This document shows positions 1 through 62,841 of a stretch of DNA of 62,841 nt, one piece after another. Source of the stretch: a virus; the IMG/VR virus record IMGVR_UViG_3300035181_001319, positions 1 through 62,841 of that record. One strand, given 5' to 3'. Made by a program: the position numbers and the translations under genes. Position 1 is the first letter of the stretch. Each line of letters opens with the position of its first letter. The notes beneath the pieces were generated by a model. It made no database searches and had not been told where the DNA came from. It was given only the letters and a program-made list of their open reading frames with translations.

Positions 1-186
1 CTGCTCATAGGCAACCTTGAGTTCAATCCAAAAAGACCGACCCTCCACACAGCCTTCAACATCAGGCGTACCCGACTTGGTGCTGTCCTCAATTCGCTGG
101 ACGTGCTTTGGCACCTTGATTGTCGGCATTGAGTCTCGCAGCCAGCCCCATAGCGCGGTTTCACGGTCACGATCAGGTAATGTCAT
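1..186 (-). CDS. VRR-NUC-type nuclease, N-terminal part (continues at 62841)
   Basis: Partial frame of 62 codons starting at ATG 186 and open to base 1. It contains a PD-(D/E)XK pattern of the VRR-NUC family: a G-x-PDVEG segment followed by FWIELKVA, which gives the D...ExK catalytic core. VRR-NUC nucleases act on branched DNA such as Holliday junctions. The start overlaps the end of the upstream gene by 14 bases. Codons end exactly at base 1 and the frame resumes in phase at 62841, where the next residues (APIVRVKTTDK) and the C-terminal half read as a normal continuation. I infer one 146-residue protein across the circle. The family call is from pattern recognition. Confidence 0.75.
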   Translation of the reverse strand, partial: MTLPDRDRETALWGWLRDSMPTIKVPKHVQRIEDSTKSGTPDVEGCVEGRSFWIELKVAYEQ

Positions 187-481
187 GAACGTCCTCATCT
201 GGCAGGGTAACTTTTTGCTCAGGAAAAGCAGAGGCAAGAGCCTTGAGCACAAGCCGCCACACATTTTGGGATAGGCGAGGATGATTGAACACCCGCCCTT
301 TACGCAGAGGTTTTTGGAACACTTTGACTAGATCAAAACCATCTGTCTTGCGGCCTACTCGAATATCGTAGTCTGCCAGGCGTCCATCTGGGGTTGTGGC
401 CACATTGTCGATGATTGCACGGCCAAGCAGGGTTTTTTGTCCGGTCTTGGCTGAATGTAATTCAAGGGTAATAACTATCAT
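173..481 (-). CDS. hypothetical protein (102 aa)
   Basis: Start chosen at ATG 481, which overlaps the TGA of the upstream DHFR-like gene in an ATGA junction; the open frame upstream of it runs inside that gene. The protein is a mixed alpha/beta sequence with no motif I recognise. Its place between the reductase and the VRR-NUC gene, with overlaps on both sides, indicates translational coupling in the nucleotide-metabolism operon. Confidence 0.6.
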   Translation of the reverse strand: MIVITLELHSAKTGQKTLLGRAIIDNVATTPDGRLADYDIRVGRKTDGFDLVKVFQKPLRKGRVFNHPRLSQNVWRLVLKALASAFPEQKVTLPDEDVHDIT

Positions 482-933
482 TTTTGGTTCTCCCATATAT
501 CCACAAAGGTTTCGGCAAAGCAGATGGCAGGTTTTTGCTGCCAAGTCGGACTGCACATCAAACGCGGGGTGATTTCATCTTTGATGCCAAAGCGCAGGAA
601 CGCCTCACGCGAACGACACAGGAATACCTGGTCCAGCTTGCCACAGCGTAGGGCATCAAGAGCAATATCCTGGCCGCCAATCAGCCATGCATCAGGATAC
701 TGGGAGGCAAACTCGATCAAGGTCATGCCATTCCGTGAAAGGGGAACAACTGTGCGTCCTTCGAGCTTCGGAAGCTGTTCGAATGTCCTCCGTCCGGCTC
801 CGAGGATGCCACCGACAGAGGTGAGAAGCCTGAACACACGCTTGTCAGTCGAACCGGTCCATGTCATATCGTCGGTTGGACCCCGAGCTACAAATCCATC
901 AGCAGATACTGCCATTACAAGCTTCAAACCCAT
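478..933 (-). CDS. dihydrofolate reductase-like protein
   Basis: 151 residues, the usual size for DHFR/RibD C-terminal-fold reductases. The N-terminus (LVMAVSADGFVA) matches the substrate-binding first strand and loop, and a WLIGGQDI segment near residue 85 matches the conserved NADPH-binding glycine pair. DHFR regenerates the tetrahydrofolate consumed by the ThyA-family enzyme encoded three genes upstream, so the context supports the call. A RibD-like pteridine or pyrimidine reductase is the main alternative. Its start overlaps the end of the next gene upstream by 10 bases. Confidence 0.75.
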   Translation of the reverse strand: MGLKLVMAVSADGFVARGPTDDMTWTGSTDKRVFRLLTSVGGILGAGRRTFEQLPKLEGRTVVPLSRNGMTLIEFASQYPDAWLIGGQDIALDALRCGKLDQVFLCRSREAFLRFGIKDEITPRLMCSPTWQQKPAICFAETFVDIWENQK

Positions 934-1223
934 GGCTTTTTGCCCTTCACTTTGAGGTATAGAGCCTTCACCTTATCAAGTTCTGGATGGCGACGCACCC
1001 ACACTCCGGTATTGTGGTCAAATTTCTCTCTAAAGAATTTGTCTAGCTTTTCATTGCCCGTAGAGAGTTGAGGATCAAGCAAGGCCGCTTCTCCATCAAA
1101 CTCAGCATCGGGTACCAGGGAGTCTGCCTCAAACTCATAGGCATAAGCCCACAAAGAGAGGCGGATACGACTCCGCCTCTCCCGTTCAACTTCTGATCCC
1201 CACTTAGTCAAAGAGGTGTTCAA
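924..1223 (-). CDS. hypothetical protein in nucleotide operon (99 aa)
   Basis: Basic, tryptophan-containing protein. The segment YAYE...PDAEFD followed by a distant HPEL resembles the Ia region of NAD-dependent DNA ligases (YY..D.P.isDaEYD..HPEL), but no adenylation lysine motif is present and the protein is far too short to be a ligase. I leave the function open. It overlaps the dCMP deaminase gene upstream by 20 bases and the DHFR-like gene downstream by 10, so it is translated as part of that operon. Confidence 0.6.
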   Translation of the reverse strand: MNTSLTKWGSEVERERRSRIRLSLWAYAYEFEADSLVPDAEFDGEAALLDPQLSTGNEKLDKFFREKFDHNTGVWVRRHPELDKVKALYLKVKGKKPWV

Positions 1224-1674
1224 GGCTCACCCATGTGACTTGTACGCCAAGGTTCTCAAGTAGGGTCTTGGCCTGATGTTGCTCGTCAGCCCAACGGCTT
1301 TCTGGATTAATCTGCGCGCACACCAGATGGGAAAGTCGATGCTGTCGAATTGCCAGTGCGCAGTGTAAGCAGGGCGCTGTTGTGGAATAGATGGTCCAGC
1401 CTGCCAGGTCAAAAGGAGCATTTGCCATGGCGTTCTGCTCAGCGTGGATTGTCAGAGCATTCTTCAAATCCTTGTTGCAAAGGACTTCCGGATCATCAGG
1501 CATACCCCAAGGCAGGCCATTATACCCTGCAGAAAATCGCCGACGATCGGTAGAGACCACAAGAGCCCCGACTTGTTTGTCGGGGTCCTTGCTCCACATT
1601 GACACGTTGACGGCCAAGCGCATGAATCGCTTATGCCATTCCATGGGTGAAACGGTGAGACTTTGGCCGATCAT
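1204..1674 (-). CDS. dcd: dCMP deaminase (deoxycytidylate deaminase)
   Basis: 156 residues with the full zinc site of cytidine/deoxycytidylate deaminases: His77-Ala-Glu79 and Pro-Cys102-x-x-Cys105, Glu79 being the proton shuttle. An asparagine-rich substrate loop (GYNGLPWGMPDD) precedes the site as in the phage T4 family. The enzyme converts dCMP to dUMP, feeding thymidylate synthesis. The ATG at 1674 directly abuts the TAA of the ThyA-family gene. The symbol refers to the T4 cd-type deaminase function, not the dCTP deaminase. Confidence 0.9.
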   Translation of the reverse strand: MIGQSLTVSPMEWHKRFMRLAVNVSMWSKDPDKQVGALVVSTDRRRFSAGYNGLPWGMPDDPEVLCNKDLKNALTIHAEQNAMANAPFDLAGWTIYSTTAPCLHCALAIRQHRLSHLVCAQINPESRWADEQHQAKTLLENLGVQVTWVSLEHLFD

Positions 1675-2595
1675 TTAAGCCACCACCTCAGGCCGTGGGC
1701 AATAAAGCGGCCAAGTCAGTAGCGCCGCCTTTTCCTTGACATGCGCCACATATTCATGTGGGAACATTTCAACCTTTTCAATGGTCCAGGCCGGCATCTT
1801 CATGAGCTGATCCATGGCAGTAGCCTGGCCAAGGAAATGGTTCACCATGTCAAAGTGCACGTCATAGATATGGGGATGCGCCAGGGTGAACGTCATATAG
1901 CCAAGGTCAATTCCCAGACTTGCTGCAACCATGTCCATCAGCAAGGCATGCCCCATAACGTCGTAGGGCAGGCCAACAAACACGTCGCTGGACCGAAGCA
2001 TGTAGGTGCTGTTGAGCCGCCCATTCAGGACTGACAGGGTAAAGCCAACGGGACAAGGCACGTTGAGTTGGCCTTTGGCGCCCAGTCCGTCCAGCGCAGG
2101 GTCCCATGCCGAGATGTAAACCCGACGATCAGACGGATTTGCCCGCAAAGCTTCGATGCCCAGTTTAAGCTGATCACGGTTGAAGTGCTTACGCCAGCGG
2201 TAGCCGTAGGCCGCTTTGATGATAAGCGGCACAGTCAGAGACCAGCCAACGCCTTGCCCTTCTTCAGTCGGAGGATCATAAGCCGGCTCCAGGAATTTCT
2301 TCCAAGTGACTTCGGCATATTTGAACATGAAGTCGGGCTCTTGCGTGGCTTGCACATACCACGCAGTTTCGGCCGCAGCAGTGCTGGGGAAAAGTCGACG
2401 CCGGTCTGTCATCGGCAAGAAACCGCTTTCCAGGTTGATTGTGAATGAATAACCACCCGTCGGATAGGCCCGAATGACCTTGCCTGTGCGCTCATTGCGC
2501 TCTTCCACGCCGTCATACATGATCCGGTTAGCCAGGTCATAGTAAACTTCGGGGAATTGATCCGAAGTGACGACATCACGATTGAGAAAATTCAT
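1675..2595 (-). CDS. ThyA-family enzyme, predicted dCMP (hydroxy)methylase
   Basis: 306 residues covering the whole thymidylate synthase fold. Visible parts: folate/phosphate-binding region with RTG near 36, NPSDRR near 153-158, catalytic Cys181 in VPCPVGF, RSSDVFVGLPYD at 201-212, and HPHIYDVH at 240-247 for deoxyribose contacts. In thymidylate synthase the residue after GLP(F/Y) is Asn (E. coli Asn177), which reads the uracil O4/N3. Here it is Asp212, aligning with Asp179 of T4 dCMP hydroxymethylase (RSNDVVFGFRND). Asp at this place is the known determinant of cytosine specificity. I therefore infer a dCMP methylase or hydroxymethylase rather than a plain thymidylate synthase. It overlaps the MazG-kinase gene by 4 bases. 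Confidence 0.8.
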   Translation of the reverse strand: MNFLNRDVVTSDQFPEVYYDLANRIMYDGVEERNERTGKVIRAYPTGGYSFTINLESGFLPMTDRRRLFPSTAAAETAWYVQATQEPDFMFKYAEVTWKKFLEPAYDPPTEEGQGVGWSLTVPLIIKAAYGYRWRKHFNRDQLKLGIEALRANPSDRRVYISAWDPALDGLGAKGQLNVPCPVGFTLSVLNGRLNSTYMLRSSDVFVGLPYDVMGHALLMDMVAASLGIDLGYMTFTLAHPHIYDVHFDMVNHFLGQATAMDQLMKMPAWTIEKVEMFPHEYVAHVKEKAALLTWPLYCPRPEVVA

Positions 2596-3614
2596 GCCAT
2601 TTCTCCCTTGTCCAGACCAAAGTGGGTCATCAGCTGCTCGAGGTTGAATGCCAAGTCTTCTGGCGTACCGTTGTTGTCCAGCACAAAGTCAGCCATCCAC
2701 GGCTCAACGGTGCAGGAGTCACGGCCTTCAGCCGGCATGCGTTCCGAGGCGTCGATCCAGATGGAGATGTCATAGGCGCCGGTGTTGCGAAGGGCATGGA
2801 ATTCCCGTGCGCTGCGAACCCCACAATAGATGTCATTCTCCGCAAAGATTTCACGTCCAAGCCGTGACGCGTCAGGGCGGTTATAGGCTATGATCTGGTC
2901 GTACCAGAACGCTCGGTTATTGACCCGATCGTCAAAGCATTCCTGCACTGAATCGTAGATTGGCATGAGTTCCACACGGTCAAAGGCGGGCTTCATGACC
3001 CGTTCAGCACAGAACAAGCTGCTGGACATAAATGAGAACCCGTATTTGTCCCGCAACAGTTCGCACACCGTGTCTTTGCCGTGCCGACCGTGGCCCAAGA
3101 TTAGTAGCTTGGGCTTAGGCATTTCAAAGACTGCCGTGGTTTCAGTGGTGGGCTGTGCAATCCTTTTGCCGGTGCGCAAGTCCAAAATGGTCTGAACGTC
3201 GGCGCTGGTGATGGTCAGATAGTCAGCGTGGCTCGGGCCAGTCCAACCATCAGGCTTGACTGCATCAAAGCCTTGTGCGCCAGGCCGCTTGGAGCGCTCA
3301 CCACGTTGCTTGCGCATATTGGCCTGCTGCACTTCATCCCAGGTGGGTTGGATCAGTATGCCCATCTCGCCCAGCGTACCCATGGTCACATACATCAGGT
3401 CGATGCAGGCATCCACAGCCCCTTCTAGATCACCTGACTGGCTGGCTTTGACAAATTCGTCAAGCTCTTCTTGCATGAAGTCCGCACGGAATTTGCCACG
3501 GGGCGCTGACAAAAGCTCTGGCTTCACAGGAAGGGGATAGCCAGCCACCTTGTCGTTAAAGGCCGTCCAGTCGACGGCCATTTTATTCATCAAGTCCTTG
3601 GTCTCTTGCTGCAT
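2592..3614 (-). CDS. MazG-like pyrophosphohydrolase fused to dNMP kinase
   Basis: 340 residues in two parts. Residues about 1-130 carry the all-alpha NTP pyrophosphohydrolase pattern: E49-E50...E53, then D68...D72, a WDEV..ANM.K helix and a KPDGW segment typical of phage MazG-like proteins. Residues about 165-340 form a P-loop kinase with GHGRHGKDT at 174-182, an SSS.FCAE segment, basic lid residues and DIYCGVRS, matching phage deoxynucleoside monophosphate kinases (the T4 gp1 role). A MazG-like dNTPase plus dNMP kinase next to a cytosine-type ThyA enzyme mirrors T4 gp56 and gp1 around gp42. Start at ATG 3614 follows a GGAGC ribosome site. The dCTP specificity is inferred. Confidence 0.82.
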   Translation of the reverse strand: MQQETKDLMNKMAVDWTAFNDKVAGYPLPVKPELLSAPRGKFRADFMQEELDEFVKASQSGDLEGAVDACIDLMYVTMGTLGEMGILIQPTWDEVQQANMRKQRGERSKRPGAQGFDAVKPDGWTGPSHADYLTITSADVQTILDLRTGKRIAQPTTETTAVFEMPKPKLLILGHGRHGKDTVCELLRDKYGFSFMSSSLFCAERVMKPAFDRVELMPIYDSVQECFDDRVNNRAFWYDQIIAYNRPDASRLGREIFAENDIYCGVRSAREFHALRNTGAYDISIWIDASERMPAEGRDSCTVEPWMADFVLDNNGTPEDLAFNLEQLMTHFGLDKGEMA

Positions 3615-3678
3615 GTTTTGCTCCTACGCACATGGCTCAAGTTTAGTTGGTCTGGCCCATTAATAGGACCAGCCTTTA

Positions 3679-4449
3679 TTACACATCTGCCACGAAGGGG
3701 TCTGAGCATCCATTAGGCAGGACAATCGTGGCTGAGTCACCGCTGAGAACATAGCCAATGCCATGCTCCTTATTCAGCATATACAAGTGGCTCAGTATGT
3801 TTGACCGGGAATAGCCAAACTCTGCCATGGCTTCTCTTAGCGAGCGGGCTTGAGGCAGGAAAAAGCTCAACACTTTGCCCCGGACGCTTCCTGGCTTGAC
3901 CGGCTTCAACAAGCCAAGCACGTCGACTTCTTTGCCCCCGCGCGCTTTGTTGGATTCATCACTCTCAGCAATGGTGCGAAGGGGCACGTCAGCGCCCATC
4001 ATGTGAAGTACCATGGCTGCGGTGTCAAAGTCTTTGCCCATGGTCTTCAGCGAGCCGTGCATTTCCCAGTTGCGTTTCAGGATAGCCAGCACTTTGTCTT
4101 GGCGATCGTCTGACCAAGGCAAGTAGCCCACACGAACATTGGTCTGATGCTTGGCACCTGGCCGCATAGGGGCCGGCTCGTATTTGTCGTCCATGGTCAT
4201 GGACACAACTTCGCTGCAGGTACGAGTCACCTGGAAGCTTTCAAGCGCATAGGGACAAAACAGTGTCACAAGACTGCCCCCTTTGTCAATCAGGAAGCAA
4301 TGCGACCAGCCTGAAGTCGGTGGGTCTTTGACATCATTCCTGATCCGTGAAGCAGAAGGCTGCTCGCCTAAAATCCAGTAAATCTTGCCGAAAGACAGCC
4401 CCTCAGCAATCTTGTAGATATGGGGCATAATGACGGTGGATTTAGCCAT
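3679..4449 (-). CDS. hypothetical protein with C-terminal winged-helix-like region
   Basis: 256 residues. The frame is open further upstream, but ATG 4449 is preceded by GAGGTGG and overlaps the stop of the small upstream gene, so I start it there. The C-terminal 70 residues (RSLREAMAEFGYSRSNILSHLYMLNKE) have the look of a winged-helix DNA-binding domain; the N-terminal half is beta-rich and unrecognised. This could be an early transcriptional regulator or DNA-binding accessory protein. It is the second gene of a transcript that starts at the promoter at 4609-4649. Confidence 0.6.
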   Translation of the reverse strand: MAKSTVIMPHIYKIAEGLSFGKIYWILGEQPSASRIRNDVKDPPTSGWSHCFLIDKGGSLVTLFCPYALESFQVTRTCSEVVSMTMDDKYEPAPMRPGAKHQTNVRVGYLPWSDDRQDKVLAILKRNWEMHGSLKTMGKDFDTAAMVLHMMGADVPLRTIAESDESNKARGGKEVDVLGLLKPVKPGSVRGKVLSFFLPQARSLREAMAEFGYSRSNILSHLYMLNKEHGIGYVLSGDSATIVLPNGCSDPFVADV

Positions 4450-4588
4450 TGGAAGCCACCTCATACCAGTGGAGCAAAGTGCCTGCATCATCAACGGCTT
4501 TGATGCATTCATCATTCCGCTCGGCGTCATAGACGGCATGATCCAGCAGGTCTTTGATTGCCTGAATGAGTTCTTCAACAGTGGGCAT
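4442..4588 (-). CDS. small acidic hypothetical protein (48 aa)
   Basis: ATG 4588 is preceded by AAGGAG at good spacing. The protein is helical and acidic, beginning MPTVEELIQAIKDLLDHAV. Its stop overlaps the start of the next gene (3679-4449) by 8 bases, indicating coupling. It is the first gene after the promoter at 4609-4649. A longer in-frame ORF beginning at 4681 runs through the terminator and promoter and is not the real start. Confidence 0.6.
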   Translation of the reverse strand: MPTVEELIQAIKDLLDHAVYDAERNDECIKAVDDAGTLLHWYEVASNG

Positions 4589-4608
4589 AATTCTCGGGCT
4601 CCTTGATG

Positions 4609-4649
4609 CGGCCATGACTAAGTGTATCATATCCGAGAAGCTTTGTAAA
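4609..4649 (-). promoter_or_regulatory. sigma70-like promoter, conserved copy A
   Basis: On the minus strand: TTTACA (4649-4644), 17-base spacer, TACACT (4626-4621), then the conserved trailer TTAGTCATGGCC (4620-4609). The same architecture with the same trailer occurs at 11300-11339. It lies directly after the T-run of the 4654-4677 terminator and upstream of the 4588 start. This restarts transcription right behind a terminator. Confidence 0.7.
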
Positions 4650-4653
4650 GCAA

Positions 4654-4677
4654 AAGGCTCCAGAAAACTGGAGCCTT
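4654..4677 (-). terminator. Rho-independent terminator (bidirectional form)
   Basis: Ten-base-pair hairpin AAGGCTCCAG / CTGGAGCCTT with a four-base loop, followed on the minus strand by TTGC and on the plus strand by a short T-run. It ends the transcript of the 4705-5007 gene and sits immediately before the promoter at 4609-4649. Confidence 0.8.
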
Positions 4678-4704
4678 TCACTTGTAGACCGGGTCGATGA
4701 AGGA

Positions 4705-5007
4705 TCAGGCCAGGGGGTCAACAGCCGCGGCAGCTTCGGCCGGCTTGGCAGCTTCGGCGGCCTTCTTCAGGCTGCGCGCCGTCGGAACATCGGTATTGCC
4801 CTCTTTGCGCAGCTTGTTGCGGTACCAACTCACAGTCGACGCCGAGGTGTGGGCCTGCGGGAATTCCTCCAGCGCCAGGGCCAGAGCTTCTTCGTTGGTC
4901 TTGCCGGCCATGATGGCTTCTTTGATTACCATGCCAATGCCGCGCTTCGGCACTTTGGGGGCTTTCCCGGCAGCAGCCGGTACTTGGGTTTCAACAGCGT
5001 CGGTCAT
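4705..5007 (-). CDS. small DNA-binding-like protein with DPLA tail
   Basis: 100 residues. ATG 5007 lies 8 bases after AAGGAG; the GTG three codons upstream overlaps that site and is rejected. An Ala/Lys/Pro-rich N-terminus is followed by a compact helical domain (about residues 27-75) with the pattern T-S-A-S-T-V-x-x-x-R-x-x-L-R-K-E-G. The same domain appears in four other proteins of this genome (22025, 27347, 29512, 61996). The C-terminus is an Ala-rich linker ending VDPLA, a tail shared with the DUF2815 protein and the primase-helicase. I infer a DNA-binding or replisome accessory protein. Confidence 0.7.
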   Translation of the reverse strand: MTDAVETQVPAAAGKAPKVPKRGIGMVIKEAIMAGKTNEEALALALEEFPQAHTSASTVSWYRNKLRKEGNTDVPTARSLKKAAEAAKPAEAAAAVDPLA

Positions 5008-5217
5008 TGTAGTCACTCCTTGGTTACAGTGTTCATATTTGAGACTCTAGCTTGCAATATCTCTGGGGCAAGCCATTGTATCATTTCAGTCGTCCGGTCG
5101 TAAAAGCGTTCTGACCGAGCTTCAGAAAGGTCGAAAAGGCTATGAAATCGAGTCCTCCGGGAGCTTCGGAGCCTCGAAACTATAAAGCGTCAGTCCGGAA
5201 AACCGAGCGCTATACGG
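5008..5217. other. intergenic region between helicase and 4705-5007 gene
   Basis: About 210 bases without a convincing gene; all three minus frames are broken within about 25 codons. On the minus strand there are a possible -10 (TATAGT near 5180), a short stem CTCCG/CGGAG near 5155 and the AAGGAG site of the next gene. It looks like a leader and promoter region for the 4705-5007 gene. Confidence 0.4.
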
Positions 5218-6711
5218 TCATTTTATGAGCTGCAGATAGTCCCGCAATCCATGCCCGGTAAGATAGTTGGCGGTGACTTCCTTGCTTGCAAGATCATCAA
5301 GCATCTTCTCGTCATTGGAGCCGATTGCCACAAGATCAGTCACCCCAATGCGCTTGCCACCAATCTTGGTCGCACGCTCATCGGCTTGCCTCCTACGAAG
5401 CAAGTCACTGGTATGGGAATACCAGAAAATGTCTCCAGCAGTCGAAAAGTCAAGGCCTTGGCCACCTGCTTGATATTGACCAACAAGCCAACGGCACTTT
5501 GGATCATTGCGGAAACGACTTTCAAAAATAACACGCTCGCGTTTGGTCGTCCCGCCATAATAGTGGACCGCATCACCTATGCCAAGTGTATTCAAATGCT
5601 TGTGCACACGAATGACGTCTTCCCTAAATTGGCACCATATAATGGCCTTACCAGGGACTTCGTGCAGAGCCTCGACCAGCGCAAGCATCCGAGGATTTTT
5701 GGCATCTGACACCAGCTCAATAACCCCGCCGTCTTCATCCTTGATAAACCCGGAGGCAATCTGCTGCAGGCGTATGCGCAAGACGCCACCTTCTGCCGGA
5801 GGAATGAGCTCACCAGTATCCAGTCTTGCCAGGGTCGAAGTCACCAAGTCATTGTGAAGCTTTTTCTGGGCAGCAGTCAGCTCAAAGAGCACTTGACCCC
5901 TGAGCAGCTGAGGCATGTCTTCACAGTCCTCGCGTAGCACAAGACTGGACCAACGGGCTATGTGATGCCGAAGCTCTTCCTGATTTTTGTAACTGGTGAC
6001 TGCCAGACGCTTGCGAGGTTTTTTCTTTGAGCCATCTTTGTTGTAGCCGCCAGGAATGTATATCTCTTCCTTGACCCCGTAGCGATCCTCAAAGTCGGTG
6101 TACTTTTCAAAGCCAAGGGCTCCTTTTTCCAGTACTTCAAACTCGGCATAGGCATGCAAGGGCGAATTGTCTGTGGGGTTTGCAGACAATATGCGCCGAA
6201 AGGCCACATTTTTGGCCACAGCGCGCAATCCGGCTGACCGCTTTGAAGTTGCCCACCTAAACTCATGGACTTCGTCCACGATAAGCAGCACCCTCCACCG
6301 GGTACGCAGGAATTTTGCAAGATACTTACGCCCTTTTTCATTACCAAGGGCTTCGGCATTCACCATGTACCAGGCAAGCTTTTTGTGCTCTTCACAGTGA
6401 CGAGCAAATTGCTGGTCGAACTTGGCATTCACGGCTTTTGCAGCATCCCATACAAAGGATGCATATTTGACTGAATGCCAATGGTGGGCTGGCAACTCGC
6501 GCAGGTCCCAGTTTAAATGCACATTATTTGGCGCCACTACCACAACTGCATCAATTTCGCAGCGTTTCCACAAGTAACAAGCCAAGTCAATCATTGCTTT
6601 GGTTTTGCCCGTTCGCATTTGCCAAATCAGTGCGCGAGCTTTGGTGTCCCGGTGAAGTTCAAACTCCTTAACCTGGTGCTTGTAGGGCACAGTCTTGAAG
6701 TCGAATTCCAC
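5218..6711 (-). CDS. SNF2-like superfamily II DNA helicase
   Basis: 497 residues with two RecA-like lobes. Motif I is QMRTGKT at 31-37, motif II is DEVH at 146-149, motif III is the LSANPT segment, and motifs V/VI are in GQYQAGGQGLDFSTA with the arginine-rich RRRQADERA after it. This matches the phage SNF2/VRR-associated helicases that act in replication restart or recombination. It sits beside the polymerase, as in many phages carrying the DUF2800/DUF2815 set. Start at ATG 6711; the stop at 5218 is followed by a 210-base gap. Confidence 0.88.
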   Translation of the reverse strand: MEFDFKTVPYKHQVKEFELHRDTKARALIWQMRTGKTKAMIDLACYLWKRCEIDAVVVVAPNNVHLNWDLRELPAHHWHSVKYASFVWDAAKAVNAKFDQQFARHCEEHKKLAWYMVNAEALGNEKGRKYLAKFLRTRWRVLLIVDEVHEFRWATSKRSAGLRAVAKNVAFRRILSANPTDNSPLHAYAEFEVLEKGALGFEKYTDFEDRYGVKEEIYIPGGYNKDGSKKKPRKRLAVTSYKNQEELRHHIARWSSLVLREDCEDMPQLLRGQVLFELTAAQKKLHNDLVTSTLARLDTGELIPPAEGGVLRIRLQQIASGFIKDEDGGVIELVSDAKNPRMLALVEALHEVPGKAIIWCQFREDVIRVHKHLNTLGIGDAVHYYGGTTKRERVIFESRFRNDPKCRWLVGQYQAGGQGLDFSTAGDIFWYSHTSDLLRRRQADERATKIGGKRIGVTDLVAIGSNDEKMLDDLASKEVTANYLTGHGLRDYLQLIK

Positions 6712-6723
6712 CGGGACTACCTT

Positions 6724-7293
6724 TCATTCATCGTTGCAGGGGGCATCCTTCCCGCCGCTAAACACGTAGTCTTTCCATCCAACCCAGCACCACTTACCAC
6801 CGCGGTCTTTCAGAAAGCCCCAAGACCGTTCTGCTTTTGCCCGCCAAACAATGGTCACGATTTTGCCCTTGCCGATAGAGGGCTGAGGCAGTTTGTATAA
6901 GGTTGCAATAAGTTGGTCAGGTTCGTCACCAACAGGTCCGAGAACGCGATGGGTGTGCGTTGCGGGCCGGAAAGACCAACGCCAAGCTGGCACAACCTGC
7001 CGAGTGCGTTGATAGCGTGGTGGCTTTGGTGCTGTGCCTTCCGTGATTGTGTCGCGAATGAGAGTCAGGACTTCCTCGATATAGGGAGTCAGCGGGAAAG
7101 TCCAGAAGTCCCAAGGATGGTCATGACAGTCCGGATCGTTGTCACCCTTGTGGAAGATGTGCAAGCGAAGCCGGCCAATCCATAGCCGGGTCATGTAGGC
7201 TTGCTCATGCTCTCCTACCCTGCCATAGATTGTGGAATAGCCAAAGCGCTTGCCGTGGGAAGGCTTGTAATTGATTCCTCCTTCTTGTCCCAT
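6724..7293 (-). CDS. cupin-like protein, putative metal-binding
   Basis: 189 residues. ATG 7293 lies just after the TGA of the upstream gene, preceded by AAGGC; an earlier ATG would overlap that gene by 20 bases. The centre has DCHDHPWDF followed about 50 residues later by ATHTHRV, a His-rich spacing seen in double-stranded beta-helix (cupin) metal sites. Related phage proteins are known but have no settled function. An iron-dependent hydroxylase is possible; a purely structural role is equally open. Confidence 0.6.
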   Translation of the reverse strand: MGQEGGINYKPSHGKRFGYSTIYGRVGEHEQAYMTRLWIGRLRLHIFHKGDNDPDCHDHPWDFWTFPLTPYIEEVLTLIRDTITEGTAPKPPRYQRTRQVVPAWRWSFRPATHTHRVLGPVGDEPDQLIATLYKLPQPSIGKGKIVTIVWRAKAERSWGFLKDRGGKWCWVGWKDYVFSGGKDAPCNDE

Positions 7294-7294
7294 G

Positions 7295-7717
7295 TCACGC
7301 TGCCTTTGTGCCAAACTTCTTGGCCAGGCACATCTCGATCAGCCGCTTGAGGATCAGCTTCTGCCGAATGTGCGTGGGGATGCGCTGTTGCGGCGGTCGG
7401 TTCTGGTGAAAGCGTTCGGCCCGGGATACAGCCTGGTCATAGACGGCAATGGATGAGTAGCCCATGGCTGCGATCACGCTGGCCACAAAGTGCAAGGGAC
7501 TTTTGGCCGGGTGCATTTCCAGCACTTTGTCGATGACTTTGGGGCTGGGATTGATGGATCCATCGCGTACGAGGGTTGGAACGGATTTGTCTTTGGCCGT
7601 AACAAGCTTCCTTCTTTCAATGGGGCGCTCTTCTTCAAAGGCCCGTTGTTTCATTGCTTCAAAGGCTTCCTTGGTTTTGGAAAGATCAAGGTAGCGGCGG
7701 TCCTCTGGTTGTTCCAT
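7295..7717 (-). CDS. hypothetical protein (140 aa)
   Basis: Highly charged helical protein with a basic C-terminal half. ATG 7717 is preceded by TAGGAGC. I do not recognise a family. It lies between the DNA polymerase and the cupin-like gene and is likely co-transcribed with the helicase. Confidence 0.6.
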   Translation of the reverse strand: MEQPEDRRYLDLSKTKEAFEAMKQRAFEEERPIERRKLVTAKDKSVPTLVRDGSINPSPKVIDKVLEMHPAKSPLHFVASVIAAMGYSSIAVYDQAVSRAERFHQNRPPQQRIPTHIRQKLILKRLIEMCLAKKFGTKAA

Positions 7718-7783
7718 ATGGTTGCTCCTATATGACTATGTGCTTAGAATGCAATAGTCCTCAAAGCTTGGGTGCCATTGCAC

Positions 7784-9994
7784 CTATTTCCTATATCTTT
7801 CGCCACGCCAGCCTTCGGCATCGACCGGACAACCTGCGGCCCATCCTGGAGTTTCAGAGATGAGCAATTCAAACTCCTTGACATTGCCCTTGTCTTTATC
7901 CACTTCAGCAATCAATTCATCATGGACTGACAGGAGCACGTCATAGACCCCAGTCTCATCTGCTCGAACCATGGCCAAGGCCATCAAGTCGCGTGCTGTA
8001 GCCTGGGTGATATTTTCCACAAGCTTTCCACCATAGGTGTCTTGCATACTCCACTTTTTGGTGTATGGGTCTACAGCCCAAAACGTAATGACTGGCTTGA
8101 GCACCGGAGCACCCGTGGAGTCCTTGAAAGGCGTCTTGCGAAGTACCAGCTTGGGATACCAGTAGTGAAGCGGCTTGCCAGAAGCCAAATAGGTGCGAAG
8201 GCAAGGCTGACCTCCAATGTCTTCAACAATCCATGAATTGCGACCGCGTTTGCATTCAATCATTTGGCCTGGATTACGAATGGCCTGCACAGCCCCTTCT
8301 TCTTGGTCACGCCACATTTGCTTGACCTCAGGATAGCGGGCCCGGTACCTGTTCACGGTGAACTGCATGAGTACTAGGCTGTGCATATTCTCCCGAATGC
8401 TTAATCCCGCGTCCCGCATCCTCTTGATGCGCTTCTTGTCAGTGAGGAAATACTTCTCAATCTTCTCAACAAGCACGTCGTATTCTGGGCCGACAATCTT
8501 GCGGCACTGCTCTGGCGAGAATTCAATGTCATACTTCTTGCAGGTGAGAAGGAAGGTCACAAAGCCCATTTCAAAGCCAAGGCCAAGAATAGCTTGCTTG
8601 CCAAATTGCCGCTCAACCGGGTGGTCTTTCTTTTTGACCTTAAACCCGTAAATGCCGGTGGCCATGTCACAGTAAATGTCTTCACCCGCCCGAAACACGT
8701 TCAAAGCAGTATCATCGCCAGCGAGCCAGAAAACCACTCGGGCTTCGATAGCTGCAAAGTCTGCCACAATCAAGTCACGGCCAAGTGTTGCTGTAAGGGC
8801 CCCGCGAAGGGCAAAGGATAGGTGCTCCATGACTTCGCCAAACAAGGCTCGGATGGCATCATAGTCTTCCTCAATGATCAGCTTGCATGCCAATTCCATG
8901 AGCTTGATGTCACCACGCGGAAAGTTGTGTGGTTGCACACCCTTGCCAGCCCATCTACCAGTGCCAGCACCGTGATACATCATCAAGTCCCGCAAGCGCC
9001 AGTCCTGGGCATCAGCCCGCTCCAGCATTGCCTCATACTTGGCAGTGGAAGACCGGTTGACTTCACGTATGATATTAATTGCGGCCAGTATTTCAGCGGG
9101 CAGTTTCTTCTCAGCAAACTTGTCAAGCGTTGCGGCCTGTGTGTCCGGAAGGGCTACGCCCTGGACGTTAACCCAGTCCTTGATCTTTGCGCGCTGAGAG
9201 GCGCTAAACCCCTCACGCTCTTCATCTGGAATGCCCATAATGTCTGCCAGTTCTTCGTTCATGGCAGAGATTTCCCGGTTTCGCATTCTCAGGGCGCTGT
9301 TGACCATGGTCAGGTCACACCGAATGCCCCGAAGGTTCATATCCTGGTCCATTTGCCAGATACGAAGCTCGCCAGGAGGCAGGTCAGGCAGAAGTTCAGA
9401 GAAGGCATGCTCTGTCTCCACATCATTCATGCAATAGACCCAATTGCGCTCAAAATCCTCCACACTTTCATGCCACAGGATATGGGTTTCAGGATCAATG
9501 CCAGCATTGAGCATAGCCGCCTTTTCAAGCTTCAAAGGCTTGCGAGGCTTGCAAAGCTTGCGCATGATTTTGTTGCCCTCCATGTCCTTTTCAACAGACA
9601 TGTTCAAGGCCTTGACCGCATTTTCAAGTGACCGCGGCAGGGAATAGTACGCGGCCTTGGCCGCCGAACAGCGCCACTGCTCACGGGCAATAGGATGCCA
9701 ACCCCACAAGGGAACCATGATGTTGGTCCACATGCAATACTCAAAAAAGCGGTTGTGAGCTTCAACTAGCATGCCTGAGTCGATTGCATCCATGAGGTCT
9801 TGAGGATATGGGCTCTCTTCAATGCCTAGGTGCGCATAGCCAGGATGCCACAGTTTGGTCTTGGCGTGGCTAATTTTATAGGCAAGACACAGGGGCTTTG
9901 TGGAGGAATGCTTTGAATACAACCAAGCGCCACGGCCAATATCACAAGCCGACCTTGACTCAAAGTCTATTGTTATTTTGGGTTCATTTGTCAT
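7784..9994 (-). CDS. DNA polymerase I-type (family A) with 3'-5' exonuclease
   Basis: 736 residues. The exonuclease domain begins at once: IDFES (Asp10, Glu12) is Exo I, HNRFFEY is Exo II, and YCMNDVETE near 190 is Exo III. The polymerase domain follows with motif A (VADFAAIEARV, near 410), motif B (RQFGKQAILGLGFEMG, near 465) and motif C (SVHDE, near 690), so both metal-binding aspartates are present. There is no 5'-3' exonuclease domain, the usual state in phages. This is the replicative polymerase of the phage. A terminator hairpin lies only 15 bases upstream of its start. Confidence 0.95.
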   Translation of the reverse strand: MTNEPKITIDFESRSACDIGRGAWLYSKHSSTKPLCLAYKISHAKTKLWHPGYAHLGIEESPYPQDLMDAIDSGMLVEAHNRFFEYCMWTNIMVPLWGWHPIAREQWRCSAAKAAYYSLPRSLENAVKALNMSVEKDMEGNKIMRKLCKPRKPLKLEKAAMLNAGIDPETHILWHESVEDFERNWVYCMNDVETEHAFSELLPDLPPGELRIWQMDQDMNLRGIRCDLTMVNSALRMRNREISAMNEELADIMGIPDEEREGFSASQRAKIKDWVNVQGVALPDTQAATLDKFAEKKLPAEILAAINIIREVNRSSTAKYEAMLERADAQDWRLRDLMMYHGAGTGRWAGKGVQPHNFPRGDIKLMELACKLIIEEDYDAIRALFGEVMEHLSFALRGALTATLGRDLIVADFAAIEARVVFWLAGDDTALNVFRAGEDIYCDMATGIYGFKVKKKDHPVERQFGKQAILGLGFEMGFVTFLLTCKKYDIEFSPEQCRKIVGPEYDVLVEKIEKYFLTDKKRIKRMRDAGLSIRENMHSLVLMQFTVNRYRARYPEVKQMWRDQEEGAVQAIRNPGQMIECKRGRNSWIVEDIGGQPCLRTYLASGKPLHYWYPKLVLRKTPFKDSTGAPVLKPVITFWAVDPYTKKWSMQDTYGGKLVENITQATARDLMALAMVRADETGVYDVLLSVHDELIAEVDKDKGNVKEFELLISETPGWAAGCPVDAEGWRGERYRK

Positions 9995-10008
9995 GGCTTC
10001 AATATGCG

Positions 10009-10033
10009 AAAAGGGGTCCGGCTAAGGACCCCT
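10009..10033 (-). terminator. Rho-independent terminator before polymerase gene
   Basis: Hairpin AGGGGTCC / GGACCCCT (10012-10019 with 10026-10033) followed on the minus strand by TTTTC. It sits between the small-gene cluster ending at 10041 and the polymerase start at 9994. With no room for a promoter in between, polymerase expression would need read-through or a promoter inside the cluster. Confidence 0.75.
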
Positions 10034-10040
10034 CAACTTT

Positions 10041-10283
10041 TCAGGTACGTGGCCGGCGAACCTGGCGGTAGCGACGATCCGGCGGAACCTTGGGCATTGG
10101 CTTCATGTCACTGGCTTCAATCAGGTAGCGCTCGACCAGACTGTGCTGGTTGGAGTGCTCTGGGACGCGCCGAAAGCCATTGCCATTGGGTCGCAGGGCA
10201 ATCATGGCCATGGCATGATCAGCACGCAGGCGACAGGCTTCAGGACTGCGGTTCGTTTGGCTTAGATGCAATGGAATGTTCAT
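10041..10283 (-). CDS. hypothetical basic protein (80 aa)
   Basis: Start ATG 10283 follows AAGGAGG and overlaps the TGA of the upstream gene. The protein is arginine-rich at the C-terminus (PPDRRYRQVRRPRT) and has no recognised motif. A 160-codon plus-strand frame over the same bases lacks a ribosome site and is a shadow. Confidence 0.55.
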   Translation of the reverse strand: MNIPLHLSQTNRSPEACRLRADHAMAMIALRPNGNGFRRVPEHSNQHSLVERYLIEASDMKPMPKVPPDRRYRQVRRPRT

Positions 10284-10576
10284 TTGGAAACCTCCTTAAG
10301 GTTCATACAGACTACTTCAAGGCCTTGCTCAGCACGACCATCAACTTTGGTAACTCTGTGCTCGACGTCCATGGATTCATCGTCAAAGCCTCTGTCGATA
10401 GTGACAACTGTGTAATGCCAACCGCGCAGCCAATAGGTCAATGCTACTTTGGCAGCGCCTTTGCTTGTGAAAAGCCGAGGCGGTAAATTAAAGCGGGGCT
10501 CGGAATAGGTGTAGCCCTTGTGGACTTCTGGAAGAAAAGCCCCGTCACTTGGCCGCTTGATTGCCCAGAACTTCAC
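10280..10576 (-). CDS. hypothetical protein (98 aa), GTG start
   Basis: GTG 10576 is preceded by AAAGGAG and overlaps the TGA of the membrane-protein gene upstream (GTGA). The frame is open further upstream, but that part lies over two other genes with better starts. The product begins MKFWAIKRPSDGAFLPEVHKG, a short beta-rich protein with aromatic residues. The function is unknown. It is coupled to the next gene by an ATGA overlap. Confidence 0.6.
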   Translation of the reverse strand: MKFWAIKRPSDGAFLPEVHKGYTYSEPRFNLPPRLFTSKGAAKVALTYWLRGWHYTVVTIDRGFDDESMDVEHRVTKVDGRAEQGLEVVCMNLKEVSK

Positions 10577-10740
10577 TTCTTTTCTCCTTGCTTTAGCTTG
10601 AGCTGAATTGCAGGGTCCCATTTTGCAGGGAGAACAATCACAACTGCCACGATCAGGATTGCAAGCCAATCCCAGTTCATCTTGACACAGGCTACCATAA
10701 GGCAGCAAAGGCCAATTGCATACCAGCCAGGATACCGCAT
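10573..10740 (-). CDS. small membrane protein (55 aa)
   Basis: The start ATG 10740 overlaps the previous stop as TGATG. Two hydrophobic stretches are visible: WYAIGLCCLMVACV and LAILIVAVVIVLP, separated by KMNWDW, with a charged C-terminus KLKQGEKK. It is a two-helix inner-membrane protein of unknown role, part of a run of overlapping small genes (10280-11281). Confidence 0.55.
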   Translation of the reverse strand: MRYPGWYAIGLCCLMVACVKMNWDWLAILIVAVVIVLPAKWDPAIQLKLKQGEKK

Positions 10741-10865
10741 CACATCTGCCCCTGGTTGTTGCGAGCGATGTAAAGAGCTTCCATGTGCTTGTGGAAAGAC
10801 TGCACAAAGTCTGCATTCTCACTTTCGCCATGGACTTTCACCAGACGGTAGGCAATCAAAGTCAT
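10740..10865 (-). CDS. small hypothetical protein (41 aa)
   Basis: ATG 10865 overlaps the TGA of the upstream gene (ATGA) and is preceded by GGGAGAGC. The product begins MTLIAYRLVKVHGESENADF and continues as a helical segment with no recognised motif. The coupling on both sides is the main support that it is real. Confidence 0.5.
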   Translation of the reverse strand: MTLIAYRLVKVHGESENADFVQSFHKHMEALYIARNNQGQM

Positions 10866-11281
10866 GCTGCTCTCCCTTTGTATTTGAATTTGCGCGTCTC
10901 GACTGCGCTCAATAGCTCCAGCTTGTGCAGCTTGCGAACTTGAATGCGGCCGTCAGCGTTGAAGAAAAAAGCCTGCGTTGGCCACTTGCTGAACACCTCG
11001 GAACCAAAGAGGCTATTGAGCCACTTGCGAGTAAACTCTACTTCCAAGTACCCTTCTTTCAAGTGATCGGCAACAGTCATTGCCCCGGCCGCTTCAGCTT
11101 GGCAAGGGATCATAGTGAAGCCACTTTGGTTTTGCTGAACACGAACAAACTTCACACAGCGTTCTACCCAGTAGTTCTTGAAGTCGCTATGAACGTGGAC
11201 AACAAGGCTGGGGGTGCCTTTTTTGGGTCTTGATCGCGCCACTCGAACGTCTGATGGTGACTCCATGCTTATTATTGCCAA
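10862..11281 (-). CDS. hypothetical protein (139 aa), TTG start
   Basis: TTG 11281 is preceded at six bases by AAAGGAG, which decides the start; the next in-frame ATG lacks a site. The protein is mixed alpha/beta with basic segments and no family I recognise. It is the first gene downstream of the promoter at 11300-11339. Confidence 0.6.
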   Translation of the reverse strand: MAIISMESPSDVRVARSRPKKGTPSLVVHVHSDFKNYWVERCVKFVRVQQNQSGFTMIPCQAEAAGAMTVADHLKEGYLEVEFTRKWLNSLFGSEVFSKWPTQAFFFNADGRIQVRKLHKLELLSAVETRKFKYKGRAA

Positions 11282-11299
11282 CTTAAGCTCCTTTTATCT

Positions 11300-11339
11300 G
11301 GCCATGACTAAGTTTAGCATGTTGCTCAAAGCTTGTAAA
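11300..11339 (-). promoter_or_regulatory. sigma70-like promoter, conserved copy B
   Basis: On the minus strand: TTTACA (11339-11334), 17-base spacer, TAAACT (11316-11311), then TTAGTCATGGCC. It is nearly identical in layout to the promoter at 4609-4649, and again begins right behind a terminator. It drives the 10041-11281 gene cluster. Confidence 0.75.
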
Positions 11340-11341
11340 GC

Positions 11342-11366
11342 AAAAAGCCCCGGTTTCCCGGGGCCT
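11342..11366 (-). terminator. Rho-independent terminator of the ncRNA region
   Basis: Hairpin GCCCCGG / CCGGGGC (11347-11353 with 11358-11364), loop of four, followed on the minus strand by TTTTTG. It lies ten bases beyond the CCA end of the tRNA-like element and gives a defined 3' end for a non-coding transcript. Confidence 0.85.
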
Positions 11367-11376
11367 TACGCCTGCT

Positions 11377-11473
11377 TGGAGCAATCCGGGTGGAGTCGAA
11401 CCACCTCCATGTGAGGGCCTGAGACTGTCAGACCATGCCCTCATCACTTCTCCATTACCACTTGGCGGACTGC
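11377..11473 (-). ncRNA. tRNA-like RNA element with encoded CCA end
   Basis: On the minus strand, GCAGTCC (11473-11467) pairs with GGATTGC (11387-11381), followed by a T discriminator and an encoded CCA ending at 11377. A perfect T-arm is present: GGTGG, loop TTCGACT, CCACC (11405-11389). A consensus D-loop, AGTGGTAA, is closed by CCA/TGG. The middle part does not fold into a normal anticodon arm: the best stem is a 7-bp TGAGGGC/GCCCTCA helix with a long loop. One base is also extra or missing at each junction of the acceptor stem. I read it as a tRNA-like structure or a decayed tRNA, not a standard tRNA. Confidence 0.5.
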
Positions 11474-11746
11474 AAACTGGACTTAGGAGACTGCAGGTTT
11501 GCCGAGCTAGGCCCGGAACCAAAGCAGATGGCCATCTTGCTGACTTAAACCATGGCGAGGAGCTACCTCACTTGCACGTCAGAACCTTGGCAACCCGCAG
11601 TCACATAAATCCAGTTGGGGTTCTCTCTCCCCCGTCACCGCCTGTCAGCCGTCAGGCACGCGGTTCAGCCTTTTGCCCTACTGACTGGGCCGCTTGCTAG
11701 TCCGGTGTCACAAGCGGTAGTCCGTTAGTCCCGGACAGGCCCCTCT
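11474..11746 (-). ncRNA. putative structured non-coding RNA upstream of tRNA-like element
   Basis: About 270 bases between the stop of the 11747-12469 gene and the tRNA-like element hold no ORF with a ribosome site. They do contain a series of compact hairpins: GTCCG/CGGAC, CCGCTTG/CAAGCGG (7 bp, near 11688-11717), GCCC/GGGC, GCCTG/CAGGC and GGGG/CCCC. The motif GGACTA recurs three times. The terminator at 11342-11366 follows. I infer one structured RNA of roughly 370 bases, strand from the terminator. It lacks the conserved cores of RNase P RNA and tmRNA. Confidence 0.45.
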
Positions 11747-12469
11747 TCACACCAAGCGTTGGAACGCTGGATATGTCCGATATTCGCCAGTGATGGTCAT
11801 CTTCAGGTTCTCGCCATCACGGTGCCCGTCGAAGTTGGCAGGCATATCCGTGATCATGGCAACCAGAACCTTGCGCACATCATCTTCCGGCCAGCATGAG
11901 CGCAGCTTAGCCGCTTGGTCCGCCCGAACATAGCCGACGTGATGCCAACCCTTATCCTTGTAGTCCCACATCAGCACCATGACGGCGGTGACGTCAGCTT
12001 CATTGGTCGGTTCAGCTACGAGAAGGGCCATGTTGTGCTGTCGCTTGCGGGTCAGAACGTCCTGCGCCTTCTTTGGACGGAAGTGCTGACCGACCAGGTT
12101 GACAATCGTGTGCCCGTCTTTCAGGTCACGATGGTATTCCTGCCTAAAGTCCCAGCCGGCCGAGGTGATGACGTCCGCCGCCACTTCGCCAATGTTAGCC
12201 GGAACGGGCGTATGTTTGGTTTTGGGCCTGGCTTTCAGCATGCTTTGTGTGGGTTCCGCGACCGGCTCTTTGACAAGAGTCTTGAGAACTTCATCCCACG
12301 ACAAACCCATGGACGTACCAAAGCGCATGATTGCGGCGTCCAGTTCGGCAACGGCTTTCTCATGCTTCATGTTTTCCTGCCGCCGCATCTCCTGCACGAC
12401 GGCATTCAGGCCAAACTGGTTCACGACCCGCTCAACAACGACTTCGATCTTTGTTCCCGTAAAGTTCAT
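11747..12469 (-). CDS. hypothetical protein (240 aa)
   Basis: ATG 12469 is preceded by AAGGAGC; the frame extends upstream over another gene's end without a site. The protein has an N-terminal helical region (VVERVVNQFGLNAVVQEM) and a basic linker near 100, then a domain with TIVNLVGQHFRPKKAQ. I see no known family. It lies between the coiled-coil gene and the ncRNA in the replication region. Confidence 0.6.
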   Translation of the reverse strand: MNFTGTKIEVVVERVVNQFGLNAVVQEMRRQENMKHEKAVAELDAAIMRFGTSMGLSWDEVLKTLVKEPVAEPTQSMLKARPKTKHTPVPANIGEVAADVITSAGWDFRQEYHRDLKDGHTIVNLVGQHFRPKKAQDVLTRKRQHNMALLVAEPTNEADVTAVMVLMWDYKDKGWHHVGYVRADQAAKLRSCWPEDDVRKVLVAMITDMPANFDGHRDGENLKMTITGEYRTYPAFQRLV

Positions 12470-12500
12470 CTCTTTGCTCCTTAGATGTTCCTTGATATAA

Positions 12501-12701
12501 CTATGTGCTTTCAGGCTTGGGATCGGTGCCAACACTTTTGGACTTTTCAACCTCGAGCGCCTGCTGAAGCGCAACGTTCAGCTGTTTGGACTCGAAAAGC
12601 TCGATGGCCAACTGTTGAGCCCTTTGCAGCATGACCTGGATCATGGTATTGGCTTCTTGCAGGGCCACCTGCGCGTGAATTGGATTTGGTTGCGTTGTCA
12701 T
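12501..12701 (-). CDS. small coiled-coil protein (66 aa)
   Basis: ATG 12701 follows AGAGGAGC. Almost the whole sequence is predicted helix rich in Gln, Ala and Leu (ALQEANTMIQVMLQRAQQLA), consistent with a coiled coil, ending in a charged tail. The function is unknown. It starts just after the terminator of the DUF2815 gene. Confidence 0.55.
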   Translation of the reverse strand: MTTQPNPIHAQVALQEANTMIQVMLQRAQQLAIELFESKQLNVALQQALEVEKSKSVGTDPKPEST

Positions 12702-12718
12702 ATTTTGCTCCTCTATAC

Positions 12719-12745
12719 AAAGAGGCCCGCCAGAAGGCGGGCCTC
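12719..12745 (-). terminator. terminator after DUF2815 gene
   Basis: Ten-base-pair hairpin GAGGCCCGCC / GGCGGGCCTC with loop TTCT on the minus strand, followed by TTTGTAT. The stem is strong and the T-run short, so termination may be partial. Confidence 0.75.
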
Positions 12746-12767
12746 AATGCTGCGTTCAAGTTGCTGA

Positions 12768-13334
12768 TCAAGCCAGAGGATCGACGCCGGCTTCGTCCAG
12801 CCACGACTCGTCGACTTCCTCGCCCCCGAAGTCGTCCGACGCATCGGTCCGCGAATCCAGGCGATCGCCGTCTTTGATCTTCTGGAGGTTCTGCAGGCCA
12901 AGTGCCACGCCCTTGCCCACGTTGTCATAGGCATAGGCAGTGACCGTCGCCCGGGCATAGCAGCCAGGGTAAAAGTCCTCGGGGTCGGTCAGCGGGGTGT
13001 TGTCAAGGAAGATGATGCCGGGGCGCATCTTGCTGGACAGGTTGGCAAAAATCTTGCCCTCGCCAAAGCCGGTCAGACCTTCTTTCTCGGCGCCGTCGCG
13101 GAAGGGTTTCTTGAAGTTGGCCGGCAATGCTGACAGCTTCTTTTTGAACTTTTCCACGGAAACCGAGTCGGCCAGTGCCATCATGGCATCCCACAGCGCT
13201 TTGTCTTTCGCCGTGAACTTTGCGGGTTCCCAGACCGCACAGACGCTGTACTTGGGTGCGCCACCTTCATAGCTGGAAGCTTCGAAGACAGACGGGAACG
13301 AAACCCGGAAAACCGGGGTCAACACTTTTGCCAT
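12768..13334 (-). CDS. ssDNA-binding protein, DUF2815 family
   Basis: 188 residues with the DUF2815 signature: TPVFRVSFPSVF at the start, APKYSVCAVWEP, a central lysine-rich region, then YPGCYARATVTAYAYDN and GVALGLQNLQKI. The family includes the Enc34-type phage OB-fold ssDNA-binding proteins. The C-terminus is acidic (DDFGGEEVDESWLDE) and ends VDPLA, analogous to the protein-binding tail of bacterial SSB and identical in its last four residues to two other proteins here. It is next to the DUF2800 nuclease, its usual partner. Confidence 0.88.
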   Translation of the reverse strand: MAKVLTPVFRVSFPSVFEASSYEGGAPKYSVCAVWEPAKFTAKDKALWDAMMALADSVSVEKFKKKLSALPANFKKPFRDGAEKEGLTGFGEGKIFANLSSKMRPGIIFLDNTPLTDPEDFYPGCYARATVTAYAYDNVGKGVALGLQNLQKIKDGDRLDSRTDASDDFGGEEVDESWLDEAGVDPLA

Positions 13335-13391
13335 TGCATATCTCCTTGCATGGACATTTTCACTAAGGGACGATCCGCCTTAGCGTAGTGG

Positions 13392-13418
13392 AAGCCTAGA
13401 CTTTTGCAGTCTAAGCCT
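13392..13418 (-). promoter_or_regulatory. hairpin between DUF2800 and DUF2815 genes
   Basis: Eleven-base-pair stem AGGCTTAGACT / AGTCTAGGCTT with loop GCAAA on the minus strand, without a T-run. It lies within the 90-base gap between the two coding regions. It could be an RNA processing or stability element that separates expression of the nuclease and the ssDNA-binding protein. Confidence 0.5.
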
Positions 13419-13424
13419 ATACCG

Positions 13425-14816
13425 TTATACGTCGCTCTCGTCCAGTGCGGCCAAGGCCTCATCCTTCGGGAAGTCTGCTGCAGGATCAATAATCACTTCA
13501 GCTCGAGGGTCAGACTCATGGGCCAGAGTGATACCACCCTGTCCTTTGGCTGCAATGGGCTCAATCTGCCAGTTTGTGTCATTGGTCAAGCGGTGACCAT
13601 TCACAAGCTGCTTGGCTTGACTGCTGATCTTTTCAACTACAGCCGGCGAGGCCAACTTGGGCTGGGTAAGGAAGTCTTTGGGGTCTGCACCGATTTCCAC
13701 CAAGCGCGCAACCACACCCTCTTCATCGAGGAGCCACTGCCGGTTTGCCCTCTTGCGGACAAGTTTGTGACCTGGCACCTTGACCCCTTGTTCTGCTAGA
13801 CGTTGGGCAAGAGCTTCAACAGCCCGATTACGGGCATCTAGCACAGGCACCCACAACAGCGCACGACCCAAAGACTCAACGCCCTTGGGTGCCGGCAAAG
13901 AAGCAGGCGGCTCCTCACTGAAGTCTGCAACAGCCTCACGCTCGGCCAGTCGGTGAAGAGACGGACAGACGGCCAGGGCCGGACAAAAAGCTGACTTGCA
14001 GTGCTCGCCTGGAACCAGGAACTTGTCTTGCCAATGCTCTTCTTTGCCCCGTTGTGTATACTGAGGATATTCATTGTAGGCTTCCATAACCACATCAGCT
14101 GCAAGGGCCAAAGTCTCACGGAATTCCAATAGTTCGTCCATGGAGCAGGTGAATCGACGGACGCCCCCCAACGGGTGCGGACACCTCGGCTGGACCACAA
14201 TGATTGTGACATGTGTGTGCGTGAAGTCATACTTGTGCGCGGCGCCCAGAGCATAGTAGAGCAACTGACTGTTGCCCTTGTGCTTGCCCGTTGCTTTGTC
14301 CACGACAGAGACCTCAACGGGCACTCCCTGGCCGTGCTTGTAGTCAATGACCACCAACTCTTCCAGGAATTGTGACAAGCTCACGTCGTTGGTGCCAAAC
14401 ATATTTGGCCGAACCCACGACAGGTCAAACTGGTGTTCAATCATCAGCTCGACTTCAGGACCCAGCCGTGCATGCTCGGTCCATACAGTCCGCAGCATAA
14501 CGTCGACCGCGTCCATCATGTCCAGATCAACCTCAAAGGCGTCTGGATCACGCTTTTGCTTGTTGATTGATCCGTCAAGGCTGATCCAATAGCCCCGGTA
14601 CAACCGTGACTCTTTCCTGCCTTCACGAAGACATTCCTCCACAAGGCTGTGGGCGGCGGTGCCGAGCTGGGCAAAGCTTGAAGACCCACGCTTCATGATC
14701 GCAGGCATGTCGTCGATGTAGCGCACTGACCCTGGGCAAGTCATCCAGCGTTTGGTCTGTGAGGCCGACAGCTTCGCATGGGCGCGGTCGGTTGGGTTGG
14801 ATTGTTCGGTGGCCAT
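13425..14816 (-). CDS. PD-(D/E)XK nuclease, DUF2800 (RecB/Cas4-like)
   Basis: 463 residues. The N-terminus (LSASQTKRWMTCPGSVR) is the typical helix of RecB-family nucleases. The catalytic core is GTNDVSLSQF followed by VVIDYKHGQGVPVEV (D...DxK), then SQLLYYALGA. Cysteines in CKSAFCPALAVCPSL near 290 are placed as in Cas4-like iron-sulfur nucleases. DUF2800 proteins regularly occur beside DUF2815 ssDNA-binding proteins and are thought to act in phage recombination. Its start overlaps the stop of the Ntn-hydrolase gene by one base. Confidence 0.85.
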   Translation of the reverse strand: MATEQSNPTDRAHAKLSASQTKRWMTCPGSVRYIDDMPAIMKRGSSSFAQLGTAAHSLVEECLREGRKESRLYRGYWISLDGSINKQKRDPDAFEVDLDMMDAVDVMLRTVWTEHARLGPEVELMIEHQFDLSWVRPNMFGTNDVSLSQFLEELVVIDYKHGQGVPVEVSVVDKATGKHKGNSQLLYYALGAAHKYDFTHTHVTIIVVQPRCPHPLGGVRRFTCSMDELLEFRETLALAADVVMEAYNEYPQYTQRGKEEHWQDKFLVPGEHCKSAFCPALAVCPSLHRLAEREAVADFSEEPPASLPAPKGVESLGRALLWVPVLDARNRAVEALAQRLAEQGVKVPGHKLVRKRANRQWLLDEEGVVARLVEIGADPKDFLTQPKLASPAVVEKISSQAKQLVNGHRLTNDTNWQIEPIAAKGQGGITLAHESDPRAEVIIDPAADFPKDEALAALDESDV

Positions 14817-15427
14817 CAGCAGGTTATCCTTGCAAAGTGTGGGCAGTCAGGAGCTTGACATACATATCCCATAACGCCGTCAAGCCGGATGCCACACTTT
14901 TTGCATGAAGCTGCCTGTGCCATGGTTTCTGGGTCCGTAAAGGGTCGGATCGCTGGCATATGTGGGACAAAGTCCTCGGCCATGCGGTGACGGAGCGTTT
15001 CAATCGGTGGTCCGCTCCAAATATCGTGTACGCACGCCGCTTCGACAGCTCCGGGCGCAGAAGCACCTAACTGTAAAGCTCCGAGCGCAATAAGCGCTCC
15101 AGACCCAATGGCAAAGAAGGGCGCAGTCAGTGGCCCACTCAAGTGGAATGAATTGTAGCCATACAGGGCAGTGCCGTCAGGCAGCACAACCAACAGGGTA
15201 AAGTCCTGGTCGACCGGAGCGAAGTTGGGGACTTTCTGGAGGTCTGCACCAGCCATATACCAATCCATGACGGCCTCTGCTTGACCAGGTTTGTTGGATG
15301 AACAACCCAGAAGCACGCCACCTTTTGTCTTGCGGATTTTTGACTTGATACCCAGAGTGGCATTGTAGCCTGCATATGCCCGGGAGTCAGCCGCAAGCTC
15401 TCCGTCCCTGTAACAAATGGTTGTCAT
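14816..15427 (-). CDS. proteasome/HslV-like Ntn hydrolase with C-terminal zinc ribbon
   Basis: 203 residues. After Met1 removal the N-terminus is TTICYRDGELAADSR, the proteasome beta/HslV start: Thr nucleophile, Asp14, and Lys near 28-33 in GIKSKIRK. The central strands and PFFAIGSGALIALGAL match the GSG turn and following helix of the fold. The last 30 residues add a probable zinc ribbon (CKKCG...CQAPDCPH) that HslV lacks. It overlaps its neighbours on both sides. Homologues occur in other phages with unknown targets. A dodecameric peptidase is an inference. Confidence 0.8.
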   Translation of the reverse strand: MTTICYRDGELAADSRAYAGYNATLGIKSKIRKTKGGVLLGCSSNKPGQAEAVMDWYMAGADLQKVPNFAPVDQDFTLLVVLPDGTALYGYNSFHLSGPLTAPFFAIGSGALIALGALQLGASAPGAVEAACVHDIWSGPPIETLRHRMAEDFVPHMPAIRPFTDPETMAQAASCKKCGIRLDGVMGYVCQAPDCPHFARITC

Positions 15428-15645
15428 GTCAGAATACCTATCGATGCAAGGAAAGTCACGCGAGCTTCTCTTGACGCCAGAAGTTCAGGACTGCAACAGG
15501 AGAAGTCTGGACAGCATTCCCCGTCGGAGCTCTTGAAGCCGGGGGCCGTAGCCCCCGGACTCCAAGGATTGTGCCAGGGCCGACCTGCAGCCCACTCCAA
15601 TAGCTGATACTTTGCAGCGGACGGATAGTCGGCAAAATCTGGCAT
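15424..15645 (-). CDS. small cysteine-containing protein (73 aa)
   Basis: The protein has W-A-A-G-R-P-W-H-N repeats of aromatic residues and a CCPDFSCCSPELLA segment, a pattern common in short proteins of alphaproteobacterial phages. Two CC pairs suggest metal binding. Its stop overlaps the start of the Ntn-hydrolase gene by 4 bases. No function is known. Confidence 0.65.
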   Translation of the reverse strand: MPDFADYPSAAKYQLLEWAAGRPWHNPWSPGATAPGFKSSDGECCPDFSCCSPELLASREARVTFLASIGILT

Positions 15646-15647
15646 GG

Positions 15648-16091
15648 TCAGCTGACCTTGGCCACGACTTCGTCGTACTGACTTTCCTTCAGCTCGTTCA
15701 AGTTGTCGGCACCGAAGGACTTCAGAACTTCCAGCATGGCCGGCGTTCCCTCGATTTCACGGAAGTTTTGCAGGGCCTTGCGAACATCGTCCTTGGTGGC
15801 TTTCACCACAGAAGCCGCAGCCGCAGCAGCGGCATCGGCCTCTGCCTTGACTTTGGCATCAGCATCAGCTTTGGTCTTGGCAGCGGTCAGCGCATCGGCT
15901 TTGGCTTTGGCAGCAGCGGCCGCATCAGCATCAGCTTTGGCTTTGGCTTTGGCAGCAGCGGCCGCATCGGCCTCAGCTTTGGCTTTGGCGACAGCGGCCA
16001 CGTCGGCAACAGCCACTTCGCTGAAAGTGCCTTGCGCTGCGATCTTTTCAAGGGCCGTGGCGATACGGCCGAGGTTTTCTTCGATGGACAT
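15648..16091 (-). CDS. Ala/Lys-rich coiled-coil protein (147 aa)
   Basis: A short N-terminal helix (IEENLGRIATALEKIA) is followed by about 65 residues of alternating Ala, Lys and Asp repeats (AKAKAEADAAAAAKAK) predicted to form one long helix. A compact C-terminal domain (DDVRKALQNFREIEG...NLNELKESQYDEVV) closes it. The end domain recurs in phage proteins encoded near ssDNA-binding proteins. The repeat is also visible in the DNA as imperfect GCN-AAN runs, so length may vary. It is the first gene of the leftward operon from the divergent promoter region. Confidence 0.7.
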   Translation of the reverse strand: MSIEENLGRIATALEKIAAQGTFSEVAVADVAAVAKAKAEADAAAAAKAKAKADADAAAAAKAKADALTAAKTKADADAKVKAEADAAAAAAASVVKATKDDVRKALQNFREIEGTPAMLEVLKSFGADNLNELKESQYDEVVAKVS

Positions 16092-16260
16092 TCAGTTGCT
16101 CCAGGGTTACGTTGCTTCAATACCTCATATGTGCATTGTCATAGAAGTCCAAGGTACCAACACTCTTTCCCCTTATGCATTGCATAACGGTGCTGTATGT
16201 TGAACTGTCTGACGTAAGGTCGGACGGTAACGGTTTCATGAACATAAGGGACTTTGTAAA
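16092..16260. promoter_or_regulatory. divergent promoter/operator region
   Basis: This 169-base gap separates the leftward replication operon from the rightward primase operon. It contains a perfect palindrome TTATGCA-T-TGCATAA at 16173-16187 and an imperfect dyad GTCTGAC-N5-GTCGGAC at 16207-16225, both likely protein-binding sites. A good consensus -35/-10 pair is not obvious in either direction, which suggests activator-dependent or non-consensus promoters. Confidence 0.55.
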
Positions 16261-16629
16261 GTGGCAGAAAAGGAATACGAGCTAGGAGGAGTTGGCCAGT
16301 ATCAGCGAGGTCCGCGAGTTCCTAAGACCCGCGAAACACGTGGGCAAGTGTCGGTTCGATTGCCTGCAGACCTCATTGAGTTTGGTGAAAAAGAGGCGCT
16401 TAGGCAGTCAGCCAAACCGCCTTTTAAGGCAGTCACCTTTTCACAAATTGTAAAGCAGGCCATGATCCACTTTCGTGAGACGAAAGCATCTGAGCCTGTG
16501 AAGCGTCGTCTGCCCTGCAACCAAGTGCAAATGTCTGATATGGCAGGGTGCATGACATGTGGCCTGCGCTGGGACATCAACGATCCTGAACCACCGGAAT
16601 GCCCGTACAAGAAAGGCACCAATACATGA
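16261..16629 (+). CDS. ribbon-helix-helix-like protein with zinc site (122 aa)
   Basis: GTG start at 16261 preceded by AAGGGA. Residues about 25-75 (RGQVSVRLPADLIEFGEKEAL...FSQIVKQAMIHF) have the beta-alpha-alpha pattern of ribbon-helix-helix DNA-binding proteins. The C-terminus has Cys residues spaced C-x-x-C and a later C (GCMTCGLRW...PECPYKK) that may bind zinc. It is the first gene of the rightward operon and may regulate the divergent region beside it. Its stop overlaps the primase start by 4 bases. Confidence 0.65.
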   Translation: MAEKEYELGGVGQYQRGPRVPKTRETRGQVSVRLPADLIEFGEKEALRQSAKPPFKAVTFSQIVKQAMIHFRETKASEPVKRRLPCNQVQMSDMAGCMTCGLRWDINDPEPPECPYKKGTNT

Positions 16630-19100
16630 CCTGGAATTTCAGGCCAAAACAGCTTGAGACATACAAGACCGGTGGCTTTGAATTGCTGCCTTTGAACAAG
16701 CCCGATGCTTTGGACGAGAAGGGGCGGTCTATTGGCAAAGCTCCTCTCAATAAAGGCTGGAGGCGGGTGCCCGCGCTGACGATTGATCAAGCTGTACAGC
16801 TCATGACTGAGGAAGAGCACAACGTTGGTGTTCGTCTGCGAGATACAGACCTGGTGATAGACGTCGATCCTCGCAACTTTGCTGAAGGTGAAGACCCACT
16901 GAAACGCTTGCAGGACGACCTTGGCATTGACTTGTCAGGTGCGCCCACGGTGATCACAGGTTCAGGTGGCAAGCACATTTACTTGCGCAAGCCGGCCGAA
17001 GTTGCTGTGCGAGACAGCCTTGACGCCTACCAAGGTGTAGAATTCAAATCGCTTGGTCGCCAGGTTGTTGCCGCAGGGTCTGTGCATCCTGTGACTTTGC
17101 AGCCATATACCATGGACGAACTCAGCGACAGTCTGCAGGAACGTCCTGAAGCGCCACATAGCCTTTTGGAAGTGATCAAGCGGCCAGGACGCATGGGTGG
17201 TGCCGAGTCGGGGAAATATCGACCAGAGCAAATCGAGGAGGCACTGACCTTCCTCAATGCACAGGCTGACTTTGGCAAGGGCCAATATGAGCGCTGGCTT
17301 CAACTGATGATGTCCTGCCACCATGCCACAGGTGGTGAAGGTCGGGCGGAATTTTTGGCGTGGTGTGCAACGGACCCAGAGTATTCCGACAAGTCCGCTG
17401 AGGTTGGACGCAAGTGGGATGGCTTCCATACGGAAGGCTCACGCGTTGTGTCCTACAAGCATTTGTTCGGTCTGCTTGGCAAGTTTGGCGGTGAGGATGG
17501 CAAAAACTTTGTCCGTCGTGTGGACAAGGTGCCTGCTGAAGAAGACTTCCCCAACTACCTGGATGCTGACGATCGCACTGACCTGGATGAAATCATTGCC
17601 TCCTTGCCTGAGGGCAATCGTGGCGTGAATGAAGCCATGGAGTGGTTCAACAAGGCTGGTTTCTGTGCGGTCATGGACGGTTCGGCAGGCTTTCGGGTCA
17701 TGCGACAGGTTGAAGACACTGAGTGGTCTTTCCTTAGCAGTGACGGAAAGGTGGACAAACCTCGCATGCGTTGGGACAGCTACAAGCGCACTGACTTTCT
17801 CAACTTCTACGAGACAAAGAAGTGTGAGAGCGCTGATGGCAAGAAGACCGTCCAGGTGGCTGCGGAATGGCTAGGCTGGGGACAACGCACAAGCTACGAA
17901 GGTGTGGTGTTTGATCCTGCAGGCCGCTATCGTGGGGGCAAGTATTTGAACTTGTGGACTGACTGGGCCGTTCAGCCTCGCAAAGGTAACTGCTCCCTGC
18001 TCTACCAGTTGCTGCTGGAAGCTCTGTGCAATGGCAATGTGGAGGCTTTTGAATACAACCTCAACTGGGCTGCTTTCATGGTGCAAAATCCAGACAAGCC
18101 GGCAGAAGTTGCCGTGGTTTTCCGAGGCTCAAAAGGCGTCGGTAAAGGCACCTGGGGTCGAGCCCTTGCCATGCTGTGTGGTAGGCATTCACTCCAGATC
18201 AGCAACCAGCTGCAGTTCACAAACCACTTCAATGCTCACATGCGGGATTGTATTTTCCTGTTTGCAGATGAAGCCATGTGGGCCGGCGACAAGAAGTCTG
18301 AGGGTGAACTCAAGCGCTTGATCACAGAAAGCACGTTGGCAATTGAAGCCAAAGGCAAGGACATTATTCAAGCTCGCAACATGCTCCATGTCATGATGGC
18401 GTCAAACGAAGAGTGGGTTGTTCCTGCAGGCCTAGATGACGAACGTCGCTTTGCAGTGTTTGAAGTGAATGACCGCTTCAAAGGCCAGCACGAATTCTTC
18501 CAGGCACTCAACGATCAACTTGACAATGGCGGACTTCAGGCTTTACTTTGGGACCTCAAGACGCGGGACATATCCAAATTCCATCCTCGCCGGCAAGTTC
18601 CCAAGACGGGTGCTTTGGCTCGCCAGAAAATTGCCACCATGGACTTTCTTGATGGCTGGTATTATAACTGCCTGCTCAATCGGTCTTTTGGCCGTGACAT
18701 TGCACCAATTGCTGGGCATTGGGAATCACACAAGGGAATTCGAATTCTATCCTGTGACTTGCAGACCTCTGTGGAGTTGTACCTCCAGAAGATCGGTGAT
18801 CGCTGGTCACGTGGCGGTCGCCGATCGATGATGACCACAATTGGAGAGCGTCTGAAAAAACGGGTGCCTTCGGCTAGGCATGTGCGCTTTACGGCTCCGA
18901 AGGACCGTGCACTTGAGCTAGGTGAATGGCTGAATACCGATGGCCGCACATATGGCTACGACCTGCCTGGTATTGAGGAATGCCGCATCTTGTTTGAAGG
19001 GCAAATTGGCGAACGTCTAGACTGGGACAATGCTGCCGAGGATGGTGATGTGGAACCGGTCATGGCCGAGATTGCAGACGAGTTTGACCCGCTGGCATAA
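16626..19100 (+). CDS. primase-helicase (Prim-Pol + SF3-type helicase)
   Basis: 824 residues from ATG 16626 (ATGA overlap). The N-terminal archaeo-eukaryotic primase/polymerase domain shows Asp79-x-Asp81 in LVIDVDP and the SGGKHIY motif at 113-119. The C-terminal helicase has Walker A GSKGVGKGT near 503, Walker B IFLFADEA near 545 and the sensor region VMMASNEEWVVP, matching the DUF5906/virE-like superfamily 3 helicases of phages. It both primes and unwinds at the replication fork. It ends ADEFDPLA, the tail shared with the DUF2815 ssDNA-binding protein. Confidence 0.9.
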   Translation: MTWNFRPKQLETYKTGGFELLPLNKPDALDEKGRSIGKAPLNKGWRRVPALTIDQAVQLMTEEEHNVGVRLRDTDLVIDVDPRNFAEGEDPLKRLQDDLGIDLSGAPTVITGSGGKHIYLRKPAEVAVRDSLDAYQGVEFKSLGRQVVAAGSVHPVTLQPYTMDELSDSLQERPEAPHSLLEVIKRPGRMGGAESGKYRPEQIEEALTFLNAQADFGKGQYERWLQLMMSCHHATGGEGRAEFLAWCATDPEYSDKSAEVGRKWDGFHTEGSRVVSYKHLFGLLGKFGGEDGKNFVRRVDKVPAEEDFPNYLDADDRTDLDEIIASLPEGNRGVNEAMEWFNKAGFCAVMDGSAGFRVMRQVEDTEWSFLSSDGKVDKPRMRWDSYKRTDFLNFYETKKCESADGKKTVQVAAEWLGWGQRTSYEGVVFDPAGRYRGGKYLNLWTDWAVQPRKGNCSLLYQLLLEALCNGNVEAFEYNLNWAAFMVQNPDKPAEVAVVFRGSKGVGKGTWGRALAMLCGRHSLQISNQLQFTNHFNAHMRDCIFLFADEAMWAGDKKSEGELKRLITESTLAIEAKGKDIIQARNMLHVMMASNEEWVVPAGLDDERRFAVFEVNDRFKGQHEFFQALNDQLDNGGLQALLWDLKTRDISKFHPRRQVPKTGALARQKIATMDFLDGWYYNCLLNRSFGRDIAPIAGHWESHKGIRILSCDLQTSVELYLQKIGDRWSRGGRRSMMTTIGERLKKRVPSARHVRFTAPKDRALELGEWLNTDGRTYGYDLPGIEECRILFEGQIGERLDWDNAAEDGDVEPVMAEIADEFDPLA

Positions 19101-19115
19101 CCAGCGGGTCAAGAG

Positions 19116-19217
19116 TCAGCAGCCCTTGCTGCCTTTGCCACCGACAACAGGGCCGTGACCACCACGGGAGCCTTTGATCGGACCCGGTTTGGGCATGGGA
19201 GCGGGACGTCGAGCCAT
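19116..19217 (-). CDS. small basic Gly/Pro-rich peptide (33 aa)
   Basis: ATG 19217 lies a few bases after GAAAGGG. The product begins MARRPAPMPKPGPIKGSRGG and ends GGKGSKGC, very rich in Gly, Pro, Lys and Arg. No family is recognised; such peptides often bind nucleic acid. It has its own strong -10-like TATACT upstream (near 19255), the terminator at 19298-19319 behind that, and lies between direct repeats at 19071 and 19362. Confidence 0.5.
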   Translation of the reverse strand: MARRPAPMPKPGPIKGSRGGHGPVVGGKGSKGC

Positions 19218-19297
19218 GATTTTCACCCTTTCGTGGTTGCATGTGCACAAGTATATAACACAAGGGATTTAAGGGTTCTACCGTTGAATAGCAAAAA

Positions 19298-19319
19298 GCC
19301 CCGTGCTTTCGCACGGGGT
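19298..19319. terminator. bidirectional Rho-independent terminator
   Basis: Eight-base-pair stem CCCCGTGC / GCACGGGG with loop TTTC, flanked by AAAAAG on the left and TTGTTTTTG on the right. It can end the rightward primase transcript and the leftward transcript from 19711. Confidence 0.85.
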
Positions 19320-19375
19320 CTTGTTTTTGCTCGGTAATTTCAGGCGACGCACGTGGTCAAAATTGCAGACGAGTT

Positions 19376-19711
19376 CTACCCGCTAACGGGCTTAACTCCT
19401 TTGAAGGAATGCTCAACTGGCTTTGAGCTACATTCCGAAAGCCGCAGGATTTGTAGTTCTATTCCAAGAGCTGCAAGCTCTTTTTCAAGTCGCCCGGCTT
19501 GCCTTCTAAACCAAAACGGCTGAACTTCACAGTCGTAACGCCCTGATATTGTTAAACAAGTTCGTATCTTTGGCAAGGCTGGCGGATAGCACGAAAAGCC
19601 AAGAAGGGTATCTTCAAGTGCTTCTGGAGGGCAGTAGCTTTGGCAAAGTAGGGATATGGTATCTCCTGAACCTTTGCCAAAGCTTTGTTCGAGTAAAAGA
19701 AGCTCAGCCAT
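19376..19711 (-). CDS. hypothetical protein (111 aa)
   Basis: ATG 19711 overlaps the TGA of the DUF6456-like gene; the ORF extends upstream without a ribosome site. The product begins MAELLLLEQSFGKG, with cysteines in the middle (CQSYCPPEALED) and a helical C-terminal half. The last codons lie in a degenerate copy of the primase 3' end (see 19362), so the C-terminus may be recently altered. Unknown function. Confidence 0.55.
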   Translation of the reverse strand: MAELLLLEQSFGKGSGDTISLLCQSYCPPEALEDTLLGFSCYPPALPKIRTCLTISGRYDCEVQPFWFRRQAGRLEKELAALGIELQILRLSECSSKPVEHSFKGVKPVSG

Positions 19712-20360
19712 AGTAGTCGACCAGTCTTCGAGCAGCAATTGCCACAACCAATTTGCCTGATCGCTTGGGCCAATTCAGCTTTTTCTCCAGGTTTTCAAGC
19801 CCTTTGCCCATGCAGAAGAAGTAGAGAAGGGCGTTGGACAAATCTGGACCAAGGAAAGCGACCGCTTCCCGAAGCTGTCCAGCCTGAGTGCCATTGCCAG
19901 TAATACCTTCGAATGGCCCCCACGACTCTGGGTTGCCGTAAATCAGTTCACCATCCCAGGTCCGGAAGTTTGCATCCTCAATGCAGGCAAGCTCGTAGCT
20001 TTCCTGAAACCGCTGCCATGCCTTGGTGGCGTTCACATCAAGGCTAGGGCCTTTTTGGAATCGGAACCGACGCATGCTACGCCACAAGGGAATTTTCTTC
20101 TGGGGCTTTTTCAGCCGGTCGATCCCCACGTCAGTGATAGCATAGGCCTCGACCAGGCTTTCACCGACGACTTTGATACAGTTATCAATAAACAGGCGGT
20201 GCACATTTTCGGCCGAAATTTTGGCCGCCGTGACAAGCTTGCCTGTTTTAGAGCCCATCACACGGAAGGGCCCTACTTCACCCTTTACCCGGACAAACAC
20301 GGCATCTTCACGCCGTATCAGGTCAAGCATTTCCAGAGTGTCTTTGGCTTCAGATTTCAT
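19704..20360 (-). CDS. DUF6456-like protein (218 aa)
   Basis: Start placed at ATG 20360, seven bases after AGGAG; the ATG two codons earlier is only one base from that site. The C-terminal 90 residues match the DUF6456 pattern of alphaproteobacterial proteins: FQESYELA..., then LGPDLSNALLYFFCMGKGLENLEKKLNWPKRSGKLVV...RLVDYYG. In bacteria this domain follows helix-turn-helix regions, so a DNA-binding or regulatory role is likely. It is strong evidence for an alphaproteobacterial host. Confidence 0.75.
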   Translation of the reverse strand: MKSEAKDTLEMLDLIRREDAVFVRVKGEVGPFRVMGSKTGKLVTAAKISAENVHRLFIDNCIKVVGESLVEAYAITDVGIDRLKKPQKKIPLWRSMRRFRFQKGPSLDVNATKAWQRFQESYELACIEDANFRTWDGELIYGNPESWGPFEGITGNGTQAGQLREAVAFLGPDLSNALLYFFCMGKGLENLEKKLNWPKRSGKLVVAIAARRLVDYYG

Positions 20361-20598
20361 CGTCATACTCCTCGGGGTCCTTCAGATGGAAGGATACCAC
20401 CTCGATGATGTCCGAGACGTCGTCGCCATCTTCAACGAACAGTTCCAAATGTCCGTCGTCAGTTTCCATGATATAGGCCACGGTGCCATACATGTCTTCA
20501 ATCATGCCATCTTCTTCATCGACCATGACCCATTTGGTCTTGGCCAAGAAGTCTTCGATAGTGGTCGGGCTGGTCGTCACATATTGCCGGTCGCTCAT
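20350..20598 (-). CDS. acidic hypothetical protein (82 aa)
   Basis: ATG 20598 overlaps the TGA of the membrane-protein gene upstream. The protein is strongly acidic (VDEEDGMIEDMYG, VEDGDDVSDIIE, DPEEYDDEI), resembling DNA-mimic proteins in composition. No family is recognised. Its end overlaps the start region of the DUF6456-like gene. Confidence 0.6.
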   Translation of the reverse strand: MSDRQYVTTSPTTIEDFLAKTKWVMVDEEDGMIEDMYGTVAYIMETDDGHLELFVEDGDDVSDIIEVVSFHLKDPEEYDDEI

Positions 20599-20753
20599 TT
20601 CCAAAGTCCCATTGTGTGTGCCAGAGATAGGGCCGGACCCGCAAGATACAGGGCATAGAAGAAGCCCAGCCAAAAGAGTTCAGCCCATTTTGCCCAAGCC
20701 GGCTGCAAAGCGTCCAGTTCAGCGTTCATGTGATCTTGATAGCGGGTGCCCAT
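20595..20753 (-). CDS. small membrane protein (52 aa)
   Basis: ATG 20753 is preceded by a strong AAGGAGG at seven bases, which decides the start over an ATG 16 codons upstream. One or two membrane helices are seen in LFWLGFFYALYLAGPALSLA. It forms the first of a chain of overlapping genes running to 19376. Confidence 0.6.
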   Translation of the reverse strand: MGTRYQDHMNAELDALQPAWAKWAELFWLGFFYALYLAGPALSLAHTMGLWK

Positions 20754-20835
20754 GTCTGGTCCTCCTTCTTTGATGCTGTCATGTTCATGGTCAGTTGCCA
20801 CCCATTGCCCTTAGTTGCTGTGCTGACGTGTGCCA

Positions 20836-21255
20836 TCATCCCGCCCAGTAGAAGTTTTCGGCGCCTTCAGGCTTGACCGGCAGTGGAGCCCATTTCTTAT
20901 CAGGCGTGAACATGATAAAGCCGAGGGCATAGCCCAAGCTAAATCCCTCATGCTCGATGCTATACCGAACATGACGCCAACGCCCGCGGTAGAAGACCAG
21001 ACACTCGTACCCATCTTCGGGCTGTTCTGGAGGGCAGAACCGCTTCTGCTTTGCCCGAAACATGCGCGTGTCAAACTCCCCGCCTGGCTCGATCAAGTCG
21101 ACCATGCTCTTATAAAGTTTGATGGGGATGCGCAGCGTGTTCTGGTAGCCCTTGAGCACGAAGAAGCCAGGCGTCTGAGAGTCGCCGATATGATGCTGGT
21201 TGGTTTCGATCCAATCCAGCACTTCACGAGTGGTCTTTGCAGTAAACTGTGCCAC
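20836..21255 (-). CDS. hypothetical protein (139 aa), GTG start
   Basis: GTG 21255 follows GGAGAGACTGAC, which overlaps the end of the upstream gene. The protein has a beta-rich C-terminal half with aromatic residues (CLVFYRGRWRHVRYSIEHEGFSLGY without recognised motif). It is a member of the small-gene early region. Confidence 0.55.
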   Translation of the reverse strand: MAQFTAKTTREVLDWIETNQHHIGDSQTPGFFVLKGYQNTLRIPIKLYKSMVDLIEPGGEFDTRMFRAKQKRFCPPEQPEDGYECLVFYRGRWRHVRYSIEHEGFSLGYALGFIMFTPDKKWAPLPVKPEGAENFYWAG

Positions 21256-21256
21256 G

Positions 21257-21490
21257 TCAGTCTCTCCGGTTCAGGTGCGCGATCATGGCTTTGGCCAGAT
21301 CGTCGAGGTTCAGGGTCAGTTCAACGCGGCCGAAGCCAAGGTCGGGGTAGAGGTCGATCACACCCTTGGCCTCGGCCACATATAACTGGCGGTGGAGTTC
21401 AGTCTCGATTGCCAGGCGCATCGGATGGGCCGGATCGAAGGACTTCGGAACTTCCCGGATGAAGTTGTGGTCTGCGGAACTTCCGTTCAT
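21257..21490 (-). CDS. hypothetical protein (77 aa)
   Basis: ATG 21490 preceded by AAAGGC. The protein has a helix (RLAIETELHRQLYVAEAK) followed by GVIDLYPDLGFGRVELTLNLDDLAKAM. No known family. It is coupled to the next gene by a two-base gap. Confidence 0.5.
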   Translation of the reverse strand: MNGSSADHNFIREVPKSFDPAHPMRLAIETELHRQLYVAEAKGVIDLYPDLGFGRVELTLNLDDLAKAMIAHLNRRD

Positions 21491-21495
21491 GGTGT

Positions 21496-21786
21496 TCAGC
21501 CTTTCTGAAGGTTGATGATCAACTGGAGGTACAGATGTGGTTCTCGGCCACATGCCACAGCCTGACGTAGATATATCGGCGCCGGTTCAAACTCCCCGTC
21601 GTATTTGTCACCCTGGTTGTTCGGCCAAGAGAAGGCCAGTCGCTGGAACGTCCGAGCCAGGTCCAGCTGATTGGGTGTAGCATCCTGGCGCATCTCGGCA
21701 AAGGTCCGATCATCCTCTGGTGTAAAGCGCACCGTCAGGTTCCGGGTCAGCCGGGTCTTGTTGAAGGGGAAAGGTTCACCTTTCAA
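21496..21786 (-). CDS. hypothetical protein (96 aa), TTG start
   Basis: The upstream gene stops at TGA 21783, and TTG 21786 overlaps it, preceded by GGGGAGG at good spacing. The longer ORF to 21921 lies inside that gene. The product contains LTRNLTVRFTPEDDRTFAEM and a C-terminal helical part. Unknown function. Confidence 0.5.
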   Translation of the reverse strand: MKGEPFPFNKTRLTRNLTVRFTPEDDRTFAEMRQDATPNQLDLARTFQRLAFSWPNNQGDKYDGEFEPAPIYLRQAVACGREPHLYLQLIINLQKG

Positions 21787-21971
21787 TTGAAGAACCCTCC
21801 CCAGATCAGCAGGCTGAAGACCAAAACAGTGCCGATCAAGCTGCTCACGATGTCGTACTTGCCCTTCTTGTTCTGGCCATGTTGTGCAGCCATGACCAAG
21901 AGACCGAGTGCGGTCAAACACAGGTATAACCCTTGTGGCCAGCCGATGTGGAGGTTAAGCAGGAAGTTCAT
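21783..21971 (-). CDS. two-helix membrane protein (62 aa)
   Basis: ATG 21971 preceded by GAGGAA. Two membrane segments: LYLCLTALGLLVMAAQ and IVSSLIGTVLVFSLLIWGG, joined by a basic loop HGQNKKGKYD. The layout resembles small phage inner-membrane proteins, including some holins, but it lies in the early region far from the lysis genes. Confidence 0.6.
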   Translation of the reverse strand: MNFLLNLHIGWPQGLYLCLTALGLLVMAAQHGQNKKGKYDIVSSLIGTVLVFSLLIWGGFFN

Positions 21972-22024
21972 GGTTGGTTCCTCTTCTTGTGTTTATAAAT
22001 CCTAGTGGCGTTGGCCCTGAGGTT

Positions 22025-23197
22025 CTACTTGGTCCTCATCTTGGTGGCCACGACGTCGTTCTGCCAGTTGCTTGGGTCAGCACTCATGCAGATTGCGATC
22101 TGACCGACCAGACGCAAGCTCAGACCGTAGAACCGATCTTGGTTGTCGGTGATGAAGTCCAGCAGCTCGTCGCCTTGCTCTTCGGTCAGGCCATACTGTT
22201 TGGCCAGCATACCTTCAGGACCTTGGGCAACGGCACGTATGCGGATCATGAAGTCACGACGAGTGCGGAGCGTGAGGCACAGATACAGGGAACGGTCAAT
22301 CAGTGCCTTGTAGTGTTCAGCGTCACGCTTGCCCGACTGGATGATCGCCTCGAAGTCGATGTTGGTCAGGAACACTACGTGGCCGTCAAAGGTGAACCTA
22401 TCCGGAATGCCATGCTCTTCAAGCCAGCGTGCTTCTTTCCGCCAGGAAATCGTGCGAGTCGGCGAGCTGTCCAACGCCCCTTTGAGCAGGTTCAGACTGG
22501 TCTCGTCACGGAACACGTCATCCACGTCGTCCAGAACCAACACGCCACCATTGCGTGTGTACCAGAGAGCTTGGTACAAGCCAACCGCAGAGATGGAGCC
22601 GGACACGGTGTCATAGCGAAGTTGCTCGTGGCCTTCCTCGTCAATGGAGTTCGGTCCATCAGGAAAGGCTTCAGCAAGCTCGGTCCGCACAGTGTGTGAT
22701 TTGCCAAGGCCAGGCGGACCGGAGATAATCAGAGAAGGGATTTTGCCGGCCACGAGACGCTTGGTCATACGCTGCATCGCATCATACCTGATAGCGATCC
22801 GCTTTTTGGCTTCTTCCAGCGTCTCACTGTCGTCATGCTCGGGCAGCGCAGCTGACCCATACAAGGCACGCGGCGCAATGAAGGTAGGCACAAAATTCTG
22901 GGGGGTAGGTTGTTCGACCGGATTTCCATCGGCATCACACAGGATGCCATCCGGAATGCCATTGGGGAAGGTGTCACGCGGCGGCTTGTTGGAGTAGGCA
23001 GGACGGCCAGGAGTGCCTACGGACCGGTTGAACCGATGGCCTTCACGCTTGAGACGAGACTTGACAGACGACACACTGGCAGCCGTGGTGTTTGCCCCTT
23101 GGACAGCGTGGCGGACATACTCCGCCGTGGTCTCGTTATCGGCGTGGGGGTTCGCGTTCAGGAAATCCATGATCGCGTTGGTGACTGCGTTACTCAT
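22025..23197 (-). CDS. AAA+ ATPase with N-terminal small DNA-binding-like domain
   Basis: 390 residues. The N-terminal 55 residues carry the recurring domain (N-T-T-A-A-S-V-S-S-V-K-S-R-L-K-R-E-G). The AAA+ module begins near 130: Walker A GPPGLGKSHT near 158-167, Walker B VLVLDDVDDVF, sensor 1 VVFLTNIDF, and an arginine-rich lid after YLCLTLRTRRD. A C-terminal helical region follows. The combination suggests a DNA-loaded ATPase, possibly a helicase loader or a regulator of phage DNA. It is the largest protein of the 19-30 kb early region. Confidence 0.8.
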   Translation of the reverse strand: MSNAVTNAIMDFLNANPHADNETTAEYVRHAVQGANTTAASVSSVKSRLKREGHRFNRSVGTPGRPAYSNKPPRDTFPNGIPDGILCDADGNPVEQPTPQNFVPTFIAPRALYGSAALPEHDDSETLEEAKKRIAIRYDAMQRMTKRLVAGKIPSLIISGPPGLGKSHTVRTELAEAFPDGPNSIDEEGHEQLRYDTVSGSISAVGLYQALWYTRNGGVLVLDDVDDVFRDETSLNLLKGALDSSPTRTISWRKEARWLEEHGIPDRFTFDGHVVFLTNIDFEAIIQSGKRDAEHYKALIDRSLYLCLTLRTRRDFMIRIRAVAQGPEGMLAKQYGLTEEQGDELLDFITDNQDRFYGLSLRLVGQIAICMSADPSNWQNDVVATKMRTK

Positions 23198-23234
23198 CGT
23201 CGTGTTGCTCCTAGCTTGTGCATTCAGTTTATCA

Positions 23235-23247
23235 AGTCAGTCTGACT
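23235..23247. promoter_or_regulatory. dyad upstream of AAA+ ATPase gene
   Basis: Perfect inverted repeat AGTCA-GTC-TGACT about 40 bases upstream of the ATPase start, close to a possible -10 (TAAACT on the minus strand, near 23226-23231). Likely an operator for the ATPase transcript; the protein that binds is not known. Confidence 0.4.
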
Positions 23248-23309
23248 GCGTATACATCAAAACTACTCAAGTTGGATCTTTTTGCCAGTCAAAGGCTTTG
23301 CTGGCATGC

Positions 23310-23510
23310 TCACTTTTGTTCCATCAGCATGCCCTTTAGAAATATCTTCATCTCTTCGGCAGACATACGGGCGGTATACTTGGCCGACTCGGCGTCCTTG
23401 CTAATCAGGCAATAGCCACCATACGTGTAAGCATAATTCAGGGTCAAGGTCCGACTGGTGGTTTTCCGGACACGTGCCAGAAGGATTTCGAGTTCCTTGC
23501 GCGTGGTCAT
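23310..23510 (-). CDS. hypothetical protein (66 aa)
   Basis: ATG 23510 overlaps the TGA of the upstream gene. The product begins MTTRKELEILLARVRKTTSR and has a YAYTYGGYCLISKD strand pair. No family is recognised. Confidence 0.55.
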   Translation of the reverse strand: MTTRKELEILLARVRKTTSRTLTLNYAYTYGGYCLISKDAESAKYTARMSAEEMKIFLKGMLMEQK

Positions 23511-23875
23511 TTGCCTTTTTCCCTTGTGCTGAGCTTGCGATAGAAGGTGTTGGACCCAATGCCTGTCCGGTCTTCGTCGACGCACCAGATACGCCCGACA
23601 TCTTCGCCAAACTGGTTGAACAGGGTTTTGTTGCGGTGGGTTTCCACATACTTGTGAGGAAGGCCAAGGTTCTCATCTTCCTCGGCATAGAACACCAGCT
23701 TGTTGGCTTCAAGCACAAGAAGCTCTGCCAGTTCGCGTCGTGTCATGCCTGTGACATCGAGACGCATATGGAACAGGCGGCGGCTGTTTTCCAGCTGGTT
23801 TTCAGCCTTGGTGAAGACATCGGTGGGTCCTCGTGTCTTGAAAGAAATGGGGTAGATACGCTGTGGTCTTTTCAT
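23507..23875 (-). CDS. hypothetical protein (122 aa)
   Basis: ATG 23875 preceded by AAAGGAACG. It has a basic N-terminus and a helical centre (TRRELAELLVLEANKLVF), followed by a RIWCVDEDRTGIGSNTFY segment. Unknown function in the early small-gene region. Confidence 0.55.
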   Translation of the reverse strand: MKRPQRIYPISFKTRGPTDVFTKAENQLENSRRLFHMRLDVTGMTRRELAELLVLEANKLVFYAEEDENLGLPHKYVETHRNKTLFNQFGEDVGRIWCVDEDRTGIGSNTFYRKLSTREKGK

Positions 23876-23890
23876 GGTCGTTCCTTTCGC

Positions 23891-23974
23891 TCAGAAGCTC
23901 TGTCGGAACGTCGTAAAGCGGTCCATCCGGATCATACGGCGCTCGGTCAGAGCTTCGGCATAGCTATGTGGCAC
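23891..23974 (-). CDS. possible small peptide gene (27 aa), GTG start
   Basis: GTG 23974 follows GGAG at six bases and is open to TGA 23891. The peptide MPHSYAEALTERRMIRMDRF plus seven more residues is helical and arginine-rich. The support is only the ribosome site and its fit in the gap, so it may not be translated. Confidence 0.3.
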   Translation of the reverse strand: MPHSYAEALTERRMIRMDRFTTFRQSF

Positions 23975-23979
23975 GTTGT

Positions 23980-24008
23980 GCTCCGGAGCACCGAAAGCGC
24001 TCCGGAGC
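23980..24008. promoter_or_regulatory. tandem 10-bp palindromes GCTCCGGAGC
   Basis: Two identical palindromes at 23980-23989 and 23999-24008, centres 19 bases apart, nearly two helical turns. The pair can also fold as one hairpin. In the plus direction it is followed by CTTTTT as in a terminator, but genes here run leftward. An operator pair or an antisense-direction terminator are both possible. Confidence 0.45.
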
Positions 24009-24014
24009 GGCTTT

Positions 24015-24215
24015 TTACTTCTTGGTTTTACGCAGCCTGTAGGTGCACTCTGCAAGGTTCATGTGATGAACACCATTCCATGGACGCCCATAGGTTGTTT
24101 GGCCATCTGGGCTGCAATATTCCACATAGTAGTTGTGGGTTTTGGAGTGGGTGTTCTCGAAAGCTGCCCGCTTGTTTGCACCTGCATGTGTTTTGAACAC
24201 TTGCTTGAGCAACAT
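24015..24215 (-). CDS. small basic protein (66 aa)
   Basis: The start ATG 24215 lies three bases after the upstream stop. The protein is basic and aromatic (HNYYVEYCSPDGQTTYGRPW) with a KTKK C-terminus. Unknown function. Confidence 0.55.
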   Translation of the reverse strand: MLLKQVFKTHAGANKRAAFENTHSKTHNYYVEYCSPDGQTTYGRPWNGVHHMNLAECTYRLRKTKK

Positions 24216-24218
24216 AGC

Positions 24219-24560
24219 CTAGTTCTCCACCTCGACCAGTGTGTAGCCGGAGCGCTCGTCAGCGATGAACCGTTGGCCCATCATGGTCAGCTTCTTGATG
24301 TTCTCGACCGGGATGGAACGAAAGCCTTTCCTGTCCATGGCATAGACAGACAGCAGGCCGTGATCTTTGGGATCATAGCCCATCGATCTGCCTTTGGTGC
24401 CTTTGGTCACACCCGTCCGGCAGGTCATGTGATCCAGTGCACCGTTTGACCGGCGGACAAACTCGACCGCAAAGATCAGGCCGGTTTCACGAGCTTTCTC
24501 GACGAACTGCTGCAGGGTCATTTTGCGGGGCAGGCGTTTCGTCTTGGTCGTCTTGGTCAT
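24219..24560 (-). CDS. phage protein with MTCRTGVTKG signature (113 aa)
   Basis: The segment DHMTCRTGVTKGTKGRSMGYDP followed by GLLSVYAMDRKGFRSIPVENIKKL matches a widespread phage family of small beta-barrel proteins, which I recognise only by pattern; it resembles DUF2693-type sequences. The basic N-terminus (KTTKTKRLPRK) suggests nucleic-acid binding. It overlaps its upstream neighbour by 4 bases. Confidence 0.6.
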   Translation of the reverse strand: MTKTTKTKRLPRKMTLQQFVEKARETGLIFAVEFVRRSNGALDHMTCRTGVTKGTKGRSMGYDPKDHGLLSVYAMDRKGFRSIPVENIKKLTMMGQRFIADERSGYTLVEVEN

Positions 24561-24862
24561 GACAGTTGCTCCTTTGTCATGGGTTGCAGGTACAGTGTGG
24601 TGATGAAGTGGCCTTTGCAGTTGAGCAGGGTCATCTTCAGTGGTTCATCAGTATGCTTGCTCATCCACCACCACGATTTGGCACGGTCGAATGAAGCATG
24701 CAGGCGTTTTGGAAGGGCGGCTTTTATTGCCTGGAAATCTGGCATGACCAGCTGGCCATTGTCCAGGAACCCCATCATGCCAGTTGCCGGTGTGCTGGCA
24801 ATGAAGGTCTTGTTCATGCCTTTGGGGTCACCAGACCAGTTGAGGAGAAAGCGCAGGGTCAT
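24557..24862 (-). CDS. hypothetical protein (101 aa)
   Basis: ATG 24862 overlaps the end of the upstream gene by 4 bases. The protein ends LYLQPMTKEQL, and a similar VTVYLKPFVNGKD ends its upstream neighbour, so the two may be distant relatives (FITTLYLQP against IVTVYLKPF). Function unknown. Confidence 0.55.
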   Translation of the reverse strand: MTLRFLLNWSGDPKGMNKTFIASTPATGMMGFLDNGQLVMPDFQAIKAALPKRLHASFDRAKSWWWMSKHTDEPLKMTLLNCKGHFITTLYLQPMTKEQLS

Positions 24863-25284
24863 TGGATCGGGTCCTTGCCGTTCACGAAGGGTTTGAGGTA
24901 GACAGTAACAATGGCTTGGCGGTCAGCATTTGTTCCGACATTCAGGTCGAATTCCAAGGCGGTGTATGGGTTGGTCCGGTTTTTGCGACGCACTGGCGCA
25001 ACACCGCTTGCCTCAAAGCGGGCATAGGATTTGCGCCAGTCACTTAGGTGAGCAAAGCATTTAGCCACAAAGGACATGTCGGGCTTGTAGAACCTGCCTT
25101 CGTGCTCTGTGCAGTCATGCACTTTGGGCGCAAAGACCCCAGGTTGATGCAAGGTAGCATCTCCTATTGGAACATTAGTCTTGGACTGGACAATCGCGGG
25201 CACCATAGACGCATAGGTCTTGGTGTAGATGAAGAGCGGATCGCGAGCATCAACCCACGTTATCCTATAGGATAACTTTGACAT
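24859..25284 (-). CDS. hypothetical protein (141 aa)
   Basis: ATG 25284 is placed directly after the TGA of the upstream gene with GAGGAA before it; the ORF upstream of this start covers another gene. A central basic segment (VRRKNRTNPYTALEF) and a C-terminal strand VTVYLKPF are visible. It may be paralogous in its last part to the 24557 protein. Confidence 0.55.
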   Translation of the reverse strand: MSKLSYRITWVDARDPLFIYTKTYASMVPAIVQSKTNVPIGDATLHQPGVFAPKVHDCTEHEGRFYKPDMSFVAKCFAHLSDWRKSYARFEASGVAPVRRKNRTNPYTALEFDLNVGTNADRQAIVTVYLKPFVNGKDPIQ

Positions 25285-25286
25285 TT

Positions 25287-25658
25287 TCAGTTCCTCAACG
25301 GACGCTTTTGGGCAATGACTTGCATCACCGGCTCTACGGACTGGGATATGAAGTAGGACACAACTGCAAACTCCAACACAGTAGTCGCCCTTGCCGAGTC
25401 GACTACCTTGTGCCGGTGAGTGGTCTGTAGGGACAAGAGCGGAAGCTTGCAGGAGTAGGCCTCTTCGTAGCTCTCCACGATGTCGGCCCACATGTCTTTG
25501 GCGATTGCCTCGACGTGCTTTGTGGCGTAGGAGGTGGCCACGCGGCTGCACTGGGGACTGGCCAGGAGCTCGAGGTCCGCATCCTCGTGCTCGTCGTTGG
25601 CCTCGTAGACGTCTTCACTGGTGGCCCCGTGGTATACCCATACGTGTGCTTTTATCAT
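25287..25658 (-). CDS. hypothetical protein (123 aa)
   Basis: Begins MIKAHVWVYHGATSEDVYEA, acidic in the first third (NDEHEDADLELL), then helical. No known family. It is followed at once by the 24859-25284 gene. Confidence 0.55.
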   Translation of the reverse strand: MIKAHVWVYHGATSEDVYEANDEHEDADLELLASPQCSRVATSYATKHVEAIAKDMWADIVESYEEAYSCKLPLLSLQTTHRHKVVDSARATTVLEFAVVSYFISQSVEPVMQVIAQKRPLRN

Positions 25659-25663
25659 GGCCG

Positions 25664-25891
25664 TTACTCCAGTTTGCCGTCACATGTCAGGTTGTGCATC
25701 AAGCACTCGCCAAACTCTTTGGCCGCTTCCGCGTAGGTCAGGTGCAGCTTGACGTGCTTGTGGTAGATCACACCGAAGCGGTTCAGCTTGGACCGCGTGG
25801 CACAGGTAACGAGCTGGAGCGGGAAGACCAGCGTGGTGACTTCATAGAGCACGTCAATGTGGACGTGAGGAGCTTCGGTATCGTGCATCAC
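25664..25891 (-). CDS. hypothetical protein (75 aa)
   Basis: Short alpha/beta protein with several histidines (HDTEAPHVHIDV, YHKHVKLHLTYAEAAKEF). The ribosome site is weak (GAGAAAG). Unknown function. Confidence 0.5.
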   Translation of the reverse strand: MMHDTEAPHVHIDVLYEVTTLVFPLQLVTCATRSKLNRFGVIYHKHVKLHLTYAEAAKEFGECLMHNLTCDGKLE

Positions 25892-25911
25892 ACTTTCTCG
25901 CTTTCTTTGTG

Positions 25912-26217
25912 TTAGACAGGGAACTCAGCTTTATCGGTGGCCTTACCAGACCAGCAGGCCAGTCGGCCGCTACAGGTCTGGAGCAGGTAGGAACCGTCGG
26001 CCATGGCCCAGTAGCCATACACGCCAGCGCCTTTCGGCATGCCCAAGTCTTTGGTCAACTTGTCAGCCGGAATGTCCTCACGGGAGCCGTAGCCTTTGGG
26101 GTTGAAGGCTTTCATCCTCTCTTCGTTTGCCATGTAGCTTTCCATGCCGTGAGGTTCAATCTTGAAGATCTCTTGGCAGTAGGCTGCGATGTAGGTGGCT
26201 GCGGTTTTGGCATGCAT
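25912..26217 (-). CDS. hypothetical protein (101 aa)
   Basis: Starts one base after the TGA of the upstream gene. Contains GSREDIPADKLTKDLGMPKGAG and a C-terminal segment GSYLLQTCSGRLACWSGK. Not recognised. Confidence 0.55.
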   Translation of the reverse strand: MHAKTAATYIAAYCQEIFKIEPHGMESYMANEERMKAFNPKGYGSREDIPADKLTKDLGMPKGAGVYGYWAMADGSYLLQTCSGRLACWSGKATDKAEFPV

Positions 26218-26218
26218 G

Positions 26219-26557
26219 TCAGTCAGCCCTCAAGTCGGTGGTTGCCTCGATGCCCGCTTCGGCCAGGACTTTGGCAAAGGCTTTGGCGGCTTGTTGGTAG
26301 GTGGCCATGCTTTGTGTCGAGCGGTGACCGGGGCACCAGAATTGCCAGCCTTTCGGATAGCCCTTGTCGCCGTAGGTGTTGCTCGCGTTCGTATTGTTCA
26401 GCTGCTTGCGGCAGTGACGAGCCAGAGGAGAGGTGCCAGAGATGGTGACCCAGGCAAAGCCACAGGGAAACCAGTGATGAGTGGGAGAAGCTTCTTCAGC
26501 TTCAGCTGCCAGCTTTGCAGCTGCGTGTGCGCGTTTCAGCAGGTCTTCATAGTCCAT
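26219..26557 (-). CDS. conserved phage protein with WQFWCPG motif (112 aa)
   Basis: The sequence HWFPCGFAWVTISGTSPLARHCRK followed by GYPKGWQFWCPG and a helical A-rich C-terminus matches a small family often seen in phages, with no assigned function that I know. It is the first gene after the promoter at 26605-26633. Confidence 0.6.
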   Translation of the reverse strand: MDYEDLLKRAHAAAKLAAEAEEASPTHHWFPCGFAWVTISGTSPLARHCRKQLNNTNASNTYGDKGYPKGWQFWCPGHRSTQSMATYQQAAKAFAKVLAEAGIEATTDLRAD

Positions 26558-26604
26558 GGTCGTGTGCTCCAGTTAGGTTGCTTGGTTGCTTGGTTACTTG
26601 ATTG

Positions 26605-26633
26605 ATTGTGTCGCGTATGCTTGGACTTGTAAA
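26605..26633 (-). promoter_or_regulatory. sigma70-like promoter, related copy C
   Basis: Minus strand TTTACA (26633-26628), 17-base spacer, CACAAT (26610-26605). The -35 and spacing are the same as in the promoters at 4609-4649 and 11300-11339, though the TTAGTCATGG trailer is absent. It lies about 48 bases upstream of ATG 26557. Confidence 0.55.
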
Positions 26634-26645
26634 TGCAGCGTGCAC

Positions 26646-26816
26646 TTATTTCGCCCAGAAATCACCGACGAAGGGAATGACTTGGGCAAAGTAGCCAGTC
26701 CAGTGGTAGATAGTGTAACCGATCGCACAGACGACCAGTGCATAGTCCACGAGTGCAGTTGCCCTCGTGTGCTTGTGAGTGATGCCACACTCGGCTTTTA
26801 CGTATCCGCTTGACAT
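26646..26816 (-). CDS. small membrane protein (56 aa)
   Basis: ATG 26816 is the start that gives a plausible protein, with AAGGA upstream; the long ORF beyond it runs through the iteron region. One hydrophobic segment (LVDYALVVCAIGYTIYHW) and a second amphipathic one (YFAQVIPFVGDFW). Inner-membrane location is inferred. Confidence 0.55.
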   Translation of the reverse strand: MSSGYVKAECGITHKHTRATALVDYALVVCAIGYTIYHWTGYFAQVIPFVGDFWAK

Positions 26817-27346
26817 GGTTGACTGGTTCCTTGGATAGACGTACCTGAGGTGCGTCGGTTTAGAGGTTGGTAGAGAGGGGAAACCTGACCGACGCACCTT
26901 GAGGATTGCCGACAGTAAGGGGTGCTTCCGTAAGTGTCTGTTTTTATTGCCTTTTGACTCGGCCGACCGTGAAAAACGACAAAAAGTGTTTATGATGTGT
27001 GGGCACGTGTGTGCGTATGCGTCATACATTAATTTTCATTTAAGGTAGGTCGGTATAGTCGAAGGTAGCAAAAACAGGCACTTAGACAGTTTTCAAGGTC
27101 GGCTTTCCATGGTTAAGGTGCGTCGATTTTCTTCAAGGTGCGTCGGTGGTTTTTTGCCCTTGAAGCTCTGAGACAAGCACTGGTCGATTTTTGGTATTGC
27201 TGGGTGTGGATGGTCTACCCACGCCATCAGCTCACAAGTCGCCAAAAACCCATGCTTCAAGCATGAAAAGTTGCCCACGTACACACGGCTTGTGCAAGTT
27301 AGCTAGCCGTGCGACGCACCTAAGGTGCGTCGCTCCAGCGTGTTGT
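26817..27346. repeat. iteron-like repeats of GGTGCGTCG in a gene-free region
   Basis: This 530-base region holds six copies of AGGTGCGTCG[G/A/C]. They are at 26848 (+), 26889 (-), 27115 (+), 27135 (+), 27311 (-) and 27323 (+), with degenerate forms at 27042 and 27094. The 27115/27135 copies are direct repeats 20 bases apart, and 27311-27333 is a perfect 11-bp palindrome with a one-base centre. A seventh copy lies at 30471 (-). A/T-rich stretches lie between them. Such an array suits a replication origin or a cooperative regulator-binding region. A 270-codon plus-strand frame reaching into it has no ribosome site. Confidence 0.6.
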
Positions 27347-27907
27347 TCATGCTTGGCCAGCCGGCTCTTTCGGCACTTCGGTGCTGGACTTAGCGGCTTG
27401 AGCCGCTGCAACCACTTGCTTGATCGCCGCCGGTTTCCGCCGAGCCGGGACGTTCACACCATCACGGCGCAGGTCCATCGCGATGCTGGCAACCGACCGT
27501 TCGGTCGTCTTGGCATCCCAGTAAGTGTCCCGCACCGTCTTGACGATGTCCTTGTAAGGCATTTCGGTCTGGAGCAAGTCCATCACCATCACACCGATCG
27601 CCCCACGCGGCGACTTGGGCCGGTTTGTTTCAAGGGCGACCGGCATTTCGGCCGGTTTTTCGGCACCAGTGTCCGGCTCGTCCGTGCTCGGCGCCAAGTT
27701 GGGCAGCTGCTCCGACACATCATCGTCGGCATACTGGGGATCGCTCGCCGGCGGCAAGTTCGGCTCGGCTGCTTCGGGCTCTTCGTAATACGTCTTCAGC
27801 AGCGTCTCAAGGTCCGAGCGGCTGCGCTTCCAAGAGTCAAGCGGTTGCTTGCCCTCAAGGATACGATAGCCATTCAGGTGCTGCAGCAGTTCTTTGGTCG
27901 GGATCAT
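27347..27907 (-). CDS. protein with acidic linker and small DNA-binding-like domain (186 aa)
   Basis: ATG 27907 preceded by AAAGGAG. N-terminal 40 residues form a helical unit, followed by a Pro/Glu/Asp-rich linker (about 42-98). The recurring domain follows near 100-155 (MVMDLLQTEMPYKDIVKTV, A-K-T-T-E-R-S-V-A-S-I-A-x-D-L-R-R-D-G), then a basic Ala-rich tail. Lying next to the iteron array, it is the best candidate to bind it, but this is inference. Confidence 0.65.
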   Translation of the reverse strand: MIPTKELLQHLNGYRILEGKQPLDSWKRSRSDLETLLKTYYEEPEAAEPNLPPASDPQYADDDVSEQLPNLAPSTDEPDTGAEKPAEMPVALETNRPKSPRGAIGVMVMDLLQTEMPYKDIVKTVRDTYWDAKTTERSVASIAMDLRRDGVNVPARRKPAAIKQVVAAAQAAKSSTEVPKEPAGQA

Positions 27908-28017
27908 GACAGTCTCCTTTGGGTTGATCGTGATTTCACAGTATCACACTTTCTCAGGCTTGTGTCATTGCTTCAGTCAAACGACACAAATGTGATTGAC
28001 TGAAGCAATGTTCCATG
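27908..28017 (-). promoter_or_regulatory. promoter and 15-bp inverted repeat upstream of 27347-27907
   Basis: A perfect inverted repeat CATTGCTTCAGTCAA / TTGACTGAAGCAATG (27966-27980 with 27996-28010) is separated by 15 bases. Just inside it on the minus strand is ATGACA-N17-GATACT, a plausible promoter. The dyad could be an operator or, as RNA, a strong hairpin ending the upstream transcript; no T-run follows. Confidence 0.5.
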
Positions 28018-28239
28018 CTAGTCCTGCATGAACCGCTCGAGGGCAGCAGACAGGTCTTCCACAGTGCCGTCGGGAAGCAGTCCCCACACGCGACCCCACT
28101 GGTCGGCATAGGCCTTGCCCTTGTAGTGGGGGTAGTCATTCGACTGAGCCAAGGGGCTGACCAGTCGTTGCTTGTGATCCAGCACAGTGTTCTCGTCAAG
28201 GATTTGCTTGGACCGGTCGTGGCGTTCAATGAGGTTCAT
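28018..28239 (-). CDS. hypothetical protein (73 aa) behind leader copy 1
   Basis: ATG 28239 is preceded by GGAGAAG, the last part of leader element copy 1. The protein begins MNLIERHDRSKQILDEN and has GRVWGLLPDGTVEDLSAAL near the end. It is the last gene of a four-gene set whose members are separated by identical leader elements or overlaps. Confidence 0.6.
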   Translation of the reverse strand: MNLIERHDRSKQILDENTVLDHKQRLVSPLAQSNDYPHYKGKAYADQWGRVWGLLPDGTVEDLSAALERFMQD

Positions 28240-28245
28240 GGGTCT

Positions 28246-28314
28246 TCTCCAGTGGCTTGGCATCATCAGTGTGGGGAGAGCCACTCCCGCACAGACTGGC
28301 TTACGCCAGTTTCG
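28246..28314 (-). repeat. 69-bp structured leader element, copy 1
   Basis: As RNA (minus strand) it opens with hairpin ACTGGC-GUAA-GCCAGU, then CUGUGCGGGAGUGG / CUCUCCCCACAC pairings, and ends with CCACUGGAGA, the ribosome site of the 28239 start. It has the same length as copies 2 and 3. The GUAA loop is a GNRA tetraloop. Confidence 0.8.
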
Positions 28315-28315
28315 C

Positions 28316-28477
28316 CTACTGGTTCAAATCAAGGGGACTTTCCACTTTGTGAACCAGACTGGACAGGGTGTCAAGCACCATGTCAAAGTCGGAACTTTTT
28401 GCTGCCAGCTTCATGACAGCTTGCAAGACGGTCAGTTCTTCTTGCGTGAGGTTGAGTTGAAAGGGCTCTTCATACAT
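28316..28477 (-). CDS. small protein (53 aa) behind leader copy 2
   Basis: ATG 28477 follows GGAGAC of leader copy 2. The sequence MYEEPFQLNLTQEELTVLQA is helical and resembles the LTPEECVVLRTL segment of the 28539-28712 product, so the two are probably paralogues. Function unknown. Confidence 0.55.
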   Translation of the reverse strand: MYEEPFQLNLTQEELTVLQAVMKLAAKSSDFDMVLDTLSSLVHKVESPLDLNQ

Positions 28478-28483
28478 TGAAAG

Positions 28484-28552
28484 TCTCCAGTGGCTTGACA
28501 TCATCAGTGTGGGGAGAGCCACTCCCGCACAGAAGGGCTTACGCCCTTTTCG
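28484..28552 (-). repeat. 69-bp structured leader element, copy 2
   Basis: Same element as at 28246, but the first hairpin is AAGGGC-GUAA-GCCCUU: two base pairs are changed on both arms so that pairing is kept. The stop codon of the 28539-28712 gene (TAA) lies inside this hairpin loop region. Confidence 0.8.
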
Positions 28553-28712
28553 TCAGTTCAGGGAAGAGCTTGAAGACCAGCTCGTTGAAGGCCACTTCAT
28601 CGTAGTAGCCGTGGCCCAGTTCGTCGTTGTGCCAGTGGAACTCAATGAGGGTCCTCAGCACCACACACTCTTCAGGGGTAAGCCCCTCGATCAGCGAAGG
28701 ATCGTCATTCAT
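28539..28712 (-). CDS. small acidic protein (57 aa)
   Basis: ATG 28712 overlaps the TGA of the 28709 gene. The product MNDDPSLIEGLTPEECVVLR continues FHWHNDELGHGYYDEVAFNE and ends KRA. It shares an LTxEExxVL helix with the 28316 protein. Its stop lies inside leader copy 2. Confidence 0.55.
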   Translation of the reverse strand: MNDDPSLIEGLTPEECVVLRTLIEFHWHNDELGHGYYDEVAFNELVFKLFPELTKRA

Positions 28713-28966
28713 TCCCCATACCCCTTTGCCACCAGCTGCTCATCCACTTTGAGGAACTTGCACATCTTCTTGGCTTGTGACAGGAGGATCGTGGCGTTCA
28801 CGACATGGCCCCAGTTGATGTTTGCTATCATAAGCGGGGTGTCATAGTCCAGTTTCTCGAGGACAAGGGCAAGTCGGATGCGGAGCTCATTGCTGGCCGT
28901 GTTGTAGGCTTCGTGGGCTGTGGGCTTGTCATTGAACTCGGAAATCAATTCGTCAATCTTCTTCAT
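28709..28966 (-). CDS. hypothetical protein (85 aa) behind leader copy 3
   Basis: ATG 28966 follows GGAGAC of leader copy 3. Mostly helical (MKKIDELISEFNDK, then ELRIRLALVLEKL, NATILLSQAKKMCKF). Not recognised. Longer ORFs upstream read through the leader and are not real. Confidence 0.6.
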   Translation of the reverse strand: MKKIDELISEFNDKPTAHEAYNTASNELRIRLALVLEKLDYDTPLMIANINWGHVVNATILLSQAKKMCKFLKVDEQLVAKGYGE

Positions 28967-28972
28967 GGGTAG

Positions 28973-29041
28973 TCTCCAGTGGCTTGGCATCATCAGTGTG
29001 GGGAGAGCCACTCCCTCACAGACTGGCTTGCGCCAGTTTCG
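28973..29041 (-). repeat. 69-bp structured leader element, copy 3
   Basis: Same length and layout as copies 1 and 2. Its first hairpin is ACUGGC-GCAA-GCCAGU: the loop differs but is still GNRA. Copy 3 also has one change in the GUG-A-GGGAG part. Conservation of structure over sequence supports function as RNA. Confidence 0.8.
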
Positions 29042-29045
29042 CCAG

Positions 29046-29294
29046 TCATGCACTGTGTATGTTGCAGTCTTTCCACACCCCATCGGCATAGGTTTTCAGC
29101 CAGATGGAGGAGTGACGAATGGAGGGAAAACAGCCGGGCAAGTTGGAGTAGCGGGCAAACTTGACAATGCTGCCACAACCTGCAGCTTCTACCACCTGCC
29201 GCGCCTCCTCTTCGCTGGAGTAGTCTGCTTCTGCCCTTGTCTCCGCGTAGCGAAGGGGTTCATAACTCGTGACCTGATAGATGGGGGCATACAT
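29046..29294 (-). CDS. hypothetical protein (82 aa)
   Basis: Begins MYAPIYQVTSYEPLRYAETR; its acidic helix (SSEEEARQVVEAAG) and C-terminal aromatic strand (SIWLKTYADGVWKDC) suggest a small alpha/beta fold. It ends four bases before leader copy 3. Function unknown. Confidence 0.6.
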   Translation of the reverse strand: MYAPIYQVTSYEPLRYAETRAEADYSSEEEARQVVEAAGCGSIVKFARYSNLPGCFPSIRHSSIWLKTYADGVWKDCNIHSA

Positions 29295-29306
29295 GGGGAA
29301 GGCCTT

Positions 29307-29510
29307 TCAGATAAGGGACGGGGGACCGACTTGATAGACCATGTAGTCATGCAGCCTACCAAGCCAATGGACATCGTCGTCATGGCTGTCGAGAGCCTGT
29401 GAGATACACTCGATCTCGAGGGCAAGGCACTCCTTGACTGAAAAGGGCTCCATACCCTCAATGGCCCATGTCTCCACAAGGACCCGCTCATACTTGCGTT
29501 TGTTGTCCAT
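29307..29510 (-). CDS. hypothetical protein (67 aa)
   Basis: Starts one base after the stop of the 29512 gene. Helical with an acidic middle (LALEIECISQALDSHDDD). The last residues PSLI recall the SLI end of the upstream protein. Unknown. Confidence 0.55.
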   Translation of the reverse strand: MDNKRKYERVLVETWAIEGMEPFSVKECLALEIECISQALDSHDDDVHWLGRLHDYMVYQVGPPSLI

Positions 29511-29511
29511 T

Positions 29512-29778
29512 TCAGATAAGGGACAGCTGGAATTCAGGAGCTTCGAAGATGGGGAACATGGAGAGTTGGTCCTCGACAGGCTGAGAAATCACTGCCCTTG
29601 CCGAGGCAGCTGCAAGCTTGCCCGCCTTGCGAAAGTCGCGGGCCAAGGAGGCGACAGACTTGTGAGTGGTCTGCGCGGAGGGAAAGTATTCGCGAACCTT
29701 GTCTGCGATGTCTTTGTAGTCATGAGCCCCCTGCGACAGGAGATCGAGAACGCAAACGCTGATGTTACGATAGGTCAT
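29512..29778 (-). CDS. small DNA-binding-like protein (88 aa)
   Basis: ATG 29778 follows TGGAGC; the ORF upstream covers a hairpin. Nearly the whole protein is the recurring domain: ISVCVLDLLSQGAHDYKDIAD, then A-Q-T-T-H-K-S-V-A-S-L-A-R-D-F-R-K-A-G, ending in a hydrophobic tail (QLSMFPIFEAPEFQLSLI). It is closest to the domain in the 27347 protein. A regulator role is inferred. Confidence 0.65.
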   Translation of the reverse strand: MTYRNISVCVLDLLSQGAHDYKDIADKVREYFPSAQTTHKSVASLARDFRKAGKLAAASARAVISQPVEDQLSMFPIFEAPEFQLSLI

Positions 29779-29795
29779 GATTGATTGCTCCACTA

Positions 29796-29821
29796 AAGCC
29801 CACCACCGCGGTGGGCTTAAG
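29796..29821 (-). terminator. hairpin before 29778 start
   Basis: Stem AAGCCCAC / GTGGGCTT around CGCGGTG on the minus strand, followed by TAG rather than a long T-run. It separates the 29838 gene from the 29512 gene and may act as a weak terminator or leader structure. Confidence 0.45.
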
Positions 29822-29837
29822 ATATTCAACCTTTTAA

Positions 29838-30128
29838 TCAGAAGTTGACCGACTGACAGGCAACTTTGATAGATACCATTTTTCTTCTAAGGTCATCAGT
29901 CATGACTACCTGTCTAGACCAGTATGTGACTTTATTGTCACAGACCGTGATTTCTTTTTCGACTTGATAGGCTTGATCAAAGTCATCTCGGACCGAGATA
30001 GACAGTCTATCCAATAGACACCTATTCCTATAATGGTTAAGGTAAAATTGTACTATCTTGTCTTGACTTGGTACTCCTCCGGAGTATGGTTTCCTGGCTA
30101 CCCAGGAGGTATCATATATGTATGCCAT
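29838..30128 (-). CDS. hypothetical protein (96 aa), first leftward gene of the early region
   Basis: Begins MAYIYDTSWVARKPYSGGVP, basic and aromatic. The coding sequence is richer in A/T than its neighbours, with many rare-looking codons, which hints at a different origin. No clear ribosome site precedes it; a leaderless or downstream start is possible. Confidence 0.5.
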   Translation of the reverse strand: MAYIYDTSWVARKPYSGGVPSQDKIVQFYLNHYRNRCLLDRLSISVRDDFDQAYQVEKEITVCDNKVTYWSRQVVMTDDLRRKMVSIKVACQSVNF

Positions 30129-30458
30129 GATGTGTTAGTCTCTTGGTTCTACTGTGTGACTGGTCTGTCGTCTGTTTCATCGTTCGTATATATAAATTAG
30201 CCTGATTTCATTGCGAAGTACACACTGGCACCGGGGTCTCTGGGTGTCCTGTATGAAGGTTTTTACCTCAACTTTTCCCCAGACTTGTCAAAAAGCCCCT
30301 TGTCAAAAATAAAAATGGAAATTTGGCCTCAACTTTTCCCCAAACTGTATAACTGACAACAAGCTTAAGAACCTTGATGGCACAAAACACACCTCAAACA
30401 TTATAAGCTGATCAAGCTGACTGTCAAACATCCAAAAACCGGCAAAGGTTACACACGC
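30129..30458. promoter_or_regulatory. A/T-rich divergent region between early and late genes
   Basis: 330 bases without genes separate the leftward early region from the rightward late region. It holds two copies of CCTCAACTTTTCCCCA (30266-30281 and 30327-30342, 61 bases apart) and two copies of CTTGTCAAAAA (30284 and 30299, 15 bases apart). The latter read TTGACA on the minus strand. TATATATAC near 30190 (minus) and TATAAG near 30400 (plus) are possible -10 sites. I read it as the main early/late promoter switch. Confidence 0.55.
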
Positions 30459-30800
30459 ATGAGAATAAAATCGACGCACCTTGTAATCTTGGCCCTGTTA
30501 TGGGCTCCGAGTCCGTCCCTGGCCGAAAATTGGACGGTATCCTACTACAAACATGGCAAAATTACTGCCAATGGAGAGGCTTTTGACCCTATGGGCGCAA
30601 CCTGTGCGCACAGAAGCCTTCCCTTTGGCGCTCTACTGCGCCTCACAGCCTCCGACGGGACTTCGGTGATCTGTCGTGTGAATGACAGAGGCCCGTTTGT
30701 TCCGGGACGGGAGCTCGACGTCTCATTAGGGCTTGCCCAAATGCTTGGAATGCTTACAGTAGGGGTTATGCATCTAGACATAACGCGCGTAGGAGGGTAA
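30459..30800 (+). CDS. RlpA-like double-psi beta-barrel protein with signal peptide
   Basis: 113 residues. Signal peptide: MRIKS then a hydrophobic stretch to PSLAE near 23. The mature part has the RlpA pattern: SYYKHGKITANGEAFDP, CAHRSLPFGALLRL, CRVNDRGPFVPGRELDVS and the final strand. RlpA proteins cleave denuded glycan strands; the Asp in NDRGP is the key residue. Exported, so likely a cell-wall-acting enzyme used in lysis or entry. Its place at the head of the late operon, before the small terminase subunit, is unusual. An iteron copy (30471) lies in its first codons. Confidence 0.82.
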   Translation: MRIKSTHLVILALLWAPSPSLAENWTVSYYKHGKITANGEAFDPMGATCAHRSLPFGALLRLTASDGTSVICRVNDRGPFVPGRELDVSLGLAQMLGMLTVGVMHLDITRVGG

Positions 30801-31058
30801 ATGTCCCGTACTTTTCACTTCAGAGCCAACACCCATCACGTCACCTGTGACACTGCCGAGGAGGCCTATGCTTCTGGGTATGAAATAGGCAAGTCCTGGA
30901 CGGCCAAGTATCGTCCCGGGGGGCCCTGGATGCCTACGTCCAACCACATGAGTGACCAGGGGTGGTTCGAATACTGTGTGGCCATGACCGAGAATAACGC
31001 CCAGTGGCTCAAGGGCTTTGATGCCGGAAAGGAAGCTCAAAATGCCCGCACTTTTTGA
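30801..31058 (+). CDS. hypothetical protein (85 aa)
   Basis: ATG 30801 follows GGAGGG directly after the RlpA-like stop. The product MSRTFHFRANTHHVTCDTAE continues AYASGYEIGKSWTAKYRPGG. Unknown function; coupled to the next gene by an overlap of 17 bases. Confidence 0.55.
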   Translation: MSRTFHFRANTHHVTCDTAEEAYASGYEIGKSWTAKYRPGGPWMPTSNHMSDQGWFEYCVAMTENNAQWLKGFDAGKEAQNARTF

Positions 31059-31350
31059 GTCCACACTGCCTCCAGCCAAGGAGCAAACCTCTGCTGCTCC
31101 GCTGACTGAAGAAGAAGTGATCAAAGCCACATGGGACAAAGTGCATCCCCAGGGGCTCAGCTTTTTGCTACGGACTGGCTGTCTCAAGCAAATGCCAGCT
31201 GGCTCAAGACCTGCTAAGCTCATTATGACAGAGATCGGGGTCACTGCGGATGGTGTCGAGTACCTGGTGCGGTTTGACCTGCACGAGAATAGGGAAGTGA
31301 CGGGCACCTACAAGGACACAAGCATTTTTGTGTACCGTCCTGTGGGCTAG
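31042..31350 (+). CDS. hypothetical protein (102 aa)
   Basis: ATG 31042 is preceded by AAGGAAG; the in-frame ATG at 31018 lacks a site. Contains EEEVIKATWDKVHPQGLSFL and a C-terminal beta region (VEYLVRFDLHENREVTG). Not recognised. Confidence 0.55.
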   Translation: MPALFESTLPPAKEQTSAAPLTEEEVIKATWDKVHPQGLSFLLRTGCLKQMPAGSRPAKLIMTEIGVTADGVEYLVRFDLHENREVTGTYKDTSIFVYRPVG

Positions 31351-31432
31351 TACGCTTGTATGGCCGTCCCTGTAAGGGTTAAAGGGCCCTTGCAAACTGC
31401 TGGTCGACTCGCGTGGGTGCGCATGTCACCTT

Positions 31433-32113
31433 ATGAGCATCATGACCCAGCAAACACCTCCTCTTTCTCGCAACAGTGCCATCGACGCGGAGCTTTCCGA
31501 CGACGATGTTGAAGCCATTGGCGATGCCGCGCTCGGGATACTCCCGGGCGATGGTGCAGGCATGGATGCCAAAGAACAGGACGAAGTGCGGGAAGTGACG
31601 CGTCAGCGCATGATCCGCATCGGGGCCAAGCTGACTGCCAAACAGGCATTCAGCGATCGGCGCAAGTCCACTTTCATCCGCACCCTGGCGACCACGGGCA
31701 TTGTAGCTCGTGCTGCTACTGCTGCGGGCTGGAGCTCCAGTCAAGCACATAGTCTGCGCAAGTCGGACCCTGAGTTTGCAGAGATGTGGATCAATGCAAT
31801 CGACTTTGCAACCGATGCACTTGAAGAAGCCGCACGTACCAGGGCCGTTGAGGGCATGGTCAAGCCGGTGTTCCAGCAAGGGCGTCTGGTGGGCTACGTC
31901 AAGGAATACTCGGACGCCCTTCTGACCACATTGCTGAAGGCCAAGCGCCCGAAGGAGTTCCGGGACAACATCAGCGTGGATGCAGAGGTCAAGGGCGGCG
32001 TGCTTATCGTACCCGGGGTATCTTCTGCAGAGGCCTGGGAACAAGCAGCTCGTGTAAACCAGGCACCCCATCGTACTCACAGTAGCGAAGAGGAGCCTGG
32101 TCCTCTCGCGTAG
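31433..32113 (+). CDS. terS: terminase small subunit
   Basis: 226 residues. A central helix-turn-helix-like region (FIRTLATTGIVARAATAAGWSSSQAHSLRKSDPEF) is followed by EEAARTRAVEGMVKPVFQQG and VKEYSDALLTTLLKAKRPKEF, the typical end of small terminase subunits that bind pac sites and load the large subunit. The C-terminus is acidic and ends EEEPGPLA. A 440-codon antisense frame over it is a shadow. The start is uncertain: no clear ribosome site precedes ATG 31433 or ATG 31442. Confidence 0.85.
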   Translation: MSIMTQQTPPLSRNSAIDAELSDDDVEAIGDAALGILPGDGAGMDAKEQDEVREVTRQRMIRIGAKLTAKQAFSDRRKSTFIRTLATTGIVARAATAAGWSSSQAHSLRKSDPEFAEMWINAIDFATDALEEAARTRAVEGMVKPVFQQGRLVGYVKEYSDALLTTLLKAKRPKEFRDNISVDAEVKGGVLIVPGVSSAEAWEQAARVNQAPHRTHSSEEEPGPLA

Positions 32114-32125
32114 AGGAGCAAGGCT

Positions 32126-32683
32126 ATGCGGCTTTCTGTTGACAAGCGTGACAAGGGCTATCGGTTCGACCTGGTCAAGAACAAGTGTGTGATCTATTTC
32201 AACGACCAGGCCAGGACCGATGTGATCACGGCCGACGAAGAAGAGGGGATGATTATCACCTATGTCCCCGACGTCGAAAATGGTGGAAAGCCCAAAATCA
32301 ATGAAGAGAAGACGGCCTACTTGACCCAGATCCATCGTGGGCGCGTCCGCATTGAGATCAATGATGCTGAAGGCTGCAGTATCAAGGACCCCAAGGTCAA
32401 GGCTGAGCTTGAAGATCGTGGCATCCTGATGCTGATCTATTCCAAGATGCAACCCGGGAACATTCGGCGGATGCTGGTCGAACGCAAGGCCTTCCCTGAT
32501 GAGCAGACCATGCTTTTGGCCTGTGAAGCTGCTACGGGCGCAGCAGCCGAGTATTGCTGCAACATGCATGGAGATGTCTTTGAGCCCAAAGAGGTTGCAG
32601 AGGCAGGTCTTGAAGCTGCGCGGAAGCTGCTTGCCGGCGCAAACAAGCTGCTGGCTTCCGCAGTTCGGACCACACGGCACTAA
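32126..32683 (+). CDS. hypothetical protein (185 aa)
   Basis: ATG 32126 (ATGCGG) follows AGAGGAGC. Beta-rich N-terminal half (GYRFDLVKNKCVIYFNDQ) and helical C-terminal half ending in LLASAVRTTRH. Between the terminase genes; unknown, perhaps virion-associated. Confidence 0.6.
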   Translation: MRLSVDKRDKGYRFDLVKNKCVIYFNDQARTDVITADEEEGMIITYVPDVENGGKPKINEEKTAYLTQIHRGRVRIEINDAEGCSIKDPKVKAELEDRGILMLIYSKMQPGNIRRMLVERKAFPDEQTMLLACEAATGAAAEYCCNMHGDVFEPKEVAEAGLEAARKLLAGANKLLASAVRTTRH

Positions 32684-32715
32684 GGTATCACGCAACTGCA
32701 TGGGAGACCTGATCC

Positions 32716-33144
32716 ATGGCCAATGCTCTGTTTGACCCCGGCCGTGAAGGGTTTCTGGCGGGAGAAATTGACTGGGATACCGCGACCATCAAGGCAGTCT
32801 TGGTGCGCAGCTACACGTTCTCTGCTGCGCACAAGTTCGTGTCTGATGCCACGACTGCCGGTGCATCTATTGTGTCCACTTCGGCGGCCATGACCTCGAA
32901 GACGGTCACGGGTGGCATTGCCGATGCTGCTGACGTGATCTTTACCGCGGTTACCGCCGGTGCTGCAATCACAAGTATCCTGGTCTATCAGTCCAGCGCA
33001 GTTACGGGCGGTGCAGATGTTGCCGCCTCAGCGCAACGGCTTATTGCCTACTTGGACACGGCCACCGGCTTGCCTGTGACTCCCAATGGTGGTGACATCA
33101 CTATCCAGTGGGACAATACCACCAACAAAATCTTCAAACTTTAG
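32716..33144 (+). CDS. virion-associated-like protein (142 aa)
   Basis: The opening ALFDPGREGFLAGEIDWDT and the closing IAYLDTATGLPVTPNGGDI match a family widespread in phage structural modules, usually annotated hypothetical. Beta-rich with many Thr and Ala, as in decoration or fibre-like proteins. Location between small and large terminase subunits. Confidence 0.65.
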   Translation: MANALFDPGREGFLAGEIDWDTATIKAVLVRSYTFSAAHKFVSDATTAGASIVSTSAAMTSKTVTGGIADAADVIFTAVTAGAAITSILVYQSSAVTGGADVAASAQRLIAYLDTATGLPVTPNGGDITIQWDNTTNKIFKL

Positions 33145-33155
33145 AGGAGGCTGTC

Positions 33156-33617
33156 ATGCCCCAGTATACCACGACGGTCACAGCGGCCTCCAATACCACG
33201 GCTGGTACCGAAGACGCCTATGTGGAAATCTTGTTTGGCGCGTCCAGTGCTGGCCGCATCAAGCGAGTCCATGTGTCCGCGGACACTGCGGCCTCTGATG
33301 CACGCATCAAGGCCAACTTGAAGCGGACCTCTGCTGCCGGTGCCACAGGCATCGCAGGCACCTCGATACGTCGGGATGCCCAGATGCGGCTATCCAGCAC
33401 CGCCGTGGCCGTCAAGAACGGCGCAGCGGCCTTCTCCGTCGGCACCCTGGTGGACACGCCTTATGTGGCCAACTTGAACGGTCGCTCGACCTACGAATGG
33501 ATCCCCAGGAACTACATGGAAGAGCTTGTCGTGGTTGGTGCCAACCGCTTTGTGGTCGGTATCGTCTGCTCGGTGGCTTCGGTGTCTATCACTGTCACGG
33601 TTGAATGGGAAGACTGA
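33156..33617 (+). CDS. hypothetical beta-rich protein (153 aa)
   Basis: ATG 33156 preceded by GAGGAGG. The product MPQYTTTVTAASNTTAGTED with alternating strands resembles a small jelly-roll structural protein. Function inferred only from position in the structural region. Confidence 0.55.
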   Translation: MPQYTTTVTAASNTTAGTEDAYVEILFGASSAGRIKRVHVSADTAASDARIKANLKRTSAAGATGIAGTSIRRDAQMRLSSTAVAVKNGAAAFSVGTLVDTPYVANLNGRSTYEWIPRNYMEELVVVGANRFVVGIVCSVASVSITVTVEWED

Positions 33618-33620
33618 TCA

Positions 33621-34238
33621 ATGCTTATCCAGACGTTGGCACGGAGCAAGGACTTCAATGTCACCGTGACCGACGTCCCGGGTCAGCAGTCTCGTACCCA
33701 TGTTGCAGTCTGGCAGGATGATTTTGATGGAATTGGGGTTACTCAAATCAATCAGAACTTCCTGCCGACGACCTTTGAGGAAGTCGCCTCGCCCTTTTTT
33801 ATGATTGCCATGGGCGAAGAAAACGTCCTAGTGGCCCAGATTTTCTCCTATGACACAGCGTTGATTACCCACGTTGATGCCGACGCTGACAGCGAGGCCC
33901 ATATTCGGTTGATCGAGGCCGATCCGCACGGCGCTTTGGAAATAGGTGATGACTTTGACGGAGTATCTCACTTCCGACGTGACCGCACAGACGAGCCCTG
34001 GAGCATTCCGAGGTATATTATCACTGGTCAGACTGTTGATGGGGTCTCCGGTGCAGTCTTGACTGGGGTCACCGTACGGGTATATTGGGCAGACAGCGAC
34101 ACCCTTGAGCAACTTGTAGTCAGCGACGGGTCCGGCAACTTCAGCTTACCGATCTTTGACCAAAGGCCTCGTATGATTGTGGCACACTCTGGTTCGACGC
34201 CCAGTGGAGTCACACGCCGCGACATATTTGGGACCTAA
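33621..34238 (+). CDS. hypothetical protein with carboxypeptidase-regulatory-like end (205 aa)
   Basis: The first two thirds are acidic and unrecognised. The C-terminal 70 residues (IITGQTVDGVSGAVLTGVTV...DGSGNFSLPI) have the CarboxypepD-regulatory-like beta-sandwich pattern often found as an adhesive domain in phage virion proteins. Confidence 0.6.
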   Translation: MLIQTLARSKDFNVTVTDVPGQQSRTHVAVWQDDFDGIGVTQINQNFLPTTFEEVASPFFMIAMGEENVLVAQIFSYDTALITHVDADADSEAHIRLIEADPHGALEIGDDFDGVSHFRRDRTDEPWSIPRYIITGQTVDGVSGAVLTGVTVRVYWADSDTLEQLVVSDGSGNFSLPIFDQRPRMIVAHSGSTPSGVTRRDIFGT

Positions 34239-34241
34239 GTC

Positions 34242-35174
34242 ATGCCAAATGTGTTCTTGTACGATCAAACACTGCCAAGTTTGAGGCTATTTGACACAAC
34301 GTCCTCGCTCCTGCAGGGCATTTCTCCTTCATCCATTGTATCGCTTGAGGCCTTTGGGTCTCTGACTGTCAGTTTGTCTGGTAGCGGGGCTCAAATCCTA
34401 TTACCGGCAGGACTTGCATCGGCCGAGACCTTTGGGTCTGCCACCCTTGTCCCCACCTTCACTGTGCAGGCCACATCGATCGCCTCGGGGGAGGTGATCG
34501 GCTCCGCGACCATTAAGTCAGTTGTGGCGTTGAGCCCAAGTGGTATTGGATCGGCAGGGGCAATCGGGGCTCCGACACTCAAGGCCAGCTATACAATCTC
34601 CCTTACTGGGATTGCTTCGGCAGAAGCAATTGGATTGTCAGTTGTGACAGTAGGCCTTGTTCTTAACACCACAGTGCTTTATGCCGTTGCCCAGGTCCTG
34701 TTTAAGGCGCTCGGGTTCGTTTCAGTGTCTACACCTAGCTCAGCAACGCTCGAGGTCACGACCAAGAGCAACGCAGTCATGCAGATACTGGCTACCAATA
34801 CCGCAGTAGTTGTGGTATTCCAAAAAGCAACAGCCGTTGTGACGGTCTATTCGGAGGGTAACCCAGTGACAAGCGTGGTTCGTGGAAGCACTGTGGCCTT
34901 CAAGGTCAACTTTACCAACGACCTAGGTGCACCGATCAACCCCTCACAAGCCTCGGTGTTTGTGTCCTATCCCGATACCACGGGCACTCGGACCACCACT
35001 GAGATTGTGCTGATCCAATCGGGCAATGACTGGACTGCTTCCTTTGACACGGGCATATCAAAGCCAGGGGAAGTTACCTGGTCGGCCCAGACCAAACTCA
35101 CTACCCCCGCCGCAGCGGTTGACGGGTCCTTCACAGTTACGGCCAATTCGGCCAATCCTGAAAACCTTGCATAG
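34242..35174 (+). CDS. repeat-containing structural-like protein (310 aa)
   Basis: Residues about 20-140 hold five imperfect repeats of a 20-24 residue unit ending in a GIASAEAIGSATL-like phrase (LEAFGSLTV, SAETFGSATL, SGEVIGSATI, SAGAIGAPTL, SAEAIGLSVV). The C-terminal half is a beta-sandwich-like region with VTVYSEGNPVTSVVRGSTVA, similar to immunoglobulin-like add-on domains. Probably on the virion surface; the repeat number may vary. Confidence 0.65.
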   Translation: MPNVFLYDQTLPSLRLFDTTSSLLQGISPSSIVSLEAFGSLTVSLSGSGAQILLPAGLASAETFGSATLVPTFTVQATSIASGEVIGSATIKSVVALSPSGIGSAGAIGAPTLKASYTISLTGIASAEAIGLSVVTVGLVLNTTVLYAVAQVLFKALGFVSVSTPSSATLEVTTKSNAVMQILATNTAVVVVFQKATAVVTVYSEGNPVTSVVRGSTVAFKVNFTNDLGAPINPSQASVFVSYPDTTGTRTTTEIVLIQSGNDWTASFDTGISKPGEVTWSAQTKLTTPAAAVDGSFTVTANSANPENLA

Positions 35175-35185
35175 GAGCGCCTGAT

Positions 35186-35572
35186 ATGTCCATCAACAAT
35201 GCACTTGAAATTCACGCTTCCCTTCCCGAGACCGTCACAGGACAGTCGGCGGTAATCACCAACTACAATGCCAGTGGTGCTGTGTTCTTCTTTGACGTGA
35301 CCGCGGTGTCTGGCACCACGCCCTCGCTGACCTTCAAGTTGCAGGCCTTCGACACCACGTCAGGCAAGTACGTCGATGTCGCGGGTGCTGCCACCATGGC
35401 CATCATAGCCACGGGCACCTTTGCCCTGGCAGTGGCTCCGGGCATCACCGTTGTGGCCAACGCGGCCGTTGCAGCTCAACTACCCTTTGCCTGGCGCATT
35501 GTGTGGACCATCACAGGGACTACTCCCAGCTTCACATTCACTGCAAGCACCCACCTCTGTGGAGGCAACTGA
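35186..35572 (+). CDS. hypothetical beta-rich protein (128 aa)
   Basis: Rich in Ala, Thr and Val, with the phrase VSGTTPSLTFKLQAFDTTSG repeated loosely as ITGTTPSFTFTAS near the end. This type of small protein is common in siphophage structural regions. Ends two bases before the large terminase subunit gene. Confidence 0.6.
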   Translation: MSINNALEIHASLPETVTGQSAVITNYNASGAVFFFDVTAVSGTTPSLTFKLQAFDTTSGKYVDVAGAATMAIIATGTFALAVAPGITVVANAAVAAQLPFAWRIVWTITGTTPSFTFTASTHLCGGN

Positions 35573-35575
35573 ACC

Positions 35576-37051
35576 ATGGCCGGATCAATGGAGACCATAT
35601 GGTCTCCACAGCCTGGGTCTCAAGAGTTGTTCCTGTCTTGCCCAATCTACGAAGTGCTCTATGAGGGCACTCGTGGTCCGGGCAAGACAGATGCCTTGCT
35701 TATGGATTTTCTGCAGCATGTTGGAACAGGTCTTGGTCCTGATTGGCGCGGGGTATTGTTCCGGCGTTCTCACCCAGAACTGACTGACGTCATTGCCAAA
35801 AGTCAGAAATGGTTCAAGCGGATTTTCCCTCGTTGTGAATTCAACAAGGTTGAGAAGACCTGGACTTTTCCAGATGGCGAGCAACTACTGCTTCGCCACA
35901 TGCGGGTTGTGGAAGATTACAATGCCTTCCATGGCCATGCCTATCCCTGGATTGCCTGGGAAGAATTGACCAACTGGGCAAGTGACGGCCCATATCGCAA
36001 GATGATGAGCTGCTCGCGTTCCTCGAACCCAGATGTTCCCCGCAAATATCGTGCCACTTGTAACCCCTACGGTGTGGGGCATAACTGGGTAAAGCGGCGG
36101 TTCCGTCTACCCAATGGCAGGGGCATTGTGATCCGTGATGCAACAGACAGTGAAGGGGAGTTGGAACCACCGCGTGTGGCAATCCACGGGAACATCTATG
36201 AAAACCAAATCCTTCTCAAGGCCGACCCACATTACATCTCTCGCCTCCGTGCTGCGGCCCGTAATCCTGCGGAGCTTCGCGCTTGGATACATGGTGACTG
36301 GGACATTGTTGCTGGCGGCATGTTCGATGATGTTTGGGACCCCAAGCGAAACGTCGTGGAGCCCTTTTCTATACCTGTATCATGGCGGGTTGACCGTTCG
36401 TTTGACTGGGGCGCATCCCGACCATTCAGCGTAGGCTGGTGGGCTGAGAGTGATGGAACCACGGTGACTTTGCCGAATGGTCGAGAGCTTCGTACGGTCC
36501 GAGGTGACCTGTTCCGCATCAATGAGTGGTATGGGTGCGATCCAAAAGAAGCAAACACAGGCTTGAAGCTGACGGCTGCTCAGATAGCCAAAGGCATCAA
36601 GGACCGTGAGACTGCAATGATTGCCAATAGGCTGATTGCCCGCCCAGTTTCACCTGGCGCGGCTGATAACAGTATCTGGGTTGCGGAACCTGGGGTCAAG
36701 TCCATTGCAACAGACATGGAAGCTCTTGGCATCGGCTGGGAGAAATCAGACAAGTCTCCTGGCTCGCGTAAGCAGGGCTGGCTTCAGATGCGCACCTATA
36801 TGAAAGATGCACAGGGAGCCTGGACTCAAAACAAGGATGGCATCACCATTATTGATCACAAGACTCCGCGCGAAAAGCCTGGTTTGTTTGTGTTCCGCAC
36901 TTGTCACCATTGGCTTGACCTGGTTCCAGTCCTTCCACGTGATGACAATGACCTGGACGATGTGGACACCGATGCCGAAGACCACATCGGTGACGAGACC
37001 AGGTATCGCGTGACTGCTCCGCGTCGCGGAATGCGCCAAGGCCAATTCTAA
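35576..37051 (+). CDS. terL: terminase large subunit
   Basis: 491 residues. ATPase domain: Walker A GTRGPGKTDA at 31-40, Walker B PWIAWEEL near 124-131, and a coupling motif after TCNPYGVGHNW. Nuclease domain: DRSFDWGASRPFSV with the first metal-binding Asp, then WEKSDKSPGSRKQGW and the acidic DDVDTDAEDHIGDETRYR near the end. It powers DNA packaging and cuts the concatemer. The circularly permuted sequence fits headful packaging, but the end type cannot be read from sequence alone. Confidence 0.93.
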   Translation: MAGSMETIWSPQPGSQELFLSCPIYEVLYEGTRGPGKTDALLMDFLQHVGTGLGPDWRGVLFRRSHPELTDVIAKSQKWFKRIFPRCEFNKVEKTWTFPDGEQLLLRHMRVVEDYNAFHGHAYPWIAWEELTNWASDGPYRKMMSCSRSSNPDVPRKYRATCNPYGVGHNWVKRRFRLPNGRGIVIRDATDSEGELEPPRVAIHGNIYENQILLKADPHYISRLRAAARNPAELRAWIHGDWDIVAGGMFDDVWDPKRNVVEPFSIPVSWRVDRSFDWGASRPFSVGWWAESDGTTVTLPNGRELRTVRGDLFRINEWYGCDPKEANTGLKLTAAQIAKGIKDRETAMIANRLIARPVSPGAADNSIWVAEPGVKSIATDMEALGIGWEKSDKSPGSRKQGWLQMRTYMKDAQGAWTQNKDGITIIDHKTPREKPGLFVFRTCHHWLDLVPVLPRDDNDLDDVDTDAEDHIGDETRYRVTAPRRGMRQGQF

Positions 37052-37116
37052 GCAGCAAGGGCACTCCCGGCGGACTAGGCGTGACAGTCTGACTTCAAAT
37101 AGGCAGAGGGCTTCAG

Positions 37117-38736
37117 ATGGCACAAGGTAATCAGTTTGCGGATGCTGGAATGCCCCAGGGGGTCGATGAGTCCGTGGGCCGCATCCAACCCCGTTGGGGC
37201 GATCGCAATCCGCTTTCTGGTGGAAACGATAAGCCCACGGTTGCAACCCCTTCTGCTGCATGGCAGGTCATGGTCACAAAATGGAACCTGGTCTCCACCG
37301 TGATTGCAGGCACCGAGAGCATGCGGAATGCGGGCAAGACCTATCTGCCTTCGCATCCCTATGAGTCTGAGGAAGCGTACCAGGAACGCCTGACCCGCGC
37401 CACACTGAAGAACTATACCCTGCGCACTCTGGAGAACCTTACCAGCAAGGCATTCCGTGACGAGCCCAAGCTGAATGCCGATGTGCCTGATGCTATTGTT
37501 GCGCTGACCACGGATATTGACACCGAAGGGTCAGGGTTCACCGTTTTCAACCGTGCCTGGTTCCGGCTTGCAGTTGAGAAGTGCTTCTCCTTTGTGCTTG
37601 TAGATCACAGCTCAACTGCACCCACACAGCCTGATGGCACTCGCACTCTTGAAGATGATCGCAAGGAAGGTGTTCGGCCGTTCTGGCGTCTGATCGATCC
37701 CAGTGATGTGATCTACATGCGTGTTGCAAAGTTCAACGGCAAAATCCAGTTCTCCGAGGTTCGCATCCGTGAGTGGGAGATTGTTCAAGATGGCTGGATT
37801 GACGTCAGCATTGAACGCATCCGTGTGTTGAAGCCCGGCAGCTATGCTATCTGGGAAAAGCGCGCAGTCAAGAAGGGCACAAAGCCCCAGTGGGTCACCA
37901 TTGAAAGTGGCACCATGGGGCTGGACTACATTCCACTTGTGGCTTTCTACACGTCAAAAACCGGTCTTGGCGAAGGAAAGCCTCCGCTTGAAGACCTTGC
38001 CTATTTGAATGTCGAGCACTTCCAGTCGTCAGCTGATCAGCGCTCCATTCTTACAGTGGCTCGGTTTCCCATTCTGGCCGTGTCTGGCGTGACCAATACT
38101 GATCCCAACTCCAAGCCCGTGGTCATTGGCCCCAAGCAGTGGTTGAGCGTTGCTGATCCTCAGGGTCGCATCTACTATGTCGAGCACGCCGGAAATGCGA
38201 TTGCAGCCGGCAGGACTGACCTTGAAGACCTCGAAGATCAGATGGCTAGCTACGGCTCTGAGTTTCTTCGAAAGCGCCCGGGTGCGTCTTCCGCAACCGG
38301 TCGGGCCCTTGATAGTGCTGAGGCAATCAGCCCGTTGATGGCCTGGGGCATGGACTTTAAGGACGCAATCGAGATAGCCCTGCAATATACGGCAGATTGG
38401 CTGAAGCTGCCCAAGGGTGGCACGGTTGCCTATGAAGTCAAGCCTGACATCACTGTCGGTGAGAGCAAAGAGCTGGACGTTCTGGACAAAGCCCGCGACC
38501 GTCAAGACATCAGCCGCAAGTCGTTCCTCAAAGAACTCAAGCGCCGGGACATCTTGTCCAATGAGTTTGACGAGGCTGTCGATGCCAAGGAGATTGAGGC
38601 AGAACCCCAGCCGGAGCAACAGGGCCTCAACATGCAGCTCAGCACTGGCCCCAAGAAGGCCGGCCGCAAGACTATGGGCACTGACAAGCGTGGCCCAGCC
38701 CGCACAACTGGGGAACCTCCTGTAACAACGGCTTGA
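37117..38736 (+). CDS. portal protein, DUF4055 family
   Basis: 539 residues. The DUF4055 pattern is clear: YLPSHPYESEEAYQERLTRAT near 80, FSFVLVDHSS, WRLIDPSDVIY, LDYIPLVAFYTSK, and PPLEDLAYLNVEHFQSSADQ. The C-terminal tail is Gly/Lys/Pro-rich. It forms the ring at the capsid vertex through which DNA passes. Located between the large terminase subunit and scaffold genes, as expected. Confidence 0.92.
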   Translation: MAQGNQFADAGMPQGVDESVGRIQPRWGDRNPLSGGNDKPTVATPSAAWQVMVTKWNLVSTVIAGTESMRNAGKTYLPSHPYESEEAYQERLTRATLKNYTLRTLENLTSKAFRDEPKLNADVPDAIVALTTDIDTEGSGFTVFNRAWFRLAVEKCFSFVLVDHSSTAPTQPDGTRTLEDDRKEGVRPFWRLIDPSDVIYMRVAKFNGKIQFSEVRIREWEIVQDGWIDVSIERIRVLKPGSYAIWEKRAVKKGTKPQWVTIESGTMGLDYIPLVAFYTSKTGLGEGKPPLEDLAYLNVEHFQSSADQRSILTVARFPILAVSGVTNTDPNSKPVVIGPKQWLSVADPQGRIYYVEHAGNAIAAGRTDLEDLEDQMASYGSEFLRKRPGASSATGRALDSAEAISPLMAWGMDFKDAIEIALQYTADWLKLPKGGTVAYEVKPDITVGESKELDVLDKARDRQDISRKSFLKELKRRDILSNEFDEAVDAKEIEAEPQPEQQGLNMQLSTGPKKAGRKTMGTDKRGPARTTGEPPVTTA

Positions 38737-38741
38737 CTGGT

Positions 38742-38815
38742 CGCTCCCATACGCCATCCTCTGGTAGTCCGCACGTGACGTCGGATGCAACAGGCGTGAT
38801 GCCGAAGGAGCGACT
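38742..38815 (+). promoter_or_regulatory. leader with ribosome-site-sequestering inverted repeat
   Basis: GTCGCTCC at 38742-38749 is complementary to GGAGCGAC at 38808-38815. The right arm contains the AAGGAG site of the scaffold start. A small hairpin GGCG-TGA-TGCC lies just before it, and a similar AACAGGCGTGACGCC lies in the leader of the capsid gene. Pairing would lower scaffold translation. Confidence 0.5.
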
Positions 38816-39601
38816 ATGGAATTTGAATTTGGTAAAAGCGGGACTGTCGAAACCCTGGATGTTGTGCCTGAGCAGTTCCGTGGGCTCTATACCTCGGGCG
38901 AAGGTGGCAAGTTCACGCTGAACCCTGCAAGCGCCGGAATTGCCACGGCCATCGATGGGCTGAACAGTGCCCTGCGCAATGAACGCAAAACCACTTCGAC
39001 CCTGCGTGGCCAGAAGGACCTTGGCGCGACGCTGAAGGAACATCTGGGCTTTGACTCGATCGATGATGCCAAGGCCAAGCTCGAAGAACTGACTGCGGCC
39101 GTGGCCTCCAAGGCCAACATCGATCCGGCCAAGCTGAAGGCTGACATCGAGAAGGGTTTTGTGGCCAAGGAAGAAGGCTACAAGACCAACCAGGCCAAGA
39201 TGCAGGCAACACTGGACAAGTATCTGGTGGAGAGCGCCGGCCTTTCGGCTCTGGCCGAGTTGAAAGGCAACTCCAAGTTGCTGATGCCGATCATCAAATC
39301 CCAAGCGGTTGTCGTTGCTGACGGTGACGAATATGTGGTGCGGGTGAAGGATGCGGCAGGTGACTACCGGGGCAACACCTCCGGTGGCTTCATGTCTGTG
39401 GCAGACTTGGTCAAGGAACTCAAGGCCAGTGCCGACTATGGGGTGGCTTTTGCGTCGGACGCGCCCAATGGTGGTGGCAAGCCCAATGGCCAACAGTCTC
39501 GCACTGTGGTTCAGCGACAGCAGAACGCTGCTGAGACGGCAGACAAGTCCCCGAACCAACTGATTGCGGAAGGGTTGGCCAAGCGTCGTGCCGGACGCTA
39601 A
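38816..39601 (+). CDS. head scaffolding protein
   Basis: 261 residues, highly charged. A helical N-terminal and central region (LNSALRNERKTTSTLRGQKDL, DAKAKLEELTAAVASKANID) predicted as coiled coil, then a beta-containing C-terminal domain (VVVADGDEYVVRVKDAAGD). It has the typical form and position of a scaffold between portal and major capsid protein. The 647-codon antisense frame spanning this gene and the capsid gene is a shadow. Confidence 0.85.
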   Translation: MEFEFGKSGTVETLDVVPEQFRGLYTSGEGGKFTLNPASAGIATAIDGLNSALRNERKTTSTLRGQKDLGATLKEHLGFDSIDDAKAKLEELTAAVASKANIDPAKLKADIEKGFVAKEEGYKTNQAKMQATLDKYLVESAGLSALAELKGNSKLLMPIIKSQAVVVADGDEYVVRVKDAAGDYRGNTSGGFMSVADLVKELKASADYGVAFASDAPNGGGKPNGQQSRTVVQRQQNAAETADKSPNQLIAEGLAKRRAGR

Positions 39602-39796
39602 CCCACTGATTGCTGGCACCTGTACGCAAGCAGTCATGTTAGACATTACGTGTCGGGCAGTAAAGTGCCCGGCACGACTGGCCCTCGGAAAGCGTGATGC
39701 AGACGGGGCCTCGTTGAGCTGGAACAGGCGTGACGCCCTACTAAGCTTGCGAGCTTTGACTGTACTTCTCACAACACGCATCCAAGGAGAACGACG
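39602..39796 (+). promoter_or_regulatory. leader of the major capsid gene
   Basis: 195 bases without a gene. A 10-bp stem GTGTCGGGCA / TGCCCGGCAC with loop GTAAAG is at 39650-39675 with no T-run. AACAGGCGTGACGCC (hairpin GGCG/CGCC) is near 39725, and the capsid ribosome site AAGGAGA is near 39784. It probably sets the high capsid level through RNA stability or an internal promoter; I see no good -35/-10 pair. Confidence 0.5.
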
Positions 39797-40714
39797 ATGA
39801 CTTCGGTTACCCTCACTGAATCTGCGAAACTTGCGAATGACGAGCTTGTTTCTGGCGTGATTGCCAACGTGATCACTGTCAACCAGATGTATGAACTGCT
39901 TCCCTTCGATGACATCGAGGGCAACTCGTTGGCCTACAACCGTGAACTGGTGCTGGGTGACATCCAGGTTGCCACTGTTGGTGATACCATCACGGCCAAG
40001 AACGCGGCCACCTTCACCAAGGTGAACTCGAACCTGACCACGATCCTGGGTGACGCTGAAGTCAACGGTCTTATCCAAGCCACGCGCTCCGGCGATACCG
40101 ACCAGGAAGCTGTGCAGATTGCGTCCAAGGCCAAGTCGGCCGGCCGCTCCTACCAAACCCAGCTGATCAACGGCGACGGCACGTCCAACACCTTCTTTGG
40201 CTTGCTGAACCTGTGTGACTCGACCCAGAAGGTGGGCACTGGCGTCAACGGTGGTGCACTGAGCTTTGCGTTCATGGACGAACTGCTGGACCTGGTGATC
40301 GACAAGGACGGCACCACGGATTACATGATCATGCCCTCGCGGACCATTCGTTCGTACAAGGCTCTGGTGCGTGCACTCGGCGGCATGATGGCGGATGACG
40401 TCTATGAGATGCCCTCGGGCTCTCGTGTTATCGCCTATTCGGGTGTGCCGATCTTCCGCAACGACTATCTGCCGATCAACCAAGTCAAGGGCACCGGCAC
40501 CAACCAGACGACCATTCTGGCAGGCACCCTGGATGACGGATCGCGGACCCACGGTATTGTTGGACTGACTGCGCGCCAGAATGCCGGCCTCGTGATCGAA
40601 GACGTGGGCGTTCACCAGTCCAGGGATGAACGGATCACGCGTGTGAAGTGGTATTGTGGTTTGGCGCTGTTCAGTCTGAAGGGTCTGGCGCTGGCTGACG
40701 GCATCACCAACTGA
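39797..40714 (+). CDS. major capsid protein (HK97-fold)
   Basis: 305 residues. The sequence has the features of HK97-type capsids without a cleaved scaffold domain: an N-terminal arm (LTESAKLANDELVSGVIANV), E-loop region with LAYNREL, A-domain segment DYMIMPSRTIRSYKALVRAL, and the strand GVPIFRNDYLPINQ. Codon use is uniform and C-rich, as expected for the most expressed gene. A strong terminator follows it. Confidence 0.92.
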   Translation: MTSVTLTESAKLANDELVSGVIANVITVNQMYELLPFDDIEGNSLAYNRELVLGDIQVATVGDTITAKNAATFTKVNSNLTTILGDAEVNGLIQATRSGDTDQEAVQIASKAKSAGRSYQTQLINGDGTSNTFFGLLNLCDSTQKVGTGVNGGALSFAFMDELLDLVIDKDGTTDYMIMPSRTIRSYKALVRALGGMMADDVYEMPSGSRVIAYSGVPIFRNDYLPINQVKGTGTNQTTILAGTLDDGSRTHGIVGLTARQNAGLVIEDVGVHQSRDERITRVKWYCGLALFSLKGLALADGITN

Positions 40715-40743
40715 TCGACGCCGCTCCCGTCGATGTCTGAGGG

Positions 40744-40777
40744 AAAGCCCTCCCGTTAATTCGGGGGGGCTTTCTTC
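40744..40777 (+). terminator. Rho-independent terminator after capsid gene
   Basis: Twelve-base-pair stem AAAGCCCTCCCG / CGGGGGGGCTTT (one G-U pair) with loop TTAATT, followed by CTTC. Partial termination here would give more capsid than connector and tail messages. Confidence 0.85.
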
Positions 40778-40851
40778 ATCCGACGGTGGCCTTAGGACGC
40801 CGGCAGGCGTACCCTACTTCGCATGCACAACCCTGTAGGAGCATTTTGATC

Positions 40852-41502
40852 ATGCCCATCACCAGATTCATTGCCGTAGGGCCTTACGCAGGGAAAACCA
40901 TCCTGCTTGCCCACTTCCAGTTTGTCGATGGTGTTTACACCTTTGAGGGACAGGATGAAGAAGCGGTTCTCATCGGCCGTACCCTGGAGAACCAGTATTC
41001 GGCCTATCGTGAAGATCGGGCTCAGGCTGCTCTCGAGCATTATGACGCCATGATCGCCGAAGAAGCTTTGACCGAAAAGGCTCCGACGCCTTCTATGGTT
41101 GAGGCATCTGTCAAGGAACGCCGTGTGGCAGAGCGCTTCTTGATTGAAAAGCTGTCTCCTGTCCAAGTCTATGGTGAAGGCGAGGCAGCCAATCGCATCC
41201 TGGCGCTGATGCAAGAAATCATGGAGGAGCAAGCTCCTTCCACGGAACCCGTCGTGGAACCCGTCGTGGAACCCGTCGTGGAACCCGTCGTGGAACCCGT
41301 CGTGGAACCCGAAGCCCCTGCAAAACCGGTGACTGTCCTGGACGCCCTGCAGGCTTTGGACCCCAAGAATGATCAGCACTGGACTTCCAGTGGCAGTCCC
41401 TCGGTCGACGCGGTCTCTGGCATGCTGGCACGCTCTGTCAGCCGGTCGGAAATCGAGGGAGCTGCTCCTGATCTGACCCGCTCGACCGCCGCAAACAAGT
41501 AA
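40852..41502 (+). CDS. hypothetical head-region protein with PVVE repeats (216 aa)
   Basis: ATG 40852 follows TAGGAGC. The N-terminal 120 residues are alpha/beta (FIAVGPYAGKTILLAHFQFVD). Then five perfect 12-base repeats (41245-41304) encode EPVV units, a Pro/Val/Glu linker. The C-terminal 45 residues (VLDALQALDPKNDQHWTSSG) are a pattern I have seen at the ends of other phage head-region proteins. A decoration or accessory head role is inferred. Confidence 0.6.
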   Translation: MPITRFIAVGPYAGKTILLAHFQFVDGVYTFEGQDEEAVLIGRTLENQYSAYREDRAQAALEHYDAMIAEEALTEKAPTPSMVEASVKERRVAERFLIEKLSPVQVYGEGEAANRILALMQEIMEEQAPSTEPVVEPVVEPVVEPVVEPVVEPEAPAKPVTVLDALQALDPKNDQHWTSSGSPSVDAVSGMLARSVSRSEIEGAAPDLTRSTAANK

Positions 41503-41515
41503 GGGAGACTAGGCA

Positions 41516-42064
41516 ATGGCTTTTATCGTTCAAGGTGATACCCCGGTGACGTCGGCCAATGCCTATATCGACGCTGCCTACTTTGTGGCCTATCACACGG
41601 ACCGAGGCACTGATGTTTCCACGTATTCAACGGCAGACATCCAGTTTGCCATTGTGCGGGCAACCCAGTACCTCGACGTGAGGTTTGAATACATTGGCCA
41701 ACGAGTGTTGAACACGCAAGAGTTGGAATGGCCTCGCCAGTTTGTATATGACGACAAGGGCTACAGTGTTGCGGGCATGCCTCCTGCAGTCAAGAAAGCC
41801 ACCTGTGAATATGCCCTTCGGGCTTTGACCATTGCCCTGCTTGCTGATCCGACGGGCATTGATCCTTCGGGTCGTTCGCTGAAGTTGAGGGAAGAGTCCG
41901 TTGGCCCGATCATTGAAAAGGTCGAGTATGAACGAGGTGCAACATTTGAAATGCCTAACTACCCTATTGCCGATCGCATGCTTGTCGCCCGGGGGTTTGT
42001 GTCAAGTGGTGCAGTAGGTAGCTCCAAGGCAGGACTTATGGTCGGTGCATTGTCGAGGGGTTAA
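41516..42064 (+). CDS. head-tail connector, DnaT-like-fold family (182 aa)
   Basis: ANAYIDAAYFVAYHTDRG, AIVRATQYLDVRFEYIGQR and LEWPRQFVYDDKGY followed by PPAVKKATCEYALRAL match the putative DnaT-like ssDNA-binding family of phages, which in structural modules corresponds to the head-tail adaptor that binds the portal. The position supports the adaptor role over DNA binding. Confidence 0.82.
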   Translation: MAFIVQGDTPVTSANAYIDAAYFVAYHTDRGTDVSTYSTADIQFAIVRATQYLDVRFEYIGQRVLNTQELEWPRQFVYDDKGYSVAGMPPAVKKATCEYALRALTIALLADPTGIDPSGRSLKLREESVGPIIEKVEYERGATFEMPNYPIADRMLVARGFVSSGAVGSSKAGLMVGALSRG

Positions 42065-42067
42065 ACC

Positions 42068-42502
42068 ATGACCGAGTATTCGTCTGTTGTGGCCTTGGCC
42101 AAGAAACTGATCACAAAGAAAGGACGTAGCGGGGTATCACTATATCGTGGCACTCCCAATACCCCAGCAAATCCAGCACGTCCTTGGAAACTTGATGTTA
42201 CTGTGGCAGATCAATTGATTGCCTCGGGCTTGCATGCCTTGTTCCTAGACCAACGAGAGGTCCGGGGTGATCGAGGAGACGCAGGTCTAGAAATTGCCCT
42301 ACGGTCCGTTGTCTACATGCCTGACTCTCTGTTACCCGGGGCCACGACCATTGGCTACTTTATACCGAGTGAGTTGTCTGGTCAGGCACTGAAGACTGGC
42401 GACTTAGTCGTCACCGGGACCAACCGCTACTCCGTGATCGAGTGCAAGCCGCTGAAGCCTGGTGATGAACTGGTCTTGTATGTGGTTCAGTTGAAGGAGT
42501 AA
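42068..42502 (+). CDS. head-tail stopper-like protein (144 aa)
   Basis: Small beta-rich protein with TVADQLIASGLHALFLDQRE and LKTGDLVVTGTNRYSVIECKPLKPGD, consistent with the stopper position between adaptor and tail terminator. No precise family recognised. Confidence 0.68.
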   Translation: MTEYSSVVALAKKLITKKGRSGVSLYRGTPNTPANPARPWKLDVTVADQLIASGLHALFLDQREVRGDRGDAGLEIALRSVVYMPDSLLPGATTIGYFIPSELSGQALKTGDLVVTGTNRYSVIECKPLKPGDELVLYVVQLKE

Positions 42503-42506
42503 GATC

Positions 42507-42956
42507 GTGACCCCTGAAGAAGCTCGTGACTACATACTGGACAAGTTCAAGGCTACTTGGGATGCTGAGTGTCCAGCAGTAAACTCAGGAGTTGTACCTG
42601 AGATTGAGTATCAGAACGTCGACCCCGTAAACTCCCATCTGGCTAATGGCAATGTGGCCTGGGCCCGAATTCGTGTTATGCATGCAAAAGGTGACCAGCG
42701 CAGCATGGGTGGGATCGGTGGTAGGGTATTTACACGCTTAGGCATTGTGACCGTGCAAGTATTTGCCCCGGCTGGCAAGCAAGGGCTTGTCCTGGCCGAT
42801 CAGCTCGGCAATGTGGCACTGAGTGCGTTTGAGGGCGAAGAGACTTCTGCTGGTAACGTTTGGTTCCGCAATACAGCATACCATGAAGTGGGTGTTGACG
42901 GGGCTTTCTTCCAGGTGAATGTCAATGCTGAGTTTGAATACGACACCGTGAAATAA
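42507..42956 (+). CDS. tail terminator-like protein (149 aa), GTG start
   Basis: GTG 42507 preceded by AAGGAG. MTPEEARDYILDKFKATWDAE begins a helix, followed by strands through GGRVFTRLGIVTVQVFAPAG, as in the gpU-like/DUF4128 tail terminators that cap the tail tube. The position immediately before the tail tube gene supports this. Confidence 0.72.
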   Translation: MTPEEARDYILDKFKATWDAECPAVNSGVVPEIEYQNVDPVNSHLANGNVAWARIRVMHAKGDQRSMGGIGGRVFTRLGIVTVQVFAPAGKQGLVLADQLGNVALSAFEGEETSAGNVWFRNTAYHEVGVDGAFFQVNVNAEFEYDTVK

Positions 42957-42979
42957 AACCCTTCGGAGGTGAATAAGCA

Positions 42980-44461
42980 ATGTCGCTCATTGTTCCCAGC
43001 AACGGCACCGGGCTGTCGATCGCGGAGGAGCTGGCCGGCACCCCCGGCACTCTTCCTGGCTCCCCGGTTTGGATCCCCCTTGAACCCAACTCCTATCCCG
43101 AGTTTGGTGGTCAAGTCACGTTGACCCCACGTCGGCCGATCACCAACACCCGCCAGATCAAGAAGGGTGTTGTCACCGACCTTGATGCAACTGGCGGTTT
43201 TTCGACAGACTGGGTCACCGAGACGCTGTCGCGCCTGTGGCAGGGCTTCCTGTTTGCAGACTGGCGCTACAAGACCAACCTGGTTGACACCGCTGTGTCA
43301 TCGACCCAATACACGGTGGCCTCGGGTGGCACGGGCTTCCTGGTGAACTCGCTGCTGTTCGCGGACGGCCATGCAATCCCAGGCAACAACGGTCTGAAGC
43401 TGGTAACCGCGTCCACTGCCACCAGTGTGTCCGCCGCTGGCCTGGCAGTCGAGACTCCTCCGGCAAACGTCATGCTGACGCGCGTTGGACACCAGGCTGC
43501 CTCGGCTGACCTGACCCTTACCGTCGTGTCACTGGTTCCGCAGTTGAACTCCACAACCCTGAACTTCACGACCCTCGGCCTGATCCCCGGCGAATGGATC
43601 TATGTGGGTGGTGACACGGCGATCATGCAGTTTGCCACGGTGGCCAACAACGGTCTGTACCGCATCAAGACCATCGCTGCCAACGTGATTGTGTTTGATC
43701 GCTGGCCGTCGACCACTGTGGCAGACACCGGCACTGGCAAAACCATCCAACTGTTCTTCGGCCATGTGATCAAGAACGAGGCCTCAGCGGCCCTGCAGAA
43801 GCTGCGCACCTACCATTTGGAACGCCAGTTGACCACTGCCCAGTGGGAATATGTGAAAGGCGCTGCCCCCAACACCGTGGCCTTCAACATCAAGAAGGCC
43901 GACAAGATCACCCTGGACTTCTCCTTTGTCGGTCTGACGACGGAACGGACTGCAGCGGCAAAGACGGGCACGCGTGAAACCTTGCCAATCCAGTCGGCCT
44001 TCAACTCCTCGACAAACTTCAAGCGCCTGCGGTTCAATGACGACACGACCGCGGCTTCCGTGGCCACCTATGTCGATGAACTGAAGATCACTGTGGACAA
44101 CGGGATCGACCCGGTCAAGGCCGTGTCTGCGCTCGGTGGGATTGACATCAACTACAGCGACTTCATGGTGACCGGAAGCATGCAAGTGCTCTTCACCACA
44201 ACTGCCTCTGTGGATGCCATCTATAACAACGACTCCTGCTCGATCGACTTTGGGCTGATCATGCGCGCCGGCTCACAGAACTTCCCCGTCGGCTGGATGG
44301 TGGACATTCCGACCATGGCTCTGAGCGATGGTCGTCTGAAGGTGGAAAAGAACAAGCCGATCGTCCTGCCACTCAGTTTCGACGCGGCGGCCAACGACAC
44401 CTACAACCACACCATGCTGATGATGGACTTCACCTACCTGCCGGTCCTGGCCCTGACCTGA
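42980..44461 (+). CDS. major tail tube protein
   Basis: 493 residues, larger than minimal tube proteins. The ends contain the tube fold (PNSYPEFGGQVTLTPRRPIT at the start; GSMQVLFTTTASVDAIYNND and KNKPIVLPLSFDAA at the end). Residues about 100-290 look like inserted beta domains, probably displayed on the tail surface. The order terminator, tube, chaperones, tape measure is standard. A strong hairpin terminator follows. Confidence 0.85.
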   Translation: MSLIVPSNGTGLSIAEELAGTPGTLPGSPVWIPLEPNSYPEFGGQVTLTPRRPITNTRQIKKGVVTDLDATGGFSTDWVTETLSRLWQGFLFADWRYKTNLVDTAVSSTQYTVASGGTGFLVNSLLFADGHAIPGNNGLKLVTASTATSVSAAGLAVETPPANVMLTRVGHQAASADLTLTVVSLVPQLNSTTLNFTTLGLIPGEWIYVGGDTAIMQFATVANNGLYRIKTIAANVIVFDRWPSTTVADTGTGKTIQLFFGHVIKNEASAALQKLRTYHLERQLTTAQWEYVKGAAPNTVAFNIKKADKITLDFSFVGLTTERTAAAKTGTRETLPIQSAFNSSTNFKRLRFNDDTTAASVATYVDELKITVDNGIDPVKAVSALGGIDINYSDFMVTGSMQVLFTTTASVDAIYNNDSCSIDFGLIMRAGSQNFPVGWMVDIPTMALSDGRLKVEKNKPIVLPLSFDAAANDTYNHTMLMMDFTYLPVLALT

Positions 44462-44490
44462 GGGTCTGTCTGAGTGAGGGTGACATCTTT

Positions 44491-44532
44491 GAAGGCCCCA
44501 TGACAAAGTCTTGTCATGGGGCCTTCCCTATT
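44491..44532 (+). terminator. terminator after tail tube gene
   Basis: Perfect 16-bp stem GAAGGCCCCATGACAA / TTGTCATGGGGCCTTC with loop AGTC, then CCCTATTTTG. Would reduce read-through from the abundant tube message into the chaperone and tape measure genes. Confidence 0.85.
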
Positions 44533-44553
44533 TTGCATAACCAGGAGCAAACA

Positions 44554-45024
44554 ATGTCCAAAACCACCGAAAAGCGGTTTACCAACCCCTACGAAATGTT
44601 CGAGACCGACAAGTCCCGTGAGGCCGATGGCATTGTGTTGAACTACAGTGATGTGTTCTGGCTCAAGGTGGCCCGCGCCGGCGGTTCGAACGACCATTAC
44701 AAGCGGGTCTTGACCGAGAAGCTGAAACCCTTCCGTCGTGCAATCCAGACTGACACGATTGATGAGGCTGCGTCTTCGCGGATCATGCGGGAAGCGGCAG
44801 CAGAGGGTCTTGTGTTGAACTGGGGCACGGGCATCTACCCCAATGGTGCCGGTACAATTCCTGGCCGTGATGGAAAGCCGATGGCCTTCAACATTCCCAA
44901 TGTGGTCCAGCTCTTCATCGATCTGCCCGATTTGTTCAGCGATGTCTATGAGCAGGCCAACAAGGCTTCCCTGTTCCGGGCCGCTGAGATGGAAGCTGAC
45001 GCGGGAAACTCCAAGAAGTCCTAG
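44554..45024 (+). CDS. tail assembly chaperone G
   Basis: 156 residues from ATG 44554, which follows CAGGAGC. Helical protein with YEMFETDKSREADGIVLNYSD at the start and VQLFIDLPDLFSDVYEQANK near the end, in the position of lambda gpG between the tube and tape measure genes. Near its end the slippery heptamer GGGAAAC allows a -1 shift into the frame at 45003-45383, producing a G-T fusion. Confidence 0.85.
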   Translation: MSKTTEKRFTNPYEMFETDKSREADGIVLNYSDVFWLKVARAGGSNDHYKRVLTEKLKPFRRAIQTDTIDEAASSRIMREAAAEGLVLNWGTGIYPNGAGTIPGRDGKPMAFNIPNVVQLFIDLPDLFSDVYEQANKASLFRAAEMEADAGNSKKS

Positions 45025-45044
45025 AGTATTCGCTGACTCTAGGA
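45003..45044 (+). promoter_or_regulatory. programmed -1 ribosomal frameshift signal
   Basis: Slippery heptamer G-GGA-AAC at 45003-45009 in the frame of chaperone G, a nine-base spacer, then a perfect nine-base-pair stem TCCTAGAGT / ACTCTAGGA (45019-45027 with 45036-45044) with an eight-base loop. The zero-frame stop TAG lies in the left arm. Lambda uses GGGAAAG at the same place. Confidence 0.88.
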
Positions 45045-45383
45045 CCCCTGGAGCAGGGACTGATTGAAGCCGCAGTCAGGCGTCGCCAGCCCTTGCCAGA
45101 TGCTGTTGCCGGGGCCCCTCAACTACTGTGGGGCCTCGAGGCTTACTATGATGCATTTGTGGAGCTGAGCACTGACCGGCAGTCCAGCATGGCAGTTGCT
45201 CCGATCCCCTGGTCGTCCATCGATCGATACGCCCTTCGGTATGGGATACGTGGTGATGCCTTCACGTATTTGGTTCGAATGGTGAGGGCACTCGACGACA
45301 CGTTCCTTGCACATTGTAATAAGCAAGCACCTGAAGGGAATAATAACAATGGGCGATCTTCCAGCGTTTATCCGGAGGATTAG
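45003..45383 (+). CDS. tail assembly chaperone T extension (frameshift product)
   Basis: Open -1 frame reached by slippage at 45003-45009; it has no stop from there to TAG 45381. The first residues after the shift, LQEVLEYSLTLGPLEQGLIEAAV, then RRRQPLPDAV and APIPWSSIDRYALRYG, match the usual T part of siphophage chaperones. The fused G-T protein would be 276 residues. An ATG at 45093 has no ribosome site, so independent translation is unlikely. Confidence 0.85.
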   Translation, partial: GKLQEVLEYSLTLGPLEQGLIEAAVRRRQPLPDAVAGAPQLLWGLEAYYDAFVELSTDRQSSMAVAPIPWSSIDRYALRYGIRGDAFTYLVRMVRALDDTFLAHCNKQAPEGNNNNGRSSSVYPED

Positions 45384-45789
45384 GCTTTACGCTGAAAAAG
45401 CGGGCCAAATTGGAGACGCAGCCACCAAGGCTGCGTCTAAAGAAGTTTTGTTCCATCTCGTACGCGACACCCCGGTAGATACCGGTAAGGCCATTTCAAA
45501 CTGGCAAGTGGGTATTGGTGATGCCCCCACGGAAGAGATTGAAGCTTACGTGCCTGGAGACTATGGCAGTACTGCCACACCCAATCGGGCGGCCGCGCTA
45601 AGCGCAGGTCTTCAACAAATTCGAGGATACAAGTCGGGTGAAGGCAAGGCGGTTCATATCGTGAACAACATCAAATACATTGATTCACTCAACAAAGGAC
45701 ATTCTAAACAAGCCCCTCGCGACTTTGTGCAGATGGCGGTCCTTGCCGGTCGTAAGGCTGTGCAGAATGTCCGAGTAAACTTCAAGTAG
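45349..45789 (+). CDS. HK97 gp10-like tail completion protein (146 aa)
   Basis: ATG 45349 is preceded by GAAGGGA and overlaps the end of the T frame. LVRDTPVDTGKAISNWQVGIG is the hallmark of gp10-like neck/tail completion proteins. Unusually it lies after the chaperones and before the tape measure gene rather than with the connectors. Confidence 0.75.
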   Translation: MGDLPAFIRRIRLYAEKAGQIGDAATKAASKEVLFHLVRDTPVDTGKAISNWQVGIGDAPTEEIEAYVPGDYGSTATPNRAAALSAGLQQIRGYKSGEGKAVHIVNNIKYIDSLNKGHSKQAPRDFVQMAVLAGRKAVQNVRVNFK

Positions 45790-45805
45790 CAAATAGGAGG
45801 CCGCC

Positions 45806-48800
45806 ATGGCCGAGGAACGCATCGACATTGTGGTGACCCAACGTGGGTCCCGCGAAGTCAAACGCGACTTGGAAAGCATTGGCACAGGCGCGGCTTCCAG
45901 CATCCCTGGAGTCAATAAACTCAAAGCCGCCTTGCAGCAAATTGGCGGAGGTGTGTCACTGGCTGTTACTCACACCGGTCAGCTGCAAGACGCAATGTCC
46001 AAATTGGGAATCGGTGCAGACCTTGGTGCCAAGGGCTTGCTTCGCATGTCGACTGCGCTCAGCGCGGCTCAAACTGCCATGGAGACCATCTGGGGCGTGA
46101 CAGTTCGCCTTTATGATAGCCTGGCCTCTTTGTCCTCACAAGCCTCTGACGGGGCAGGCCTTCCGGCTTTGGCTTCAGCTGCCTCCTCAGCGCTTGGACC
46201 ATTGGCTTCTGTGGGAACGGCTCTTGTCGTGATTGCTCGGGAGAGTACGGCTGTAATTCAGCAGCTGAACCTGATCCGAGGCTCCTTCGAGCAGCTGCGC
46301 GTGTCCGGGGGAGGTACTCAGACGCTTCTGTTCGACGCGGCGTCCATGGCGAAAGACATCACTCCCAACCTCAATGGTGTGGGAAATGCTGCTCAGACTG
46401 CAACCACGAGTTTCCGCAATCTGGCAGGTGGGGCCGGCGGGGCCGTGCCTCCAGTGAACAACCTTGGCCAAGCACTAGGCGGTGCGGGGGCTGCAGCCAA
46501 CAATGCCCACTTGTCTTTCTTCAATCTGTGGCGGATTTTGCTGGCCCTTACAGTCCTTCGCCAGGTTGTCTCCGCAGTCTCTGACGCTTCGGATGCTTGG
46601 ACCATGATGAGCAACAGGCTCAACCAGGTGTCCACTGACAGCCTCGATCTGGTGATGACTCAAGAAGCTGTATATGCTGCAGCCCAGCGTACGCGCTCGG
46701 GCCTTGAGGACATTGCCAACCTCTACACTCGCACGAGCATGGCCACTGAAAGACTTGGGCTGTCTCAGAAAGAGGTGATGGGCATCACGGAAACGGTGGC
46801 CAAGGCCATGAAACTGAACGGCGGGTCCGTCCAGGAGACGGCAAATGCCATGCGTCAGTTGTCGCAAGCCTTTAACAAGGGTAAGCTTGACGGCGATGAG
46901 TTCCGGTCTATCATGGAAAACGCTCCACAGCTTCAAAAGCTGTTTGCGGACTCCCTGGGCGTGACCAAGGGCGAGCTCATGGCAATGAGCAAGGCCGGCA
47001 CCTTGACTCTAGAGAGACTCATTGCAGCCATCCAGAAGGGGGGCCCTGCGATCGACGAAGCCTTTGGCAAGTCGGTCCCGACCCTTGCTGAGGGCTTCCA
47101 AAAGGTTGGAAACGCTTTTACTCGGTTCATAGGGCACATGAACGAGGCCACCGGATTTAGCCGAGGCTTCTACAATGTGATGACCCTGATCGCAAACAAT
47201 ATTGACATCATCATGACAGCTTTGACTGTGCTTGGGGTGGCGATCATTGCAGCCTTTGGACCTGCAGTTGTTAGCATGATTGTGACCTTTGGGGCTTCTG
47301 TTGCACTTGCCTTGGGTCCTATTGGCTGGGTTGTTGCTGGACTTTCTGCCATTGCAGCAAGCCTCCTTGTCTGGCGTGAGCGTACTATGAACGCCACCGA
47401 TGCAGCAATTGCCCACCACACTATCATCGAACAGATCAAGCAGGCCTACATCGAAAGCAAGGGGGCCGTGCAGAACTGGGCAGACACAATCGAGGGGGCC
47501 ACGCGTTCACAGGTACTTGCCTCACTGCAGTCTGCCGATGACGAACTGTCCAAGCTGCGGCAGAACGCCCTGTCTCCACTTGGCACTAACCAGCTGTTCA
47601 ACCTGACCACGGGAGTAGTCTCGGGGAACGAGGCCAGTGTGCAGTTGAACCACCTGATCCAGACCTTCAAGGCTGGTGGCATTGAGGCAAAACTCTATAA
47701 GGCTGAATTGGAGGAACTCAAGACTGCATACCCGCAGGTTCCGAGCGACGTCATTCTGTCATTGGAAAACTATGCTGACACCACGGTCGTGGCTGAAGAG
47801 AATTCCAAGAAGCTTCATGCTGCATGGGTACTCATGGGTGAGAATGTTCCGGATATTGTGCGGCGGGCTGCGGAGAATATTCTTGGCATCCAAAGCATCT
47901 TTAACAAGCTGACTGGTGTCCCAGACATGAGCAATAGCACAGGTGGGGATACCTTCAGTGCGCAGATGGAGCGCGATAACATCAAAGCCCAAGAGCTTCT
48001 GGCCACCAAGCGGTCTGAACTTGCAGTTACCATGGCGATTGCCCAATACGGCGAGAATAGCATCCAGGTCGCTGACCTCCGCATGGCCGCTGAGCAGGCA
48101 GTGGTTGAACGCCAGCTTGCTGGTCTCCATATCTCCGCTGAGCTTCATGATCAGATCATGAACACTGTACGGGTCCAAAGTCTGTTCAACAATGGACCCA
48201 TGAGTGCCTCCATTCAAAATGCCGTGTCCTCGGTGAAAACCCTGGTCGACAAGCTTCGCATGGCTATTGGCTTGAAAGCAATGTTTGGTGGAATGGGCAA
48301 TGACATGGGCTCGACTGCCGATATTGGCAGTCCTGCTTGGCAGTATGCCCAGTATGGCGCTGGACACTCAGCCATGGCTATGGCAACCAATCCGTTGTAC
48401 AATCCTATAGTTGTTCCGAATAGCGCTGACTCTCTCAGGGCTAAAAAGGATGGTGGAACAATTGCCAAGAACCTGAAAGAGGCAGACTCGCTGGCAAAGC
48501 TCCAGGCAGAAATGCAAAATGAAGCTAACATGCTCCGGCTCAGTAATTCTGAGCGGGCCATCCAGGTTGACCTGCTGCAAAAAGTGGAGCGTCTTCGCCA
48601 AGCAGGCATCACCCTGTCTCCGCTTGAGACTACGCAACTTGAAGCGGGCATTCGCAAGATGGCTGCGCTCAAGGAACAGACCGAGTTGTTTGGGAGCGCC
48701 ATTGACCGGGTTATGAGTGGGGCTACCGATGCCATTGTGAGCTTTGTCAAGGACGGTAAGGTGAACTTTGGTGACCTCATCACCTCCATGATTTCGGACA

Positions 48801-49174
48801 TTGCCCGCTTAGCTGCTCAGCAGTATATCACCAAGCCTTTGACCAACATACTCAATTCCATGGTTGGCAATCTGTTCGGTGGGAGTGTGTCCTTGTTCTC
48901 CGCCACTGCTGCCCCTGCTCCTGCCTATGCAACGGGCGGCAGCTTCATTGTGGGTGGGTCTGGTGGTGTGGACAGTCAAACTGTGAAGCTCCGGGCTTCT
49001 CCGGGTGAACGAGTGAGCGTTACGCGTCGCGGTCAGGGCTCCGAAGGCGCCGGAAGTGGTGTCACCAATGTATTCAATATCACAACGCCCGACGTGAAAG
49101 GCTTCAAAGCCTCTGAAACCCAGATTGCTGCCCGTATGGCTCGCATCACGAGCCGAGGAACAAGGAACAACTGA
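45806..49174 (+). CDS. tail tape measure protein
   Basis: 1122 residues; its length sets tail length. It has Ala/Gly-rich helical regions, a tape measure domain near 270-430 (LEDIANLYTRTSMATERLGLS, QETANAMRQLSQAFNKGKLD, LQKLFADSLGVTKGELMAM), hydrophobic membrane-like helices near 470-530, and a lambda gpH-type C-terminal region (VSFVKDGKVNFGDLITSMIS, QYITKPLTNIL). Located between chaperones and the DUF2460 gene as in the GTA cluster. Confidence 0.95.
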   Translation: MAEERIDIVVTQRGSREVKRDLESIGTGAASSIPGVNKLKAALQQIGGGVSLAVTHTGQLQDAMSKLGIGADLGAKGLLRMSTALSAAQTAMETIWGVTVRLYDSLASLSSQASDGAGLPALASAASSALGPLASVGTALVVIARESTAVIQQLNLIRGSFEQLRVSGGGTQTLLFDAASMAKDITPNLNGVGNAAQTATTSFRNLAGGAGGAVPPVNNLGQALGGAGAAANNAHLSFFNLWRILLALTVLRQVVSAVSDASDAWTMMSNRLNQVSTDSLDLVMTQEAVYAAAQRTRSGLEDIANLYTRTSMATERLGLSQKEVMGITETVAKAMKLNGGSVQETANAMRQLSQAFNKGKLDGDEFRSIMENAPQLQKLFADSLGVTKGELMAMSKAGTLTLERLIAAIQKGGPAIDEAFGKSVPTLAEGFQKVGNAFTRFIGHMNEATGFSRGFYNVMTLIANNIDIIMTALTVLGVAIIAAFGPAVVSMIVTFGASVALALGPIGWVVAGLSAIAASLLVWRERTMNATDAAIAHHTIIEQIKQAYIESKGAVQNWADTIEGATRSQVLASLQSADDELSKLRQNALSPLGTNQLFNLTTGVVSGNEASVQLNHLIQTFKAGGIEAKLYKAELEELKTAYPQVPSDVILSLENYADTTVVAEENSKKLHAAWVLMGENVPDIVRRAAENILGIQSIFNKLTGVPDMSNSTGGDTFSAQMERDNIKAQELLATKRSELAVTMAIAQYGENSIQVADLRMAAEQAVVERQLAGLHISAELHDQIMNTVRVQSLFNNGPMSASIQNAVSSVKTLVDKLRMAIGLKAMFGGMGNDMGSTADIGSPAWQYAQYGAGHSAMAMATNPLYNPIVVPNSADSLRAKKDGGTIAKNLKEADSLAKLQAEMQNEANMLRLSNSERAIQVDLLQKVERLRQAGITLSPLETTQLEAGIRKMAALKEQTELFGSAIDRVMSGATDAIVSFVKDGKVNFGDLITSMISDIARLAAQQYITKPLTNILNSMVGNLFGGSVSLFSATAAPAPAYATGGSFIVGGSGGVDSQTVKLRASPGERVSVTRRGQGSEGAGSGVTNVFNITTPDVKGFKASETQIAARMARITSRGTRNN

Positions 49175-49176
49175 CA

Positions 49177-49806
49177 ATGCCCGCTTTCCATGAAGTTCAG
49201 TTTCCCACCGACATTGCCAAAGGTTCTTCCGGAGGCCCTGAAAGGGTGACAGACATTGTGGAGTTGGTGTCTGGCTATGAAGAGCGCAACGCGACCATGG
49301 CCAACTCCAAACGCAGTTACGATGCGGGTATGGGGTTGCGAGACGTCAATGACCTCCATGACGTGATCGAGTTCTGGGAAGCTCGCTTTGGCCAACTCTA
49401 TGGCTTCCGCTGGAAGGACTGGGCAGACTATAAGTCTTGTAAGACCAAGAACTTTCCAGCGTTCACTGATCAGTTGCTGGGCACCGCAAACGGTGTCCAG
49501 ACTGTCTTTCAGTTAATCAAGACCTATACCAGTGGGGGCTTCAGCTACGTCCGCACCATCAAGAAACCGGTCAATGGCACGGTCTCGGTTGGGAATAATG
49601 GGGTTTTGCAAAGCTCGGGTTTCACAATTGACTACACGCAGGGCACCGTTACTTTCAGTTTTGCACCTGGAGCAGGCCATAGTGTGACCGCGGGTTTTGA
49701 ATTTGATGTGCCTGTGCGCTTTGACGAAGCCAAGATGGCCATCTCCATTGATGCCTTCAACCACGGCTCTGTGCCGTCCATCATGGTGAAGGAGATTTTT
49801 GTATGA
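49177..49806 (+). CDS. distal tail protein, DUF2460 (GTA gp12-like)
   Basis: 209 residues with FHEVQFPTDIAKGSSGGPER, RRSYDAG-like KRSYDAGMGLRDVNDLHDVI and FYGFRWKDWADY-type RLYGFRWKDWADYKS, the DUF2460 signature of the Rhodobacter GTA distal tail subunit. The C-terminal domain (PVRFDEAKMAISIDAFNHGS) is the second half of the hub-linking protein. Overlaps the next gene by 4 bases. Confidence 0.93.
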   Translation: MPAFHEVQFPTDIAKGSSGGPERVTDIVELVSGYEERNATMANSKRSYDAGMGLRDVNDLHDVIEFWEARFGQLYGFRWKDWADYKSCKTKNFPAFTDQLLGTANGVQTVFQLIKTYTSGGFSYVRTIKKPVNGTVSVGNNGVLQSSGFTIDYTQGTVTFSFAPGAGHSVTAGFEFDVPVRFDEAKMAISIDAFNHGSVPSIMVKEIFV

Positions 49807-50705
49807 TGAATTTTCCGGCAGCTTTCCAGGCCCACCTGGCAAGCGGAGCGACCACAACCTGCAACTGCTGGAGGGTTACTCGCAAAGATGCAGTAGTCCA
49901 GGGCTTTACCGACCATGACGTGGACCTGACTTTCAATGGAACCACGTTCAAAGCAGCCAGTGGCTTCACAGCTTCTCAGATCAACAAGACTCTTGGCTTG
50001 TCGACTGACAACCTTGAAGTGCATGGTGCATTGTCCAGTTCCACTATCAACGAAGACGACCTGGCCCTTGGCAAGTATGACGATGCCTTTGTGGAACTGT
50101 TCTGGGTGAACTGGATGGACGTTACCCAGTTCGTCACTCGCATGACAGGCTACACAGGTGAAACCAAGCGGACTGGCGTGGCTTTCACCACCGAACTTCG
50201 CGGCTTGACAACGCGGCTTGATCAAGTTACCATGCGGACTTTCAAGCGTACCTGTGATGCGCGTGTTGGAGACGCTCGCTGCACAGTTAACTTGGGTCTG
50301 TCAACCTTCAATGGTACGGCCACGATCACTGCTATGCTGACTCCCCGCATCTTTCAGGTATCTGGTCTTGGGGCTTTTGCTGACGGCTGGTTTGCCCAGG
50401 GCACTGCCACATTCACTGCTGGTTCTAACAACGGAGGCATCGTGGACATCAAGGGTCACACCCTTAGTACCTCTGGTGTTGTGACTCTTGAACTGTGGTT
50501 TGCACCGGCTTTTGGCCTTGTGGTTGGAAACACCATGGCTGTGCGTGCGGGCTGTGACCAAACCATTACTATGTGCAAAGCCCGCTTCAACAACGTGTCC
50601 AACTTCCGTGGCTTCAATATGATGCCTGGCAATGATAAAGTCATTCGGAACGTTGATCCATCGGCCACAAATGAAGGCTCATCCACAACCACAACCAGTA
50701 AGTGA
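49803..50705 (+). CDS. tail hub protein, DUF2163/phage BR0599 family (GTA gp13-like)
   Basis: 300 residues. CWRVTRKDAVVQGFTDHDVDL, FNGTTFKAASGFTASQI and the cysteine motif TCDARVGDARCTV followed by AGCDQTITMCKARFNN are the DUF2163 and BR0599 patterns; the GTA homologue binds an iron-sulfur cluster at these cysteines. Forms the hub between the DUF2460 ring and the megatron. Confidence 0.93.
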   Translation: MMNFPAAFQAHLASGATTTCNCWRVTRKDAVVQGFTDHDVDLTFNGTTFKAASGFTASQINKTLGLSTDNLEVHGALSSSTINEDDLALGKYDDAFVELFWVNWMDVTQFVTRMTGYTGETKRTGVAFTTELRGLTTRLDQVTMRTFKRTCDARVGDARCTVNLGLSTFNGTATITAMLTPRIFQVSGLGAFADGWFAQGTATFTAGSNNGGIVDIKGHTLSTSGVVTLELWFAPAFGLVVGNTMAVRAGCDQTITMCKARFNNVSNFRGFNMMPGNDKVIRNVDPSATNEGSSTTTTSK

Positions 50706-50710
50706 GAAAC

Positions 50711-51169
50711 ATGCCAAACGCTGAAGACGTTGTAGCCGAGGCACGTCGGTGGATCGGCACGCCTTATCATCATCAGGCGTCGGTCTTTCAGGTCGGAAGT
50801 GACTGTCTCGGACTAGTCCGGGGTGTGTACGCCGGGCTATATGGCTCCGAGCCGGAGACGCCGCCTCCGTATTCCAAAGAATGGGGCGAGTATGATGCCG
50901 AGGAACTCATGCTCAATGCCGCAACCAGGCATTTGACCTGCAAACTGCAAGCCCCTGGCAAGGAAACGCTCAGCCTTATGGAGCGTACCTGGATGGCCGG
51001 TGATGTTCTGTTTTTCAGGGCTCGCATTGGTGCCGTGGCAAAGCACTGTGGCATATCGTCAGGTAATGGTTTGATGATCCATGCCTACAGTGGTGTGGGG
51101 GTTGTTGAAACGGATATTGGCGTTTGGAGCGCTAGGCTTGCTGGGGTGTTCAGTTTCCCTGGCATTTAA
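50711..51169 (+). CDS. NlpC/P60-type cell wall peptidase (GTA gp14-like)
   Basis: 152 residues from ATG 50711; a GTG three codons earlier overlaps the previous stop. EARRWIGTPYHHQASVFQVG followed by DCLGLVRGVY places the catalytic Cys near residue 31, with His in the MIHAYSG segment near 122. It cuts peptidoglycan peptides during infection and sits in the tail tip, next to the megatron that holds it. Confidence 0.92.
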   Translation: MPNAEDVVAEARRWIGTPYHHQASVFQVGSDCLGLVRGVYAGLYGSEPETPPPYSKEWGEYDAEELMLNAATRHLTCKLQAPGKETLSLMERTWMAGDVLFFRARIGAVAKHCGISSGNGLMIHAYSGVGVVETDIGVWSARLAGVFSFPGI

Positions 51170-51186
51170 CAGGGGCACTGACCGGC

Positions 51187-54100
51187 ATGGCAACTTTGGT
51201 TCTTGGGGCTGTAGGCTCGGCTATCGGCGCAGGGTTTGGTGGAAGCATCCTGGGCATGTCGGGTATAGCACTCGGGGGCTTTATTGGGTCCACAGTCGGC
51301 TCGGTTGCTGACCGGTACATTGTTTCAGCTCTCACTCCAAATAGTAGGACAACCAACACGGGCGCTCGCCTTGTTGAGATGACCCTCATGTCCTCGGCTG
51401 AGGGCTCCACCTTGCCACGGGTATTTGGCCGGGCACGGCTTAGCACGCAGCTTATCTGGGCCACGCAATTTAAGGAAACTCAGTCGACAACCTCCCAGTC
51501 TTCGGGTGGCAAGGGTGGTGGAGGTGGAGCTACTACCACCACAATTTCCTACAATTACTCCATTTCCTTTGCCGTGGCTATCTCAGAAGGTACGTCCAAA
51601 GCGCAGCTTGGCCGTGTATGGTTCAATGGCAATGAGACTGACCTTTCCACGTTCACTTTCCGGTTTTACCCTGGCTCAGATACTCAAACTCCTGATCCAC
51701 TGATCCAAGCAACTGAAGGCATCGATGTGACCCCAGCGTACCGTGGGGTTGCGTACCTAGTGTTTGAGAACCTTCCACTGGCCGATTATGGGAACCGCAT
51801 TCCGCAGGTTACTGTGGAAGTTGTGGTGCCCATGGACAGTTCAGACCCCAATGACTTGCTGAACATTGGCAAATCCTTTCAGATGATCCCCTCCGCAGGC
51901 GAAGTGGTGTATGGCACCCAGGTCTATACCAACACTGCTGGAGGGACCGCGACCACCCAGAACCGCCACAACAATTTCAATCGTCCGGATGCTGTTGTGG
52001 CAGTTGACCAACTCAACTCGTTTATGACTGGGCTTGATGCAGTGTCCCTTGTGGTTGCTTGGTTTGGCACCGATTTGCGGGCAGACCAATGCAGGATCAT
52101 TCCCAAGATTGAGAACAGCGTTCGCGTGCTTTCCCCCTCAGAATGGTCTGTGGGCTCCTACACCCGGAGCACTGCAGAGGTGGTCAGCCTGACTTCCGGC
52201 AAGCCCACTTTTGGTGGTACGCCATCTGATGCAACTGTGCTGGAAATGGTTGCCTATCTTCGTGGCCTTGGCAAGCGTGTGATTTTCTACCCATTCATTT
52301 TGATGGACATTCCCACAGGCAACACCCTACCTAACCCATACAGCAATGGTGCCGCTGGAGTTGGACAAGCTCCGCTTCCTTGGCGTGGGCGTATCACCTG
52401 TTCTCCTGCAATTGGTTACACTGGTACACCAGACCAAACGGCCACGGCAGCAACCCAGATCAACAACTTCTTTGCCAAGACCGAAGGCTATGCGGCCATG
52501 GTCACGCACTATGCAAACCTGCTTGCTGGTACGGGCATCGACGCCTTCATCATTGGGTCTGAACTCGTGGGAATAACCCAGGTGCGGAGTGATACAGCCA
52601 ATGCTTTTCCGGGGGTAAGCAATCTTGTGTCATTGGCAGCCACGGTTAGTCCGATCCTCGGAGCCGGAGTGAAGGTCGGTTATGCAGCAGACTGGTCCGA
52701 GTATCACTCCTATCGGCCTGGGAACGAGGTCCGGTTCAATATGGACCCCCTATGGGCCTCCGCAGACATTGACTTCATTGGGATTGACAACTACCTGCCG
52801 GTATCCGACTGGCGGGATGGACAGACCCACCTTGACTACGATGCCACAAATGGACCAACCAGCGAGTATGATGCTGCATACCTCAAGTCCAACATTGAGG
52901 GGGGTGAGTTATATGACTGGTACTATGCATCGCAGGCTGCTCGTGACACTCAGACCCGCACGGCCATTGCCGACGTGGCCTACAGCAAGCCTTGGGTCTA
53001 TCGCCAAAAGGACATCAGGAACTGGTGGCTTAATACCCATGTGAACCGCAACGCTTCAAATGTGGAGCTCACTGCAACGTCCTGGACGCCTCAGTCCAAG
53101 CCCATCTGGTTTACCGAGTTTGGCTGTCCTGCAGTCAATCGTGGCACCAATCAGCCCAACGTCTTCTATGACCCAAAGTCATCAGAGAGTGCCTACCCCT
53201 ACAACTCCAACGGACAGCGTGACGACTTCATCCAGCGTCAATACCTCGAGACCACGCTGCAGTATTGGCGGGACAACGCGCCCACGTCTTCCGTCTACAG
53301 CGACAAGATGGTTAAGCCTGCAAACATGATGATCTGGACCTGGGATGCTCGGCCTTTCCCAGCCTATCCCGCCCATACAGAGACCTGGAGCGATGGGCCG
53401 CTATGGGAGAAGGGCCATTGGCTTTCTGGCCGCATTGACGGGGCAGTGCTACAGCGCCTTGTGGCAGCTTGCTGTGAAAGAGTGGGTCTCACCTCGGCCC
53501 AATATGATGTGTCTGGTCTGGATATTGCCGGTGGGCTTATCCGAGGCTACTACATTTCCAACTCTACCACTGAGCGGGAAATTTTAGAGACCCTGGCGCG
53601 CTATTGCCAGTTCACTGCTGTAGAAAGTGGTGGCAAAATCAAGTTCATTGGCCTGTCCAATATCAAGCGGGCTGCCATTGTGCCCGTTGGAGACCTTGTG
53701 CTTCCTGAAGGTCAGACCTTCGGGGTATCAGTGACGCGCAAGCAGGAAATTGACCTGGCAAATCGGGTTGATTTGACCTATATTGACGAGATTGATGACT
53801 TCAACAGTGCATCGGTGGGTGGCCAAAAAGGCACTGGGACTTCAAAGGATGGAATTTCCTACTCCTTTCCCATTGTTTCCAATGCACCCTACATGACTGC
53901 TTTGGCTCTGAGCTATGTCTTCCAGCAGTGGCAGGCTCGTGAGTCTGGAACACTCTCCTTGCCGCCCTCCTATTCTTATGTGGAAGCTGGAGACATGCTC
54001 AATATTCCGGTGGGTGCCACACGGACCTTGAACGGGCGTATTCTACAGATCGACATCACCAAGTTCAATACCATGGAGTTTGAAGGCTTTGATACTTCGC

Positions 54101-55137
54101 TCTTCTCCCTGGTCGACACCGGGTCTGATTTGCGCCTACCCAAGCCCACCCCAGTCTATCAAAGCTCCAATCTTACGCTCATGGACATTCCGTTGGTTTC
54201 GGGCACTGAAGGACATACCGCAGCAGGACGTGTTGCGGCCTGGGCCAAGCCATGGCCAGGTGCCGTCAACCTCTATCGTGGAGATGGTGCTGGTGGATAC
54301 ACTCTGGTGCAGCAGCTGACTACTCGTGCAACCATGGGTGAAACCCAGACGGCATTCTACTCCGGAGCGATCGGCGTGTGGGACATGGCCAACTCAGTCG
54401 ACGTCTACCTATACCAGGACGGTCTTGTGAGCCAGACAAAGGAGCAACTACTTGCGAGCAATGGCAACGCAATTGCCATCTATAATGCCCCTGCAAACCT
54501 GTGGGAAGTGTTCCAGTTCACAACTGCAAACCTGCTTTCTCCAGGTGTCTATAGACTCTCGGGCCTGCTCCGTGGCTGTCTTGGCACCGAAGATGCCGTG
54601 GCTGCTGCACCGCATCCTGTCGGCTCCCGGATCGTCGTTCTGGCCATTCCGAGCGTTGCCGAACTGAACGTCTCGGCTGAACTGGCCCCCTTGTCTCTGG
54701 AGTATCGCTGGGGTCCAAGCACATATCCTGCGACTGACTCCACATACTTAAGCCAGACACATGCTGGTACAAAGCGGGGACTTCGTCCCTACTCACCCAC
54801 CTATCCATTGCTCCAGCGTGACTCAGCGACCAGTAACTTGTTCTTGTCCTGGGCGCGTCGTACCCGCATCAATGGAGATGGCTGGGAACAGACCGAGGTT
54901 CCTCTGAACGAAGAGGCTGAACAGTACCAGGTTGTGATCCTTACGGGCCCGGCAGGCACCGTGAAGCGCACGGTGGTGACCACGACACCTTCGTGGACGT
55001 ATTCTTTGACTGATCAAACAACGGACTTCGGTGGAGCTCAGACCAGTGTCTATGTGCAAATTAGCCAATATGGCGCTGCATATGGAAACTATGGTGGGGT
55101 TCTTGAGGGCTATGTTTACATGGGGAGTTCCACCTAA
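51187..55137 (+). CDS. tail-tip megatron / host specificity protein (GTA gp15-like)
   Basis: 1316 residues. N-terminal Gly-rich insertion (GSAIGAGFGGSILGMSGIAL), then a GTA TIM-barrel domain (WASADIDFIGIDNYLPVSDW; IWFTEFGCPAVNRGTNQPNV with the catalytic-type Glu), the phage-tail-3 region, and C-terminal fibronectin-like domains ending near 1316. It forms the central spike and receptor-facing fibre base. The TIM barrel suggests glycan binding or cleavage at the host surface. Confidence 0.95.
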   Translation: MATLVLGAVGSAIGAGFGGSILGMSGIALGGFIGSTVGSVADRYIVSALTPNSRTTNTGARLVEMTLMSSAEGSTLPRVFGRARLSTQLIWATQFKETQSTTSQSSGGKGGGGGATTTTISYNYSISFAVAISEGTSKAQLGRVWFNGNETDLSTFTFRFYPGSDTQTPDPLIQATEGIDVTPAYRGVAYLVFENLPLADYGNRIPQVTVEVVVPMDSSDPNDLLNIGKSFQMIPSAGEVVYGTQVYTNTAGGTATTQNRHNNFNRPDAVVAVDQLNSFMTGLDAVSLVVAWFGTDLRADQCRIIPKIENSVRVLSPSEWSVGSYTRSTAEVVSLTSGKPTFGGTPSDATVLEMVAYLRGLGKRVIFYPFILMDIPTGNTLPNPYSNGAAGVGQAPLPWRGRITCSPAIGYTGTPDQTATAATQINNFFAKTEGYAAMVTHYANLLAGTGIDAFIIGSELVGITQVRSDTANAFPGVSNLVSLAATVSPILGAGVKVGYAADWSEYHSYRPGNEVRFNMDPLWASADIDFIGIDNYLPVSDWRDGQTHLDYDATNGPTSEYDAAYLKSNIEGGELYDWYYASQAARDTQTRTAIADVAYSKPWVYRQKDIRNWWLNTHVNRNASNVELTATSWTPQSKPIWFTEFGCPAVNRGTNQPNVFYDPKSSESAYPYNSNGQRDDFIQRQYLETTLQYWRDNAPTSSVYSDKMVKPANMMIWTWDARPFPAYPAHTETWSDGPLWEKGHWLSGRIDGAVLQRLVAACCERVGLTSAQYDVSGLDIAGGLIRGYYISNSTTEREILETLARYCQFTAVESGGKIKFIGLSNIKRAAIVPVGDLVLPEGQTFGVSVTRKQEIDLANRVDLTYIDEIDDFNSASVGGQKGTGTSKDGISYSFPIVSNAPYMTALALSYVFQQWQARESGTLSLPPSYSYVEAGDMLNIPVGATRTLNGRILQIDITKFNTMEFEGFDTSLFSLVDTGSDLRLPKPTPVYQSSNLTLMDIPLVSGTEGHTAAGRVAAWAKPWPGAVNLYRGDGAGGYTLVQQLTTRATMGETQTAFYSGAIGVWDMANSVDVYLYQDGLVSQTKEQLLASNGNAIAIYNAPANLWEVFQFTTANLLSPGVYRLSGLLRGCLGTEDAVAAAPHPVGSRIVVLAIPSVAELNVSAELAPLSLEYRWGPSTYPATDSTYLSQTHAGTKRGLRPYSPTYPLLQRDSATSNLFLSWARRTRINGDGWEQTEVPLNEEAEQYQVVILTGPAGTVKRTVVTTTPSWTYSLTDQTTDFGGAQTSVYVQISQYGAAYGNYGGVLEGYVYMGSST

Positions 55138-56495
55138 TGGCCAACACAACTAACCTGGGCATGCCGCTCATGGCTGCTGCGCAGTCCCAGAAGCATATCA
55201 CCCACAATGATGCGATCACTGACCTTGATGCCCTGGTGCATCTGTCAGTCAAGAGCACTACGCTGACTGCGCCTCCTGGCTCTCCAGCAGATGGGGATCG
55301 ATACCTGATTGCCTCCGGAGCCACAGGGGCTTGGGTGGGTAAGGACCTGAACATCACCATGTACAGCAGTGGGGCATGGATTTTCTTTGCTCCCAAAAAT
55401 GGCTGGCGCGTCTGGGACGAGACCAACTTGCGTTTGCTTGTTTGGCAGACTGGGGCATGGGCTCCAATGTCAGTGTCCACTTTGGACTCAACATTCAGCC
55501 TGCTTGACAATTTGGACAACACCAAAGTTACCCAGTTTCAGCTTTCGGGCATTACAACTGGCACAACCGTGGTCCTTACAGTGCCGAACGCTTCTGGCAC
55601 TATCGCAGTCCTGTCAGGTATTGCCCAGACTTTTTCCTCGTCCACAGCCTTTTCTGGCTCGTTTACCCATTCGTCCACCATCGGCAACTATGGCACGTCA
55701 ACAGCCGCTGCCACCTACAACTTGGGCACCGGGGCCACGACCGCGGCAGCTACCAAGGCAATCAACATCGGCACCTCAGGGGTATCCACCTCTATCACCA
55801 ACATTGCTGTTGGGTCTGCTGTGGCCGGTGCATTGGGCACTCTGACCGTCAACTCTCCCACGGTCAGCTTCTCCACTACCAACACTGCGATCAACATCAC
55901 TGGCACAACGACCCTGGCTGGCTCGACCACCACGGCAACCCTGCTTTACCTTGGCCTTGGTGGCGCGACCCCCGACGCCACAAACCGGTTTTCCATCAAT
56001 AGCCCTGCGGCTTTGTTCAACAACGCCGGATCGACGATCGCCGTTACCCTTAACAAGAATGCCGCGGCCAACGACGCAAGCTTTATCTTCCAAACGGGCT
56101 TCTCAACGCGAGCCTTATTTGGCTTGCTAGCTGATGACAACTTTACCATCAAGACTTCACCCAACGGCTCCACTTTCACAACGGCTTTTACCCTTAACAA
56201 AACCACGGGTGCAGCCATTATGACTGAAGGGTATGTTGCTGTTGCCACCGACTTGGCTTTTACCATAAACCCAACGGACCCTGCTGAAACTCTGCACACA
56301 GGCACGTTGACTGCAGCTCGGGCTTGTACCCTTGGCACGTCGGGTGCGCTTACTGGCATGCGGAAACGCTTAACCCGGACTGGCGCAGGTGCATTCAACA
56401 TCACCTTTGCGGGCAAGAACATTGCAACGGGCCAATGGGCTGAAGCAGTCTATGATGGCACGGCCTGGTACTTGTCAGCATTTGGTTCGCTCTGA
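55137..56495 (+). CDS. tail fibre, DUF2793-containing (452 aa)
   Basis: The ATG overlaps the TAA of the megatron gene. Residues 1-110 are DUF2793 (LGMPLMAAAQSQKHITHNDA, LDALVHLSV, APPGSPADGDRYLIA, GKDLNITMYSSGAW). A long Thr/Ser/Ala/Gly repetitive beta-helical middle (ATYNLGTGATTAAATKAINI) and a C-terminal domain ending WAEAVYDGTAWYLSAFGSL follow. DUF2793 attaches fibres in alphaproteobacterial phages and prophages. Probable receptor-binding fibre. Confidence 0.88.
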   Translation: MANTTNLGMPLMAAAQSQKHITHNDAITDLDALVHLSVKSTTLTAPPGSPADGDRYLIASGATGAWVGKDLNITMYSSGAWIFFAPKNGWRVWDETNLRLLVWQTGAWAPMSVSTLDSTFSLLDNLDNTKVTQFQLSGITTGTTVVLTVPNASGTIAVLSGIAQTFSSSTAFSGSFTHSSTIGNYGTSTAAATYNLGTGATTAAATKAINIGTSGVSTSITNIAVGSAVAGALGTLTVNSPTVSFSTTNTAINITGTTTLAGSTTTATLLYLGLGGATPDATNRFSINSPAALFNNAGSTIAVTLNKNAAANDASFIFQTGFSTRALFGLLADDNFTIKTSPNGSTFTTAFTLNKTTGAAIMTEGYVAVATDLAFTINPTDPAETLHTGTLTAARACTLGTSGALTGMRKRLTRTGAGAFNITFAGKNIATGQWAEAVYDGTAWYLSAFGSL

Positions 56496-56520
56496 CGCAA
56501 TCCTGTTACAGGTATATAAC
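56492..56520 (+). promoter_or_regulatory. possible promoter for the lysis genes
   Basis: CTGACG (56492-56497), 17-base spacer, TATAAC (56515-56520), about 60 bases upstream of the endolysin start. The -35 matches consensus only in part. Confidence 0.45.
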
Positions 56521-56580
56521 GGTTCTAGCCGATTACAGGGCAAGACAAACTGGCTATAAGAATGCAGCTAGGAGCATGCC

Positions 56581-57012
56581 ATGTTTGTCTTCGGTTCAAC
56601 ATCGTTGGTCTCACGAAGTCAGTTGCATCCGAAGCTTCAGCTGGTCGTGGACCAGGCCATTAAGGAAGTGGATTTCCGCATCCTTGATGCCACTCGGGGA
56701 CGAAACGCCCAGGAACGGGCTTTTGCGGAACATCGCAGCAAAGCCCATTTTGGCGACTCGGCTCACAACTACGTTCCTGCAATTGCCATGGACCTTTTTC
56801 CGGCGCCGTATGACTGGAAAAACACGGCGTCTTTTGAGGCCCTGGCTAAAATCGTGCTGCGCGTTGGACATGACCTTAGCGTCCCCCTTCGGTGGGGTGG
56901 CGACTGGAACATGGATGGCACAAAGACCACCTCCGACAACTGGGACAAGCCCCATTTTGAGCTGCATCCGTGGCGCACGTGGGCCAAGCAGTCAAAGCTG
57001 TTTGAAGGCTGA
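56581..57012 (+). CDS. endolysin, peptidase M15 (L-Ala-D-Glu type)
   Basis: 143 residues with the M15 zinc-peptidase sites: SAHNYVPAIAMDLF (His and Asp ligands near 62-70) and DKPHFEL (His near 124), with the catalytic Asp in the following segment. Similar phage enzymes cut the stem peptide of peptidoglycan. It has no signal peptide, so export needs a holin, and two small membrane proteins follow. Confidence 0.88.
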   Translation: MFVFGSTSLVSRSQLHPKLQLVVDQAIKEVDFRILDATRGRNAQERAFAEHRSKAHFGDSAHNYVPAIAMDLFPAPYDWKNTASFEALAKIVLRVGHDLSVPLRWGGDWNMDGTKTTSDNWDKPHFELHPWRTWAKQSKLFEG

Positions 57013-57036
57013 ACAATCAACCAAGGAGTGACTATC

Positions 57037-57225
57037 ATGACCCTGACTGGCTTCCGTACCGTGGCATTCAACGTTGGAGGTGTCATGCTGATCGCAGGTC
57101 TGCAAAATCTGACCGGCGTGAACTGGACCGACTATGTTTCGCCCACGTTTGCCCTGATGATCGCCTTCGGCGTCAACACGGCCCTGCGCTTTGTGACCAC
57201 CACGCCGATCTTCAGCAGCAAGTAA
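57037..57225 (+). CDS. small membrane protein, holin candidate (62 aa)
   Basis: ATG 57037 lies eight bases after AAGGAG, preferred over GTG 57028. Two hydrophobic segments: TVAFNVGGVMLIAGLQN and SPTFALMIAFGVNTALRFV. Position directly after the endolysin suggests a holin; the family is not recognised. Confidence 0.6.
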   Translation: MTLTGFRTVAFNVGGVMLIAGLQNLTGVNWTDYVSPTFALMIAFGVNTALRFVTTTPIFSSK

Positions 57226-57243
57226 GAATAGCAGGCCCTCGGC

Positions 57244-57558
57244 ATGAACATACAGACCTCAGAGATTCAACTCATCGCCGAGACTGCCGCGCGGTCCGCA
57301 GTGAATGAGACCTTCACAAAATTGGGCATCGACATCTCGAACCCAATCCAAGCGCAGAGGGAGTTCGCTGTGATCAGCGAGCTCCGTCACCTGATCGACG
57401 ACAAGGAGTTTCAGGCAGACCTGGCGCATTTGCGCAAGTGGCGAACTGCCGTGGAGAGCGCACAGAAGACCACGTTCCTGGCCATGGTTGGTGTGCTGGC
57501 AACAGGTGCCCTGGTAGCTTTCTGGCTCGGGTTCAAGTCAAAGATAGGGATGCCCTAA
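57244..57558 (+). CDS. membrane-anchored protein, holin/DUF6127-like (104 aa)
   Basis: A helical cytoplasmic region with RKWRTAVESAQKTTFLAMVG leads into a single C-terminal membrane helix (VLATGALVAFWLGF). Small proteins of this layout are common beside lysis genes in alphaproteobacterial phages. A holin partner or spanin-like role is possible. Confidence 0.6.
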   Translation: MNIQTSEIQLIAETAARSAVNETFTKLGIDISNPIQAQREFAVISELRHLIDDKEFQADLAHLRKWRTAVESAQKTTFLAMVGVLATGALVAFWLGFKSKIGMP

Positions 57559-59081
57559 TGCAAGCTGAAAAGCCAAAGAAGCCTCTATCCGCTGGCCGGG
57601 TGGAGGACACTCAGGCGAAGAAGCTCAAACCTCCAGTGTTAGGCGTCAAAAGGTACGTGCTGACATCTGCCCAAAACAACACCCCGGTTTACAAAGACTG
57701 TTGGCATAACCTACTGGCCCTTGTAAACCACTATGGGGCCAAGCTTATGGTCAGCCGCTATACCTATGACAAGTCGTCATATGGAAAAAAGGCGGTAAAG
57801 CCCGACTCATCCAGGACTTCGGACTATGACAACCTGTGGTACTCCCCCGAAATTTCTCCGTACATTTCAGATGAGCGAGTTGAGCTTGCTCCTGGCCTTG
57901 TCTGGTGTGGCGAACTGAATATCCTCCCAACAGCTGTTGACCCCTTGTCGGGTCTTGAGTCTTACACTGGCCGGGCGTCAGGCATTTTCCCTCATGCCAA
58001 ATTTGCCATGGACAGTGTGGCCTCAGGCAAACTGGAAGCAACCAAGTTCAACTATACCACTGGGACAATTACCCAGCGGAACTATATCCAAAAGAAAGCA
58101 GGGCTTAAAGCCGAGCACTTCCATGGCTATGGGGCTTTGCTTGTCGAAGTCACTGAAGATGGGGCTTGGTATGTGCGCCAGTTGCAAGCAACTGAGTCAG
58201 GCAGCATTCGAGACCTTGACTTGCTGGCTACTGGTGGAGAAGTTTCAGAGGGTCACCGGGTTGAAGCCATATCTTGGGGAGACGTACATACTCGACTGAT
58301 TGACCCAGTTATTCGCAAGCTTAATTGGGGTGTGGGAGGCATGCTTGATGTGCTCTGCCCCAAATACCAGTTCATCCACGATGTGCTTGATTTCCGTGCC
58401 CGCAATCATCATGAAATAAAGAACGGGCTCAGCATGCACTCTCGGTACGTCGAAGCCAAAGAGTGTGTTCAGGAGGAGGTCCGAGAAGCCTCAGAGCTTA
58501 TCCGGGAGGCCATACGGCCTTGGTGTCATACGGTTGTTGTCGATAGCAATCACGACAAAGCCATGATACGTTGGCTTGTGGAAACAGACTTCCGAAAAGA
58601 TCCAGTGAATGCCCGGTACTTTCTTGAAGCGTCCCTTGCGCTTTATTATGCCAATGAGCGTCAGGACCGTGATTTTCATCTTCTGGAATGGGCCATGGCC
58701 AAGGAAGGGCTTACCACTTCCGTCCAGTTCGTGCGCCATGGCCAAGAAATTCCAGGCAGCCTACGTTTCCTTCGGGAAGATGAGAGTTTTGTGGTGTGCC
58801 ACTCCTATGCCGGAGGGGTTGAGAATGGCATGCACGGAGACCTCGGACCAAATGGAGCACGTGGAAGCATACGAGCCTTTGCCCGAATGGGCCGCCGGGC
58901 CAATGTGGCACACTCCCATTCGGCTGGAATTTTCAACGAGGTCTATCAAGCAGGCACCTCGTCCATGCTAGACTTGGGATACAACCGTGGACCGTCGAGT
59001 TGGAGTCATACCCATATTGTAACTTACCCTGAGGGGACCCGGTCGATGGTCACGCTGTGGAAAGGGCGATGGCGCGCTTGA
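57558..59081 (+). CDS. T5 A1-like metallophosphoesterase (507 aa)
   Basis: ATG 57558 overlaps the TAA of the upstream gene (TAATG). Metallophosphoesterase motifs: SWGDVHTRL near 241-243, DSNHDKAMIRWL near 327, HGDLGPNGARGS near 424 and AHSHSAG near 450, in the order D-x-H, N-H-D, H-G-D, H-x-H. The overall pattern follows the phage T5 A1 protein, which acts in early DNA transfer and host DNA breakdown. It is placed at the end of the late operon here, so delivery with the virion is an attractive idea. Its 3' end overlaps the convergent gene by 32 bases. Confidence 0.8.
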   Translation: MQAEKPKKPLSAGRVEDTQAKKLKPPVLGVKRYVLTSAQNNTPVYKDCWHNLLALVNHYGAKLMVSRYTYDKSSYGKKAVKPDSSRTSDYDNLWYSPEISPYISDERVELAPGLVWCGELNILPTAVDPLSGLESYTGRASGIFPHAKFAMDSVASGKLEATKFNYTTGTITQRNYIQKKAGLKAEHFHGYGALLVEVTEDGAWYVRQLQATESGSIRDLDLLATGGEVSEGHRVEAISWGDVHTRLIDPVIRKLNWGVGGMLDVLCPKYQFIHDVLDFRARNHHEIKNGLSMHSRYVEAKECVQEEVREASELIREAIRPWCHTVVVDSNHDKAMIRWLVETDFRKDPVNARYFLEASLALYYANERQDRDFHLLEWAMAKEGLTTSVQFVRHGQEIPGSLRFLREDESFVVCHSYAGGVENGMHGDLGPNGARGSIRAFARMGRRANVAHSHSAGIFNEVYQAGTSSMLDLGYNRGPSSWSHTHIVTYPEGTRSMVTLWKGRWRA

Positions 59082-59586
59082 GGGCTTCAGCCCAGAAACC
59101 CTTTGGCAGCAATGCCCGAACGCTTTCGCTTGGTTGAACCCAAGACCAGCTTGCTGGGCGTTGACCTTTGAAGCATTTGGCTGCAGAGGTTAGTCGGCGC
59201 TCAAGTTCAGCCATGGCCACTTCCGTGACACTGTAGGTCTCACAATCACGTAACTTGGGCCAAGGCAGCATATGGTCTGCCGGCAGTTTTAGCTCCAAAG
59301 CAATTCCCTCGGTTGGCTCAAATTCTAATTCCAACAATTCAAATCGGGGCAAAGGCGGTGTGCTGATATGACACCAGTCAATAAACACCCCATACCCAAC
59401 CGCATTGTGTTGGCCTCGAAAAGTCACTCTATGCCCCATGGCATCGGGTAGCACAAGGATTGACCGGTCAAGGCTGACTGACACTAGAACTCGCCGGTCT
59501 ACATTCAGTGAGTCCAACCAGAATAGAGCTTCGTGGTCTAAGGTGATAGCCAGGTGTTGATCCCACGAGCCGATTTGTCCTTGCAT
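59050..59586 (-). CDS. hypothetical protein (178 aa) under a dyad-controlled promoter
   Basis: ATG 59586 is chosen because the promoter at 59605-59634 ends just upstream; an ATG 19 codons earlier lies in front of the -10 box. The product begins MQGQIGSWDQHLAITLDHEA, beta-rich, with a helical C-terminus. Its ribosome site is weak. Convergent with the A1-like gene. Confidence 0.55.
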   Translation of the reverse strand: MQGQIGSWDQHLAITLDHEALFWLDSLNVDRRVLVSVSLDRSILVLPDAMGHRVTFRGQHNAVGYGVFIDWCHISTPPLPRFELLELEFEPTEGIALELKLPADHMLPWPKLRDCETYSVTEVAMAELERRLTSAAKCFKGQRPASWSWVQPSESVRALLPKGFWAEALKRAIALSTA

Positions 59587-59589
59587 GTT

Positions 59590-59634
59590 GATAGTCCCAA
59601 AATTGTTATACTCTGGGACTATCTTGACGTGCAA
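59590..59634 (-). promoter_or_regulatory. promoter with perfect 10-bp operator dyad
   Basis: Minus strand TTGCAC (59634-59629), 18-base spacer, TATAAC (59610-59605). The perfect inverted repeat GATAGTCCCA / TGGGACTATC (59590-59599 with 59614-59623) brackets the -10 box. A repressor bound there would block polymerase; as RNA the same arms would form only if transcription started upstream. Confidence 0.65.
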
Positions 59635-59651
59635 AAGCTTCAAAAGTACCG

Positions 59652-61439
59652 CTATTCACAGCTTCGGCGTCCAGTTGCGGGGTCAAATTCACAACTCATG
59701 CCAATATCTTCCAGCAATCCGGACTGCTCGGCCTTTTTTGCGATGGGAAAGGGCAGGTCAGCTGGTTCGAACTCTTCCTTGAACAAACCTCCTCGTTTTC
59801 CGTCACGATTGAAGGTGGTACAGCCCTTGGCCCCACCCTCATAGGCCACCCGGTAAATACCTTTGAATTCATCCCAAGGCATTGACCCATCACAGTTGAC
59901 TGTCTTGGAGACCGCACTGTCAACAAAGCGCTGAGCCGTAACCAAGACGTCAACGTGCTGCTTGGCAGTAACCTCGCCCATGGACGTACGGCGCCCACGA
60001 ACTTGAAGGTTTGCAAAGCCATAGTCGTAGAGGTCGACCTCCTGCTTGCCTGCCTCCATCAAGACCGTGCGCTTTTGCTTGAATTTGTAGACGGGTTCGA
60101 TGCTGGATGACACGTTGTCCGCTGACATGGAGATTGTGCCGGTTGGAGCAATTGAGGTCAAGTGGGAGTTGCGGATGCCGTAGGCCCACAAAGCTTCCTG
60201 CACGTCTTTGTCCAGCGACTTGATGAAAGACCCTTCACAGTACATCTCGCGATCAAACAGGGGAAATGCGCCCTTTTCCCTGGCCAGCTTAATCGACGCC
60301 AAATAGCAATACCGGGTGAAGAAGTGCATCAGCTTTGTTTCAAATGCCAGGCAGACTTTAGACCCATATGGCAGGCCCATGGCCTCGACAGTATTAGCAA
60401 AACCCGTGAAACCCAAACCCATGCGACGCTTGCTCTTGGCTTCGCGCTCTTGCTCCTGCAAAGGATAGATTGCCCGATCCACCACATTGTCCATTGCCCT
60501 GACTATGTGCGGTATGTCCTCGGCCAGCAGATCAAAGTCAAAGTAGTAGCTGGCCAGATCATGTCGCAGATACTTGACCAGATTGATTGAGCCAAGCAGG
60601 CAGGCACCAAAGGGAGGCAGGGGCTGTTCCCCGCAGGGGTTTGTGGCTGCAATCTTCTCGACATACCATAGGTTGTTCATGCGGTTGATCGTGTCGATGA
60701 AGAGCACACCTGGCTCGGCCCAGTCCCAGGTCGACCGCATCAGCGTTTCCCAGGTCTCACCTGCGTCCAGCTCTTGGTAAGTCTGACCACCAAAGCGGGT
60801 CTTGAACGGCTTGCCAGAATACAAGCATTCCATGAACTCGTCAGTCACGGCGACCGACGTGTTGAACCCGGTCAAGGCCGTCTGATTGTGCTTGGCATGG
60901 ATATAGGCCATGATGTCAGGATGGTCAATCCGCAAGACAGCCATTTGAGCCCCACGGCGATTGCCCGCTGACGACGTGGCTTTGCAGGTCTCATCGTAGA
61001 TGGGCATAAAGCTCAACGGTCCACCCGAACGGGACTGGAGCTTTTCGATCATGGCCCCGTTGGGCCGAAGGGTGGAGAAGTCATAGCCAATGCCACCACC
61101 CATTCGCATCGTGGCTGCCGCTTGTTCCAACCGATGGATGATGCTGGACTGCTCCGGATTGTCACGGCCTACAAAGCTGTCCGGAATTGTGCCCGAAACA
61201 TAGCAGTTATACGGGGTGACTGCCTTGGGCGAGCCCATTGCCGCTTGAACACGGCCTGCAGGCATGAACCGCATATCCAGCAGGATTTCACGGAACTCGT
61301 GATAATTGGCCTTGTCATCACCGTGGGACAAGGCCGACGCAATTCGGCCCATGGCATCCCGGAAGGTTTCATTCTTGAGGCGGTATTTCTCAGCGTGAAG
61401 CTGGTCAGAGTAGACAAGGCGAGGTCCAACGGAACCCAT
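59652..61439 (-). CDS. nrdJ: class II (B12-dependent) ribonucleotide reductase
   Basis: 595 residues from ATG 61439, preceded by GGGAG; the open frame upstream belongs to the leader. Radical and redox sites: PYNCYVSG near 85, ATNPCGEQPL with the thiyl Cys near the middle, PTGTISMSADN, and GGAKGCTTFNRDGKRGG near the end with cysteines in the tail. No small subunit, NrdI or activase is encoded nearby, and the form matches adenosylcobalamin-dependent NrdJ. It works at the nucleot(s)ide level to supply dNTPs for the replication region that it joins across the circle. Confidence 0.93.
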   Translation of the reverse strand: MGSVGPRLVYSDQLHAEKYRLKNETFRDAMGRIASALSHGDDKANYHEFREILLDMRFMPAGRVQAAMGSPKAVTPYNCYVSGTIPDSFVGRDNPEQSSIIHRLEQAAATMRMGGGIGYDFSTLRPNGAMIEKLQSRSGGPLSFMPIYDETCKATSSAGNRRGAQMAVLRIDHPDIMAYIHAKHNQTALTGFNTSVAVTDEFMECLYSGKPFKTRFGGQTYQELDAGETWETLMRSTWDWAEPGVLFIDTINRMNNLWYVEKIAATNPCGEQPLPPFGACLLGSINLVKYLRHDLASYYFDFDLLAEDIPHIVRAMDNVVDRAIYPLQEQEREAKSKRRMGLGFTGFANTVEAMGLPYGSKVCLAFETKLMHFFTRYCYLASIKLAREKGAFPLFDREMYCEGSFIKSLDKDVQEALWAYGIRNSHLTSIAPTGTISMSADNVSSSIEPVYKFKQKRTVLMEAGKQEVDLYDYGFANLQVRGRRTSMGEVTAKQHVDVLVTAQRFVDSAVSKTVNCDGSMPWDEFKGIYRVAYEGGAKGCTTFNRDGKRGGLFKEEFEPADLPFPIAKKAEQSGLLEDIGMSCEFDPATGRRSCE

Positions 61440-61448
61440 AAGCAATCT

Positions 61449-61489
61449 CCCAGGCGATGTGGCATACTGCACCACAATGTACGCCTGGG
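61449..61489 (-). promoter_or_regulatory. leader hairpin over the nrdJ ribosome site
   Basis: CCCAGGCG / CGCCTGGG (61489-61482 with 61456-61449) plus an inner TGTGG/CCACA pairing form a 41-base hairpin. Its 3' arm overlaps the GGGAG ribosome site. No B12-box of a cobalamin riboswitch is visible. A possible -10 (TATATA) lies just upstream near 61494-61500. Confidence 0.6.
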
Positions 61490-61515
61490 GCACTATATAA
61501 CGCCGCCGAAAACAC

Positions 61516-61773
61516 CTAGAGGCGCGTACTGTGGAACCAAGCTCGAAGATAACGTCGGTGATCAGCTTCGTCTTGGGCTTCTTGCACGCAGGTCGGACAC
61601 CGGTTGTTGTCGTCCCGTTCATCTTCAAGGAAGTGTTCACCACAAGAGGAACAAGTGAACAGGTCGTTGGTGTCATAGGTTTTGCCGTCAATCACAACCA
61701 AGCGCTCCGGCTCATGTTCCATGATGGCTTCAATGTCGTCGGTGTCAGTCAGAGGTTGCGGGGCTTTAGACAT
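61516..61773 (-). CDS. small zinc-ribbon protein (85 aa)
   Basis: ATG 61773 follows GGAGAGC. Cysteines in FTCSSCGEHFLEDERDDNN and RCPTCVQE form a CxxC...CxxC zinc ribbon; the N-terminus is acidic and helical. Possibly regulatory for the reductase operon. The family is not specific. Confidence 0.62.
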   Translation of the reverse strand: MSKAPQPLTDTDDIEAIMEHEPERLVVIDGKTYDTNDLFTCSSCGEHFLEDERDDNNRCPTCVQEAQDEADHRRYLRAWFHSTRL

Positions 61774-61807
61774 GATGCTCTCCATTGTTCATGATCCATT
61801 TTTTGAA

Positions 61808-61999
61808 CTACTTTTTCCTCACAAGCTTAGCAATATGAGCCAGAGAGAAAAAGACCATCAGCACTGGCCCTGCAAGATAGCAGAGCCAAGCAATTGTCTG
61901 ATTGTAAGGCTGCTTGCGATGCTTGGCTTCCCATTCACACATGCGGTCAAGGCCATATCCAATAGCCAGCCACAGCAAGGCAATCACATACCACTTCAT
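61808..61999 (-). CDS. two-helix membrane protein (63 aa)
   Basis: Hydrophobic segments WYVIALLWLAIGYGL and IAWLCYLAGPVLMVFFSLA flank a basic loop (EWEAKHRKQPYNQ). The start overlaps the upstream stop as ATGA. Unknown role; not near the lysis genes. Confidence 0.6.
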   Translation of the reverse strand: MKWYVIALLWLAIGYGLDRMCEWEAKHRKQPYNQTIAWLCYLAGPVLMVFFSLAHIAKLVRKK

Positions 62000-62520
62000 G
62001 TGGACACAGCCAGCTTCTGCGCCGCAGACTTGGCGCGCGGGCGGATTTGGGGCAAGTCCGGCCAGGGGATGCCCAAATCGTTTGCATCCATGCGGAGATG
62101 AACCACATACCAGCGAAGACAGGCAACGCTCGTGGACGCCTCGGGGAATTCGCCATGGATGATGTCCAAGACTTCCTTATACTTCAAGCCAATTGAGCGG
62201 CCGTCAACGTCAGTCATGGGAAGTCCGTTTTCACCTTTGACGCGAGCTTCAAGAAGCTCCAATGCCCGACGCCGAACTGTGCGGCCAAGCCTGCGGTTTT
62301 GCCGGCGAATGGCTTCGATGAAGTAGTCACGCCCAATATTGTCACCATTGACAACAACCTCCATTGGCTGGAGATTTGCGGGCACTTTCTCAGGCGCCAT
62401 GCCTTCAGAAAGTTTGGCCACAACCGCATTGTATTCGGGCAGTTGGGCATTGTAGCATTCAACCAGCCGCTCAAGGCTTGCGGACGTTGGTTCGGGTTTT
62501 TTGGGTCCTTTGGCAGTCAT
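61996..62520 (-). CDS. protein with C-terminal small DNA-binding-like domain (174 aa)
   Basis: ATG 62520 follows TTTGGAG. Helical N-terminal half (ASLERLVECYNAQLPEYNAV), arginine-rich centre (AIRRQNRRLGRTVRRRALEL), then the recurring domain (YKEVLDIIHGEFPEASTSVA followed by W-Y-V-V-H-L-R-M). A regulator or DNA-condensing role is inferred from the basic centre. Confidence 0.62.
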   Translation of the reverse strand: MTAKGPKKPEPTSASLERLVECYNAQLPEYNAVVAKLSEGMAPEKVPANLQPMEVVVNGDNIGRDYFIEAIRRQNRRLGRTVRRRALELLEARVKGENGLPMTDVDGRSIGLKYKEVLDIIHGEFPEASTSVACLRWYVVHLRMDANDLGIPWPDLPQIRPRAKSAAQKLAVST

Positions 62521-62586
62521 TCATAGTTCTCCAAAAAGATGATGGCTCTTCTTCAAGTATGCACTATAAACACCATCTTTGGAACA

Positions 62587-62841
62587 CTATTTCAGCTGCG
62601 AAGCCCTCAAAATCACCTGTGCAGCCGAGCACTTGGGATCAACTGCCGAATTGGCATGAAGCCAGTCCAGCGTGATTGGCTTGTCAAGCAACGCTTCTGC
62701 CAGAGAGCCATGGATCAAGTAGTGGAAACGGTGCGGGTGTTTACCCACCCTAATGAGATACCAGGACAGGCCCCCAGTGCCTGTTCGGCGAAGGGCAAAA
62801 TATACCTGCTTGTCTGTGGTCTTGACCCGCACAATGGGAGC
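62587..62841 (-). CDS. VRR-NUC-type nuclease, C-terminal part (joined to 1-186)
   Basis: The frame is open to base 62841 and continues in phase into the gene ending at base 1. It carries the second half of the VRR-NUC pattern: VYFALRRTGTGGLSWYLIRV then FHYLIHG. An apparent GTG start at 62832 is only the first start codon inside the window and has no ribosome site. With 1-186 this gives a 146-residue protein. Confidence 0.75.
   Translation of the reverse strand, partial: APIVRVKTTDKQVYFALRRTGTGGLSWYLIRVGKHPHRFHYLIHGSLAEALLDKPITLDWLHANSAVDPKCSAAQVILRASQLK

What the first reader, a model, noticed from the sequence alone, without database searches (positions are those of the whole stretch)
11342..11746. 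About 370-nt structured RNA ending in a tRNA-like domain with CCA
A gene-free stretch rich in hairpins is followed by an element with acceptor-type pairing (7 bp), a perfect T-arm, a consensus D-loop and an encoded CCA, then a strong terminator. No proper anticodon arm can be drawn, and the known cores of tmRNA and RNase P RNA are missing. It could be a new phage ncRNA that uses a tRNA mimic for processing or for interaction with tRNA-handling enzymes.
Basis: partly seen in the sequence, partly recalled or inferred. Interest (0 to 1): 0.8.

Follow-up and report, generated by a model that had tools for sequence, protein, structure and literature searches.

The report
Phage tRNA mimic lacking an anticodon
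This phage carries, in the genome slot where its relatives keep a ribosome-rescue RNA (tmRNA), a gene for a well-formed tRNA look-alike that cannot read codons, which is either a decaying tRNA or a mimic aimed at the host's tRNA-handling proteins.

Summary
On the minus strand, 11473-11377 is a 97-nt tRNA-like element. It has an 8-bp acceptor helix (not 7), a perfect T-arm, a consensus D-arm, a U discriminator and an encoded CCA, followed by a strong terminator. None of 300 shuffles of the window gave such a combination. A 10-bp stem with an 18-nt loop replaces the anticodon arm. No standard anticodon arm can be drawn, and ARAGORN calls the element only at 85% of its threshold. Directly upstream, 11475-11618 is a strongly folded rod (z = -5.0). 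The outermost 128 nt (11619-11746) are no more folded than chance.

The window is a relative of the Rhodobacter phages RcSimone-Hastad and RcRudolph. They, and several metagenomic relatives, hold a circularly permuted tmRNA in this slot; one relative has tmRNA, rod, ordinary tRNA-Pro, terminator. No tmRNA was detected in the window.

I read it as a non-decoding tRNA-like RNA, probably cut free by RNase P, rather than as one 370-nt RNA. Whether it is a working mimic or a decaying tRNA cannot be settled, because no homologue was found. New variant of a known kind.

The parts
11377..11473 (-). tRNA-like element (TLS), 97 nt, with encoded CCA
   Evidence: Acceptor 11473-11466/11388-11381 (8 bp), D-arm 11465-11452, T-arm 11405-11389, U73 11380, CCA 11379-11377
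11409..11447 (-). Extended arm in place of an anticodon arm: GUG-A-UGAGGGC / 18-nt loop / GCCCUCA-CAU
   Evidence: Fold; 7-bp stem pair probability >=0.97 in TLS alone; a 7-bp helix occurs in 212 of 2000 shuffles of this stretch, so the stem alone is not significant
11475..11618 (-). Branched rod closed by AACTGGA/TCCAGTT and GACTGC..GCAGTC, abutting the TLS
   Evidence: z = -5.0, 0 of 200 shuffles; inner pairs at probability 1.0
11619..11746 (-). Outer 5' hairpin region after the HIRAN stop codon; no significant excess of structure
   Evidence: z = -0.7, 49 of 200 shuffles as stable; marginal extra pairing with the 3' part (4 of 150 shuffles)
11344..11367 (-). Intrinsic terminator (10 bp) after the CCA
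11311..11339 (-). Promoter-like site (TTTACA-17-TAAACT, TG-extended) starting the next unit; the adjoining CTTAGTCATGGCC occurs exactly at 11312-11300 and 4622-4610, both after terminator-like sequence
11747..12574 (-). HIRAN-domain-like gene directly upstream; its homologues precede the tmRNA in RcSimone-Hastad and RcRudolph
   Evidence: Pfam HIRAN E = 6e-4, below the curated cut-off

Best explanation
The locus is the phage's small-RNA slot at the 3' end of the HIRAN transcription unit. In relatives it holds a permuted tmRNA, in one of them followed by a rod and a tRNA. In this phage it makes a rod and a tRNA-like RNA. Steps shown: anatomy, terminator, synteny with the tmRNA slot, no tmRNA detected in the window. 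Steps inferred: co-transcription with the HIRAN gene; RNase P cleavage at 11474/11473, freeing a 97-nt L-shaped RNA ending in CCA; exonuclease trimming of the trailer. The product cannot decode because it lacks a usable anticodon loop. It would act, if at all, as a stable tRNA mimic or decoy that occupies tRNA-handling proteins (for example SmpB, EF-Tu, tRNA-cutting defence nucleases). The mimic step is the weakest; a tRNA in decay is nearly as likely.
For: The combination of tRNA features was absent from 300 shuffles of the window. ARAGORN calls exactly these 97 nt at 85% of its threshold. Its 3' half matches annotated phage tRNA-Pro genes at 89% over 28 nt, though at a weak E-value of 0.9. 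TLS helices are predicted at 0.6-1.0 in TLS alone and in rod+TLS. Permuted tmRNA in the same interval of RcSimone-Hastad and RcRudolph by ARAGORN and Rfam, by ARAGORN also in L008, L011, L014, L017, L019, L080; two of these are backed by Rfam. L019 shows tmRNA, rod (z = -6.8), tRNA-Pro, terminator-like hairpin. No tmRNA or tRNA in the window at default settings.
Against: No homologue of the element was found by blastn, DNA patterns or covariance models, so there is no covariation or conservation to show selection. The TLS alone is not more stable than shuffles (z = -1.3). In the full 370-nt ensemble the TLS acceptor is not formed. No expression data.
Confidence: 0.48

Rival explanations
1. A phage tRNA gene in decay: an ordinary tRNA (like tRNA-Pro in L019) whose anticodon arm was disrupted by insertion or rearrangement and which no longer has a function.
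For: Body and CCA are tRNA-like while the decoding arm is gone. An irregular tRNA-like gene also sits in the tRNA array of phage contig L003. The replaced arm is not more paired than shuffles.
Against: Acceptor, D-loop, T-arm and CCA are all intact, and the acceptor and linker geometry (8 bp, no linker) is itself unusual rather than merely damaged. ARAGORN at its default threshold found no tRNA even after four ordinary arms were substituted; only 2 of 430 in-silico excisions gave a call.
Confidence: 0.33
2. One ~370-nt structured RNA in which the 5' region pairs with the TLS, as a switch or a closed structure (GGGGC..TCCGGG with CCCGGA..GCTCC).
For: Minimum free energy of 11377-11746 favours this by 4.7 kcal/mol over the TLS fold; coupling energy reached by only 4 of 150 shuffled 5' regions.
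Against: Margin is within prediction error and ignores tRNA tertiary contacts; the shuffle result is marginal; shuffled 5' regions also abolish the TLS in 23 of 60 cases; the 5' region is not structured beyond chance.
Confidence: 0.1
3. A divergent tmRNA, or a tag-less tmRNA tRNA-like domain that blocks host trans-translation, as proposed for mycobacteriophage DS6A.
For: The slot holds tmRNA in relatives. A TLD-only phage tmRNA exists, and a similar molecule inhibits tmRNA (PMC4131195, PMC11915505). A long helix replaces the anticodon arm, as tmRNA helix P2 does.
Against: No Rfam or ARAGORN tmRNA match even at loose thresholds. U73 and A3-U70 instead of the alanine determinants A73 and G3-U70; a D-stem is present; 8-bp acceptor.
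Confidence: 0.06
4. Unremarkable 3' untranslated region with chance resemblance to a tRNA.
For: It lies between a stop codon and a terminator; no homologue was found.
Against: No shuffled sequence met the tRNA criteria in 300 windows; rod z = -5.0.
Confidence: 0.03

Closest known systems
Permuted (two-piece) tmRNA of alphaproteobacterial phages (Rfam RF04321, RF01849)
   Same: Same genomic slot between the HIRAN gene and the replication genes in relatives; tRNA-like domain with CCA; long helix instead of an anticodon arm.
   Different: Gene not permuted; no tag reading frame found by the tools; U73 and A3-U70 instead of A73 and G3-U70; no model match.
TLD-only tmRNA of mycobacteriophage DS6A (PMC4131195; PMC11915505)
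   Same: Phage-encoded tRNA-like domain with neither anticodon nor tag.
   Different: DS6A's is recognised as a tmRNA domain; this one is not. Not compared by sequence here.
Non-canonical tRNAs: tRNA-Sec, selC* tRNA-Cys, allo-tRNA and irregular allo-tRNA-like sequences (PMC7609411)
   Same: 8-bp acceptor, length near that of tRNA-Sec, U73 (also a selC* tRNA-Cys trait); irregular members that E. coli synthetases could not charge.
   Different: 8/5 rather than the 8/4 or 9/3 of selC* and allo-tRNA; no anticodon loop; 3-bp D-stem; no long variable arm.
Phage tRNAs that evade tRNA-targeting defences (PMC10264068, PMC11555353)
   Same: Phage-encoded tRNA-like RNA altered in the anticodon region.
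   Different: Those are tRNAs with altered anticodon loops or specific decoding tRNAs; this one cannot decode.
Irregular 76-nt tRNA-like element in phage contig L003 (8141-8066, minus)
   Same: 8-bp acceptor + 5-bp T-stem, identical 20-nt T-arm, degenerate anticodon arm; found by the TLS model at E = 3e-4.
   Different: Normal length, sits in a tRNA array; the match rests mainly on the T-arm.
GOLLD and other large ornate phage RNAs
   Same: Structured phage RNA, some associated with tRNAs (own knowledge).
   Different: Much larger; no Rfam match here.

Membership tests
Canonical tRNA | 7-bp acceptor, two-nt linker, 5-bp anticodon stem with 7-nt loop and U33 | tested here: not met
   8-bp acceptor without linker; no arm with U33
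Canonical tRNA | Detected by ARAGORN or Rfam RF00005 at default thresholds | tested here: not met
   ARAGORN only at 85% of threshold
Canonical tRNA | T-arm with TTCRA loop, D-loop GG, 3' CCA | tested here: met
tmRNA (standard or permuted) | Match to tmRNA covariance models or ARAGORN tmRNA search, with tag reading frame | tested here: not met
   No match at E <= 10 or at 50% ARAGORN threshold
tmRNA (standard or permuted) | Alanine identity G3-U70 and A73 | tested here: not met
   A3-U70 and U73 in the sequence
tmRNA (standard or permuted) | Genomic slot used by relatives' tmRNA (supporting, not defining) | tested here: met
tRNA-Sec / selC* / allo-tRNA | Acceptor stem of 8 or 9 bp (8/5, 8/4 or 9/3 branch) | tested here: met
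   8/5; family definitions from PMC7609411
tRNA-Sec / selC* / allo-tRNA | Usable anticodon loop and long variable arm | tested here: not met
   Rfam at E <= 10 lists no tRNA-Sec
GOLLD, RNase P, introns and other Rfam families | Covariance model match at the gathering score | tested here: not met
RNase P substrate | Cleavage at 11474/11473 | not testable with these tools
   Sequence determinants present (U-1, G1-C72, acceptor-T stack, CCA); cleavage needs an assay

The most novel reading that the evidence does not exclude
A phage replaced its tmRNA with a non-decoding tRNA mimic that titrates a host tRNA-handling factor, such as SmpB of trans-translation or a tRNA-cutting defence nuclease: an RNA inhibitor in a locus where relatives carry a rescue RNA.
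Probability: 0.2. Interest if true: 0.7.

Novelty: new variant of a known kind. Interest (0 to 1): 0.42.

Why it matters
If it is a working mimic, it would be a phage RNA without decoding ability that exploits or blocks tRNA-handling proteins, from a locus where relatives carry tmRNA. It would make the question of why phages carry tmRNA and odd tRNA genes directly testable in Rhodobacter capsulatus. If it is a decaying tRNA, it is ordinary phage genome turnover.

Tried and rejected
Homologues: blastn of the element against phages and plasmids gave none; the TLS alone matched only tRNA-gene 3' halves, weakly. Polymerase neighbours from IMG/VR and GTDB gave kin down to 26% identity; no copy of the element was found in the IMG/VR loci by blastn or in the loci searched by model. 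Covariance models of TLS and rod found only the L003 tRNA-like element, plus weak hits: the Ruegeria phage Tedan hit lies in an annotated gene. Exact patterns: acceptor 3' strand (no tRNA context) and D-arm (L219 lacks a T-arm, so chance). A 26-nt resemblance to the gap in L026 is marginal. The RcRudolph 295-nt insertion shows no similarity. Intron in a tRNA: ARAGORN intron options gave nothing at default threshold. Alternative ARAGORN calls inside the rod (tRNA-Leu, tRNA-Ser at lowered thresholds) overlap each other and have poor stems. The covariance models were built from one sequence, so they carry no covariation. Two polymerase-based scans and one HIRAN-based scan of IMG/VR returned nothing close.

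Full report
Observation. The element is on the minus strand between the stop codon of a HIRAN-domain-like gene (11747) and a terminator (11367-11344), which is followed by a promoter-like site for the next genes. Its 3' part, 11473-11377, reads GCAGTCCG / CCA-AGTGGTAA-TGG / AGAA / GTG-A-TGAGGGC-(18 nt)-GCCCTCA-CAT / GGA / GGTGG-TTCGACT-CCACC / CGGATTGC-T-CCA. A scan asking for a 5-bp T-stem, a TTCRA T-loop, a 7-8 bp acceptor, GG in the D-loop and NCCA found it once in the window and not at all in 300 dinucleotide shuffles. ARAGORN finds it only when the threshold is lowered to 85%, as an undetermined tRNA of 97 nt. Enumeration of 5-bp/7-nt anticodon arms gives one candidate, without U33.

Structure of the rest. 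The 144 nt directly upstream (11475-11618) fold far better than shuffles (z = -5.0), while the first 128 nt (11619-11746) do not (z = -0.7) and the TLS alone does not (z = -1.3). In a rod+TLS transcript the TLS helices form at probabilities of 0.6-1.0. In the full 370 nt the acceptor and T-stem drop to zero because the 5' region pairs with the 3' acceptor strand. The energy difference is 4.7 kcal/mol of 160, and the 5'-3' coupling is only marginally beyond chance (4 of 150). I do not build on it.

Context. The genome is an IMG/VR virus record. Its DNA polymerase is 74-77% identical to those of Rhodobacter phages RcSimone-Hastad and RcRudolph, which form cluster RcG (PMC9753621). In both, the interval after the HIRAN gene holds a circularly permuted tmRNA with tag ANDNVRMDAQALAA (ARAGORN; Rfam RF04321 and RF01849). 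ARAGORN finds permuted tmRNAs in the same region, between the ssDNA-binding protein and the polymerase, in L008, L011, L014, L017, L019 and L080; Rfam confirms L008 and L019. L019 is the most telling: permuted tmRNA, a rod (z = -6.8), an ordinary tRNA-Pro, then a terminator-like hairpin. ARAGORN found none in the stretches held of RDJL Phi 1, Tedan, L015 or L016, so presence is patchy. In the window no tmRNA was detected.

Mechanism. The tRNA-like part has the sequence determinants RNase P uses (U at -1, G1-C72, continuous acceptor-T stack, CCA; established knowledge). The likely course is co-transcription with the HIRAN gene, RNase P cleavage at 11474/11473, and a free 97-nt L-shaped RNA; this is inferred. 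That product cannot decode. Two readings remain about equally good: a mimic that occupies tRNA-handling proteins, or a tRNA in decay. Precedents for mimics exist: mycobacteriophage DS6A carries a tmRNA tRNA-like domain only, and such a molecule inhibits tmRNA, perhaps by titrating SmpB (PMC4131195; PMC11915505); phage tRNAs with altered anticodon loops are proposed to evade tRNA-cutting defences (PMC10264068).

Homology. No copy was found in the phage and plasmid collections, in the IMG/VR loci fetched, or in the full records behind 16 loci. The one relative-like hit is an irregular tRNA-like gene in the tRNA array of contig L003, with the same 8/5 branch and an identical 20-nt T-arm. Because a T-arm is a constrained motif, I treat this as an analogue rather than proven kin. 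Without homologues there is no covariation test, which caps the confidence. The collections may leave out records very near the window, so absence of close kin is not shown.

Verdict. Real, tRNA-derived or tRNA-mimicking, non-decoding, in a slot where relatives carry tmRNA; probably not a single 370-nt RNA. New variant of a known kind, moderate interest.

Noticed in passing
L004:5612-6025 (MW677525) and L005:4056-4470 (OP009285): Permuted tmRNA genes (tag ANDNVRMDAQALAA) in RcSimone-Hastad and RcRudolph that do not appear among the annotated features of the records.
   Followed up: partly
L005:4425-4720: RcRudolph has about 295 nt of sequence after the tmRNA tag region that RcSimone-Hastad lacks, with conserved sequence on both sides; not structured beyond chance (z = -1.2).
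   Followed up: partly
window 28250-28317 (-): Type II hammerhead ribozyme just above the Rfam gathering score with the GAAAC, GUC and CUGAUGA core intact, upstream of an ATG.
   Followed up: partly
window 4610-4661 and 11300-11351 (-): Two copies of a terminator-promoter junction sharing CTTTACAA...ACTTAGTCATGGCC, 79% identical over 52 nt; possibly a phage-specific promoter and operator. RcSimone-Hastad and RcRudolph show GGCCATGGCC at the corresponding place.
   Followed up: partly
L003:8066-8141 (-): Irregular 76-nt tRNA-like gene with 8/5 acceptor-T branch inside a phage tRNA array that also holds a permuted tmRNA; ARAGORN misses it at default threshold.
   Followed up: partly
L017:3945-4262 and L019:4024-4137: Strongly folded stretches directly after the tmRNA in two relatives (z = -3.3 and -6.8), without sequence similarity to the window's rod.
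   Followed up: partly
L078:9831-9897 and L048:1619-1702: Two further tRNA-like elements with CCA that ARAGORN does not call, in contigs with a distantly related polymerase.
   Followed up: no

What the first reader, a model, noticed from the sequence alone, without database searches (positions are those of the whole stretch)
28246..29041. Three 69-bp leader elements with covarying GNRA-capped hairpins
Copies at 28246-28314, 28484-28552 and 28973-29041 have identical length and end in the ribosome site of a small gene. The first hairpin is ACTGGC/GCCAGT in two copies and AAGGGC/GCCCTT in the third, with paired changes. The loop is GUAA or GCAA, both GNRA. This is direct evidence for selection on RNA structure. 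It may be an autoregulatory or processing element that gives each small gene its own leader.
Basis: seen in the sequence. Interest (0 to 1): 0.75.

Follow-up and report, generated by a model that had tools for sequence, protein, structure and literature searches.

The report
Three phage type II hammerhead ribozymes
The three repeated leader elements are self-cleaving hammerhead ribozymes of the type II form, packed into the gaps between small early genes of an uncultured phage, where they most likely cut one long transcript into single-gene messages; this kind of phage ribozyme array has been known since 2011.

Summary
In detail: three 69-74-nt elements lie on the minus strand at 28246-29044, 89-95% alike, with compensatory changes. 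The interpretation missed what they are. Each is a complete type II hammerhead ribozyme (Rfam RF02276; 37.4, 35.5 and 28.7 bits against a cut-off of 37). All have the GAAA and CUGAUGA core, a GUC or UUC cleavage triplet, closed stems I and III, a short open stem II and a loop I/tail pseudoknot. Stem II covaries too (GGC/GCC against GAC/GUC).

Each ribozyme fills a gap between genes. The upstream stop codon touches or enters it. After the cut, every downstream gene would start with a 54-nt leader: stem I, pseudoknot, Shine-Dalgarno, 7 nt, AUG. In 81 non-redundant elements, 83% have the upstream stop within 12 nt (random 9%) and 84% have a start with Shine-Dalgarno 10-45 nt after stem II (random 9%).

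Most likely role: co-transcriptional cutting of the early leftward transcript into short mRNAs with hairpins at both new ends. Cleavage here is inferred; Perreault et al. 2011 showed it for comparable prophage arrays. Verdict: a new member of a known kind; modest interest.

The parts
28251..28317 (-). Type II hammerhead ribozyme, copy 1: stem II GGC/GCC, GAAA, stem III ACUGGC-GUAA-GCCAGU, GUC cleavage triplet (cut between 28294 and 28293), stem I UGUG-c-GGGAG/CUCCC-CACA with loop UGGCU, CUGAUGA, pseudoknot UGGCU:AGCCA
   Evidence: Rfam RF02276 37.4 bits, gathering 37; descriptor; fold gives the three-way junction as MFE
28489..28555 (-). Type II hammerhead ribozyme, copy 2: stem II UGAC/GUCA, stem III AAGGGC-GUAA-GCCCUU, UUC cleavage triplet (cut between 28532 and 28531)
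   Evidence: RF02276 28.7 bits, below gathering but E 0.008 in 5 kb; descriptor; compensatory changes in stems II and III
28978..29044 (-). Type II hammerhead ribozyme, copy 3: stem II UGGC/GCCA, stem III ACUGGC-GCAA-GCCAGU, GUC triplet (cut between 29021 and 29020)
   Evidence: RF02276 35.5 bits; descriptor; MFE fold
28018..28239 (-). 73-aa ORF directly after ribozyme 1 (54-nt leader after the cut, SD GGAGA, 7-nt spacing)
   Evidence: no Pfam or PHROGs family
28316..28477 (-). 53-aa ORF between ribozymes 2 and 1; its stop UAG (28318-28316) touches ribozyme 1
28539..28712 (-). 57-aa ORF; start overlaps the stop of the 85-aa ORF (ATGA); its stop UAA (28541-28539) is the UAA of the GUAA tetraloop of ribozyme 2
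28709..28966 (-). 85-aa ORF directly after ribozyme 3; a homologue (42% over 72 aa) lies next to a near-identical ribozyme in L033
29046..29294 (-). 82-aa ORF upstream of ribozyme 3; its stop UGA (29048-29046) is 1 nt from stem II
30400..30427 (-). Perfect sigma-70 consensus TTGACA-16-TATAAT, the likely promoter of the leftward transcript that carries the ribozymes
   Evidence: 12 of 12 matches; consensus match only

Best explanation
The elements are three type II hammerhead ribozymes in the gaps of a leftward early operon of small genes. Once transcribed, each folds (stem II open at the gene side, stems I and III closed, loop I pseudoknotted to the tail just 5' of the Shine-Dalgarno) and cuts itself after GUC or UUC. 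That divides the polycistronic RNA into short mRNAs. Because both closed stems flank the cut in the type II form, the upstream message would gain a complete 3'-terminal hairpin (stem III, with a 2',3'-cyclic phosphate). The downstream message would gain a complete 5'-terminal hairpin (stem I plus pseudoknot, with a 5'-OH) and a 54-nt leader. Such ends should resist 3' exonucleases and 5'-monophosphate-dependent RNase E, so the small genes would be expressed and decay independently. Shown: sequence, structure, conservation, position. Inferred: cleavage in this phage, the end chemistry (standard for hammerheads), and the effect on stability and expression.
For: RF02276 matches for all three; every core nucleotide and a permitted NUH triplet present; compensatory changes in stems II and III; 26/26 relatives chosen without regard to stem III keep 6/6 pairs with all four pair types; a model from the copies finds 73 matches in related loci. 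Gap-filling position: upstream stop within 12 nt in 83% against 9% at random, SD and start 10-45 nt after stem II in 84% against 9%; the same in annotated Streptomyces phages Salutena and Omar. Published in vitro cleavage of three tandem prophage arrays, in vivo cleavage in E. coli of the A. tumefaciens triple array, and the pseudoknot's need for fast cleavage (PMC3088659).
Against: No transcript or cleavage data exist for this phage. Copy 2 has a UUC triplet, and the upstream ORF ends inside its stem III loop, so translating ribosomes may compete with its folding. Copies 1 and 3 lie near, and copy 2 below, the Rfam cut-off. Of 28 records with a related capsid gene only two hold a type II hammerhead, both under the cut-off, so the elements are dispensable in the lineage. 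Effects on stability or translation are not testable here, and predicted Shine-Dalgarno accessibility does not change consistently on cutting.
Confidence: 0.78

Rival explanations
1. Active ribozymes whose cleavage releases RNA pieces between copies that are re-ligated into circles or spliced messages (by retro-reaction or by an RNA ligase such as RtcB), so that the segment between two ribozymes is the product.
For: Tandem copies 238 and 489 nt apart would release segments with joinable ends; eukaryotic retrozymes with hammerheads make circles (PMC7761336).
Against: Perreault et al. looked for spliced and circular products of prophage arrays and found none. Many related contigs have a single copy (only 23 of 46 source-strand groups had two or more). 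Each copy is tied to a start site rather than to a repeat unit.
Confidence: 0.07
2. A translation switch: the ribozyme fold or its pseudoknot masks or presents the Shine-Dalgarno, and cleavage or a ligand sets the level of the downstream gene.
For: The pseudoknot strand AGCCA lies directly before CUGGAG; in copies 1 and 3 the model frees the SD when the pseudoknot strands are occupied (0.07 to 0.50, 0.21 to 0.43).
Against: Copy 2 shows no such effect (0.41 to 0.37), cutting alone gives no consistent change, and the SD nearly always lies outside the pseudoknot strand. No ligand-binding domain is present in 74 nt.
Confidence: 0.1
3. Inactive relics or a recent duplication kept only because they carry a good ribosome site.
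For: Copies are 89-95% alike; copy 2 has a non-GUC triplet and scores 28.7 bits.
Against: Changes fall in unpaired positions or as matched pairs; the core is intact in all three; the element is 94.6% identical over 74 nt to one in L033, whose neighbouring protein is only 42% identical and whose flanking DNA does not align.
Confidence: 0.04

Closest known systems
Rfam RF02276, Hammerhead ribozyme (type II)
   Same: Core, closed stems I and III, short open stem II, pseudoknot between loop I and the 3' tail; full-length match 1-66 in all three
   Different: Stem I has a 1-nt bulge and GGGAG/CUCCC with a UGGCU loop; an extra nucleotide follows CUGAUGA; copy 2 has a UUC triplet; two copies score under the cut-off
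Clustered hammerheads in prophages (A. tumefaciens ardA triple array, Azorhizobium, Clostridium scindens; Perreault et al. 2011, PMC3088659)
   Same: Several hammerheads flanking single genes or short blocks in phage DNA; proposed to cut long transcripts into gene-length mRNAs
   Different: Different phage and genes; here all three copies are near-identical type II and lie in a cluster of unassigned small genes. The paper's main text does not mention stop codons or Shine-Dalgarno sites
Halovirus HF1/HF2 hammerhead, 13 nt upstream of a helicase start (same paper)
   Same: Hammerhead directly before an early gene, with a transcript end mapped within 3 nt of the cut
   Different: Archaeal virus, single copy, core variant
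Type II hammerheads of Streptomyces phages Salutena, Omar and Issmi
   Same: 74-76% identical over about 65 nt, between consecutive small genes (Salutena gp064 ends 1480, ribozyme 1501-1567, RBS 1575, gp063 starts 1587 in L166)
   Different: Actinobacterial host, other genes; not annotated as ribozymes in the records

Membership tests
Type II hammerhead ribozyme (RF02276) | Conserved core CUGAUGA and GAAA | tested here: met
   Present in all three copies
Type II hammerhead ribozyme (RF02276) | Stems I and III closed by loops, stem II open | tested here: met
   Descriptor and covariance alignment; MFE fold for copies 1 and 3
Type II hammerhead ribozyme (RF02276) | NUH cleavage triplet with the A15.1-U16.1 pair | tested here: met
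   GUC in copies 1 and 3, UUC in copy 2
Type II hammerhead ribozyme (RF02276) | Pseudoknot between loop I and the tail after stem II | tested here: met
   UGGCU:AGCCA, 5 pairs, invariant in the three copies and L033, so without covariation of its own here; 70 of 81 elements have 4 or more pairs
Type II hammerhead ribozyme (RF02276) | Score at or above the curated cut-off of 37 bits | tested here: inconclusive
   37.4 met; 35.5 and 28.7 not, though both are complete and sister copies of the first
Type II hammerhead ribozyme (RF02276) | Self-cleavage | not testable with these tools
   Needs transcription in vitro or 5'-end mapping
Phage hammerhead array for mRNA processing | Several ribozymes in one transcript, each between genes | tested here: met
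   Three on one strand, each between a stop and a Shine-Dalgarno site
Phage hammerhead array for mRNA processing | Gene-length mRNAs with ends at the cut sites | not testable with these tools
   No transcript data

The most novel reading that the evidence does not exclude
Type II hammerheads act in phages as a portable punctuation mark of operons. A unit of about 70 bp spreads between phages independently of its neighbour genes and inserts exactly from stop codon to Shine-Dalgarno. It gives each gene a hairpin-ended single-gene mRNA. The type II topology is kept because it alone leaves a full hairpin on both new ends.
Probability: 0.35. Interest if true: 0.6.

Novelty: new member of a known kind. 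Interest (0 to 1): 0.36.

Why it matters
What hammerhead ribozymes do in phages is still unproven. This locus offers three near-identical copies in one operon, one with a UUC triplet and an overlapping stop codon, which would suit a side-by-side test. The measured rule that the ribozyme fills the space from stop codon to Shine-Dalgarno in more than 80% of cases gives a concrete prediction (hairpin-ended single-gene mRNAs) that 5'-OH end mapping can check. It also shows that the Rfam cut-off misses intact phage type II hammerheads.

Tried and rejected
Intrinsic terminators: none predicted in 27900-30500. Shine-Dalgarno switch: no consistent change in predicted accessibility. Further ribozymes in the window: none by Rfam at E up to 2, by the model built from the copies or by the descriptor. 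DNA relatives of 27900-30200 among named phages: none. Relatives of the 85-aa protein by back-translated patterns: none; the L033 homologue was found only through its ribozyme. Replication-protein relatives L046-L049: no RF02276 match. Capsid relatives: 2 of 28 with a type II hammerhead, both below the cut-off but complete on inspection. The genome-contig scan used too short a pattern: 100 stretches, only one (L137) a hammerhead by the descriptor. The MAFFT alignment A2 misaligns stem I and was not used for pair counts. One pair count had a bracket in the wrong column and was repeated. Small proteins: no Pfam family passing its cut-off.

Full report
The observation. Three copies of one element lie on the minus strand of a 62.8-kb uncultured viral contig (the window's own record is a virus record). 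They sit in a cluster of small leftward ORFs about 1.3-2.2 kb downstream of a perfect sigma-70 consensus (30427-30400).

What they are. Rfam's type II hammerhead model matches all three over its full length: 37.4, 35.5 and 28.7 bits against a cut-off of 37. Read 5' to 3' on the minus strand, copy 1 is stem II GGC, GAAA, stem III ACUGGC-GUAA-GCCAGU (its first A is the last A of GAAA), cleavage nucleotide C, stem I UGUG-c-GGGAG-UGGCU-CUCCC-CACA, CUGAUGA, u, stem II GCC, then AGCCA. AGCCA pairs with loop UGGCU and is followed by CUGGAGA and AUG. The predicted minimum-free-energy fold of copies 1 and 3 is this three-way junction. A descriptor that demands the core, the NUH triplet and stems I-III finds exactly these three in the window and 1 false hit in 3.77 Mb of simulated sequence. 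A covariance model built from the copies finds no fourth.

Evidence for selection on structure. Among the three copies and the closest outside copy (L033), three base pairs change on both sides: two in stem III and one in stem II. 99% of pair cells are standard, against about 40% when partners are slid by 1-3 columns. The remaining differences lie in the tetraloop, the stem I bulge, the nucleotide after CUGAUGA and one outer stem II position. To avoid circularity, relatives were collected from 2.9 million viral contigs with a pattern that fixes the core and the base of stem I but says nothing about stem III. All 26 non-redundant instances have 6 of 6 stem III pairs, with all four Watson-Crick types in variable positions; a random partner gives 5 or more in 1.3%.

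Position. The 99 ribozymes in these loci reduce to 81 non-redundant ones. The upstream stop codon ends within 12 nt 5' of G12 in 83% (9% at random positions), and in 26 of 81 it is UAG at one fixed place overlapping or abutting stem II. A start codon with a Shine-Dalgarno site lies 10-45 nt after stem II in 84% (9% at random). The Shine-Dalgarno nearly always lies just 3' of the pseudoknot strand. The ribozyme therefore fills the gap between two genes. The same holds in named Streptomyces phages Salutena and Omar, where the records do not annotate it. In the window the three leaders after the cut are each 54 nt with 7-nt spacing to AUG. In copy 2 the upstream 57-aa ORF ends on the UAA of the GUAA tetraloop, so ribosomes of that gene must run through part of the ribozyme.

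Distribution. Up to eight type II hammerheads occur in one strand of a related contig (L007). Of 28 records with a related capsid gene, only two hold one, both below the Rfam cut-off but complete on inspection. Among the 31 records searched, the only one with a homologue of the 85-aa neighbour gene is the one with L033. There the ribozyme is 94.6% identical over 74 nt while the protein is 42% identical, the flanking DNA does not align, and the ribozyme lies on the other side of the gene. This suits an accessory element that spreads or is conserved separately from its neighbours; gene conversion among copies cannot explain the likeness to L033.

How it most likely works. Hammerheads cut after the NUH triplet and leave a 2',3'-cyclic phosphate and a 5'-OH (established chemistry of the class). 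In the type II form both stems at the cut are closed hairpins. The upstream message would therefore end in stem III and the downstream message begin with stem I plus pseudoknot (inference from topology). Such ends should resist exonucleases and 5'-monophosphate-dependent RNase E (general knowledge, not tested here). Perreault et al. 2011 (PMC3088659) found many hammerhead clusters in prophages, proposed cutting into gene-length mRNAs, showed cleavage of three tandem arrays in vitro and of one in E. coli, and showed that the pseudoknot is needed for fast cleavage. The main text of that paper does not mention stop codons or Shine-Dalgarno sites. Whether others have described that spacing rule elsewhere is not known to me.

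Judgement. Interest is modest and comes from the clean triple copy, the copy 2 overlap and the quantified gap-filling rule.

Noticed in passing
window 26848-26857, 26890-26899, 27116-27125, 27136-27145, 27312-27321, 27323-27332, 30472-30481: Seven exact copies of AGGTGCGTCG on both strands, partly as inverted pairs, six within 500 bp downstream of the small-gene cluster and one beside the divergent promoter region; with one mismatch 10 against 3.8 expected. Looks like an operator or protein-binding site.
   Followed up: partly
window 30266-30281 and 30327-30342: CCTCAACTTTTCCCCA occurs twice, 61 bp apart, in the stretch between the leftward and rightward gene arms.
   Followed up: no
window 27350-27907 and 29515-29778, minus strand: The 88-aa and 186-aa ORFs on either side of the ribozyme cluster share a domain (50% identity over 48 aa).
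   Followed up: no
L004 1166-1210 and 92-156, 1805-1861: A viral contig with a pistol ribozyme between two type II hammerheads.
   Followed up: no
L007 85-3335, minus strand: Eight type II hammerheads in a row in 3.3 kb of one viral contig, nearly all followed by a small gene.
   Followed up: partly
L248 about 1500-1600 (plus) and L249 about 1500-1600 counted on the minus strand: Complete type II hammerheads with pseudoknot and Shine-Dalgarno that score 28.1 and 24.4 bits, well below the Rfam cut-off of 37; the cut-off misses real phage members.
   Followed up: partly
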